From assembly GCF_900176465.1 (NCBI RefSeq), contig NZ_FWXR01000031.1, positions 1 to 37,617 of the forward strand: DNA of 37,617 nt, given 5' to 3'. The notes under the pieces were generated by a model that searched no databases, had not been told where the DNA came from, and saw only the letters and a program-made list of their open reading frames with translations. Within the stretch, counting starts at the first letter, position 1. Each line of letters opens with the position of its first letter. Shown here in pieces: positions 1-37,617 of the stretch. The translations under genes were made by a program, and so were the position numbers. This stretch comes from Fulvimarina manganoxydans. GTDB lineage: Bacteria; Pseudomonadota; Alphaproteobacteria; Rhizobiales; Rhizobiaceae.

Positions 1-1
1 G

Positions 2-82
2 AAAGTCGCAATCATCGCCGTCGCCAGAAAGCTTCTCACCGTCCTCAACGCCATGCAGAGAGACAAAAAGGCCTTCGCATGA
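2..82 (+). pseudogene. IS110-family transposase, C-terminal end (partial at window edge)
   Basis: The frame open from the window edge gives 26 residues beginning KVAIIAVARKLL and ending KKAFA before TGA. This pattern is the usual C-terminus of IS110/IS116/IS902 transposases, the DEDD-type recombinases of that family. The rest of the gene lies outside the window, so it cannot be judged intact or broken. The roughly 270 bases that follow, up to the dehydrogenase stop at 354, contain no convincing gene and probably include the element's 3' end. Recognition rests on a short match. Confidence 0.6.
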
Positions 83-353
83 ACACAGTTGCCATGCCTC
101 GAACGGTGTTCACATCTGCAGACGATTGCGGTTTGCTTCGTGAAAGTCCTCAGCCGAACTGCCGCTCCGACGGCGATGACCTGGGTCCGCGCTCTCTTGC
201 GCGAGCGAGGATGACGAAGCGTCGGAGGATTGGGTCTCACCTTCAAACTCTGCAAACCCTAGTATGATTTGCGAACTGACGCAGGTGGACTAAAGCCGCT
301 CAAATTCCGCGCGGGCTTTGATACGGAGCCGAATAAGTCAGTCGGACACCGGT

Positions 354-1085
354 TCAGCGCACCGTATAGCCCCCATCGGCGCGCAGCGTCGCCCCGTTGA
401 TGATGGCGGCATCCGCCGAGGCGAGATAGACAGCGGCGGCGGCGATCTCGGCGGGTTTGGCGAAGCGGCCGACGGGGATTTCTCGCCGGGCCTTGTCGCC
501 CTTTTCCCCGGACCAGCCGACGAGAGCCATCGGCGTCTCGACGACGGTGGGGGCGATGGCGTTGGTCGTGATGCCGTATTGCGCCCATTCGACCGCCATC
601 ACCTGGGTGAGGTTGATCAGCCCCGCTTTGCTCGCCCCATAGGCGGCATGCTCCTCGATCGCGATGACGCCAGCCTGGGAGGCGAGATTGACGATCCGAC
701 CCCGGCCCGAAGCCTTGAGGAAGGGCAGGGCGGCCGCCGCCATCAGCCACGGCGCCCGCAGATTGATGCGCATAGTGCGCTCCCACGCGTCGATGTCGAT
801 CCTCTCTGCCGGGAAGACCATGCCGAGCCCTGCATTGTTGACGAGAATGTCGATCCCCGTCTCCTGGCCGATCGCCGCGACGCCAGAAGCTATGGCGTCT
901 GGATCTTGGAGGTCGATTTGCCGATGCCGATTGTCCGCGCCGAATTTCGCGGCAAGCTCCGCCGTGTCCTCCAGATCGACCAGCACCAGCCGGGCGCCGG
1001 CCTTTGCAAAGGCTTCCGCCATCGCCGTGCCGATCCCGCCGGCAGCGCCGGTGATCAGAGCAGTCAGGCCGCTGAGATCGCTCAT
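354..1085 (-). CDS. SDR-family NAD(P)-dependent oxidoreductase
   Basis: This 243-residue protein is a classical short-chain dehydrogenase/reductase, a cytosolic Rossmann-fold enzyme that interconverts alcohols and ketones with NAD(P). It has the cofactor motif TGAAGGIG at residues 12-19, NNAG near 90, the catalytic serine in NLASQ, and YGASKAG supplying Tyr and Lys. An acidic residue after the second strand (VDLED) favours NAD over NADP. The ATG at 1085 is chosen because GAGGA lies upstream and the Rossmann strand begins a few residues later; a longer reading to 1364 adds non-homologous sequence from an IS remnant. Its substrate cannot be read from the sequence. It may have belonged to the nearby sugar module, but it lies on the other strand and is separated from it by IS debris. 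Confidence 0.9.
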   Translation of the reverse strand: MSDLSGLTALITGAAGGIGTAMAEAFAKAGARLVLVDLEDTAELAAKFGADNRHRQIDLQDPDAIASGVAAIGQETGIDILVNNAGLGMVFPAERIDIDAWERTMRINLRAPWLMAAAALPFLKASGRGRIVNLASQAGVIAIEEHAAYGASKAGLINLTQVMAVEWAQYGITTNAIAPTVVETPMALVGWSGEKGDKARREIPVGRFAKPAEIAAAAVYLASADAAIINGATLRADGGYTVR

Positions 1086-1133
1086 GCCTCTTCGTCCTCC
1101 CCTATTCCCGAGATGCAGAACTAGTAACCCATC

Positions 1134-1400
1134 TGTTGACTTCCACCCGAAACTGACCCGGTCAGGCGGCAGATTTGCATTGAGTTTTAGCCCATGGGAG
1201 CTTCCCCTTGAGCACGATCGAAGGGGGGCAATGGAGTGATCCACATGAGACTCTTGAACGCCATCCGTCGCTTTGCCTAGCGGGAGAAGCTGCCGATCCG
1301 GGAGATCGCCAGGCGGACCGGGCTGCCGCGTAACACCGTCAGAAGTATCCGAAGGCTGGTCCACGCCGCGAGCTCGCGGCGGAGGTGGTCGTTACGTATG
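1134..1400 (+). pseudogene. Decayed IS21-family end with IstA N-terminal remnant
   Basis: A TGTTGAC end at 1134 is followed by the spaced GACCCGGTCAGG and TTTAGCCCATGG blocks typical of IS21-family multi-repeat termini. From about 1247 a reading gives MRLLNAIRRFA, a stop (TAG near 1279), then REKLPIREIARRTGLPRNTV, which is the IstA N-terminal helix-turn-helix. The normal continuation KYLR is lost by an apparent one-base deletion near 1345. No istB or right end is present. The assignment is pattern recognition; an in-frame stop, a frameshift and truncation all show it is dead. Confidence 0.55.
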
Positions 1401-1547
1401 GATGACGGACTTGTCTCGCAGCGCGCCTCCTTGATGGCGTCATAAGAAAGCGCGGCAGTTCGTGGCTGAGCAACTCGTCGAATCGGACATTCAAAATTGC
1501 CTCGCATGGGGAAACCGCTTGCATCTCGTTTCACATGTGCGACACTT

Positions 1548-1574
1548 GTAAAACGGTTTAGTAAACCGCTTTAC
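1548..1574. promoter_or_regulatory. Tandem LacI-type operators upstream of the LacI-family gene
   Basis: Two imperfect even-length palindromes lie side by side: TAAAACGGTTTA (1549-1560) and TAAACCGCTTTA (1562-1573). Each has the central CG step typical of LacI/GalR operators, and their centres are 13 bp apart. Together they also form a perfect odd palindrome, CGGTTTA-G-TAAACCG, at 1554-1568. The site ends 50 bases before the regulator start codon, so autoregulation and control of the downstream ABC operon are likely. That the local LacI protein binds here is inference. Confidence 0.6.
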
Positions 1575-1623
1575 GGGTCGGTCGCCAAGCTGGCGGCTGT
1601 GGCTGGAAATCTGCGGGAGGCCC

Positions 1624-2685
1624 ATGACTGTTGGTCCGAAGCGAGTTGCCAATCTGCGGGACGTGGCGAAGGCTGCGGGCGTTTCCGTCGCAACCGTCTC
1701 TCGGCATCTGAACCGCTCGCTTTTCCTCCCTGAGGCCACGGTGACGCGGATCGAGGCTGCGATCGACAATCTGGGTTATCGGCCCAACCCCCATGCAAGG
1801 CGCCTGAGTCTCGGGCGTTCCGACACGATCGGTCTGGTGATCCCCGACATCGCCAATCCTTTCTTTGCGACGCTTGCCGCCGCGGTCGAAGAAGAGGCCG
1901 ATGCACGCGGGCTCGGTGTCGCATTGCGTTCGAGCCTCAACCGGCCGGGGCGCGAGTTGAAATATCTCGACCAGCTGCGGCACAACGAGGTCGACGGGCT
2001 GATCTTCGTCACCAACCATATCGACGAAAGCGGGGCGCTCGCTGCCGAAATCAACCGCGTGGAGCGTGTGGTCGTGCTCGATGAGGACGTTCCCGGCGTG
2101 GAGGTGCCCAAGATCTTCTGCGACAATGAGAGCGCCGGGCAGCTTGCCGCTGAGGCCTTTCTCACTGCCGGACATCGTCATGTGGGCTTTGTCGGCAGTG
2201 ATGCCGCGATGATCTCGACCTTTGGGCGGCTCGGCGGCTTCGCGCGTCGGATCCATGATGGCGGCAGCCAGATCTCCTTCGTCTGTCATGGGGACTACAC
2301 CCGCGCCTTTGGTCGCCAGGCGGCATTGCAATTCATCGAACGGGGCATGCCCGCAACGGCGCTTTTCGCAGCCTCCGACGAGCTCGCGCTCGGCCTTCTC
2401 GAAGTCTTTCGAGAGGCCACGATCACCATTCCGGGCGAGCTTTCCCTCATCGGCTTCGACGATACCGGTCCGCTCCATCTCCTCGATCCGCCGCTGACGA
2501 CGATCCGTCAGCCGGTGCGCGAGATCGGGCGGCGCGGCGTCGAGCTTCTGGCATCGCTCGACAAGCGCCTGGACGAGGCCCCTTCGCCTGAATTCCTGCC
2601 TGTCGAAATCGTCCATCGCGCCTCCGTCCAGCCGCCGACGGAGAGAGCGCGCGAACGCGCGGCGGCCATTCGCGGAAGGAACTGA
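1624..2685 (+). CDS. LacI-family transcriptional regulator
   Basis: This 353-residue DNA-binding regulator has a LacI helix-turn-helix at residues 7-30 (VANLRDVAKAAGVSVATVSR), the hinge region near 45-60, and a periplasmic-binding-like effector domain containing IGLVIPDIANPFF and GFDD. LacI proteins usually repress sugar catabolic genes until the cognate sugar binds. GGGAGG lies a few bases before the ATG. The stop codon is one base from the ATG of the binding-protein gene, so regulator and transporter are probably cotranscribed. Tandem operators at 1548-1574 lie just upstream. The effector is unknown and is most likely the imported compound or its phosphorylated product. Confidence 0.93.
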   Translation: MTVGPKRVANLRDVAKAAGVSVATVSRHLNRSLFLPEATVTRIEAAIDNLGYRPNPHARRLSLGRSDTIGLVIPDIANPFFATLAAAVEEEADARGLGVALRSSLNRPGRELKYLDQLRHNEVDGLIFVTNHIDESGALAAEINRVERVVVLDEDVPGVEVPKIFCDNESAGQLAAEAFLTAGHRHVGFVGSDAAMISTFGRLGGFARRIHDGGSQISFVCHGDYTRAFGRQAALQFIERGMPATALFAASDELALGLLEVFREATITIPGELSLIGFDDTGPLHLLDPPLTTIRQPVREIGRRGVELLASLDKRLDEAPSPEFLPVEIVHRASVQPPTERARERAAAIRGRN

Positions 2686-2686
2686 C

Positions 2687-3643
2687 ATGCTGCATAGCCT
2701 CAAGAGACGAAGCGTCCTCGCCATGGCGGGCGGAGCCCTTCTGGCCTCGACCATGTTTGCCCCGGCTTTCGCGCAGGACGCCGATAAGCCCACCTATGCG
2801 ATGATCCAGATCAACCAGCAGGCGCTGTTCTTTAATCAGATGATCGAGGGCGCTCAGAAGGCCGCCGATGAAGCCGGCGCCAATCTCGTCGTCTTCAATG
2901 CCAATGACGATCCTGCCCGTCAGAACGACGCGATCGAGACCTATATCCAGCAAGGCGTCGACGGCATGATCGTCGTCGCCATAGATGTCAACGGCATCAT
3001 GCCGGCGGTCGAGGCGGCGGACGAAGCCGGAATCCCCGTGGTCGCGGTCGACGCGATCCTGCCCGACGGGCCGCAAAAGGCGCAGATCGGCGTCGACAAT
3101 GCCGCAGCCGGCGCGATGATCGGCGAGGACTTCAAGACATGGGTCGCGGACCATGGCGGCTCGGCGAAGCTCGGCATCGTCGGCGCGCTCAATTCCTACA
3201 TTCAGAATGTGCGCCAGGAAGGCTTCGAGAAGAGCCTCGAAGGCGTCGAGGGGATCGAGACGGTGGGCGTGGTCGACGGCCGCAACATTCAGGATGAGGC
3301 ATTGTCGGCGGCCGAGAATCTAATCACCGCCAATCCGGATCTGTCGGCCATCTACGCCACCGGCGAGCCGGCGCTGGTCGGCTCGATCGCCGCTGTCGAA
3401 AGCCAGGGCAAGCAGGATCAGATCAAGATCTTCGGCTGGGACCTGACGGCCCAGGTGATCGACGGGATCGATGAGGGCTTCGTCCAGGCCGTGGTGCAGC
3501 AGGACCCGGCGGGAATGGGTGCCGCGGCGGTCGCGGCGCTCGAGACCTTGCGCAAGGGCGGGACGGTCGAGGCGACGATCTCCGTGCCGGTCGAGATCGT
3601 GACGAAGGCCAATGTCGATCCCTATCGCGAGACCTTCAAGTGA
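2687..3643 (+). CDS. ABC transporter periplasmic sugar-binding protein (RbsB-like)
   Basis: This 318-residue solute-binding protein captures a sugar or sugar-like ligand in the periplasm for the adjacent ABC importer. The N-terminus carries basic residues KRR, a hydrophobic stretch and an AFAQ/D cleavage site; the RR pair leaves Tat export possible. The mature part is a type I periplasmic-binding domain of the ribose/galactose class, with DGMIVVAID, IPVVAVD and the late GWD motif. Its stop overlaps the GTG start of the ATPase gene (GTGA), indicating translational coupling. The family and CUT2-type gene order argue for a monosaccharide or nucleoside-like ligand, but the actual substrate is not visible. 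Confidence 0.9.
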   Translation: MLHSLKRRSVLAMAGGALLASTMFAPAFAQDADKPTYAMIQINQQALFFNQMIEGAQKAADEAGANLVVFNANDDPARQNDAIETYIQQGVDGMIVVAIDVNGIMPAVEAADEAGIPVVAVDAILPDGPQKAQIGVDNAAAGAMIGEDFKTWVADHGGSAKLGIVGALNSYIQNVRQEGFEKSLEGVEGIETVGVVDGRNIQDEALSAAENLITANPDLSAIYATGEPALVGSIAAVESQGKQDQIKIFGWDLTAQVIDGIDEGFVQAVVQQDPAGMGAAAVAALETLRKGGTVEATISVPVEIVTKANVDPYRETFK

Positions 3644-4452
3644 TCGCTGGCGCCAACACCAAGACGGAGACCGGCTCGTCCGGTCTCCAGCCACACGCCG
3701 GCAAGATCGCGGCCGGCGCTCGCCCGCGCGTCTCGATGCGCGGTATCGTCAAGACCTTCGGCTCGGTCGAGGCACTGCGCGGCGTCGATCTCGATCTTTA
3801 TCCGGGCGAATGTCTGGGGCTCGTCGGCGACAATGCCGCCGGCAAGTCGACGCTCACCAAGATCCTCTCCGGCACCTATATCCCCGATGGCGGGACGCTC
3901 GAGATCGATGGTGAGGATGTCCGGCTGACCGGACCATCCGACGCTCGCGCGCGACATATCGAGATGGTGTTCCAGGACTTGAGTCTCTGCGACACGATCG
4001 ACGTGGCCGGCAATCTGTTCCTCGGCCGCGAAATCATCAAGAACGGTTTTCTCGATAAGCGAGCCATGGCCGAGAAGGCCAAGGAGATGCTGGCCGCGCT
4101 CGATATCCGCATCCCCAATCTGTCGGCCAAGGTCGCCCAACTCTCCGGGGGCCAGCGCCAGGCGATCGCGATCGCGCGCGCCGCGTCCTTTCAGCCCCAG
4201 GTGCTGATCATGGACGAGCCGACCTCGGCCCTCGCGGTGGCGGAAGTGGAAGCGGTTCTCGCGCTGATCGAACGGGTCAAGGTGACCGGCGTATCGGTCG
4301 TCCTGATCACCCATCGCCTGCAGGATCTGTTCCGGGTCTGCGACCGCATCGCGGTCATGTACGAGGGCACCAAGGTCGCCGAGCGGCAGGTCCAGGAGAC
4401 GAACCTGGAAGACCTCGTCCGGCTGATCGTCGGCGACGAGAGCGTAAGATGA
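3640..4452 (+). CDS. Sugar ABC transporter ATP-binding protein
   Basis: This 270-residue protein is a single-domain ATPase that powers the importer, unlike the double-domain RbsA/MglA form, and resembles FrcA-type subunits. It shows Walker A GDNAAGKST with Lys69, the Q-loop in MVFQDLSL, the signature LSGGQRQ at 168-174, Walker B LIMDEPT with Asp192-Glu193, and the switch His225. The usual GDNGAGKST has Ala in place of the first Gly, which is unlikely to matter. GTG at 3640 overlaps the previous stop by four bases. The first 30 residues before VSMRGIVKTFG are not conserved, so a start at the internal ATG near 3736 is possible. Confidence 0.9.
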   Translation: MIAGANTKTETGSSGLQPHAGKIAAGARPRVSMRGIVKTFGSVEALRGVDLDLYPGECLGLVGDNAAGKSTLTKILSGTYIPDGGTLEIDGEDVRLTGPSDARARHIEMVFQDLSLCDTIDVAGNLFLGREIIKNGFLDKRAMAEKAKEMLAALDIRIPNLSAKVAQLSGGQRQAIAIARAASFQPQVLIMDEPTSALAVAEVEAVLALIERVKVTGVSVVLITHRLQDLFRVCDRIAVMYEGTKVAERQVQETNLEDLVRLIVGDESVR

Positions 4453-4462
4453 GGAATTCGAC

Positions 4463-5464
4463 ATGACGCTCTATACCGAACGCGGTCAGGGATCGGCGAT
4501 CGAGGACTTTCTGGCAGAACACGCGCAGGTTCTGTCGATTGCGGGTTTCTTCCTGGTCTGCATCCTGTTCTTCGCCACGATGACGGACACGTTCTTGACG
4601 GGTGGCAATATCCTCAATCTTTTGCGTCAGGCGGCGCCGATCCTGATCGTGGCGAGCGCCATGACCTTCGTGATCACCACGGCGGGGATCGATCTGTCGG
4701 TCGGCTCGCAGGTCGCGCTGGTCAACGCGCTGGCGGCGATCGCGATCGCGGCAGGCATTCCCTGGCCGTTGGTGATCCTCATGATGCTCGCCGCCGGCGC
4801 CATGATCGGCCTCGCGCAAGGCTGGTTCATCGCCCATCAGGAGATTCCGGCCTTCATCGTGACGCTGGCCGGGCTTTCGATCTTTCGGGGCATCGCGCTG
4901 CTTCTGACCAAGGGCTATTCGATCCCGATCCGCGATGCGGACGGCTTCACCTTTCTTGGGCGCGGTGCCGTTGCCGGGATTCCGATCCCCGCGATCTTGA
5001 GCGTCCTCGTCGCGATCATCGCTTATGTGGTGCTCGATCGGATGCGCTACGGGCGGCAGGTCGTCGCCGTCGGCGCCAACCGGGAAGCGGCGCGACGCGT
5101 CGGCATGCCGGCGCGCTGGGTTACCGCCTCGGTCTATGGATTAACGGGCCTTGCCTCGGCCTTCGCCGGCCTTCTGATCGCCGCGCGTCTTGGCTCCGGC
5201 TCCTCCAACGCGGCCGTCGGCTTCGAACTCGATGTGATCGCCGCTGTCGTTCTGGGCGGCACCTCGCTGATGGGCGGACGCGGCACGATCATCGGCACCG
5301 TGCTCGGGACGCTCACCATCGCCGCGATCGGCAATGGGCTGATCCTGATGCATGTCTCGCCCTTCTTCACCCAGATCGTCACGGGCGCGATCATCCTCGC
5401 CGCCATCTGGCTGAACACACGCATCTTCGCGTCTGGGCTCAGGCTCGGGCGCAAGAAGAGTTGA
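4463..5464 (+). CDS. Sugar ABC transporter permease (RbsC-like)
   Basis: This 333-residue inner-membrane permease of the branched-chain/ribose type (BPD_transp_2) probably forms a homodimer with the neighbouring ATPase. Eight to ten hydrophobic helices are visible, with the family hallmarks GIDLSVGS near residue 74, PAFIVTLAG near 130, and the cytoplasmic coupling region YAVGxNREAARRVGM-like around 205-215. GAGGAA precedes the ATG by a proper distance. The gene follows the ATPase by ten bases, and its stop lies within the ribosome-binding site of the next gene, so the three transporter genes and the hydrolase form one transcription unit. Confidence 0.92.
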   Translation: MTLYTERGQGSAIEDFLAEHAQVLSIAGFFLVCILFFATMTDTFLTGGNILNLLRQAAPILIVASAMTFVITTAGIDLSVGSQVALVNALAAIAIAAGIPWPLVILMMLAAGAMIGLAQGWFIAHQEIPAFIVTLAGLSIFRGIALLLTKGYSIPIRDADGFTFLGRGAVAGIPIPAILSVLVAIIAYVVLDRMRYGRQVVAVGANREAARRVGMPARWVTASVYGLTGLASAFAGLLIAARLGSGSSNAAVGFELDVIAAVVLGGTSLMGGRGTIIGTVLGTLTIAAIGNGLILMHVSPFFTQIVTGAIILAAIWLNTRIFASGLRLGRKKS

Positions 5465-5473
5465 GGAGGAGAG

Positions 5474-6556
5474 ATGACCTCTCACGACACTTCGAGCGAG
5501 CGATCCGAGGCCCATACGGGCTCGGGCCAGGTGATGACGGTGAACGGCCCGATCCCGGTCGCGGCGTTGGGCGTCACCTTGATGCACGAGCATATTCTCA
5601 ACGACTGCTCCTGTTGGTGGAACAAGCCGGAAGAGCCCGAGCGGCTGCATCTCGCCACGGAGCCGGTCCATATCGGCATTCTCGGTGAACTGCGGATGGA
5701 TCCCTTCGTCAATCTCCACAATTGCGCGCTGGACGACGAGCTGCTGGCGATCGCGGAGCTTTCCCGGTTCGCCGGGCTTGGCGGACGCACGGTCGTCGAT
5801 CCCACCTGCCGGGGCATCGGGCGCAATCCGAAAGCCCTGCGGCGCATCGCCAAGGCGACCGGCCTCAACATCGTGATGGGCGCAGGATATTATCTCCAGT
5901 CTTCGCATCCTGAAGAGTTGGCCAGGCTTTCGATCGACGGGGTCGCCGACCAGATCGTCACAGAGGCCAAGACCGGCGTCGACGGGACGGATGCCAAGAT
6001 CGGCTTGATCGGGGAGATCGGCGTCTCTGCCGATTTTACACCAGACGAGGAGAAGAGCCTGCGCGGTGCGGTCCGTGCCCAGGCTCGGACAGGGCTTCCT
6101 CTGATGGTGCATCTGCCCGGCTGGTTCCGGCTCGCCGACAAGATCCTCGACATCGTCGAGGAGGAAGGCGGCGATGTGGCCCAGACCGTTCTGTGCCACA
6201 TGAACCCTTCCCATGGCGATTTCGCCTATCAGGATGCCCTCGCCAAGCGCGGCGCCTTCCTGGAATACGACATGATCGGCATGGATTTCTGGTATGACGA
6301 TCAGAAGGTCCAATGCCCCTCCGACGACGACAACGCGGCCGCCATCATGCGGCTGATCGAGGCCGGCCATCTCGGCCGACTTCTTCTGTCGCAGGACGTC
6401 TTTCTGAAGATGATGCTCACCCGCTATGGCGGTCTCGGCTATGACCACGTCCTGCGCAATTTCGTACCGCGGCTGAAGCGCTTCGGCGCCGATGACGCGA
6501 TGATCGAGGCGCTGATGGTCGCCAATCCGCGATCGGTTTTTCACGCAGCCGCCTGA
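5474..6556 (+). CDS. Phosphotriesterase-family amidohydrolase
   Basis: This 360-residue TIM-barrel metal hydrolase of the phosphotriesterase (PTE/PHP) branch of the amidohydrolase superfamily has the expected two-metal ligands: His38 and His40 (MHEH), His213, His242 and Asp308. The metal-bridging position holds Glu181 (GEIG) instead of a carbamylated lysine, as in the E. coli PHP-like branch. Such enzymes hydrolyse lactones, esters or phosphoesters; this one is unlikely to be a pesticide phosphotriesterase. AGGAGG directly precedes the ATG and overlaps the permease stop. Its place in the transporter operon suggests it opens or hydrolyses the imported compound. Confidence 0.88.
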   Translation: MTSHDTSSERSEAHTGSGQVMTVNGPIPVAALGVTLMHEHILNDCSCWWNKPEEPERLHLATEPVHIGILGELRMDPFVNLHNCALDDELLAIAELSRFAGLGGRTVVDPTCRGIGRNPKALRRIAKATGLNIVMGAGYYLQSSHPEELARLSIDGVADQIVTEAKTGVDGTDAKIGLIGEIGVSADFTPDEEKSLRGAVRAQARTGLPLMVHLPGWFRLADKILDIVEEEGGDVAQTVLCHMNPSHGDFAYQDALAKRGAFLEYDMIGMDFWYDDQKVQCPSDDDNAAAIMRLIEAGHLGRLLLSQDVFLKMMLTRYGGLGYDHVLRNFVPRLKRFGADDAMIEALMVANPRSVFHAAA

Positions 6557-6578
6557 AGATCCCCTGAAAGGATTCCCG

Positions 6579-7343
6579 ATGACGAAACGAGTTCTTCTCG
6601 TCGGCGAGAGCTGGATCAGTTCCGCCACCCATTACAAAGGCTTCGACCAGTTCGGCAGCGTCACCTTCCATCTCGGCGCCGAGCCGCTGGTGAAGGCGCT
6701 GAAAGGGACGGAGTTCGACCTCACTTACATGCCGGCCCATGAGGCGGTCGATCGGTTTCCCTACGACATGGCGGGGCTTTCGACCTATGACGCGATCATT
6801 CTGTCGGATATCGGCGCCAACTCGCTGCTCCTGCCGCCCAAGGTCTGGCTCGAAATGCAGACCGTGCCGAACCGGCTGAAGCTCATCCGCGACTGGACAC
6901 TCGAAGGCGGCGGCCTCCTGATGTGCGGTGGCTATTTCTCCTTTCAGGGGATCGACGGCAAGGCACGCTGGCGGCGCACGCCTGTGGAGGACGTGCTTCC
7001 CGTCACATGCCTGCCCTATGACGACCGGATCGAAATCCCCGAAGGCGCCCAAGGCGTGAAGACCCGGCCGGATCATTCCCTGCTGGAAGGGCTGGACGGC
7101 GACTGGCCGCTGCTTCTCGGCGCGAACGAGGTGGTGGCGAAAGAGGGCGCCGAGATCGTCGCGAGGCTTCCCGACGACGAGGGCGGTCACCCGCTGCTGG
7201 TCTGCGGTGAATATGGCAAGGGGCGCAGCGTCGCCTGGACCTCGGATATCGGCCCCCATTGGCTGTCCCCGGCCTTCTGTGAATGGGCCGGCTATCAGCG
7301 GCTCTGGACCAATATTCTCGGCTGGCTGACACGCGCGCGATGA
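6579..7343 (+). CDS. Glutamine amidotransferase-like protein (PF07090-type)
   Basis: This 254-residue protein has a flavodoxin/class I amidotransferase-like fold, matching the putative glutamine amidotransferase family with ThuA-like relatives. It starts TKRVLLVGESW, then has AIILSDIG near residue 70, a nucleophile-elbow-like segment GGLLMCGGYFSFQG with Cys116, and the late motif YGKGRSVAWTSDIGPHW. Whether Cys116 is catalytic is unclear, since the canonical GxCxG is not present and no glutaminase partner is nearby. The gene follows the hydrolase by 22 bases with an AAGG-type ribosome site, so it belongs to the same operon. Its reaction is unknown; members often sit beside sugar ABC genes. Confidence 0.75.
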   Translation: MTKRVLLVGESWISSATHYKGFDQFGSVTFHLGAEPLVKALKGTEFDLTYMPAHEAVDRFPYDMAGLSTYDAIILSDIGANSLLLPPKVWLEMQTVPNRLKLIRDWTLEGGGLLMCGGYFSFQGIDGKARWRRTPVEDVLPVTCLPYDDRIEIPEGAQGVKTRPDHSLLEGLDGDWPLLLGANEVVAKEGAEIVARLPDDEGGHPLLVCGEYGKGRSVAWTSDIGPHWLSPAFCEWAGYQRLWTNILGWLTRAR

Positions 7344-7387
7344 GCTTCGAACGGCCTTCACCAATGCGCGCGGATCGCCTGGCGGGA

Positions 7388-8299
7388 TCAGGCGCAGCTT
7401 GCCGCCGCGTCGAGGATCTCCGCAATCTCCGCGCGGGTCGGGAAGGCCGGTCGGCAGCCGAGGCGGCCGATGGTGAGCGCCGCACCGCGTGCCGCCGCCG
7501 TCAGGCATGGGATGTCGAATTCCTTGCGGCGCAGGCGCGCCGCAAGCAGCATGGCGGCAAAACTGTCCCCCGCGCCCGTCGTGTCGACGACCGTGGCGGG
7601 GGCGGGCGCGGCCTCCAGCGTTTCGCCATCATGGCGGAAAAGGACGCAGCCTTTGTCGCCGAGGGTCACAACCGCGTTGCGCGCGCCCGTCTCGACGATC
7701 GCCCGCGCGGCTACCTGGCGCGATTGTCCGGTGAAAGCCTCGGCCTCGCTCTCATTGACAATGACGAGTTCGCAATTACCGAAGAGCGCTTCGAAGCCGG
7801 GTTTGATCGGAGATGGATTGAAGGCGGTGGCCAGTCCTTTCTCGCGGGCGATCGCGATCGCGGTGCCGGTCGCCGCGATGGTGAGATTGCCTTGAAGAAC
7901 CAGCCAGTCGCCGCACCGGCTGGAGCCGAGTGCCTCGATCACCGCCGCCTCGTCGATCGTCTCGACGGCGCTCGTGGTCGTCACCAGGCAATTCTCGCCG
8001 CCTGGAAGCGAGAAGATGACCGAAATGTCGCTGGCGACGTCGCGCAGGAGGACATCGCCGGTTTCGCAGCCTTCGGCCGTGAGCATCTTCAGAATGTCGG
8101 CCCCCCGCTCATCACGGCCGCACGCGCTGACGAAGCGCACGGGGCACCCGGCGCGGGTCAGGACCACGGCCTGATTGGCGGCCTTGCCACCCAGATCGCG
8201 CATGAGCGAACGACCGAGGATGGATTCTCCCGGCATAGGAAGCGCCTCGATGGCGAAGGTTTCGTCGATGCCGACGTTGCCGATGACGTGAACAACCAT
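7388..8299 (-). CDS. PfkB-family carbohydrate kinase (ribokinase-like)
   Basis: This 303-residue cytosolic kinase phosphorylates a sugar or nucleoside with ATP. PfkB signature 1 is seen as LGGKAANQA near residue 35, and signature 2 as DTTGAGDSFAA near 240-250 with the catalytic Asp in GAGD. The ATG at 8299 is preferred; a TTG at 8323 would add eight residues but overlap the divergent start of the next gene. It lies on the strand opposite to the genes before and after it, 44 bases from the convergent stop and only 23 bases from the divergent ATG. The likely role is phosphorylation of the sugar moiety released by the hydrolase, inferred from context. Confidence 0.92.
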   Translation of the reverse strand: MVVHVIGNVGIDETFAIEALPMPGESILGRSLMRDLGGKAANQAVVLTRAGCPVRFVSACGRDERGADILKMLTAEGCETGDVLLRDVASDISVIFSLPGGENCLVTTTSAVETIDEAAVIEALGSSRCGDWLVLQGNLTIAATGTAIAIAREKGLATAFNPSPIKPGFEALFGNCELVIVNESEAEAFTGQSRQVAARAIVETGARNAVVTLGDKGCVLFRHDGETLEAAPAPATVVDTTGAGDSFAAMLLAARLRRKEFDIPCLTAAARGAALTIGRLGCRPAFPTRAEIAEILDAAASCA

Positions 8300-8322
8300 G
8301 AAAATCTCGAAAAGGCAAAACA

Positions 8323-9165
8323 ATGCCCCCAGTCTCTAAAGAAAAAAATACAACAGTCAAAGAAATTTTTAAGAAAAACAAAGTTCTGATTGGCGTCATT
8401 CACTGCACGCCTTTCCCAGGATCGCCGCAATATGCGGGCGAGCTTGTCACGGCCATCTATGACCGGGCGATGCGGGATGCCGAAGCTTATATCGAAGGCG
8501 GGCTCGACGGACTCATCATCGAAAACCATGGCGACATCCCGTTTCTGAAACCCGACGAGATCGGCCATGAGACGGCGGCCTATATGTCGGTGATCACCGA
8601 CCGCGTTCGCCGCGAATTCTCCGTGCCTTTGGGGATCAATGTTCTTGCCAATGCGGCAATCCCGGCCCTGGCGGTGGCAAGCGCCGGCGGGGCGGATTTC
8701 ATTCGCGTCAATCAATGGGCGAACGCCTATGTGGCCAATGAAGGCTTCGTGGAAGGCGCCGCCGCCAAGGCGCTGCGCTATCGCGCGGCCCTTCGAGCGA
8801 ACGGCATCAAGGTCTTCGCTGACAGTCACGTCAAGCATGGCAGCCACGCCATCGTGGCCGATCGCTCCATCGTCGAGCTCACCCGCGACGTCGCCTTCTT
8901 CGACGCCGATGCGGTGATCGCGACTGGACACCGGACGGGCGATGCAGCGACCGTGGAAGAGATCGACGAGATCCGTTCGGCGACCGACCTGCCAATCCTG
9001 GTGGGCAGCGGCGCGACGCCGGACAACATCGCCCGCATTCTCGGCCAGACGGAAGGCGTCATCGTGGCGAGCGCGCTAAAGGAGGGCGGCGTTTGGTGGA
9101 ACCCGGTCGAACAGACCCGGGTCGAACGCTTCGTCGCCGCCGCCGATGAAGCCCGCGGGAGCTGA
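8323..9165 (+). CDS. BtpA/SgcQ-family TIM-barrel protein
   Basis: This 280-residue protein matches the BtpA family, whose members include cyanobacterial BtpA (implicated in photosystem I biogenesis) and E. coli SgcQ of a sugar operon. Family segments are VLIGVIHCTPFPGSP near the start, GGLDGLIIENHGDIPF, LGINVLANAA, ADFIRVNQW, and the phosphate-binding-like LVGSGATPDNI. In sugar clusters such proteins are expected to act on a phosphorylated sugar, but the chemistry is unproven. The first 22 residues are lysine-rich and encoded by unusually AT-rich DNA (about 8330-8390), which may ease translation initiation. It is followed by the TenA-like gene nine bases later. Confidence 0.88.
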   Translation: MPPVSKEKNTTVKEIFKKNKVLIGVIHCTPFPGSPQYAGELVTAIYDRAMRDAEAYIEGGLDGLIIENHGDIPFLKPDEIGHETAAYMSVITDRVRREFSVPLGINVLANAAIPALAVASAGGADFIRVNQWANAYVANEGFVEGAAAKALRYRAALRANGIKVFADSHVKHGSHAIVADRSIVELTRDVAFFDADAVIATGHRTGDAATVEEIDEIRSATDLPILVGSGATPDNIARILGQTEGVIVASALKEGGVWWNPVEQTRVERFVAAADEARGS

Positions 9166-9174
9166 GATCGGACG

Positions 9175-9831
9175 ATGACAGCGAACGCTTCAAGCGCCTT
9201 CTCCGACCGCCTCGTGAGCGAGAACCAGACGGTCTGGGATGCCATGCAGACCCATCGCTTCGTCGAGGAGCTCGCGAGCGGCACGATGCCGGAGCAGGCC
9301 TTTCACCGCTATCTCGTCTATGAGGGCGCCTTCGTCGCCACGGCCGTGCGCATCTTCTCGCTGGCCTTGGCCAAGGCGCCGACCATCGAGGATCAGCGCT
9401 GGCTTCACGGGGTGGTCGGCGCCCTCCTCACCGAGCAGCTTGCCTATTTCGAGCGGGCCTATCGCGACCTCGGTGTCGATCCGGCCGCCTTCGATCGAAC
9501 GGCGCCGGGCTTTACGGCCTTTGACAGGGGCATGCTGACAATCGCGGAGACCGGCGGGTTTTCAGACATCGTCACCGCCATGTTCTGCGCCGAATGGATG
9601 TATCTCAATTGGTGTCGCGCGGCCCTTGCCCGAATGGAGGGCCAGGGGTTTCCGCGCGAATGGGTGGCGCTCCACGTCGCCCCCGGTTTCGAGGCTCAGG
9701 CCGTGTGGCTGAAGAGCCGTATCGACGCGCTGGCCGGCGAGATGGATCAGAGCGAGCGCCAGCGGCTCACCGTTCTCTTCGGCAAGGTGGTCGAACTCGA
9801 AATCGCCTTCCATACGGCGGCGTTTGGCTAA
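9175..9831 (+). CDS. TenA/thiaminase-II-like protein
   Basis: This 218-residue all-helical protein of the TenA/PQQC-like family is near the usual length. Bacillus TenA hydrolyses aminopyrimidines through a catalytic cysteine; here Cys138 in MFCAEWMY falls at the corresponding place, and a late Glu in ELEIAFHTAAF matches the conserved C-terminal glutamate. Early segments HRFVEEL and YLVYEGAFV fit the family's substrate pocket helices. GGAG precedes the ATG. The association with a PfkB kinase, BtpA protein and sugar transporter rather than thiamine genes suggests hydrolysis of a C-N bond in a different substrate, which is inference. Confidence 0.85.
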   Translation: MTANASSAFSDRLVSENQTVWDAMQTHRFVEELASGTMPEQAFHRYLVYEGAFVATAVRIFSLALAKAPTIEDQRWLHGVVGALLTEQLAYFERAYRDLGVDPAAFDRTAPGFTAFDRGMLTIAETGGFSDIVTAMFCAEWMYLNWCRAALARMEGQGFPREWVALHVAPGFEAQAVWLKSRIDALAGEMDQSERQRLTVLFGKVVELEIAFHTAAFG

Positions 9832-9844
9832 ACGGCGGACGGCG

Positions 9845-9894
9845 TCAGTTCGTCAGATCGACCCGGAACCGATACCGGTCCGCGCGATAGGTGG
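9845..9894 (-). pseudogene. GntR-family (UTRA) regulator, C-terminal fragment cut by IS3
   Basis: Read on the minus strand, the bases up to the IS boundary encode TTYRADRYRFRVDLTN and a TGA stop. This is the typical end of the UTRA effector domain in HutC/PhnF-type GntR regulators. The rest of the gene is missing: the sequence on the far side of the IS element belongs to a different gene. The fragment ends 13 bases after the convergent TenA-like gene, so an intact regulator would have been a second candidate controller of this catabolic module. The call rests on about 16 residues. Confidence 0.55.
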
Positions 9895-9923
9895 TGTGGA
9901 CTTGCTTCGTGAAAGTGGAGAGC
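9895..9923 (+). repeat. Left terminal inverted repeat of the IS3 element
   Basis: The 29 bases beginning TGTGGACTTGCTTCG match the reverse complement of 11100-11128 without mismatch. TG is the usual 5' terminus in IS3-family elements. Confidence 0.9.
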
Positions 9924-9949
9924 TCTTCTAAGAGAAAGAGGAGCATTTC

Positions 9950-10381
9950 ATGGGCGGATCACATCGTCGGTTCGGCAAGGTATTCGAAGCGGAGGCCATC
10001 CGTTTCGTCGAGACGAGCGGACGTTCGCAGAAGGAAATTGCCGACGATCTCGGGATCGGTCGGTCGACCCTGCGAATCTGGCTGATGAAACATCGAGAAC
10101 GGGAACTCGAAGCGCCGCCTCCGGACCGCCAGGAGGACTTGGCTGCCGAACTGAAGCGGCTACGGCGTGGGAATGAGATCTTGCGCCAGGAACGAGAGAT
10201 CCTGAAGCGGGCGACAACTTTTTTCGCCAAAGAGGGAAGTCGATCAAGTTCGAACTCATCGATGCGGCGACGAAGGATTTCCCCGTCCAGCGCCTCTGCA
10301 AGGTTCTCGATGTCAGCCCAAGCGGCTATTTTGCCTGGAGGGCCCGTCCGGTTTTTCGCCGGCAGCGCGATGACCTGGTGA
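9950..10381 (+). CDS. IS3-family transposase OrfA
   Basis: This 143-residue reading has a helix-turn-helix of the HTH_Tnp_1 type (FVETSGRSQKEIADDLGIGRSTLRIW) followed by a leucine-zipper-like coiled coil (residues 60-90, LKRLRRGNEILRQEREILKRA). This is the DNA-binding half of an IS3-group transposase. A heptamer TTTTTTC at 10219-10225 sits in the correct phase for a -1 programmed frameshift into the orfB frame. Beyond about residue 95 the zero frame runs through orfB DNA and is probably not functional protein. AGAGGAG precedes the ATG. Confidence 0.85.
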   Translation: MGGSHRRFGKVFEAEAIRFVETSGRSQKEIADDLGIGRSTLRIWLMKHRERELEAPPPDRQEDLAAELKRLRRGNEILRQEREILKRATTFFAKEGSRSSSNSSMRRRRISPSSASARFSMSAQAAILPGGPVRFFAGSAMTW

Positions 10382-11089
10382 TGCTGGCGCACATCCGTTC
10401 GGCGTTCGCTATGTCGAACGAGACTTATGGCAGTCCACGAATTGCGAGCCGACGGCCATAAGGTCGGTCGCCGTCGCATCGCGCGTCTGATGCGTGAAAA
10501 CGGAATGAAGGCGCGGCAGAAGCGACGCTTCAAACGCACGACCGACAGCCATCACGCGTTTCCAATCGCTCCGAACCTCCTTGATCAGGACTTCACCGCC
10601 ACCGGCCCGAACCAGAAGTGGGGCGACGACATCTCCTATATCTGGACCCGGGAGGGTTGGTTGTACCTTGCTGTCGCAATCGATCTCTTCGCCCGACGTG
10701 TCGTGGGCTGGGCGACAAGCGATCGGCTGAAGAAGGACCTGGCTCTGTCGGCGCTTCGCCGAGCCATCGCCGTTTTACGCCCGCCCGCCGGGCTGATCCA
10801 TCACGCCAATCGCGGCTCGCAATATTGTTCCCTCGAGTACCAGGCCCTGTTGCGAAAGCATGGAATCCTGATCTCGATGTCCGGCAAGGGAAACTGCACC
10901 GATAATTCCATGGTCGAGAGCTTCTTCAAGCCCCTGAAATCCGAACTCGTCTGGCGCACCGTTTTCCAGACCCGAACCGAGGCGACCACCGCGATCGGTC
11001 AATATATCGACGGTTTCTACAATCTCGTCCGGCGCCATTCGGCGCTCGACTTCGTCAGCTCGCTTCAATTCGAGAGGCAGGCCGCCTAA
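10237..11089 (+). pseudogene. IS3-family transposase OrfB, frameshifted and catalytically dead
   Basis: The orfB frame starts around KSIKFELIDAATKDFPVQRLC and runs to NETYGSPRIASRRP before a stop near 10460. Homology resumes in another frame at VHELRADGHKVGRRRIARLM and continues to 11089. A short deletion, plausibly between AGTCC direct repeats, explains the break. The integrase core keeps the first Asp (WGDDISYIW) and the Glu (NSMVESFFKPLK), but the second catalytic Asp of the usual HSDRGSQYCS is Asn (HHANRGSQYCS, codon 10808-10810). The enzyme is therefore doubly inactivated. Confidence 0.88.
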
Positions 11090-11099
11090 AACCAAAAAC

Positions 11100-11128
11100 G
11101 CTCTCCACTTTCACGAAGCAAGTCCACA
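11100..11128 (-). repeat. Right terminal inverted repeat of the IS3 element
   Basis: These 29 bases, ending AAGCAAGTCCACA, are the exact reverse complement of the left repeat at 9895-9923. Confidence 0.9.
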
Positions 11129-11318
11129 TGTGAACGAGCACGGTCTCGTCATGCTGGAAGGCCAGGGCATGTATCTTCTCGGGGACGACTGGCACGAGGT
11201 CTGGCAGGACGACTTCATCTGGATGGGCCCCTATTGCCCGCAGCTCTTCTATCCGACCGGCTGGGGTCCTTCGGCCTATCTTCTTTATAAAGACGTCAAT
11301 CGTGACGTCGTCTTCTGA
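11129..11318 (+). pseudogene. allE: Ureidoglycine aminohydrolase (cupin) C-terminal fragment
   Basis: The 62 residues after the IS boundary read NEHGLVMLEGQGMYLLGDDW, then DDFIWMGPYCPQ and AYLLYKDVNRD before TGA. This is the C-terminal cupin barrel of (S)-ureidoglycine aminohydrolase (AllE/UGlyAH), which releases ammonia from ureidoglycine in allantoin breakdown. The N-terminal cupin is missing, removed at the IS junction. The stop overlaps the GTG start of the next remnant by 17 bases, as in an intact ureide operon. The function is lost here. Confidence 0.8.
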
Positions 11319-11640
11319 GCGCGAGGCGCTGGATCGACGCGCCGCGACGCTGATGGCTCGGATCGACGAACTTGCGACTTTCAGCGAAGAGGCCGATTGC
11401 CTGATCCGGCGCTTCTTGACCGAAGAGCTGGTCGCCGCGAACACCCGGACCGCCGAATGGATGGTGGCGGCCGGAATGACGACGCGCGTCGATGCCGTGA
11501 GCAATCTTTTCGGCCGATCTGAAAGCGATCCGCCGGGCTGACGGGCGCTGCTTCTGGGTTCCCATCTCGATACTGTCCGCAATGCCGGACGTTTCGACGG
11601 GCCGCTGGGTGTGCTCGCGGCGATCTCGGTGGTGCAATTG
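11302..11640 (+). pseudogene. allC: Allantoate amidohydrolase-like M20 peptidase, broken N-terminus
   Basis: From GTG at 11302 the reading gives MARIDELATFSEEADCLIRRF, AEWMVAAGM and DAVSNLFGR, the N-terminus of allantoate amidohydrolase/beta-ureidopropionase-type Zn hydrolases. A TGA at 11539-11541 interrupts the frame. Homology continues in the same frame with [20 protein letters not shown] and [12 protein letters not shown], including the first metal-binding His and Asp, then ends at about 11640. The gene therefore has a nonsense mutation and loss of about three quarters of its length. With the allE fragment it is the remains of a ureide operon. Confidence 0.8.
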
Positions 11641-11800
11641 AGCCTTACAGGGCCGTGCCTTCGCTCGGCGCAGAGCCGGTGCTTGGCAGGGCGCCGTCTG
11701 CCGTCGATCGCCGTGCCGCGGACCGGGCCCGATTCAGATGACACCGCTCCAATTCTTTAGCCGGCCTGCGCTTTCGGGAACTCACGACGAATTTCGGTCC

Positions 11801-11831
11801 TTGACCTTCCAGTGACGGGAAGCCCCATCTG
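11801..11831 (+). promoter_or_regulatory. CueR/HmrR-like MerR-family promoter-operator
   Basis: A TTGACC -35 element (11801-11806) contains the start of the dyad CTTCC-N7-GGAAG (11806-11810 and 11818-11822). This is the layout recognised by copper/heavy-metal MerR regulators such as CueR and HmrR. A 19-bp spacer, the hallmark of MerR-activated promoters, leads to a weak -10 hexamer CATCTG at 11826. The downstream gene encodes a thiol-redox membrane protein. No merR-type gene is in the window, so the regulator would act in trans. The -10 match is poor, which lowers certainty. Confidence 0.55.
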
Positions 11832-11890
11832 ACGGGCGATCTGTGGGAACGAGGGGATCCGGTATCCCCAGGAGACAGGAGAAACAGTCG

Positions 11891-12670
11891 ATGAGCACGA
11901 TCGCGGCAGGAGAGGCGGGCGGTCGCCGAAAGGCCGTTCTCTACCGGATGGTCATGGAAAAGCATGTTTGTCCCTATGGCCTAAAATCGAAGGATCTTCT
12001 CGAAAGGCAGGGCTTTGAGGTCGAGGACCATCACCTGACGACGCGGGCCGAGACCGACGCCTTCAAGGACAAGCATGGGGTCGGCACGACGCCTCAGACC
12101 TTCATTGCCGGCGAGCGGGTCGGCGGCTATACCGAGTTGCGCGAGCATTTCGGCAAGCGGGTGAAATCGAAGGACGAGACCACCTATCAGCCGGTCATCG
12201 CGATCTTCTCGGTCGCTTTCCTGATGGGGCTCGCCGTCTCCTGGGCGGCCTACGATACGATCTTCACGCTGCGAGGGATCGAATGGTTCTTCGCCATCTC
12301 GATGTGTCTCCTCGGCATCCAGAAGCTGCAGGACATTGAGAGCTTTTCGACGATGTTCCTGAATTACGACCTTCTGGCGAAACGCTGGGTGCCTTACGGC
12401 AAGATCTATCCCTTCGGCGAGACGCTCTCAGGCCTCCTCATGATCGCGGGGACGCTGACCTTCATATCGGCGCCGATCGCACTCATCATCGGCACGATTG
12501 GCGCGATCTCGGTCTTCTATGCCGTCTATGTCCAGAAGCGCGAACTCAAATGCGCCTGCGTTGGCGGTGGCTCCAACGTGCCGCTCGGCTTCGTGTCGTT
12601 GACCGAGAATCTCGTCATGATCGGGATGGGGCTTTGGATGCCGATCCGCATGCTTGTCTGGGGCGCGTGA
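11891..12670 (+). CDS. Glutaredoxin-MauE fusion membrane protein
   Basis: The 259-residue protein has an N-terminal glutaredoxin-like domain (residues 14-90) with CPYG in place of the dithiol CPYC, a cis-proline loop GTTPQTFI and GGYTEL. Four hydrophobic helices of the MauE/DoxX-like redox membrane domain follow (about residues 100-258). A conserved cytosolic CACVGGGSNVPLG segment near 218 may bind metal or exchange disulfides. The ATG at 11891 follows AGGAG at a good distance; an in-frame ATG at 11843 precedes it but lacks a site. A MerR-type operator upstream suggests induction by copper or a related metal. Function in thiol protection or metal handling is inferred. Confidence 0.82.
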   Translation: MSTIAAGEAGGRRKAVLYRMVMEKHVCPYGLKSKDLLERQGFEVEDHHLTTRAETDAFKDKHGVGTTPQTFIAGERVGGYTELREHFGKRVKSKDETTYQPVIAIFSVAFLMGLAVSWAAYDTIFTLRGIEWFFAISMCLLGIQKLQDIESFSTMFLNYDLLAKRWVPYGKIYPFGETLSGLLMIAGTLTFISAPIALIIGTIGAISVFYAVYVQKRELKCACVGGGSNVPLGFVSLTENLVMIGMGLWMPIRMLVWGA

Positions 12671-12836
12671 GGATGATCCCCGAATGACTGGCTTCACGCC
12701 CTGGCGATCGTAATGCGCGTCGCCGGCTTTGCGAGAGGCTGGCAGGAATGATCAGGACGACACGCTCAACGCCACCTTCCAAACTTTTAGCCATCTCGCA
12801 GAGATAGCCGAAGGTGTCGTTGGGGTATGTGGCAGA

Positions 12837-13081
12837 TCATTCATCTGCTATGTCCGCCAGAAACTTACCTTGACGTGCATGAATCGCGGACTCGTCGAGA
12901 ACTTCGCCGGTCTCGTCGTCCGCGTTTTGCTGAAGGCAACAACGCCAGCGAACCGCTTGGCGTCACGTTCAGCCCGCCCGATTGCATTTTCTTCTGATCG
13001 ACATTGGGCCGGCTGGACCGTGAGAAAGCGCTTGCCCCTCTTCTCGAACGGCAGGACGACGGAATAGGTCTTTCCTGCCAT
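12837..13081 (-). pseudogene. Small conserved protein gene, frameshifted
   Basis: From ATG at 13081 the reading gives MAGKTYSVVLPFEKRGKRFL and later FAGVVAFSKT. The frame then shifts: the shifted frame continues DDETGEVLDESAIHARQGKF and ends ADIADE before TGA at 12837. Both halves look like one short conserved protein, roughly 80 residues, of a type I associate with rhizobial genomes. A one-base deletion near the AGCAAAACG run restores a single frame. The function is unknown. A second, more decayed copy lies at about 13,800-13,879. Confidence 0.45.
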
Positions 13082-13201
13082 GTTGGCGCCCGCACCATTT
13101 ATTGCCGTCGTTCGGTCGAGGCTGGCTCAGCCGTTCACCAGCAATACTCGGTTCGCGATCCTTGCGTTATCTACGCCATTCGGGGCGAGAAGGAGCGCTA
13201 T

Positions 13202-13230
13202 CTGAAACAGAATTGACAATTCTGTTTCAG
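13202..13230. repeat. Perfect 29-bp palindrome (14-bp arms, 1-base centre)
   Basis: CTGAAACAGAATTG at 13202-13215 is exactly mirrored by CAATTCTGTTTCAG at 13217-13230. It overlaps the TGA (13227-13229) of the minus-strand membrane-anchored protein gene. As RNA it would fold into a long stem with a tight loop and could stop transcription or protect the 3' end, but no T-run follows on either strand. A protein-binding site is the alternative. Confidence 0.6.
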
Positions 13231-13667
13231 ATCACACCACCTGAGTTTGACCAGAAATAGAGGTAGCCGTCCTCATAAACAGCACCGTCGGAACCGTAGA
13301 CATATGAAAGAGGCGCTGGTGACGTCTGCACCTCGTATGCCAGCGGCGGTGCGCTGAATCGATCTGGCCAGAACGCCGCATCGCAGTGTGCGTGGTTCAT
13401 GTCGACGCCAGGCGAAATAAGAACGGGGTCGGCCCCAAACATGCCGAGGACGAAGTTATTGGCTTCCTTCGGCGTCAAACCAACCTTCATACACATGGTG
13501 AAATCGATCATACCGCTCCGTTGAATATCAAAGCTCTCGACAAGATAGCGATAAGGCAACCGGAAACGCATCGGCTCGATATTCAAGGCAAAAACAGCCC
13601 CTGCGAGCGCAAATGACGCGCTTGCAAGCCAGAACTTCCGAGATCTCATGAACGAGTGAGAGGCCAT
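13227..13667 (-). CDS. Hypothetical membrane-anchored protein
   Basis: This 146-residue protein has a short basic N-terminus (MRSRK near residue 7), one hydrophobic segment at about 12-30 (WLASASFALAGAVFAL), then a soluble tail rich in aromatic residues with GADPVLISPGVDMNH, YVYGSDGAVYEDGYLYFW and few charges. It is probably anchored in the inner membrane with the tail in the periplasm. I do not recognise the family. AGGA stands seven bases before the ATG. Base composition is lower in GC than the flanking chromosomal genes, in line with an acquired region. It ends inside the 29-bp palindrome. Confidence 0.6.
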   Translation of the reverse strand: MASHSFMRSRKFWLASASFALAGAVFALNIEPMRFRLPYRYLVESFDIQRSGMIDFTMCMKVGLTPKEANNFVLGMFGADPVLISPGVDMNHAHCDAAFWPDRFSAPPLAYEVQTSPAPLSYVYGSDGAVYEDGYLYFWSNSGGVI

Positions 13668-14171
13668 TCTGCGATCCTAAATGGAAGTCGGTTGCTCGAC
13701 TATGGTCGCGCGTTTCTGAAAAACTTTCATCGTATTCTGTTTAAGCTCCGCATCCCCATGGATTGGTCGTAGCGTCCATGTCTGATGCTTGGGATCGTGC
13801 TTAAGCGGCGTCCAGATAGAAGCGGGCGCTTGTTCTTCATTTTGAGCGCCTGAACGACGAAATAGGTCTTCTCTGCCGTGGTGCGCTCGCTTCCGGATTT
13901 TGCTCGGCGCGATCTCGTGAGTTGCGAGCGTCACCGCGACAGTTAGAGGGTTATTCGCGAACAAAAGTTGGAACCAGCATTTTGAAAAGTTGGACCTTAT
14001 CGCGCTGGGCTGCCGTAAGTCTCTGAAATCATGGCGACCCCACTAGGACTCACTTGATCGCCGTATGTCATTGAAATAGCACGTTTTTCGTCAGTTTCGG
14101 CAATGTCACGTATGTCGTTTGTATGTTAAGCGCCGAAACTGACTTTGTTTGTCATAGTGTATCAGGACGTA
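13668..14171. other. Gene-poor stretch with a relic copy and a 12-bp inverted repeat
   Basis: No intact gene is seen. On the minus strand at about 13,800-13,879 the reading AEKTYFVVQALKMKNKRPL resembles the start of the frameshifted small gene at 13,081; its start codon is ACG and stops follow. The 27 bases around 13,854-13,880 match the first copy at 23 positions. GTCAGTTTCGGC (14090-14101) and GCCGAAACTGAC (14132-14143) form a perfect inverted repeat around a 30-base spacer containing CGTATGTC, which also occurs near 14,062. Confidence 0.5.
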
Positions 14172-14894
14172 TCAGAGCATCGCTTTCAGAGCTTTGATCT
14201 CTGGAATTCGAATGTCTTCAACTTGCATTTCTGCATCGTCCAAGACCATCGAAATCTCAATGTAGCCGCCGCGCTTGCGACCATATTTCGAAATCGCATC
14301 CTGGACGATGTGGAAGAGCCGGAAGCATCGCTCAGTGTCACCAGGGATGACGCCGATGACATTCACGATCTCATGCTCGTTCGGGATAATGAATTTCACA
14401 CGTCCCTTGACGCTCGTGTCGCCCCAGGTCGCATGGAGCCGGACCTGACGACGCGCGATCACGGCATACAGGCTGACCGAGTCTCGCAGTGGGTCATCCG
14501 TGCCGGGAAAAGCAGTCGGCACGTCGAGCGCCATGAGCATTCCTGCAAGCAGATTGACTGCCGCTGACGCACCACCCTGGACCTGCTTCTCGTCCGCGGG
14601 GTCATCATGCGGGCCGATTCCGTGCAGCAGCCACGTAGAATCGACCTGAAAAACCTCGGCAACTTGGCTGGCTTTGTTCGCTCGCGGACGCGCTTCGCCG
14701 GAGAACCACTTGCGGGCAGTTTCCTTTGTAATGCCGATATCGTAGCGATTATTCAGTTCAGCGATCAGCCACTCATAACGACCGCGGTGAAGCGGCGGGC
14801 AACGATCAGAACTGTCGGCGGCGATGTTAAGGCGCTTGGCAAAGTCCGCCGCGATGATCTTCTGATGCCCGGATTCGCTGACAACTCGCGCCAT
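14172..14894 (-). CDS. Phage CI-like transcriptional repressor
   Basis: The 240-residue protein has a lambda-type helix-turn-helix over residues 15-85, seen as FAKRLNIAADSS, PPLHRGRYEWLIAELN and TKETARKWFSGEARP, which resembles Bacteriophage CI repressor N-termini. The C-terminal half lacks an S24/LexA peptidase Ser-Lys signature, so self-cleavage is doubtful. It is divergent from the Cro-like gene across a 172-base AT-rich region holding likely operators, the classic layout of a lysogeny switch. GAAGG precedes the ATG. It probably keeps the primase-bearing element silent; this is inferred from position. Confidence 0.75.
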   Translation of the reverse strand: MARVVSESGHQKIIAADFAKRLNIAADSSDRCPPLHRGRYEWLIAELNNRYDIGITKETARKWFSGEARPRANKASQVAEVFQVDSTWLLHGIGPHDDPADEKQVQGGASAAVNLLAGMLMALDVPTAFPGTDDPLRDSVSLYAVIARRQVRLHATWGDTSVKGRVKFIIPNEHEIVNVIGVIPGDTERCFRLFHIVQDAISKYGRKRGGYIEISMVLDDAEMQVEDIRIPEIKALKAML

Positions 14895-15066
14895 TTGCCT
14901 TCACCCAATCCCATACATGCAACATGTTATACGTTCACTGTTTTGTCAACATTTTAGGGACAAAGGCAGGTTCAACTTTCTCACCTGTGGGAATGTCGCT
15001 AAAATATTGACATTATGCATTCCTGTTCGCGTATCAGAAGTAGGAAAGGATGCATTATGCATAAAG
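14895..15066. promoter_or_regulatory. Divergent promoter-operator region of the CI/Cro-like switch
   Basis: The region is AT-rich against its surroundings. On the plus strand TTGACA at 15007-15012 with a weak TATCAG at 15032 could drive the Cro-like gene; on the minus strand TATAAC near 14,930 could be a -10 for the repressor. ATTATGCAT occurs twice (about 15012 and 15052), and ATGCATTATGCAT near 15,050 is almost palindromic, so these are candidate operators. Binding is not demonstrated. Confidence 0.45.
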
Positions 15067-15330
15067 TTGAAGTCGCTCTTTTGGTTGGAGGACTGCTCGG
15101 ATAGCCCGCTCTATCGGCTTCTCTACGCCAAATTGCCGAACCACCGCAGCGACACGCAGCCTCAATGCCTGGGGGTGATGAAGATCGCGGAGGAGCTTGG
15201 GATTCGGAAACAGGCGATCTACGGCTGGTTCAATCGAAACCGATTCCCGGCCAAGCGCATCCCATTCTTCTGCCAGCTCGAAGGTTCGAGGCTGGAGCCC
15301 GAAGACCTTTTCCCATTCATTGACGGCTGA
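15067..15330 (+). CDS. Cro-like helix-turn-helix protein (start uncertain)
   Basis: The coding signal SPLYRLLYAKLPNH followed by MKIAEELGIRKQAIYGWFN and FPAKRIPFFCQLEG is a compact Cro/YdaS-type DNA-binding protein, expected to oppose the adjacent CI-like repressor. No ATG lies in frame after the divergent promoter. TTG at 15067 is given provisionally, with TTG 15085 or GTG 15175 as alternatives and a weakly placed AGGAAAGGA at 15042. Its TGA at 15328-15330 is in the same frame as the primase reading that follows, which is unusual. Confidence 0.6.
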   Translation: MKSLFWLEDCSDSPLYRLLYAKLPNHRSDTQPQCLGVMKIAEELGIRKQAIYGWFNRNRFPAKRIPFFCQLEGSRLEPEDLFPFIDG

Positions 15331-15381
15331 GGCGGCAATCTTGCTCAAAGAGAACAGAGCCTCGCGCTTCTGGGCTTCAGC

Positions 15382-17871
15382 TTGATCCCGCTCGCTCATA
15401 ACGAGAAGCGACCGGTCTGGAAGGACTGGGCTCAAGTCCCGACTCAGAAATACAGCGAGCTATCGAAAAACTGGAATCGATGGTTCAACATCGGCGTGCG
15501 GACGGGGAAGTGGTCGAAAACTCCCACCGGCTACCTGATGGTGCTCGATGTCGATATCCGAACGGAAAAATGGAAGAAGGAAGCGATCGAGCGCCTGAAG
15601 GCGATGTTCGGCGACAAGATTATGGACTTCCCGCGTCAGGTCTCAGGATCGAACGGGCTGAGTTTCCACATATTTTTCGCCTGCAACGAGCCGTTCCCCG
15701 GCAAGACCCTCTACCGCAGCGACGAGAAGGTCAGGGTGGACGGGAAAGAGCGCCCATATCTCGAAATCTCGCTGATGGGGACCGGCCGACAAGTCGTGCT
15801 GGCGCCTTCCGTTCATCCTGACTCCGGCCAGCGCTATCGCTGGGAGAATCCGATCGACGAGCTGGATGGCTTGCCGAAGATGCCGGCCGAGCGACTGGTC
15901 GACCTCGTGTTCGCGCCTGAAGACGATGCGGACGATCAGGAGGCGGTCGGTCTGACCTATGAGCAGGCTGAAAGCTATATCGAGGCGCTGCCTGACGCAT
16001 ATGCCGACGATCGCGATCTCTGGATTGGTGTCGCGATGGCCCTGGAGCACGAATTCGGTCGCGGCGATGACGAGGCCCTGGCGATCTTCGACCGCTTCTC
16101 CAAGCGATGCCCCGATAAATACGACAAGCGGGTCGTGCGTAAGCAATTCAAGACGCTGCGCGGACGTGGCAGGCCACGGACGATGAGGTCCGTGATCGAG
16201 GCTTCCAACGAGGCCGAGCGAGAGATGATCTGGGAGGAGCTGCCTGACGAATTCGAGGACATCCCGGAGAATCTGGGCGAGCCGCCGAGGCCGATGTCAC
16301 GAGAAGCCGTCCTCGCGCTCTTCGATGAGATCGACGCCGACGATAAGGTCGTTGAGGTCAAATCCCGTGTCCAGCGATCCTCAGACCCGGACATGGCGAT
16401 CCTGGATCAAGCCTATGCCGTGGCCCCGCCCGCGCCGCTGGACATCCTTCCGAAGCTCTTCGCGAACGAATGCCGCGAGGTCGCGAAGGCGACGGGCTCG
16501 CCGGTCGATTTCCCGATGATGTCGCTCCTGGTGACGGCGGCGTCGCTGATGTCGGGATCGGTCGAATTCTCCCCACATAGCGCTTGGAAAGAGCCGAGCA
16601 TTCTTTGGTGCCAGTGCATCGGCGATCCCGGCACGGCGAAGTCACACGGTATGATCCCGTTCGTCAAAGCCGGCCGGAAGCTGATCAAGCAGTTTCGCGG
16701 ACCTTTCATGGAGCGCCGCAAGCAGTGGGAATTCGAGACCGAAAAGGCGGACAAAGCCTATAAGGTCTGGAAGCATCGGATCGCCGAGGGCGCTGAAGAT
16801 GTGGAGCAGGCCCGGCCGAACCATACGATCGCACCGCCGAAGCCATACCCCCGTCAGTTTACCGTCGAGGACACCACCTGGGAGGGCCTGACGCAGCTCA
16901 TGGGACGGAACGGCGGTCACGGCGTCCTGAAGTATGACGACCAGCAGACGGACTTCCTGAATAACATGAGCCGCTATAGCGGAGGCAACGATCGCCCTCG
17001 CTACCTGAAGACCTATGGCGCCATGGAGCAGCAGACGGCCCGCAAGTCCGACGAGGACGAGCAGCACTCCGTCCGCATGCATCTCAACATTCTGGGCGCG
17101 ATCCAGCCCGAGCCGTTGAAGGAATTCTCCGAGACCGTTCGCGACGGCTTCCAGACGCGCTTCATGCCCTCCTGGCCGGAATTCAAGAACGGCGAAATCC
17201 CGATCGACCGGGAGGAGATCATCCCGAAGGTCTCAGATCGCGTGATGCAGGCGCTGGAGAAGCTTGCGGTGATGCATCCGGACAAGGGAGACCAGAGCGA
17301 GCCCGAGCCGTTCCAGAAGCTCTTCAGTGAGGAGGCGTGGCGCTATTTCCATTCCTGGCGCAGCGAGCATCGCTTCAAGGAGCAATTCGAGCAGACCGGG
17401 CTCAAGCTCGTCTACGACAAGGCCGATGGTCATGTCGTCCGTGTAGCCGGCGTGCTGGCCTATCTCGACTTCGCGGCCGACCCGATGGAGATCGATCCCC
17501 CTGAGACCATCTCGCTCGATGCAGTGAAGCGCGCGATCCGGTTTCGCGAGGACTACCTGAAGCCGATGCAAATTCGCGTCTACCTGCATTGCACGAAGCT
17601 GCCCGAGACAGGGATGGCGAAATCGATAGCGCAGTGGATCGTCTCAAAAGGGATCAAGGAATTCACTGTTCGGGAAGTGAGCCGTGCTGGAGGTCTCGAA
17701 GGTATCAGTCACCGCATCGAGCCCGACGATATCAAAGCGGCCCTGCAATATCTCCAGTCGAGACGCTGGGGCGTTTACGAGGATCACGTCAAGACGAAAG
17801 GTCGACCGACGACGCGCTTCACAGTCAACGAAGCGCTTTGGCGATTACTCGACGAGATCGGTTATCACTGA
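15382..17871 (+). CDS. PrimPol-PriCT-DUF3987 primase/helicase of a mobile element
   Basis: This is an 829-residue multidomain replication protein. Residues 1-165 are an archaeo-eukaryotic-type primase-polymerase domain with metal ligands Asp56 and Asp58 (LDVDI), a catalytic-loop His96 (SGSNGLSFHIFF) and VVLAPSVHPDSGQRY. Residues 190-275 match PriCT_2 (LTYEQAESYIEALP). Residues 365-780 match DUF3987, a YfjI-type P-loop ATPase, with GDPGTAKS at 414-421. Such proteins prime and unwind DNA for phages, satellites and plasmids. TTG at 15382 is the only usual start after the upstream in-frame TGA, yet homology (SLALLGFSLIPL) begins before it, so the true start is unclear. A strong terminator follows the stop. 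Confidence 0.82.
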   Translation: MIPLAHNEKRPVWKDWAQVPTQKYSELSKNWNRWFNIGVRTGKWSKTPTGYLMVLDVDIRTEKWKKEAIERLKAMFGDKIMDFPRQVSGSNGLSFHIFFACNEPFPGKTLYRSDEKVRVDGKERPYLEISLMGTGRQVVLAPSVHPDSGQRYRWENPIDELDGLPKMPAERLVDLVFAPEDDADDQEAVGLTYEQAESYIEALPDAYADDRDLWIGVAMALEHEFGRGDDEALAIFDRFSKRCPDKYDKRVVRKQFKTLRGRGRPRTMRSVIEASNEAEREMIWEELPDEFEDIPENLGEPPRPMSREAVLALFDEIDADDKVVEVKSRVQRSSDPDMAILDQAYAVAPPAPLDILPKLFANECREVAKATGSPVDFPMMSLLVTAASLMSGSVEFSPHSAWKEPSILWCQCIGDPGTAKSHGMIPFVKAGRKLIKQFRGPFMERRKQWEFETEKADKAYKVWKHRIAEGAEDVEQARPNHTIAPPKPYPRQFTVEDTTWEGLTQLMGRNGGHGVLKYDDQQTDFLNNMSRYSGGNDRPRYLKTYGAMEQQTARKSDEDEQHSVRMHLNILGAIQPEPLKEFSETVRDGFQTRFMPSWPEFKNGEIPIDREEIIPKVSDRVMQALEKLAVMHPDKGDQSEPEPFQKLFSEEAWRYFHSWRSEHRFKEQFEQTGLKLVYDKADGHVVRVAGVLAYLDFAADPMEIDPPETISLDAVKRAIRFREDYLKPMQIRVYLHCTKLPETGMAKSIAQWIVSKGIKEFTVREVSRAGGLEGISHRIEPDDIKAALQYLQSRRWGVYEDHVKTKGRPTTRFTVNEALWRLLDEIGYH

Positions 17872-17877
17872 AATTGA

Positions 17878-17906
17878 CCCTCGCTGAAATTCAGCGGGGG
17901 TTTTTT
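17878..17906 (+). terminator. Rho-independent terminator after the primase gene
   Basis: The stem CCCTCGCTGAA (17878-17888) pairs with TTCAGCGGGGG (17890-17900) with one G-T pair, and is followed directly by six T. It lies seven bases beyond the primase stop codon. Confidence 0.9.
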
Positions 17907-17958
17907 GTATGTCACGATTTCGACTTCGCGACCGACCTCTCTCGAATACCCTTCCTGA

Positions 17959-18227
17959 CCTTTTGTCACTTTTGTCCACGGATTCCGATCGATGTAAATA
18001 TCTCTGTTCTCGACATCACCCGAGGGTAGCACTCCTTATATATATAAGAGAGAGAGATAGGAAACACATATTCTGGAAGCGTGGACAAAAGTACCAAAAG
18101 GGGTCAGTTGGATGAAATCATTGAAGAATTCAGTTTCACCAAAAGGGACTTTTGTCACAAGCGCATCACCGAAAAACCTTCCAGCTTTGGGAACCCCTAT
18201 GACAAAAGCCCCTTTTGCACCTTTTGG
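17959..18227. other. Candidate replication origin: CTTTTG iterons around an AT palindrome
   Basis: A 21-bp arm at 17959-17979 (ending ACTTTTGTCCAC) recurs inverted at 18081-18101 with 19 of 21 positions alike. Between them lies the 12-bp palindrome TTATATATATAA (18036-18047) and a GA-rich run. Further units ACCAAAAGG, GACTTTTGTCAC, GACAAAAG and CACCTTTTGG fall at 18138-18158 and 18201-18227 in both orientations. Paired iterons beside an easily melted centre, next to a primase/helicase gene, resemble a replication origin. Multiple operators are the alternative. The rest of the gap from 17,907 to 18,487 shows no credible gene. Confidence 0.5.
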
Positions 18228-18487
18228 CAGAGACCCCCTCTAGGGTCCTCCCGGACGCCGAAAAACAGGTTGGTTCGAGTCCCCAAATCCCAAGAAAAAA
18301 TGCGAAATTTTGCGCAAAACTCTCACAGACCGCGCTCAGCGCTTCCCGCGACAACCGTTCACAGGGGGAAGGACCCGGAGCGACCGGGACGCCCTCAAAC
18401 CGGCCTTCAGATTTCTGGGTTCGACCACGCGGGTGAGCCGAGTTACGTCGCGCGCCCGATCCCGGTCGTGTTGGAGGCGCGCTTGGA

Positions 18488-18847
18488 TTAGAGATAATCG
18501 CGAACCGTCGAGGCGAGCGTCAACGGGTCGAAGGGCTTCGGAATGACCGTGGCTGCGCCGAGCTCAATCAGAGCGGCGACCTCGACGGCTTGGGCGCGGG
18601 CCGTCATGAAGATGATCGGTGTCGCGTTCGTGGCTGGATCGGCACGGAGCCGAGCAAAGGTTTCCGGGCCGTCCATGTCCGGCATCATATAGTCGAGTAC
18701 GATCAGGTCGGGATGCCAGCTGCGGGCGGTTTCCAATGCGATCAGACCGGAGGCGGCGGTGGCCACTTCGATATCCGGGTCGAGTTCGAGAGACATTTTC
18801 GCGATTTCTCGGATGTCGTCCTCGTCGTCGACGCACAAGATCTTCAT
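18488..18847 (-). CDS. Single-domain response regulator (CheY-like receiver)
   Basis: The 119-residue protein is a complete receiver domain without an output domain. It has the acidic cluster Asp7-Asp8, phosphoacceptor Asp52 (VLDYMMPDMDG), the switch Thr in FMTARA and Lys in VIPKPFDP. GGAG lies eight bases before the ATG at 18847, and a longer upstream reading lacks homology. Such proteins relay phosphate by protein contact, like DivK or CheY. On the same strand and about 1.6 kb upstream is a 5TM histidine kinase; the gap is mostly an IS66 insertion, so the two probably were close neighbours. Pairing is inferred. Confidence 0.92.
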   Translation of the reverse strand: MKILCVDDEDDIREIAKMSLELDPDIEVATAASGLIALETARSWHPDLIVLDYMMPDMDGPETFARLRADPATNATPIIFMTARAQAVEVAALIELGAATVIPKPFDPLTLASTVRDYL

Positions 18848-19004
18848 GTGTTTGAACTCCGAGATAGGGGGCGGATCGGATGCCGACCGTCCATCGGGCT
18901 CGACGCTCTTCCAAGGTTTGGAGGACGACAAGCGGGGCCAATCAGCACCGGTAAGCGGTTCGAAAATTACCCCACTTCTTTTAAAAAGGATTTTCCGGCG
19001 GGTG

Positions 19005-19065
19005 AGCAATACCTCATAAAATTTTGTATTGCTTATTGAATGTCCGGCCTTCCGATCATCGGACA
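19005..19065. repeat. Small palindromes in the regulator upstream region
   Basis: AGCAATAC (19005-19012) and GTATTGCT (19026-19033) form a perfect 8-bp inverted repeat with a 13-base AT-rich spacer. TCCGATCATCGGA (19051-19063) is a perfect palindrome around one base and lies within an outer TGTCCG/CGGACA pair (19041-19046, 19060-19065). They stand upstream of the response-regulator gene and just outside the IS66 element, so they may be operator sites. Confidence 0.4.
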
Positions 19066-19073
19066 GGACTCGA
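19066..19073. repeat. Left 8-bp target-site duplication of the IS66 element
   Basis: GGACTCGA here is identical to 20255-20262 on the other side of the element. Eight-base duplications are the IS66-family rule. Confidence 0.92.
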
Positions 19074-20254
19074 GTAATTACCCACCCCCTTGCCGACGGC
19101 TGAATTCGCTGAATCCATGTCAGCATAGAGCGGTCTGATTTGCAGCGGCTTTCGAAGGACGAGTTGATCGATCTGGCGCTGCGATTACAGCGTTCGGGGA
19201 AGACGTCGCGGACATCATCGAAGCCGCCTTAAACGGATCGCAAGGACTGGCGCGAGAAGGCCAAGCTTGGCGGTGCAAAGCCCAGTCACGAAGGCAAGGC
19301 GCGGTTGATGAGCGATCGCTTCGATCGTCTCTTTGAACATCGGCCTGGCGAATGTCCGTGTTGTCGAGGCGCGCTTTCGCAGGCTTTGCCTGCCAAGACT
19401 GCGAGCGAGCACGAGACGGTCGATCTTGCCGAGGCCCATCCGATCATCGAGCGACATCGGAGGCTGTCGGTGGTCTGCCCGTCCTGCGGGACCAAGGTGA
19501 CAGCGCCGATGCCGGAAGCGGCCAGGGGCACGCCGTTCGGGCCATGCCTGCATGCGGTGGCGACCTATCTTAAGACCTTCCAGGCGTTGTCCTACGAGCG
19601 ACTTCAGCGGGTTTTTGCCGATCTCTTCAGGCTCTCGATCAGCCAGGGCGGACTGATGAATATGCTGCGCCGGGCGCAAACGCGTCTCGCGCAGGGCCGC
19701 GACGACGCCATCTCGGCCCTGCGGCAAGCCAAGGTCGTGGCCTCCGATGAAACCGGCGTCAGGATCGAGGGCACGAACGCCTATCAATGGGTATTTTGCT
19801 CGGCCGAGGCCGTCGTCCATCGGGCTGCCATGACCCGCGGGGCGGTCGCCATTCGCGAGACGATGAACGGGCATCGGCCGAAGGTGTGGTGCTCGGATCG
19901 CTATTCGGCCCAGCAGCACCATGCGGATGCCCAGCAGACCCGCCTGGCTCATCTTGCCCGCGCCATCCAGCACAAATTCCGCCGGGCCAGAGATCAGCTT
20001 CTGACCTTTGCCGACTGGCCCGACGCAGTCGAGGCGACCAACAACGCTTGCGAACGCGCGCTCCGGCCCGCCGTCATCCAGCGCAAGGTCACCAACGGCT
20101 ATCGCGCCTTATGGGCTGCCGAAGGCGAGGCCGGCATCCGCACCGTCGTAGATACCGCTCGACTTCGAAGCAGCGCAAACCCTTAGACCATCCGTCAGAC
20201 CGTCAGACCGTCGGACCTTGAACGCTGAACGCGGGAAATGGGGGGGGTAATTAC
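19074..20254 (+). mobile_element. IS66-family insertion sequence (TnpC only), inactive
   Basis: The 1,181-bp element begins GTAATTACCCAC and ends with the complement GGGTAATTAC, and it is flanked by perfect 8-bp duplications GGACTCGA. It carries only a TnpC-type DDE transposase remnant, as in the ISBst12-like group without tnpA and tnpB. It sits between the 5TM kinase and the response-regulator genes. Clean duplications show a direct insertion that has not recombined since. Confidence 0.9.
19119..20186 (+). pseudogene. IS66-family transposase with nonsense mutation
   Basis: The reading SIERSDLQRLSKDELIDLALR is interrupted by TAA at 19230 (the usual KPPSTDR reads KPP-stop-TDR) and resumes in the same frame to 20186. 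The zinc-finger-like CPCC/CPSC pairs, ASDETG, WCSDRYS and EATNNACERALRP show the IS66 DDE core. Between HLARAI and QHKFRRARDQLLTF a helical stretch common to longer family members seems absent, suggesting an internal in-frame deletion. No normal start codon is seen for the N-terminal part. The protein is probably not functional. Confidence 0.85.
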
Positions 20255-20262
20255 GGACTCGA
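20255..20262. repeat. Right 8-bp target-site duplication of the IS66 element
   Basis: GGACTCGA matches 19066-19073 exactly. Confidence 0.92.
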
Positions 20263-20461
20263 TTCGTCGTCGCCTCGAGGGTGCCGATCCGGCACTTCCA
20301 ACCGAGGCGGGTCTTCCTCCCAAGAATCCTAGCGCCTTGGACCCTATGAGCGGCCTGAAAAACCTACGCGTCGGGCCGCTGAAACGATGCGCGGGGCGCC
20401 GGCTTCACCGGTCGAGAGCGAAGGTTGTCGCAGAGAACAAGAGGACGATGATCGCTTGGCT

Positions 20462-22138
20462 TCAAGCCGCAGTCGCCTGAGTTCGACCACGCTTTGCCGC
20501 GAGCGCATCGTATAGGGGCAGGTCGACATGGAAGGTCGTGCCTTGTCCATCGGCCGTCTCGAAGGTGATCCGTCCGTTCATGGCTTCCACGATGGATTTC
20601 GTGATGCTGAGACCAAGTCCCGTTCCGCCGGACTTGCGCTTTGGCCCAGACGCGGCTTGTTCGAACTTCTTGAAAAGCCTGGACTGGAAGTCCTTTGGGA
20701 TGCCAGGCCCATGATCGACCACGGACATTCGGGCGGTGCCATCCAAATCAGCGAGCCGAATCGTCACCACGGATTGCGCCGGTGAGAATTTCATTGCGTT
20801 CGACAGAAGATTGCCGAGCACTTGCTGGAAACGATCTGGGTCGACAGCGACCACCGCCCCTTTGCAAGTGTTCTCGACGGTGATCGTGACGCCTTTTTCG
20901 ACAAGATAGCCTTTGACCTCGGCGACCGCCTGACGGACAGCGTCCTCGAGACGCGTCGGCTGAATGACGACCTTCAGCTTTCCGCGATCGATCGTCTCCA
21001 TATCGAGGAGGTCGTTGACGAGGCGAAGAAGCCGGTCCGAATTGACCTGGGCGATCTGCAGAAGATTCGCTGCCTTCGGATCGATCGGTCCAAAGCGCTC
21101 TGAGCTCAAGAGGCCGAGCGAGCCTTTGATCGAGGTCAGCGGCGTTCGAAGCTCATGGCTGACCACGGACAGGAATTCGTTCTTGACCTCGGCATTCGCC
21201 CGTTCTTCCGTGATGTCGCGATTGTGGGTTATCAGCCCTGCGACCCTGCCCTGATCATCGATCAGCGGCGCTTTGAGCGTGGCGAGCCACCCTGGTCTCC
21301 CATTCTCCAACAGAGCAGGCTGTTCCAGACGCGTCGCCTCTCGGCTTCCCAGCAGACTCACTTCATCGGCGCGGTAGCGTTGCGCAAGGTCTTCCGGATG
21401 GAAATCGAAATCCGTTTTTCCGATCAGGTCGCTAACCTCCTCAACACCCACGAGCCGAGCCGTCGCCGGATTGGCGACAACGAAACGTCCCTTAGCGTCC
21501 TTGAAATTCAAGGCGTCCGGAAGCTGTTCGACCATTTTGCGGTAGATCATGTTCGATGTCTCCAGCGCCCGGCGTCCCTCCATCGCTCGGATGGACGAGC
21601 CGATGAACAGGGCTCCGAGAAAGCTCAGCGACAAATAGGCCGGGCCGGTCCGCTCCAGGAGTGCGACGGCCATATTCAGAGGCAGGAGGAAATAGGTGGC
21701 GAGGTTGGTTGCTGTGACAGCCAATGCGAAAATCAGAAGGGCCCATCGCGGCGCAATCTGCCCCGCCGAAAACCGTCGCGCCGCCATGCCGGCCAAAGCG
21801 GCCATCACGATATTGCCGACACCGACATTCGCCGTTTCTCCCCCAAGCACGAGACGTGCCAGGACCGCAATCGCGGTGCTGACAAGGCCGGCCAATGGTC
21901 CGAAAACGAAGCTGGAAGCTGCGACGAAGATCGAGCGCAGATCGAGAAGGGCACCGCCGACCAAGGTCGGCAGCACGACCATCATGCCAATGGCTCCGAG
22001 CCCCAGGAGACCACCCTTCGCACAGGAACCGAGTGTCGCGTTCCATCGGGTCGTTAAGCCGAGGGCATAGTCGAGAGCGAGCATGACAAGCGCCGCAAGG
22101 GCGAGATTTGCGAGCAGAGCTTGCCAGAGAGACATCAT
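20462..22138 (-). CDS. Sensor histidine kinase, 5TM-PAS-HisKA-HATPase
   Basis: The 558-residue inner-membrane kinase starts with about five hydrophobic helices (residues 1-185) resembling the 5TM region of LytS-type (5TMR-LYT) sensors. A PAS domain follows (about 200-315; EQLPDALNFKDAKGRFVVAN), then a HisKA dimerisation helix with phosphoacceptor His328 (SHELRTP). The ATPase domain has N-box NLLSNAMKF, DHGPGIP and GGTGLGLSI. GAGAAGG lies upstream of the ATG. The domain order suggests sensing of a membrane or small-molecule signal. Its likely partner is the receiver gene downstream on the same strand, now separated by IS66. It is divergent from a hybrid kinase with a very similar SHELRTPLTSI core. 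Confidence 0.92.
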   Translation of the reverse strand: MMSLWQALLANLALAALVMLALDYALGLTTRWNATLGSCAKGGLLGLGAIGMMVVLPTLVGGALLDLRSIFVAASSFVFGPLAGLVSTAIAVLARLVLGGETANVGVGNIVMAALAGMAARRFSAGQIAPRWALLIFALAVTATNLATYFLLPLNMAVALLERTGPAYLSLSFLGALFIGSSIRAMEGRRALETSNMIYRKMVEQLPDALNFKDAKGRFVVANPATARLVGVEEVSDLIGKTDFDFHPEDLAQRYRADEVSLLGSREATRLEQPALLENGRPGWLATLKAPLIDDQGRVAGLITHNRDITEERANAEVKNEFLSVVSHELRTPLTSIKGSLGLLSSERFGPIDPKAANLLQIAQVNSDRLLRLVNDLLDMETIDRGKLKVVIQPTRLEDAVRQAVAEVKGYLVEKGVTITVENTCKGAVVAVDPDRFQQVLGNLLSNAMKFSPAQSVVTIRLADLDGTARMSVVDHGPGIPKDFQSRLFKKFEQAASGPKRKSGGTGLGLSITKSIVEAMNGRITFETADGQGTTFHVDLPLYDALAAKRGRTQATAA

Positions 22139-22371
22139 TCATGACCTTCTCGAAGATGTAAGAAAAGGTTAGGAGATGAAGGTGTTTAAATGGTTACAAT
22201 GGGCTCTCGTTTTAGCGCGGCCCCCTCGGATATCTCGCGTGATAACAGACTGCAAATATTCTTAGCCGCGTTGCTGTGGCCAAGTCGGAATTTCAGCCCA
22301 CTCAGTTTACCAATCGATCTGATTTACCCGCTAGCATGGCCGTATCTTGAGAGATAATATCAGATGAGATC

Positions 22372-25300
22372 ATGCGTCCGATTCACCAATATCCATCTTT
22401 CAAACCACGCTTCAGCTATCCGGAGCGCATTGCGCTCCTCGCTGTGCTCTATGGCCTGTCGGGGTGGATCGGATTGCAGCTCGCGGTCCCGCCGGGATAT
22501 GCGACGCTGATCTGGCCCGCCTCGGGCCTTGCACTGGCGGGCCTTCTTTATGGGGGATGGACCCTTTGGCCGGGCGTTCTCCTTGGGTCATTCCTCGTCA
22601 ACGCGATCAATGGCGGCGCCATCGGTTCGGGCGGCATCGACGGCGTGGGGCTCGCCGTCGCGGCCGGGATCGCGGCCGGATCGTCTCTCCAGGCGATCGC
22701 GGCCTATGTTCTCGTCGCGCGCGGTTTCGGGCATCCGGTCCGTCTCGAAGGCTGGCGGGACATTGCCCTGATCGGCACCCTGTCGGCGCCCTTGCCGTGC
22801 CTTATCAGCGCCTCGGTCGGAGTTGGCGTCCTGTTGGCTGCAGGCTTCGTCCAGCCTCAGCAGGTCGCCGAGAACTGGCTGACATGGTGGCTCGGCGATG
22901 TCGCGGGCGTCCTTCTAGTGCTGCCGCTTGCGTGCCTTGCCCCGATGGGATCGTTTAATCCACAGTGGAAGGGTGTGGCGATCGCAAAGCTCCCAATGGT
23001 GTCGCTCATCGTTCTGGCTCTGCCTTTGATGGCGACGTTCTATGCCTGGAAGCTGACGAGCGAGATCACCTATAAGAGCCAGGCTGAAACCTTTGCCCGC
23101 CTCGTCGGTGACAGCGAGCATGCTTTGGAGCATCGCATCGACACCTATGCGAACAGCCTGGACGCCGGCGCGGCCCTCCTGCAGGCCTCAGACGAGGTGA
23201 CCCTCGACGACTGGAGCCGGTTTGTCGAAACCTTATCGATCGAAGACAATCTTGAGGGCATCAATGGAATCGGTCTCATCGACGCGATCAAGCGTGCCGA
23301 GATCGATGCGTTCCTCGAAAGGATTGCCGCCGATGGTGTGCAGGGGCTCACGATCAAACCGGAAACCCAAAGCGACGATCTTTTCATCATAAAATATATC
23401 GAGCCGGTGGAGCCGAACCGGCAAGCCGTTGGCCTCGATATCGCATTTGAGAAGGAGAGATATATCGCTGCCACGAAGGCGCGCGACACCGGACAACCAG
23501 CAATTACCGGGCGCATTCTTCTCGTCCAGGACGATACTAAAAGCCCCGGCTTCCTCCTTCTGAGATCGTGGTATGCCTGGGGTGCGCCGCTCGAAACGGT
23601 CGAGGATCGCCGACGGGCGTTTCAAGGCTGGGTGTACGCCCCGTTCATCGGCAAGAAATTCTTGTCCGATCTGACGTCAAGCCAAGGTCGCATGATCGAC
23701 CTTGCCGTCTTCGACGGCGAGATGCCCGAAGATGACCAGCTCATCTATGATAGCAGCGAGGCCGATGCGCGCACACCGGGCTCAGCCAATTTCATTCAAA
23801 GCAAAACGCTGAACATCATGCAACGGAACTGGACACTGGTCTGGCGCAGCACGCCGGCCTTCGAAGCCTCGGTCCAGGACCATCTGCCAGTGCTTGTCCT
23901 TGCCAGCGGCCTTCTCATTACGCTGCTTCTCGGAAGTCTTCTCTACGCCAATGCGCGACGCAGCGATGAGATTCGCTTGCAGGTCAATCGGCAGACGAAG
24001 GAGATCGCCGCGCGCGAGCGCGAGAACCGCGCGGTCATCGATACGGCGGTTGTCGGCGTGGTTGTTCTCGATGAGGACCAATGCATTCTGTCGGCGAACG
24101 AAGCCGCCCGCTCGCTGTTCGAATATGCGGCCAGCGACTTGGCAGGTCGCAGCGTCACCACCCTATTGAATCTGCCTCTATCCGCCGCTCCGGAAGCTGG
24201 AACGGCGGATGACAGAATCGAAGGCGTTACATCCGGATCCACGGTGCGTGCGCAAACCCAGTCCGGCCGGGAGGTTGTCCTCGATCTTCAACAGAACGAC
24301 TGGACGACGGAAACGGGGCGCCATCGGTCAACCCTGATCCTTCGCGACATCACCGCCGCCCATCAGATTGAGGCAGCCCTCGCGGTGAGCGAGGAGCGGC
24401 TGCGCCTTGCGATGGAAGGGGCTGAGATCGCGATCTACGACATAGACCTTGCGAGCCAGAAATCCTATGTCTCGCATACATGGAAGCGGATGCGTGGTTT
24501 TGATGAGAATGCGGAGATCGACGCTCAGGGCGAATGGCTGGCACGGGTCCACCCTTATGACCTCGCCCACGTCCTCGCAAATGACCGCGCTTGCATCGAA
24601 GGCCGATCAGACCGTTCGACGAGCGAATTTCGCTTCCGACATGTGGACGGCCATTGGATCTGGCTGCGATCCGATGCGACGATCAGTGAGCGGGCCAGCG
24701 ATGGCCGGGCGCTCAGAATGGTCGGCATCGAGATCGACATCACCGAACTGAAAGAGGCGGAGGCTGCGCTTCGCGAGAGCAGGGAACGCTTCCGCCAGAC
24801 CATCGAGAACGCGCCTGTCGGAATGGCGTTGATCGATGCCAAGTCCGACTGGCTGCAGGTCAATTCATCGTTCCGCGAACTGGTCGGATATGACATGGCT
24901 GATCTCGACGCATTTTCGCTTCGCGATATCATCCATTTTGACGACCGCGAGATCGTGTGCGGATTGGTGGAAGGTCTTTTCGCTGGTCAGACACATCCGC
25001 ATATGGCGGAGATGCGGGTGCGCCATCGCGATGGACACGAGGTCTGGTGCCTGTTCAGCCTGTCGCTGGTTCGCCGGGGACCTCTCTTGTCCGATGGCGA
25101 ATACGCCATCCTCCAGTTCCTCGACATTGATGACCGCAAACAGGTCGAGCGGTTGAAAAGCGAATTCGTGGCGACGGTCAGTCACGAACTGCGCACACCC
25201 CTGACCTCGATCCGCGGCTCGCTCGGTCTGATCTTCGGTTCGCAAGGCGGCAGTCTGAGCCCGAATATCGAGAGGCTTCTCCAGATCGCTCAAAACAATT

Positions 25301-26259
25301 GCGAGCGGCTCATCGAGCTGATCAACGACATTCTCGACATCGAGAAGATCGCTTCGGGCGAGATGACGTTGGACCCCTCGCCATGCCACCTTGAAACCAT
25401 CGTCCAGGAGGCCGTCGACGCAAACCGGCCGCTCTTCGACAAAGCGGGGGTCGAGGCGGTCATCAGCGATGACGGGGAGGATTTCGACGTTTATGTCGAC
25501 GGCGGCCGAATTCATCAGGTTCTCGCCAATCTTTTGTCGAATGCGGTGAAGTTCTCGCCCAAGGGCAGCACGGTTCGGCTGCACCTGGAGCGCCGAGCCG
25601 AGAGCGTGCGCGTCAGCGTCAGCGACGAGGGGCCCGGCGTTCCGGACGCGTTTCGCGCGAAGATCTTCACGCGGTTCAGTCAGGCCGATTCGTCCTCGAC
25701 GCGCGCCAAAGGCGGTTCGGGCCTTGGCCTGAGTATCTGCAAGGCGATCATCGAGCGTTCGGGCGGCCGGATCGGTTATCACAACGGCGACGAGGCCGGG
25801 GCTGTCTTCTGGTTCGATCTGCCGCTAACCGACACCCCGGCGAGCGGCTTGCCGGACGACGTGAAGCGCGGCGCGGACGAAGCCGATGAGCCAGATCTGT
25901 TGCCTCGTGGTCTCCATATCGAGGCCGATGACGACTTTGCCGAAATCATCGGTGCCATGATGCGCGACAAGGTTGAATTGATACGTGCCAGAACCTTTGG
26001 CGAAGCGCGCGAAAGGATTCGCCTTGGCAGATACGACGTCCTCATTATCGACAGCGCCTGTCCCGATGGACGCGCGGAGGATTTCCTTGCCGAATTGGCT
26101 CGTGAAGGTCTCGACGTTCCGACATTGCTGCTATCGTCGGAGGAGGTGGGCGTGGAGGCGGTTCATTCCAAAGTGAGATTGGTCAAATCGCGCTCATCCG
26201 ATCAAGACATCGTCGAGGCCATCATGTCGATGTCCCGAAGACTGTCACGCGCGGCCTGA
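22372..26259 (+). CDS. Hybrid histidine kinase, MASE1-CHASE-PAS(3)-HisKA-HATPase-REC
   Basis: The 1,295-residue inner-membrane protein begins with a MASE1 membrane domain (about 15-225; LIWPASGLALAGLLYGG, NWLTWWLGDVAGVLLVLP). A periplasmic CHASE domain (about 230-475) and another membrane helix near 506-530 follow. Three PAS units come next (about 550-650, 675-800, 805-925), then HisKA with His938, an ATPase domain (NLLSNAVKF, DEGPGVP, GGSGLGLSI) and a C-terminal receiver with Asp1227. CHASE domains bind small extracellular ligands. The receiver suggests phosphotransfer onward, and the Hpt protein encoded at 28,255 is an obvious candidate acceptor. The ATG at 22372 has only a weak ribosome site. 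Confidence 0.92.
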   Translation: MRPIHQYPSFKPRFSYPERIALLAVLYGLSGWIGLQLAVPPGYATLIWPASGLALAGLLYGGWTLWPGVLLGSFLVNAINGGAIGSGGIDGVGLAVAAGIAAGSSLQAIAAYVLVARGFGHPVRLEGWRDIALIGTLSAPLPCLISASVGVGVLLAAGFVQPQQVAENWLTWWLGDVAGVLLVLPLACLAPMGSFNPQWKGVAIAKLPMVSLIVLALPLMATFYAWKLTSEITYKSQAETFARLVGDSEHALEHRIDTYANSLDAGAALLQASDEVTLDDWSRFVETLSIEDNLEGINGIGLIDAIKRAEIDAFLERIAADGVQGLTIKPETQSDDLFIIKYIEPVEPNRQAVGLDIAFEKERYIAATKARDTGQPAITGRILLVQDDTKSPGFLLLRSWYAWGAPLETVEDRRRAFQGWVYAPFIGKKFLSDLTSSQGRMIDLAVFDGEMPEDDQLIYDSSEADARTPGSANFIQSKTLNIMQRNWTLVWRSTPAFEASVQDHLPVLVLASGLLITLLLGSLLYANARRSDEIRLQVNRQTKEIAARERENRAVIDTAVVGVVVLDEDQCILSANEAARSLFEYAASDLAGRSVTTLLNLPLSAAPEAGTADDRIEGVTSGSTVRAQTQSGREVVLDLQQNDWTTETGRHRSTLILRDITAAHQIEAALAVSEERLRLAMEGAEIAIYDIDLASQKSYVSHTWKRMRGFDENAEIDAQGEWLARVHPYDLAHVLANDRACIEGRSDRSTSEFRFRHVDGHWIWLRSDATISERASDGRALRMVGIEIDITELKEAEAALRESRERFRQTIENAPVGMALIDAKSDWLQVNSSFRELVGYDMADLDAFSLRDIIHFDDREIVCGLVEGLFAGQTHPHMAEMRVRHRDGHEVWCLFSLSLVRRGPLLSDGEYAILQFLDIDDRKQVERLKSEFVATVSHELRTPLTSIRGSLGLIFGSQGGSLSPNIERLLQIAQNNCERLIELINDILDIEKIASGEMTLDPSPCHLETIVQEAVDANRPLFDKAGVEAVISDDGEDFDVYVDGGRIHQVLANLLSNAVKFSPKGSTVRLHLERRAESVRVSVSDEGPGVPDAFRAKIFTRFSQADSSSTRAKGGSGLGLSICKAIIERSGGRIGYHNGDEAGAVFWFDLPLTDTPASGLPDDVKRGADEADEPDLLPRGLHIEADDDFAEIIGAMMRDKVELIRARTFGEARERIRLGRYDVLIIDSACPDGRAEDFLAELAREGLDVPTLLLSSEEVGVEAVHSKVRLVKSRSSDQDIVEAIMSMSRRLSRAA

Positions 26260-26276
26260 CGCCTGGAGTGGCCAAA

Positions 26277-26316
26277 GCATGATGCCGAAAAGTTGCATGA
26301 CTTTTCGGCATCATGC
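26277..26316. repeat. 17-bp palindrome of rhizobial GCATGATGCC type
   Basis: GCATGATGCCGAAAAGT (26277-26293) pairs perfectly with ACTTTTCGGCATCATGC (26300-26316) around a 6-base loop TGCATG. Very similar palindromes starting GCATGATGCCGAAAAG recur between genes in rhizobial genomes. It lies between convergent genes, 18 bases after the hybrid kinase stop, and may end or stabilise its transcript, though no T-run follows. Confidence 0.65.
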
Positions 26317-26439
26317 GTAAAAACAGACACTTATAGAGAAATTGCGATTTCAATTTATCGCATTTCGCTCTCTGGCCGCGGCGGTGTCCGCGTTTCAGTG
26401 AAGTCAGGTCGCTCTCGAGGTCGTTTCGCCGCAAAGACG

Positions 26440-26471
26440 AAAAAACACCGGGCGCCGAAAGGCGCCCGGTG
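26440..26471 (-). terminator. Rho-independent terminator for the diguanylate cyclase gene
   Basis: CACCGGGCGCC (26446-26456) and GGCGCCCGGTG (26461-26471) form an 11-bp perfect stem with a four-base loop. Read on the minus strand it is followed by six T (the A-run 26440-26445). It lies 32 bases beyond the stop of the gene at 26,504. Confidence 0.9.
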
Positions 26472-26503
26472 CTGCATAAACCGAACCAGGACCGATGCGT
26501 CCG

Positions 26504-27802
26504 TTATGCAGTCGGAGCTGTGACCACCCGATCGCGGCCGTTTCGCTTGGCCTGATAGAGCGCGACATCGGCCGTCTTGAAGAGCGACGCCGCGTCGCGA
26601 GGCATTGCCCAACTGGACACGCCGGCGCTGAAGGAGACGGAGAGTTCGCCCTTTTCGTAAGGGATAGGCGAGGTGGAAAAGCGCTCTCGAATTCGTTCGA
26701 TGACGAGATTGGCCTGATCCAGATCAGTGTCGAGGAGAAGCACGCCGAATTCCTCACCCCCGTAGCGGGCGATCACGTCGGTACGTCTGAGACTGTTGCG
26801 GAGGGTGCTGGCGAGAACCTGGATGACATGGTCGCCAAGCTGGTGCCCATAGGTATCGTTGACGGATTTGAAATGATCAATATCGATCAGACATAGCGCC
26901 AGCGGTGACCCGGTCCGCCGAGATCGTTCGACCTCTTTCTCGACGCGGTCCTTGAATCGGGCATGATTGAGAAGTCCCGTGAGCCCATCGGACTCCATCA
27001 TTTGTCGGAGCGCGAGCGCGCGTGTGGCGCGCATCCGAATGCGCTCGACGAGCTTATAGGCGTTGATCGGTTTGGAGATGAAGTCGTCGCCGCCGATCGA
27101 GCGCGCACTGAATTGAACGTCGAGATCGCGTTCCGCCGAGAGAAACACGATGGGCGTCGCCAAGGTCGAGCGCGACTGCCGGATGACAGATGCCACTTCA
27201 ATGCCTGTCGCTTTCGGCATCTGCATATCCATGACGATAATGTCGGGTGGCGCGGCGTCGATCGCCTCGATGACGTCGTCGACATCGGAAATGACGCGGC
27301 AGACCATGCCAAACTCGCGCATGGCTTCGGCGTAAACTTCCGCCGCGATCTCGTCGTCGTCGACGATCATGACTGAAAAATGCGTCTTGTCGTCCGCCTT
27401 GCGTTCGCAGTCGATCAGCCAGGCGCTGAGTTCAACCGGATTGATTGCAGACGAGACGGCCAGCTCTACGCCCGAGCGGGCGGCCGCCAAACGCCGATCG
27501 AATGCATGCGGAAGGTTATACATCATCACATGAGACGACTCGGCCTTGCGTCGCGCTCGGTTGAAATCGGGATCGCAATCAGCGTTGACGAGTGTTGCAA
27601 GGACCGTCTCGCCGAACCCCTGCAGGCGACCGTCTCTTGGCGTATAGCCAATGCCTTCGAGAAGGTGCGATATACCGTCAAAATCATCGAGGTCGTCGGT
27701 CACGATAGAGACGACAGGGCGAGCGGGCGCCTGATCCGAACCTGGCGCGTGAGGCGGGATCTGATCGACCGACGAGTTGGTGATGAGGTTGCAGTCATCC
27801 AT
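26504..27802 (-). CDS. PleD-like diguanylate cyclase (degenerate REC-REC-GGDEF)
   Basis: This 432-residue soluble response regulator makes c-di-GMP from two GTP. Residues 28-125 form a receiver-like domain without the phosphorylation Asp. Residues 143-260 are a full receiver with Asp192 (MDMQMPKATG), and the rest is a GGDEF domain with the active motif GGEEF at 348-352. A canonical inhibitory site RRTD lies five residues before it, so product feedback is expected. ATG at 27802 follows GGGGT; ATG 27817 is an alternative. The same layout occurs in PleD and in Agrobacterium CelR, which stimulates cellulose synthesis. It is 129 bases downstream of the Hpt gene and ends at a strong terminator. Confidence 0.93.
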   Translation of the reverse strand: MDDCNLITNSSVDQIPPHAPGSDQAPARPVVSIVTDDLDDFDGISHLLEGIGYTPRDGRLQGFGETVLATLVNADCDPDFNRARRKAESSHVMMYNLPHAFDRRLAAARSGVELAVSSAINPVELSAWLIDCERKADDKTHFSVMIVDDDEIAAEVYAEAMREFGMVCRVISDVDDVIEAIDAAPPDIIVMDMQMPKATGIEVASVIRQSRSTLATPIVFLSAERDLDVQFSARSIGGDDFISKPINAYKLVERIRMRATRALALRQMMESDGLTGLLNHARFKDRVEKEVERSRRTGSPLALCLIDIDHFKSVNDTYGHQLGDHVIQVLASTLRNSLRRTDVIARYGGEEFGVLLLDTDLDQANLVIERIRERFSTSPIPYEKGELSVSFSAGVSSWAMPRDAASLFKTADVALYQAKRNGRDRVVTAPTA

Positions 27803-27931
27803 AAGTCTACCCCGCATGCAATATATAATGGCGAACGATCGGCCGGCTCTTCTGACTGCACCTGCATCATGCGCCGAAACCTGAAGCAAGAGCTGCGATC
27901 TTGACGTGGCGCATGGCGCGCCGGGCCGGCC

Positions 27932-28255
27932 TCAGGCGTGTTCGACGACGCTCGTGTGAAGAAGCGAACACAGCTCGTCGGTGTATCGGCTGACAGTCTC
28001 AAGCCCGGCGCGGTTGACGATCCGGTCTTCGAGACTGGCGGCCTGTCTGGCGACCTCTTCAAAGCCGAACAGGCCCGCGGACCCGGCGAGCGAATGAGCG
28101 ATCACGCGAACCGCCTCGATGTTTTGAAGATCAGCGTTCAGCGACGGGCTCAACTCTCGAAGGGTATGATATTGGTCGATCGCCCGCTCGCGAAACCGGT
28201 CCCTCAGCTTGGTCATCTTCGCTTGGAAGGCGGCATTGGGCTCAACAGCGCTCAC
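27932..28255 (-). CDS. Hpt phosphotransfer protein
   Basis: This 107-residue all-helical histidine phosphotransferase has the motif IAHSLAGSAGLFGF with phosphoacceptor His54 and GLEDRI-like helix residues after it. It passes phosphate between receivers. The GTG start overlaps the TGA of the upstream gene (GTGA), and the GAGGAGGAA inside that gene's end serves as its ribosome site, so translation is coupled. A stand-alone Hpt between two receiver proteins, and close to a hybrid kinase lacking its own Hpt, suggests a four-step phosphorelay. The partners are inferred from proximity. Confidence 0.88.
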   Translation of the reverse strand: MSAVEPNAAFQAKMTKLRDRFRERAIDQYHTLRELSPSLNADLQNIEAVRVIAHSLAGSAGLFGFEEVARQAASLEDRIVNRAGLETVSRYTDELCSLLHTSVVEHA

Positions 28256-29490
28256 GGCATTTCCTCCTCGAATTCGATGCCGACATCTAACCCCTTCTGC
28301 CAGCGAAGGGCCGCCCGCTGCTTGAAGCCAGAGCCCACAATGCGCAGCTCTAGTGTCTTGGGCGCGGCAATCCAACTGTCGAGCCGCAAGCGAGCGCCCC
28401 GTGATGACTGATCTCGGATATTGCACATGACGGAAAGATCATGGTTTCCATGAATGATCTGACCGCGCTTCATCACCCGCCTTCGGCGCTCCCGACGGCG
28501 CTCCTGGAAGCTGGATACGCAGGAGGAGGACGCGCTCTCGATCGATGCGGCGTCCGGATCGAGCCAATTCGATCCGTTGCTGACGCTCGATCGTTCCGGG
28601 TTCGAAACCCCATCGCTGTTCGGAAAGGCGATCGCCATCAGCGATGCGAGATCGCTCGCGGCATCAGGAAATCCGGCGACCCTGATCTCCGGATGCAGAT
28701 CAACGACGAGACCGGAGACCTCTGTCCGCAACGCCAGAGCCTCACTGAGCCTTGCCGCTGTCTCATCGATTCTCAGCTTCGAGGGCACGCCGTCAAGCAG
28801 GACCATCCATTCGTCGTCTTGCCACCCCCCTGCGATATCGAGCGTGTCGCTGACCCGCTTCAGAGCGCAGGCAAATTCGTGACGGACCCGCTCGCTCCTG
28901 ACATGACCGATCTCGGCGCGGATCTCTTTCATCCGCGAAATGCGGATGCCGATAATCGCGAAAGGACGGCGTCGAGGGTCCGCCAGAAGTTCGTCAATGC
29001 GACGTCTGAGAAAGGATGACGAGTAAAGACCTGTATGGTCGTCGCTATCTCGATCGACCGACTGATGTGCGGGGCTGAAAGCCTCGGCCCTGGTCGTGCG
29101 CGCCTTGGCCACGACGCGGCGGACGCTCGCGCAAAGCTCGTCGATATTGAACTGCCGTTTCGAAACGTAATCCGAAAATCCGTTTCGAAAGGCTCTGACG
29201 ACGGTCTTTTCATCGCCCGCGCCGGAGATCAGGATCAGAGGCGGAAGTTTTGCATATCGGCTCGACAGATTGAGGTGCAGATTGAGGCCGTTATCTCCGC
29301 CAAGATTGTAATCGACAACGATGCAGTCCAATTCGTCAGTTTTGATAGCTTTTTCAATCTCCGAATAACTTTCGAAGCGAAAGGCTGTCATGTCAACACG
29401 GAGATCGAGCATGTTTGTGGTGTGTTCCGAGAAGATGGGATCGTCGTCGACGAGACCAATTCGGATAGGCCGATCGAAATTCGTGTCCAT
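28252..29490 (-). CDS. Response regulator: REC, degenerate GGDEF-like domain, PilZ
   Basis: This 412-residue protein has an N-terminal receiver with Asp15-Asp17 and phosphoacceptor Asp60 (VVDYNLGG). A middle region (about 165-300) starts HTGLYSSSFLRRRIDELL like a GGDEF domain, but GGWQDDEW stands where GGDEF should be, so it is unlikely to make c-di-GMP. The C-terminus (about 330-410) is PilZ-like, with an Arg-rich RRRERRRR start and DQSSRGARLRLDS matching the D-x-S-x-x-G motif for c-di-GMP. It therefore may couple phosphorylation with c-di-GMP sensing. ATG at 29490 follows AAGGA. It overlaps the Hpt gene by four bases. Confidence 0.85.
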   Translation of the reverse strand: MDTNFDRPIRIGLVDDDPIFSEHTTNMLDLRVDMTAFRFESYSEIEKAIKTDELDCIVVDYNLGGDNGLNLHLNLSSRYAKLPPLILISGAGDEKTVVRAFRNGFSDYVSKRQFNIDELCASVRRVVAKARTTRAEAFSPAHQSVDRDSDDHTGLYSSSFLRRRIDELLADPRRRPFAIIGIRISRMKEIRAEIGHVRSERVRHEFACALKRVSDTLDIAGGWQDDEWMVLLDGVPSKLRIDETAARLSEALALRTEVSGLVVDLHPEIRVAGFPDAASDLASLMAIAFPNSDGVSNPERSSVSNGSNWLDPDAASIESASSSCVSSFQERRRERRRRVMKRGQIIHGNHDLSVMCNIRDQSSRGARLRLDSWIAAPKTLELRIVGSGFKQRAALRWQKGLDVGIEFEEEMP

Positions 29491-29937
29491 TCCGTTTGTC
29501 CTTGGTTTTCTCGGAGGGCAGCTTATTTTCATCTTATAAATCATGGGTTAATCGTGATCGTCGATCGCGAAAGACTATGCCCGATCTCTCGTTCGAATAA
29601 GACGGCAATGCTGCTGTCTGCGATCGGCATCGAAGCGGAGGGTCTAATCCACGGTCAGAGCCCGACGATCGTCGAACGGGGCGCCAGACACAGACGGGAC
29701 AATTGCCTCTCAGCGCGTTTGAAATCGATCGTTTATGAGTTCGATCAATACATCGAGTGGCGCTTGCGGCTGTCGCTGAAAGAATGGAATGCCCTTTGGG
29801 AGCAATCCACGCATCCTCAGTCTGCTATGGACCTTTTCATTCTCATCGTCTGAGGACGGGGCGCCGCCGCGAGCCCCTTTCTGTCGCTGTCTCCTTCAGA
29901 AGTTAAGCTTGAACGTCCATTCTCAAAGGCACAGCTC
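29491..29937. other. Intergenic stretch with a doubtful short plus-strand frame
   Basis: This 447-base gap lies upstream of the REC-PilZ gene and downstream of the tandem PilZ gene. A plus-strand frame at 29608-29853 could encode 81 residues (MLLSAIGIEAEGLIHGQSP, later SLKEWNALWEQS). It is followed by a GC hairpin GGGGC-N10-GCCCC with TTT at 29858-29880. It has no clear ribosome site and no recognised family, so I do not call it a gene. The minus-strand promoter of the REC-PilZ gene must also lie here. Confidence 0.3.
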
Positions 29938-30528
29938 TCATGAAATATAGCTAACGCCCATTTCGGTCTTGTTTATCCAAACGACCTTTACGCGACGCGT
30001 TATTCTCTCGACTTCATCAAATAGGATCAGAAAATGCGGTAAGTCGCATTTGCGGAAAAGCCGCAAGCGTGCGCCGCCGTCGGAAATATCGAGCATCATT
30101 CCATCCTGCACATCGCGGCTGTCGAATGTGGAGAGTACGACGGGCCGCATCCGTGTCTTGCGCCGGGTCCAACGCCGCTTCTCGGACGCGTTCGGCTTCG
30201 GCTCGGATGTCTCCTTGGGAGCCAGATCGGCAGCGATCAGTGCGGCCATTTCCGGCTCGCTCACGCGACTATGAGTCCCTTTGAACCGCAACCCGATTTC
30301 GATCGCGGTGATCCAGGCGACTTTCGCGTTGCAAAGGGTCCGCTCCGAGACGTCGCATATTGCCACATCCTCGGGAATGCCGGCTGTTCCTACAAAACGG
30401 CGCAGGCGCGCGCCGGATTTGGACAGGTCAAGAAACGCTGCGCCCTCGATGTAGCGCTTGTTCAAAGTGGTCACGATGGCTTGACGAAACCGGACACGAT
30501 GGCGTTGCTCTCGACGCTTCTCTATCAT
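29938..30528 (-). CDS. Tandem PilZ-domain protein
   Basis: This 196-residue soluble protein has two PilZ-like domains. The first (about 4-100) has RREQRHRVRF and DLSKSGARL; the second (about 115-195) has KRRWTRRKTRMRPV and DISDGGARL. Both keep the RxxxR-type and D-x-S-x-x-G elements that grip c-di-GMP, so it is probably a c-di-GMP effector. GGAGG is correctly placed before the ATG at 30528. It lies next to the cellulose operon on the same strand and separate from it by 369 bases. The target is unknown; control of cellulose export or motility is plausible. Confidence 0.85.
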   Translation of the reverse strand: MIEKRREQRHRVRFRQAIVTTLNKRYIEGAAFLDLSKSGARLRRFVGTAGIPEDVAICDVSERTLCNAKVAWITAIEIGLRFKGTHSRVSEPEMAALIAADLAPKETSEPKPNASEKRRWTRRKTRMRPVVLSTFDSRDVQDGMMLDISDGGARLRLFRKCDLPHFLILFDEVERITRRVKVVWINKTEMGVSYIS

Positions 30529-30897
30529 TGCGCAACCTCCGGAACGCAGAATAGGTCGGGAAGACAATTTGCGTTATTAGTTGATAATAATAAGTTCACG
30601 TTCAGAATTATAAAAATATCATATCAATAATATATAAATCCAAGATCTTTTGCATTCTGCAACCATTGCCTTCTTCGTAAGAATAAATAGTTCTCCCGAG
30701 TATACGAGGCGATGGGGAAGGCGGTATCACTTTATGAGCATAGCGCGTAATGGATTACGTGGCGTCGATGGGCGGGACAGTCATAGTGTCCGGGAGATTG
30801 GAGATTTTTGGGAGGGTTCGGACGCGGACTTTTATTCAATGCTTACTGGGTCGCATGACCGCTCTGCCGCGCTCGCTTTCATGGGCGCAATGCTTGT
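30529..30897. other. AT-rich intergenic stretch between the PilZ gene and bcsN
   Basis: The region 30,565-30,650 is strikingly AT-rich for this window and on the minus strand contains a TATAAT hexamer (30607-30612), a likely -10 for the tandem PilZ gene; no good -35 is placed. A plus-strand frame starting at ATG 30734 and ending at 30901 (MSIARNGLRGVDGRDSHSVR) overlaps the bcsN stop; it shows no known family and is not accepted. No terminator with a T-run is seen for bcsN. Confidence 0.4.
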
Positions 30898-31947
30898 TTA
30901 AGTCCCAGCCGGTGGTAGGGGGATAAAGGGAATCTCGTTCGACGATCGCGCCGGCAGTTCGGGTGTCTCTATCTTTGTCTGGGCGACAGGCTTTGGATCG
31001 TCCGATGCCTGGCTGGACGCGTCGATTGAGCGCCCCTGTTCCATATCGGATGGCGTCGGGATTTGCGGCCCGCTTTCGACTGCCGTCTCAGCGGTGCGTT
31101 GCGGCTTCGATGCCGTGCTGGCAGGCCGTTTCACACGGCTGGCCCTCGGTGCTTTCGCTCTCGAGGACGCGGACGGCTTGGTTTCTTCTGCGGGTAAGGG
31201 ATCGGCATAGTCTGCGCGTGCCACGCCCATTGCGCGATTGGCGATGGTGAGCGCGTCACCGCCTGGGCCACCCTGGCGCCAGGCGGTGGCCGTGGTGCCG
31301 TTGCTCCCGAGAAGACGAAGATCGCGGATCGACGCGAGGATCGCGTTGACAGAGCGCGTTTGGCAGAGACGGATTCGGATGTTCATCGGCTGCTTGCGGA
31401 TGCCGAATCCCGACGACAGCCCCTCGACCTCGCGCAGGTCGAGCCACTGCCAGGCATAGACGCAGTTTCCGCCGCTTTCCTTTCGAAAGGCGTAGCCGAA
31501 CGGTCCATAGGCGTTGGCGCTTGGTTCGTCGGCGATGACGACGGGGCGATCGAGGCCGGCTTCGGTGAGTTCGGCGACGATCTCCTCGCGGCGCGGCGGG
31601 CGCAGAAGCCGCGGCGAGGTGCCTTTTGGGCCCCCGGTTTCAAGACGGATCAGATTTTCCCCGGAAAAACTGCCTTCGCCCGAAAGCACGATGCGCTGGG
31701 TCGCGATGGATGGCTGCCGTGTCTCGATCACATCGAGAATTCGACCTGCCCCTGAAGGCAGCTCGGCCCAACGCCGCCTCTCGCCGACGCTTTCGCTCGT
31801 CGACACGCGCAAGGACGGTTCGCTGAAGGCCAGAACGTCGGAGGCGGTGGTCGACCGGGTGCAGCCGCTCGAAGCCAGAGTGCCGAGGACGAGTCCTATC
31901 AGAGGCCAAAAGCGGGATACCATCTGATTTCCAAAGCGCTGCATCAT
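30898..31947 (-). CDS. bcsN: Cellulose biosynthesis lipoprotein BcsN
   Basis: The roughly 349-residue protein begins with a lipoprotein signal (LVLGTLASSGC, lipid-modified Cys near 29) and matches the BcsN family found with alphaproteobacterial cellulose operons. Segments such as RRWAELPSGAGRILDVIETR and FGYAFRKESGGNCVYAWQWL carry the family core; the C-terminal 120 residues are a low-complexity Pro/Ser/Ala/Lys tail. It is probably attached to the outer membrane. ATG overlaps the preceding TGA (TGATG), with AGAAGGGA as ribosome site. Its exact role in cellulose assembly is unknown. Confidence 0.82.
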   Translation of the reverse strand: MMQRFGNQMVSRFWPLIGLVLGTLASSGCTRSTTASDVLAFSEPSLRVSTSESVGERRRWAELPSGAGRILDVIETRQPSIATQRIVLSGEGSFSGENLIRLETGGPKGTSPRLLRPPRREEIVAELTEAGLDRPVVIADEPSANAYGPFGYAFRKESGGNCVYAWQWLDLREVEGLSSGFGIRKQPMNIRIRLCQTRSVNAILASIRDLRLLGSNGTTATAWRQGGPGGDALTIANRAMGVARADYADPLPAEETKPSASSRAKAPRASRVKRPASTASKPQRTAETAVESGPQIPTPSDMEQGRSIDASSQASDDPKPVAQTKIETPELPARSSNEIPFIPLPPAGT

Positions 31948-33887
31948 CACAATCCCTTCTGCCGGACGACGGCGAGGGCCTCACGGGTTTCACGTGTGGA
32001 GAGCGCTCGGTCCGATCGTTCGAAGACGGCTTCGGCCTCGCTGCGGCGGTTGAGATGCCAATAGGACCAGCCGCGCAGAAGCGCGAGACGACGGTTGTCC
32101 GGCGCAAAGCGGCTGCGCTCGTCGAGGATCTGCAGGACAGCGCGATAGTGCTTGGCGTCGAAGGCGGCAATCGCCTGATCGGCGAGAATCGCAAGACCGA
32201 TCTCGCGCCGCCGCTCATCGCTCATCAGCCTCGTATCGGCGACCGCGCCCGCACCTCGAAGATCGCCGGCGGCCAGGAGCGCCAGCGAGCGGCCATATTC
32301 GGCATCCCGCCGCACCACAGGCCCTCCCGAAAGCGCTTGGCCGAAGGCTTGCAGGGCTTCGCTCGGGCGCTTCAATTCCAGAAGGCACCAGCCGTGGATC
32401 AGCGAGCGCTCCGGGCTCAGGGCCCCGCCTGCCGTCGCGATCTCGACGCATCGCGCGTAGCGTTTCGCCTCGAAGGCGGCGATGAGGGGATCGGACCGGG
32501 ACGCGGATTGGACGCGCGCAGGTTTTTGGGTCTCGTTCAAGGAGAGGTCGGCCAGCGCGGCGTATCGCTCGGCCCATTCGCCGCGCAACCGCTTGGCGCC
32601 GGCCAGATCGCCGGATGCGGCGGCGGCGAGGATGAGCCCGCGTGCGGCCCCCTCGCTCTCGCCATAGCCGAGCGACTGTTCGAACCACTGGCGCGCCGTC
32701 GTCATCTGCTTGAAGCCATGGGCGTACCAACCGAGCACTTCGGCCCCACGCGCCGAGCGCTGGCGTGCGGTCGCAGCGGCAAAGTCCGCGATCTCGGCGT
32801 CGGGGCGGCGGGGCGGCGGATCGCCCTCGAACCGGGTCGCTTCGATCTCCACATAGAGGCCTTCGAGCCGGTCGCTCATGGTCCGTGCCTGGCTGGCGCG
32901 CGAGGCTGCCTCCTCGGTCCGCTCCAGCGAGACAAGGGACAGGATCGCACCGAGTTCGCTTTCCGCCCGCCAAGGCGCCTTTTGCGGCGCATCGGGCGTT
33001 TCTGCGGCGCGTCGCGCGGCCAGATCGAAGGCCTCGAGCGCATCGGCATGGTCAAGACGATGACGGAAAAGCCAGCCGATCAGAATGAGATCGCTGGCAT
33101 TGCCCGAAGCCGTCGAAGTCTCGACGAAACGGGACAGGCGGGCCTCGTCCGGCAGCGGCGCGTCGTTTTCCAGGACAGCGGCGATTTGAGCGCGGGTCAT
33201 GTCGATCGCGATCGCGTCGAAGGCGCCGGTCCGCTCTTGCGCGATTGCGGGTTCGGACAGAAGGACGGCCACCTGGTGACCGAAGGCCGCGAGCGCGATC
33301 TGAAGGGTCGCGCGACGCTCTTCGACGCTGGCGCAGCGATCGATCAGCGTCCTGTAATCGGCGATCGCCGCCGCCACCGTCGTTGTCCGGCCCTTGGCCT
33401 CCGCGACCCGCCAGGAAACGTCGAGATCCGCGCATCCGCCGAGTGCGGGCTCGCGGGATGCGATCTCGATCACCTGCCCATAGGCCTTGCGGTCCGAGGC
33501 GCCGATCAGCTGGCGACGCAGATGCTTCAGTCGCAGCTTGGCCGTCAGATCGTCCGAGGGCGTATAGCCGGTGCTCGCCTTGCGCGCCTCGATCTCACGA
33601 TCGAGAGCCTCGAGGTCGTCCTTGGCGAACAGAGCCCATAGATCGGCCTCGGAATCGCCGGCTGTGTCGGAAAAATCCGTGGGGGCGATCCAGTTCGGAT
33701 AGAGTGTCTGTAAACGCTTCAACTCGGCCCGAAAACGCTCCGGCTGATCGTGGTTGGCGTAATAGCGAAGCGCGCTCTCGTCGACGAGCGGCGCCGGTCG
33801 ATTGGTCTCGGCAAGGGCCGGCGACGCGAAGACGGCCCCGGCGCAAACGAAGAGCGCACAGGAGGCGCGAAGGATCAGACGAGACAT
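31947..33887 (-). CDS. TPR-repeat periplasmic cellulose-synthesis protein (BcsK/BcsC-like)
   Basis: The 646-residue protein has a signal peptide (cleavage after SPALA near residue 27) and then many helical tetratricopeptide-like repeats, rich in Ala, Leu, Arg and Glu, seen in ALEAFDLAARRAAE, ALQAFGQALSGG and AEAVFERSDRAL. It lacks the C-terminal outer-membrane barrel of enterobacterial BcsC, so it probably acts as a periplasmic scaffold, like the TPR protein named BcsK in rhizobial-type operons. ATG at 33887 overlaps the bcsZ gene end by 13 bases, and the stop overlaps bcsN by one base. An earlier ATG at 33899 is possible. Confidence 0.75.
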   Translation of the reverse strand: MSRLILRASCALFVCAGAVFASPALAETNRPAPLVDESALRYYANHDQPERFRAELKRLQTLYPNWIAPTDFSDTAGDSEADLWALFAKDDLEALDREIEARKASTGYTPSDDLTAKLRLKHLRRQLIGASDRKAYGQVIEIASREPALGGCADLDVSWRVAEAKGRTTTVAAAIADYRTLIDRCASVEERRATLQIALAAFGHQVAVLLSEPAIAQERTGAFDAIAIDMTRAQIAAVLENDAPLPDEARLSRFVETSTASGNASDLILIGWLFRHRLDHADALEAFDLAARRAAETPDAPQKAPWRAESELGAILSLVSLERTEEAASRASQARTMSDRLEGLYVEIEATRFEGDPPPRRPDAEIADFAAATARQRSARGAEVLGWYAHGFKQMTTARQWFEQSLGYGESEGAARGLILAAAASGDLAGAKRLRGEWAERYAALADLSLNETQKPARVQSASRSDPLIAAFEAKRYARCVEIATAGGALSPERSLIHGWCLLELKRPSEALQAFGQALSGGPVVRRDAEYGRSLALLAAGDLRGAGAVADTRLMSDERRREIGLAILADQAIAAFDAKHYRAVLQILDERSRFAPDNRRLALLRGWSYWHLNRRSEAEAVFERSDRALSTRETREALAVVRQKGL

Positions 33888-34969
33888 TCGGGATACCATC
33901 TCTTGGCGGCACAAAGCGACAGAAGACGCAAGGTCGCGGGGAAATACGGTTCCTCGGCAAAGCGCGTCAGGCTGTCGGGATAGGGTTGTGCGTGGGCCGA
34001 ACAGGCCGTCAGCGCCGGAACGGCGTCGTAGCCGGAAGACCCGAAAGCGGGCGGCAGCGGCGTTGCCGGCGATCCGACCGCGATGGGACGCGGCGAAGCG
34101 CCGAGCGGCCACAGGGAGACGAAGGGCGCAAGAAGCCCGCGGTTCCCGCGCCATTCGGGCGGTGCGAAGGCAAGGTGGAATGGAATGCGTAGCGCGTTCC
34201 AGCCGAAGACGGGATTGAACCCATCCGCAGGTCGCGGGGTTTCCGCAGCCAGCGAAATCCAGTCACTCGGCAGATCGTCAGGGCCGAAGCGTGAGGCCTC
34301 GATCAGCGCATAGCCGCTATCGGCGAGCGCACGCCACCGCGAATCCGGCTTCACCTCGTTTAGCGCCGCGAAGGCTGGGAAGACCCAATAGGATAGATTG
34401 ACGACCGGCCCGTCGGTCCGATCCGCCGCCGAGAAGCCGGCCGCACCGGGAAGCAGGATCGCTCGACCCTGATGCTCGACGACCGTGTGACGAAGAATAT
34501 CGGCTCCGATGCGGCATGCATCTTCCTCGAACGCCGGCTCGCCCCAGCGTCCGAACGCCTCCGCGAGCGCCCAGGCGACGAGGAGGTCGCCATCCGTCGC
34601 GTTGTTTGTGTCGGCCACGGCGGGCCGGGCCGATGGATCATAGCGCCAGGCCAGAAGCGAATCGGAACGAATGGAAAGGGTCTTGCGCGTCCATTGCCAG
34701 AGCTCTTCGAAGACGGCGCGATCGTCGTGGAAGACGGCGAGAAGCATGCCGTATCCCTGACCCTCGCTGTGGCTGACGCCGCCATTGGCGTCGTCGATCA
34801 CGCGCCCGCCTTGGCCGACGAACCGCTCGCGCCATGCCGCATAGCTGGCCCGGTCTGCAGGATCGCCGACGCCGCGCGCGAGAGCCGGACCGACCATTGC
34901 CGGGACGGTCAGAGTGCCGACGGCGAGCGAGAGAGCGGCAAGGCGCAGGAGAAACCGGCGGTCAACCAT
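33875..34969 (-). CDS. bcsZ: Cellulase BcsZ, glycoside hydrolase family 8
   Basis: The 364-residue periplasmic endo-beta-1,4-glucanase of family GH8 is called CelC in Agrobacterium. After a signal peptide (cleavage near AALARG, about 31) come SHSEGQGYGM with the proton donor Glu69, the conserved DTNNATDGDLLVAWAL and SYWVFPAF. BcsZ trims or edits nascent cellulose and is needed for proper fibril formation. ATG overlaps the bcsB stop by eight bases, and its own end overlaps the TPR gene, which indicates a tightly coupled operon. Confidence 0.93.
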   Translation of the reverse strand: MVDRRFLLRLAALSLAVGTLTVPAMVGPALARGVGDPADRASYAAWRERFVGQGGRVIDDANGGVSHSEGQGYGMLLAVFHDDRAVFEELWQWTRKTLSIRSDSLLAWRYDPSARPAVADTNNATDGDLLVAWALAEAFGRWGEPAFEEDACRIGADILRHTVVEHQGRAILLPGAAGFSAADRTDGPVVNLSYWVFPAFAALNEVKPDSRWRALADSGYALIEASRFGPDDLPSDWISLAAETPRPADGFNPVFGWNALRIPFHLAFAPPEWRGNRGLLAPFVSLWPLGASPRPIAVGSPATPLPPAFGSSGYDAVPALTACSAHAQPYPDSLTRFAEEPYFPATLRLLSLCAAKRWYPECLV

Positions 34970-37337
34970 CTCCTCTGCTCCCGTTGCCGAGCGTCACAAT
35001 GGCGTCGTCGTCTTTGATGACGCGCTTGACCGCGACCGTCGTCGCTCCGCCAAAGGCCAGGGCCGCCAGGAGGAGAAGGCCGGCATGGATCGCCGGGTTC
35101 ATCGACAGCCAGGCGGCGATGACGAGCCGCATATTCCCGAAGGCCAAGGGCTGGGTCGCATGCATCGCGCTGACATATCCGGGGACCGTCTCGATCCTGT
35201 CGCCATTCAGGAGCGCGGCACGGCCTTCCAGCTGCGACCACTGGGCCGGCTGGACGAGATGAGCGACTCCGCTGGCAAGATCCAACGGGCTCGGCGCGGT
35301 GACGAGGGTCACGGCACCGGGGCCTGCCTTGGCGGGAGACTGACTTATGAGGAGGCTGGTATGCTCGTCGACCGGCAACGGCGCTGTTTCGCCGCCAAGG
35401 CCGACCGAGGCGATCGCCTTCGTGCCGCTCACCACCGCGTCCCAAAGCCAGTTGGGGTCATCCTCGATGGTGAAGCTTGTCCGCCAGCTTTCGAGTGTCG
35501 TGTCACGCGCCTGCGCTTCGGCTGTCGATATGAAACCGATGCCCCCGGTCGTCATCGTGTCGATGTCCTGACCCGACATGAGCAAAGCCAAGTCCGAAAG
35601 GCGAGCGGCATTGGCCGCAAGCTCGATCAGGGTCGCATCATCGATCTTGAGATGGGCCCGCATGGCTTCGGGCACGTCGCCAGCGGCGGCAAGGAGCGTT
35701 CCGCCCTCGGTGATGACCGTGTCGGCGTCGACGATTTTCGGAAGCGGCAAATCCGCCCTTTCAAGCGCGATGCGCGTGTAAAAGGTGCCGGCGGCGGAAA
35801 GCGAATTGTCGTCGAAGCCCGTCACCGCGAGGCGCACCGGATGCAAAGTGCGACCATCCATGCCTCTTCCGGAGAAGGAGGCGGCAAGATTGGGCAACGT
35901 GGCCATCCGCGCAAGGCGCGGGATCCGGATGGTCGAGGTTTCCAGAATCAGGAGACGCGGATCGCCTTCTATCTGAACACCCGGCGCGCATTCCCTGTCC
36001 GCAGGGCGCGAGACCACAGCCTCGAACTCCACGTGGTTCTCGCCGGGGCGGAAGGCGGTCAGCGGGATGCTGAGCGATTTCGCGGTCATCGCATCGCCGT
36101 CGCTGCGTCCGAGCGGCAGGATAGCGGCTGACCTGCCATTGACGAGAACGCGAAATTCGCTGTCGGCCGAAAGGCCCGCTGCATAGCCGAGATCGAGCGT
36201 CAGCTCGGCGGAGGCGTAATCGGAGATCACCGCATCGGCCGGAAGAGCCAGACGGAAGCCGCCACGATAAAGGCGGCCGGAAAAGTCGCGGCTCGAGAAT
36301 CCAAGATCCCGGAAGGTCGCGGTCTGAGCTTCGAAAGCCCGGCCTTTCGTGGAGGCGGCCCGCACCGATCGCTCTGCCGCTTCGAGCGTGTCGCTGAGCC
36401 TCACCAGCCTCTTGTGGTCGCGCGGATCGACAACGAGCGTTGCCGTGCCGCTTTTCGGAAACTGAAGCTCTTCCGCCTTGGGATCGATATCGTCATGCTC
36501 CCCGCCCAGCGCCGCGAGCTCGGCCGCACTGGCGAAATAGACGTCGAGACCGGCCGGTTTCGGATGATCGGCCTTCTCCTTGCCGGGCTGTTGCGACGAG
36601 GCTGGCCGAGGGCCGAATTCGATACGCGCCGACGGCGCGTTTGCCGCGCGGGCAAGGCGCGCGGCGGTCGCCAACATGGTCTCCACGATCTCCGGCTGAC
36701 GCGCCGCGCCTAAAATCCTGACGACGAACACGCCCTCTTCGTCGAGCGGCAGCAGCGGCAATTTGGAGAGTGTTGGCCTGGCTTCGGCCGCAAATTGCAG
36801 ACCCGAAACGCGATTGTCGATCCGCGTCCATAATTCGTATGTGCTGGCGACCGAGCAGTCGACGCGGTGGCGCTGCTCCACCGTGATCTCGACCCGGTTC
36901 CAGCCGCCGCGCAGAACCCTTGGCAGAAGCGCGATGCGGCGAGGCGCCTTGCGGCTTCCGCCGATCGAGAAGCGATCGACCGGCACGCCGTTGAGGAGAA
37001 CCGACATGGACGATGCCTCGGGCATCACCGAAATATCGGTGTCGAGCCCGAGCTGCAAAACGCCGCCGGTCCGCGCCTCACCAGCCGCGACGAAGACGTC
37101 GAAACCGAGACGAGCGGTCTCGCCTTGCAGGAAAAAGGCTTCCGGGTTGGCGGGCAGCGGGCGCAGAGGTGCGAGAGGTCGCATGGCGCCCGGCAGAGCC
37201 TTCACGATCGGCAACTCGTCGGGCGGCATCGTCTCGGGCGGCATCTCTAGTGCCCCAGCGCCCTGAAGCGGAGGGAGAATGGCTGTGGCCGACAGAAGCG
37301 AAAAGAGGACGTATGTGCGAAGGGATTTGCGCGTCAT
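34962..37337 (-). CDS. bcsB: Cellulose synthase regulatory/periplasmic subunit BcsB
   Basis: The 791-residue protein is the periplasmic partner of the cellulose synthase catalytic subunit. It has a signal peptide (cleavage near GAGALE, about 31), two repeats of carbohydrate-binding and flavodoxin-like domains (LLNGVPVDRFSI, VVRILG, VLVNGRSAAILPLG, FTIEDDPNW) and one C-terminal transmembrane helix near 750-775 (AIHAGLLLLAALAFGGA). It guides the glucan through the periplasm and anchors the synthase. The ATG is three bases after the stop of the upstream frame and its stop overlaps bcsZ. Confidence 0.93.
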   Translation of the reverse strand: MTRKSLRTYVLFSLLSATAILPPLQGAGALEMPPETMPPDELPIVKALPGAMRPLAPLRPLPANPEAFFLQGETARLGFDVFVAAGEARTGGVLQLGLDTDISVMPEASSMSVLLNGVPVDRFSIGGSRKAPRRIALLPRVLRGGWNRVEITVEQRHRVDCSVASTYELWTRIDNRVSGLQFAAEARPTLSKLPLLPLDEEGVFVVRILGAARQPEIVETMLATAARLARAANAPSARIEFGPRPASSQQPGKEKADHPKPAGLDVYFASAAELAALGGEHDDIDPKAEELQFPKSGTATLVVDPRDHKRLVRLSDTLEAAERSVRAASTKGRAFEAQTATFRDLGFSSRDFSGRLYRGGFRLALPADAVISDYASAELTLDLGYAAGLSADSEFRVLVNGRSAAILPLGRSDGDAMTAKSLSIPLTAFRPGENHVEFEAVVSRPADRECAPGVQIEGDPRLLILETSTIRIPRLARMATLPNLAASFSGRGMDGRTLHPVRLAVTGFDDNSLSAAGTFYTRIALERADLPLPKIVDADTVITEGGTLLAAAGDVPEAMRAHLKIDDATLIELAANAARLSDLALLMSGQDIDTMTTGGIGFISTAEAQARDTTLESWRTSFTIEDDPNWLWDAVVSGTKAIASVGLGGETAPLPVDEHTSLLISQSPAKAGPGAVTLVTAPSPLDLASGVAHLVQPAQWSQLEGRAALLNGDRIETVPGYVSAMHATQPLAFGNMRLVIAAWLSMNPAIHAGLLLLAALAFGGATTVAVKRVIKDDDAIVTLGNGSRGDG

Positions 37338-37340
37338 CGA

Positions 37341-37616
37341 TCAGCCCGCCTTCACGCCATGGTTCAGGGTCGGCGCGCCGCGATCGGTGCCGTCATTGGC
37401 CGGGCGGAAGCCTGCCCCATGGCCTGGCCTGCGGCCGAGCGCACCCAGCGCCCGGACGCTGTTCGACAGGCTCCAGCCGATGACGTTGACGCTGCCGCCG
37501 ACGATGCCCATCGCCTTGCGACTGTACCGGGGCAAGGATTTGAGACAGGATTCTGGGCTTAAGCGGCTTGCCTGATGTTCATGCTTTGCTCTTGTCTGAT
37601 CGCCGCCGGCGGTCTG
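37341..37616 (-). CDS. bcsA: Probable C-terminal end of cellulose synthase BcsA (partial)
   Basis: The frame is open from the window edge to TGA at 37341-37343, just before bcsB, where bcsA is expected. The last 60 codons have strong GC at third positions, and KAMGIVGGSVNVIGWSLSNSVRALG could form the amphipathic helix that ends many BcsA proteins. Upstream of about 37,520 the codon bias weakens, and the two other frames close at 37559 and 37579, so a small separate gene or inserted DNA cannot be excluded. No PilZ or glycosyltransferase motif is in view, so the name rests on position. Confidence 0.45.
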   Translation of the reverse strand, partial: QTAGGDQTRAKHEHQASRLSPESCLKSLPRYSRKAMGIVGGSVNVIGWSLSNSVRALGALGRRPGHGAGFRPANDGTDRGAPTLNHGVKAG

Positions 37617-37617
37617 T

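Follow-up and report, generated by a model that had tools for sequence, protein, structure and literature searches.

The window, by which we mean the whole 37,617-nucleotide stretch of Fulvimarina manganoxydans DNA that was analysed, carries between positions 1624 and 9831 genes for a LacI-family regulator, a periplasmic substrate-binding protein (SBP), an ABC ATPase, a permease, a PTE-family hydrolase, a GATase1-like protein (GAT), a PfkB kinase, a BtpA protein and a TenA-like protein, as identified from open reading frames together with Pfam and NCBIfam profiles (Table 1). Every gene family named in the original prediction is thereby borne out, and its view of this segment as a real catabolic module is supported, in that the conserved gene set probably imports and dismantles a sugar-linked, nitrogen-rich compound. 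The prediction knew of no characterised pathway with this exact set, and we likewise recognised no paper on it among open full-text papers, few of which were opened, as passages; the passages found in the R. leguminosarum literature concern genes other than the module operon. An upstream SDR gene was rejected as part of the module; an SDR of 29–32% identity precedes LacI in some copies (e.g., L117 and L140).

Table 1. Features of the module and of the DNA that follows it in the window.
Feature	Position	Strand	Basis
LacI-family regulator	1624..2685	+	Pfam LacI + Peripla_BP_3
Periplasmic substrate-binding protein (SBP), ribose-binding-like	2687..3643	+	Peripla_BP_4
Single-domain ABC ATPase of CUT2-like importer, GTG start	3640..4452	+	one ABC_tran stretch
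Importer permease	4463..5464	+	BPD_transp_2
PTE-family metal-dependent hydrolase	5474..6556	+	PF02126
GATase1_like protein, possibly hydrolase	6579..7343	+	PF07090
PfkB/ribokinase-like kinase, TTG at 8323 / ATG at 8299	7388..8323	-	PF00294
BtpA/SgcQ-family TIM barrel	8323..9165	+	TIGR00259
TenA-like protein without catalytic Cys	9175..9831	+	PF03070
Element after TenA, presumably IS3-type	9895..11128	+	terminal inverted repeats, perfect over at least 20 bases; HTH_Tnp_1 + rve ORFs
(S)-ureidoglycine aminohydrolase C-terminus remnant	11129..11318	+	tblastn 79% over 70 aa
M20 allantoate amidohydrolase-like remnant, decayed N-terminal part, internal stop	11359..11658	+	tblastn

The module is co-inherited beyond chance. 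Gene neighbourhoods, proposed earlier as a check, were compared across 80 named SBP-anchored loci, with 8.7–21 kb fetched per locus; these are the best 80 of 417 SBP relatives, and divergent copies are therefore under-sampled. Presence was scored by tblastn with identity thresholds of our own choosing. Among these best 80 of 417, PTE is present in 80/80, GAT in 78/80, PfkB in 77/80 (a count that leaves out L150, where PfkB is fused to a LacI domain), LacI in 76/80, BtpA in 73/80 and TenA in 54/80. Loci anchored on BtpA of at least 60% identity gave PTE and PfkB in 17/18 each, SBP in 16/18, GAT in 14/18 and TenA in 9/18, with an XRE/cupin regulator in 8/18, and thus the families co-occur from either anchor; the two samples partly overlap, and L032 and L120 look like one contig. 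All BtpA matches of at least 46% identity were used (33, namely the window and 32 fetched loci), and eight loci were fetched from those near 30%. Around the BtpA homologues of 46–58% identity, PTE, GAT and TenA were each found in 0/14 loci at our thresholds; L050 does have a 43% GAT close to its BtpA. The class-wide PTE search matched 1 of 385 genomes, the source genome itself, and in Enterobacterales the BtpA and SBP searches matched 2 of 197.

Uptake of a sugar-like compound, earlier deduced from LacI plus a CUT2-type importer, is supported, with the refinement that the ATPase is half-size: its 270 aa hold one ABC domain, which aligns to residues 5–240 of the 501 of RbsA, so that the importer is best described as CUT2-like. 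The best PDB match of the SBP is 5hsg (E 1.3e-111), presumably of Klebsiella origin. At positions aligned to the ribose contacts of ribose-binding protein, it retains D122, R176, D252, Q272, F48 and F49 and has lost the others, a pattern that would fit a ribose bearing a substituent. The permease scores 225.4 bits against ribose permease PRK09512 (cut-off 398). A simple ribose or AI-2 operon was rejected, since SBP, ATPase, permease and kinase all fall under the cut-off of every NCBIfam equivalog listed, the ATPase comparison covering the best 25 of 188 matches.

In the hydrolase, which is related to PDB 3k2g, residues H38, H40, E181, H213, H242 and D308, which we take to be the binuclear metal ligand set of the phosphotriesterase family, are all present and invariant in 94/94 aligned rows. 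Lactone opening by such a protein is possible, and the family also includes an amidase, PTER, according to the part of the literature consulted. The GATase1-like protein has relatives in PDB 3soz and 2gk3 and conserves Y119 and C144 in 90/90 rows each; Tyr119, in the motif GGYFSFQG, occupies what the canonical motif presumably marks as the nucleophile elbow, and the Cys of class I glutamine amidotransferases is thus absent. Judging from sequence, "amidotransferase" is merely a family name for this PF07090 protein, and a glutaminase role was rejected because the elbow Cys is missing. PfkB is divergently oriented to BtpA: 24 bases separate its ATG from the BtpA start, and its listed TTG start abuts BtpA. 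Its strand is opposite to that of SBP in 57 of the 77 named loci concerned (from the best 80 of 417 SBP relatives). The last Asp of DTTGAGD (D253, TTG-start numbering) is found in 82/82 rows, so the catalytic Asp of the family is present; the best PDB match is 3i3y, and the ribokinase equivalog TIGR02152 is missed at 173.8 vs 299.65.

BtpA exceeds the cut-off of TIGR00259 (229.8 bits vs 153.4) and falls short of the photosystem I biogenesis equivalog NF045918 (212.7 vs 400). The top folds matched by its AlphaFold2 model (pLDDT 89.9) include TrpA, ribulose-phosphate epimerase, thiamin phosphate synthase, HisA and OMP decarboxylase, and BtpA is predicted from this to be a TIM barrel of the phosphate-binding type. 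In 12/14 intermediate and 8/8 distant contexts, BtpA has a sugar kinase no more than three genes away. The TenA-like protein has the TenA fold (model pLDDT 96.2; TM 0.89 to 1rtw) and misses the NCBIfam thiaminase II model salvage_TenA (62.8 bits vs 130). The catalytic position (B. subtilis Cys135) was located by profile alignment to H. pylori TenA, whose aligned Cys we take to be catalytic, and is Ala139 in 61/61 rows. Cys138 of the window protein, one residue away, is present in 1/61 rows. Thiamin-type salvage was rejected, as this Cys is missing and TenA is optional in the module.

A variant of the module occurs in L113, L114, L137, L229 and L230, five loci of one family in which the module lacks BtpA and a DUF1688/Urc4 gene stands directly after PfkB; no homologue of BtpA, TenA or M20a/M20b was found within these loci. 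Minimal BtpA copies (e.g., L117 and L140) consist of transporter, PTE, GAT, PfkB and BtpA, and the DUF1688 copies are the same minimal set with DUF1688 after PfkB. The search of that family covered 69 genomes, and these five are all that were PTE-positive. Among the 25 PTE-positive genomes of the order, DUF1688 occurs in 5/6 without a close BtpA vs 5/19 with one (Fisher P 0.023, which ignores kinship among the genomes); two of the six, G058 and G247, are counted as BtpA-less yet carry a BtpA of 27–29%, and G203 lacks both a close BtpA and DUF1688. Seven named copies are BtpA-less, three of them in genomes already included in that test; of the seven, three carry DUF1688 inside the module, three have it at another place in the genome and one has none. 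All module-linked DUF1688 sequences form one clade (100/97), and thus the exchange may have been a single event in one family. Twenty other DUF1688 loci were fetched, and these have an Urc1-like GTP cyclohydrolase II nearby in 17/20 and a uracil phosphoribosyltransferase in 16/20, identities that rest on typing one member of each. The fungal locus, as far as the passages seen describe it, likewise pairs DUF1688 with these two genes (PMC2174524, PMC3869809), and a metabolic-model paper, seen in part and citing others, has URC4 degrading ribosylurea to urea (PMC7530994). The source genome (G000) has no DUF1688. The replacement of BtpA by a gene reported to act on ribosylurea hints at what the set, and perhaps the BtpA family, might do.

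A second line of evidence lies downstream of TenA, where two ureide-enzyme remnants follow the insertion element. The ureidoglycine aminohydrolase match begins at 11106, inside the end of the element, with the TIGR03214 profile matching at 11124–11309 (E 3.3e-32), and the M20 remnant is 39% identical over 103 aa to M20b of L037. In L037, L039 and L044, which lack GAT, the module is extended by hydantoinase, RidA, ureidoglycine aminohydrolase and allantoate amidohydrolase; in L037 three of these lie above NCBIfam cut-offs and RidA does not. This extension occurs in 3/18 BtpA-centred loci, besides the window's remnants, and in 0/80 named loci (best 80 of 417). M20a resembles allantoate amidohydrolase/carbamoylase (PRK09290.1-5, 405.5 bits, cut-off 399; TIGR01879, 411.7, cut-off 204). 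Both these ureide enzymes and the exchange with Urc4 favour the nitrogenous, N-glycosidic substrate suggested earlier.

We tentatively propose, with confidence a little short of even, that the module takes up and degrades an N-ribosylated ureide, a compound resembling a nucleoside in which a hydantoin-, allantoin- or dihydropyrimidine-type ring is either the base itself or formed from it. The sequences themselves show the gene set, its joint inheritance, the swap to DUF1688 in five relatives and the linkage to ureide enzymes, and the barrel fold of BtpA is predicted. LacI would sense the N-ribosylated compound and the CUT2-like importer would carry it in; PTE and the GATase1-like protein would open and trim the heterocycle, a task to which many genomes would add TenA, an M20 carbamoylase or the hydantoinase set; PfkB would phosphorylate the ribosyl 5-OH; and BtpA, or Urc4, would break the N-glycosidic bond of a phosphoribosyl-urea-type intermediate, with ribose-5-phosphate as one product and either urea or a ureido acid as the other. 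BtpA is the best fit for the last step because Urc4 can occupy its place.

The same substrate class could be handled in the opposite order, the substrates of the two schemes not being exclusive, with BtpA or Urc4 cleaving first and PTE, GAT, TenA, M20 and the hydantoinase set acting on the freed base. In its favour, the enzymes of the extended loci are those usually associated with free ureides, and M20a is of that type. Against it, ribosylurea, on which Urc4 reportedly acts in yeast, arises late in that pathway, and minimal copies without the other hydrolases still keep PTE and GAT. We consider this order unlikely. Catabolism of a rare sugar or sugar lactone, in which PTE would open the lactone, PfkB phosphorylate and BtpA isomerise or cleave the phosphosugar, with TenA and M20 incidental, would account for LacI, the CUT2-like importer, the ribokinase-like kinase and the epimerases and isomerases among the fold neighbours of BtpA; PTE also gives a weak match (47.3 bits, cut-off 630) to the phospho-furanose lactonase model, and BtpA-less L115 has an enolase-superfamily gene resembling sugar-acid dehydratases after GAT. 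It leaves the DUF1688 in BtpA's place, the carbamoylase and the ureide genes unexplained, however, and seems to us improbable.

Module DUF1688 might instead mark a variant with another substrate rather than replace BtpA. Its occurrence in only one family would agree with this, but transporter, PTE and GAT of these copies are 63–75% identical to those of the window (PfkB 33–37%) and DUF1688 takes the position after PfkB one for one, which makes this interpretation quite improbable. Least credible, and in our judgement very improbable, is the originally predicted order, in which TenA finally cleaves a nitrogenous, aminopyrimidine-like aglycone. The TenA fold is well supported, and a Cys-less group of TenA proteins (TenA_E) is known, whose Arabidopsis member reportedly prefers a formylaminopyrimidine; however, TenA is absent from 26/80 SBP-anchored (best 80 of 417) and 9/18 BtpA-anchored loci, the thiaminase II cut-off is missed, and Ala replaces the Cys throughout, so TenA is unlikely to be the bond-breaker.

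The ribosyl-ureide reading suggests that rhizobia have a pathway for ribosylated ureides. If it is right, a single reaction would have two exchangeable solutions, Urc4 and BtpA, and the fate of part of the soil's modified or oxidised nucleoside pool would be explained. A broader claim, that BtpA/SgcQ proteins in general hydrolyse the N-glycosidic bond of sugar ureides or amides phosphorylated by a kinase, as a non-homologous counterpart of Urc4, is one we think possible, though rather unlikely. Were it true, the module would salvage nucleosides that have been damaged or reduced, for example dihydrouridine or the ribosides of urate, allantoin or hydantoin, for which we know of no pathway. A testable substrate class and reaction are thereby offered for an orphan family named after a cyanobacterial phenotype, and PF07090 also gains a context.

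Among known systems, allantoin/ureide catabolism shares ureidoglycine aminohydrolase and allantoate amidohydrolase, of which the window has remnants and L037, L039 and L044 have intact genes, whereas the core module carries a sugar importer, a sugar kinase and BtpA, which free-ureide pathways, to our knowledge, do not have. The E. coli sgc operon, for which we know of no substrate, sets sgcQ, which we take to be a BtpA homologue, next to an M42-type amidase and a system that phosphorylates sugars, a pairing also seen in L066; unlike the module it uses PTS uptake and is not known to have PTE, GAT or TenA. URC uracil catabolism (Urc1, uracil phosphoribosyltransferase and Urc4/DUF1688), of Lachancea kluyveri and conserved in bacteria, differs in that the source genome lacks DUF1688, the module brings an importer, a kinase and PTE/GAT proteins of its own, and no Urc1 or uracil phosphoribosyltransferase homologue was found at E 1e-10 in the loci searched (L032–L152 and L154); it resembles the module in that DUF1688 holds BtpA's place in five copies and a ribosylurea-type intermediate is inferred for both. 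Pseudouridine catabolism employs PsuK, a PfkB-type kinase, and the glycosidase PsuG. BtpA and PsuG belong to different Pfam families, and a domain search found no PsuG-type domain in the module proteins, but the module would work alike, the ribose of a nucleoside being phosphorylated and the base then split from ribose-5-phosphate.

The window comprises all of contig C36 (37,617 bases), one of the 54 contigs that make up a 4.82 Mb genome, and the gene families and coordinates given for its catabolic module in the original prediction are borne out by open reading frame calls and domain profiles. The importer ATPase is single-domain, and PfkB is encoded on the minus strand and faces BtpA head to head, so that transcription of BtpA and TenA must either cross PfkB antisense or begin inside it; the PfkB strand is likewise opposite to that of the substrate-binding protein (SBP) in 57 of the 77 named (SBP-anchored) loci that have it. 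Among copies of the module, L150, which lacks BtpA, carries a kinase-regulator fusion, and L115, which has neither BtpA nor PfkB and whose genome has no DUF1688, carries an enolase-superfamily gene (see table).

The expectation that these families co-occur in relatives held with both a BtpA and an SBP anchor. BtpA matches were found in 66 of 297 genomes of the order, falling into groups of at least 61% identity (19 genomes, own included), 46–58% (14 copies) and many near 30%. Neighbourhoods were gene-called and labelled, and presence was scored by tblastn at identity thresholds of our choosing. Of the 18 close BtpA copies (window excluded), 17 have the phosphotriesterase-family hydrolase (PTE) nearby, 17 PfkB, 16 SBP, 14 the PF07090 amidotransferase-like protein (GAT), nine TenA and nine an M20 carbamoylase (M20a), while tblastn at the set thresholds detected PTE, GAT and TenA near none of the 14 intermediate and none of the eight distant copies; in one locus, L050, a GAT of 43% identity lies near BtpA. 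The second sample, the best 80 of 417 SBP-anchored relatives, contains PTE, ATPase and permease in 80/80, GAT in 78, PfkB in 77, LacI in 76, BtpA in 73, TenA in 54 and M20a in 29; the two samples partly overlap, and L032 and L120 are apparently the same contig. TenA and M20a are accessory to the module, with TenA alone in 36 of the 80 loci, both in 18, M20a alone in 11 and neither in 15, absences being upper bounds since some loci end at contig ends. The module is also plasmid-borne, as on pRL9 of R. johnstonii 3841 (RL_RS26965-26925) and in Pantoea dispersa. PTE at E 1e-85 or better was found in 25/297 genomes of the order and 1/385 in the class sample, and BtpA and SBP matches in 2/197 Enterobacterales. 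We regard the module as almost certainly real and conserved.

Coordinates and profile evidence for features of the window and of related loci
Feature	Locus	Position	Evidence or remark
PfkB and BtpA starts, head to head	window	8299-8323	gap at most about 24 bases
IS element, perfect inverted ends	window	9895-11128	after TenA
Insertion-deletion scar	window	9895-11658	3' end of module
D-hydantoinase	L037	after TenA	TIGR02033, 506.8 over 393.25
RidA	L037	after TenA	below NCBIfam cut-off; Pfam PF01042 met
(S)-ureidoglycine aminohydrolase	L037	after TenA	TIGR03214, 308.8 over 200
Allantoate amidohydrolase	L037	after TenA	485.7 over 479
LacI helix-turn-helix fused to PfkB domain	L150	8810-9967	385 aa, ahead of SBP
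Enolase-superfamily gene	L115	4766-5851	after GAT; talarate/galactarate dehydratase-like, below cut-off
Second BtpA (G099, G278)	L056	9556-10398	48% to window's
Second BtpA (G099, G278)	L057	9522-10367	48% to window's
PF07090-type 'glutamine amidotransferase' gene and neighbours	L162	7004-14584	Ti plasmid pTi A47a
PF07090-type gene and neighbours	L160	847-10665	Shinella

A link to ureide enzymes is provided by three relatives (L037, L039 and L044) with four extra genes after TenA, an extension present in 0/80 named loci. What lies directly past the IS element in the window is the 3' end of a ureidoglycine aminohydrolase gene, its last 62 codons (79% to that of L037 over a match of 70 residues), and then the decayed remains of an M20 gene that contain a stop. 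As these remnants stand in the gene order of L037, the module of this strain probably once had the ureide extension, and an insertion with deletion probably cost it the hydantoinase and RidA genes along with most of the cupin gene. Elsewhere in the genome, contig C48 bears a separate ureidoglycine aminohydrolase-like gene (37% to that of L037), and C25 an M20 and a hydantoinase-like gene.

On the transport side, D122, R176, D252, Q272, F48 and F49 of SBP align with the ribose contacts of ribose-binding protein (chain 2gx6), the other contact positions being replaced by A46, A123, N200 and G226, a combination that would suit a ribosyl compound with something attached. The TenA fold is well supported by the predicted structure, with E50, E140, E209 and H213 invariant. 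In a profile alignment the Cys of H. pylori TenA falls on Ala139, which is Ala in 61/61 rows, and the window's Cys138 is present in 1/61; under the definition that PMC10277260 quotes, the protein is of a Cys-less type.

A phmmer search with BtpA brought up no close relative in the PDB, and tryptophan synthase alpha was weakly similar to its C-terminal part. The AlphaFold2 model of BtpA (pLDDT 89.9) matches tryptophan synthase alpha, ribulose-phosphate epimerase, thiamin phosphate synthase, HisA and OMP decarboxylase, all of them barrels with phosphorylated ligands, as well as an entry titled only 'variants'. N68, D71, R128, R152, R154 and K253 are the invariant polar residues of BtpA (47 rows, down to ~30% identity). 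Outside the module, a PfkB-type gene lies at most three genes from BtpA in 12/14 intermediate loci, recognised by its similarity or by a motif and typed in three. All eight distant loci have a PfkB or FGGY gene equally close (three typed), and several of them also have M42 peptidase-family genes (two typed). This company of sugar kinases fits action of BtpA on a kinase product. The second BtpA of G099 and G278 has its own PfkB and transporter, ~12 kb from the module BtpA on the same contig.

In three relatives (L113, L114 and L137, from Taklimakanibacter, Aestuariivirga and Rhizobiales bacterium Y(2018)), DUF1688 (PF07958, Urc4) directly follows PfkB and BtpA is not there; the L114 protein scores 444 bits with the PF07958 profile, and the other two were assigned by homology. 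The family of L114 yielded five PTE-positive genomes among 69 searched, and the two of these five not yet named (L229, L230) likewise have DUF1688 after PfkB; tblastn detected no BtpA, TenA, M20a or M20b (a second M20 gene) homologue in these five loci. Functional exchange is the simplest reading, because minimal BtpA copies (e.g., L117, L140) differ only by that gene. When 41 DUF1688 proteins were placed in a maximum-likelihood tree, the five module copies formed a single clade (100/97) among the others, so the module acquired a Urc4, in what so far looks like a single event. At 20 further DUF1688 loci, one of them in the genome of L150 and the other 19 in the order sample, a Urc1-like gene lies nearby in 17 and uracil phosphoribosyltransferase in 16 (one member of each typed). 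Among the 25 PTE-positive genomes of the order, DUF1688 is present in 5/6 without a close BtpA (two of these six having a BtpA of 27–29%) versus 5/19 with one (P 0.023, kinship not corrected). Seven named BtpA-less copies, three from those same genomes, have DUF1688 in six genomes and none in one. In L214, L220, L221 and L222, a ribokinase-like gene stands near DUF1688 and uracil phosphoribosyltransferase, so that Urc4 is paired with PfkB outside the module too; that of L221 adjoins pyrimidine-phosphorylase-type and adenosine-deaminase-family genes.

PF07090-type genes also occur in other company. The one in L162 neighbours hydantoinase/oxoprolinase genes, a SIS protein and fructoselysine 6-kinase; that in L160 stands with nitrilase, Zn-dependent hydrolase and M24 peptidase, close to a RuBisCO-like large-subunit protein and a four-carbon acid sugar kinase, and a Klebsiella plasmid has a comparable amidotransferase-nitrilase-M24 set.

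We consider the chances evenly balanced that the substrate class is an N-ribosyl ureide, and somewhat less than even that BtpA is the cleaving enzyme. The compound would be imported, its heterocycle opened by PTE, GAT and accessory hydrolases, its ribose phosphorylated by PfkB, and the N-glycosidic bond cleaved by BtpA or Urc4. As regards Urc4, urg3 is in PMC2174524 a DUF1688 protein that shares a cluster with urg1, of the GTP cyclohydrolase II family, and with urg2, which resembles uracil phosphoribosyltransferase; PMC3869809 gives urg3 as the URC4 orthologue, and according to PMC7530994 URC4 breaks ribosylurea down to urea.
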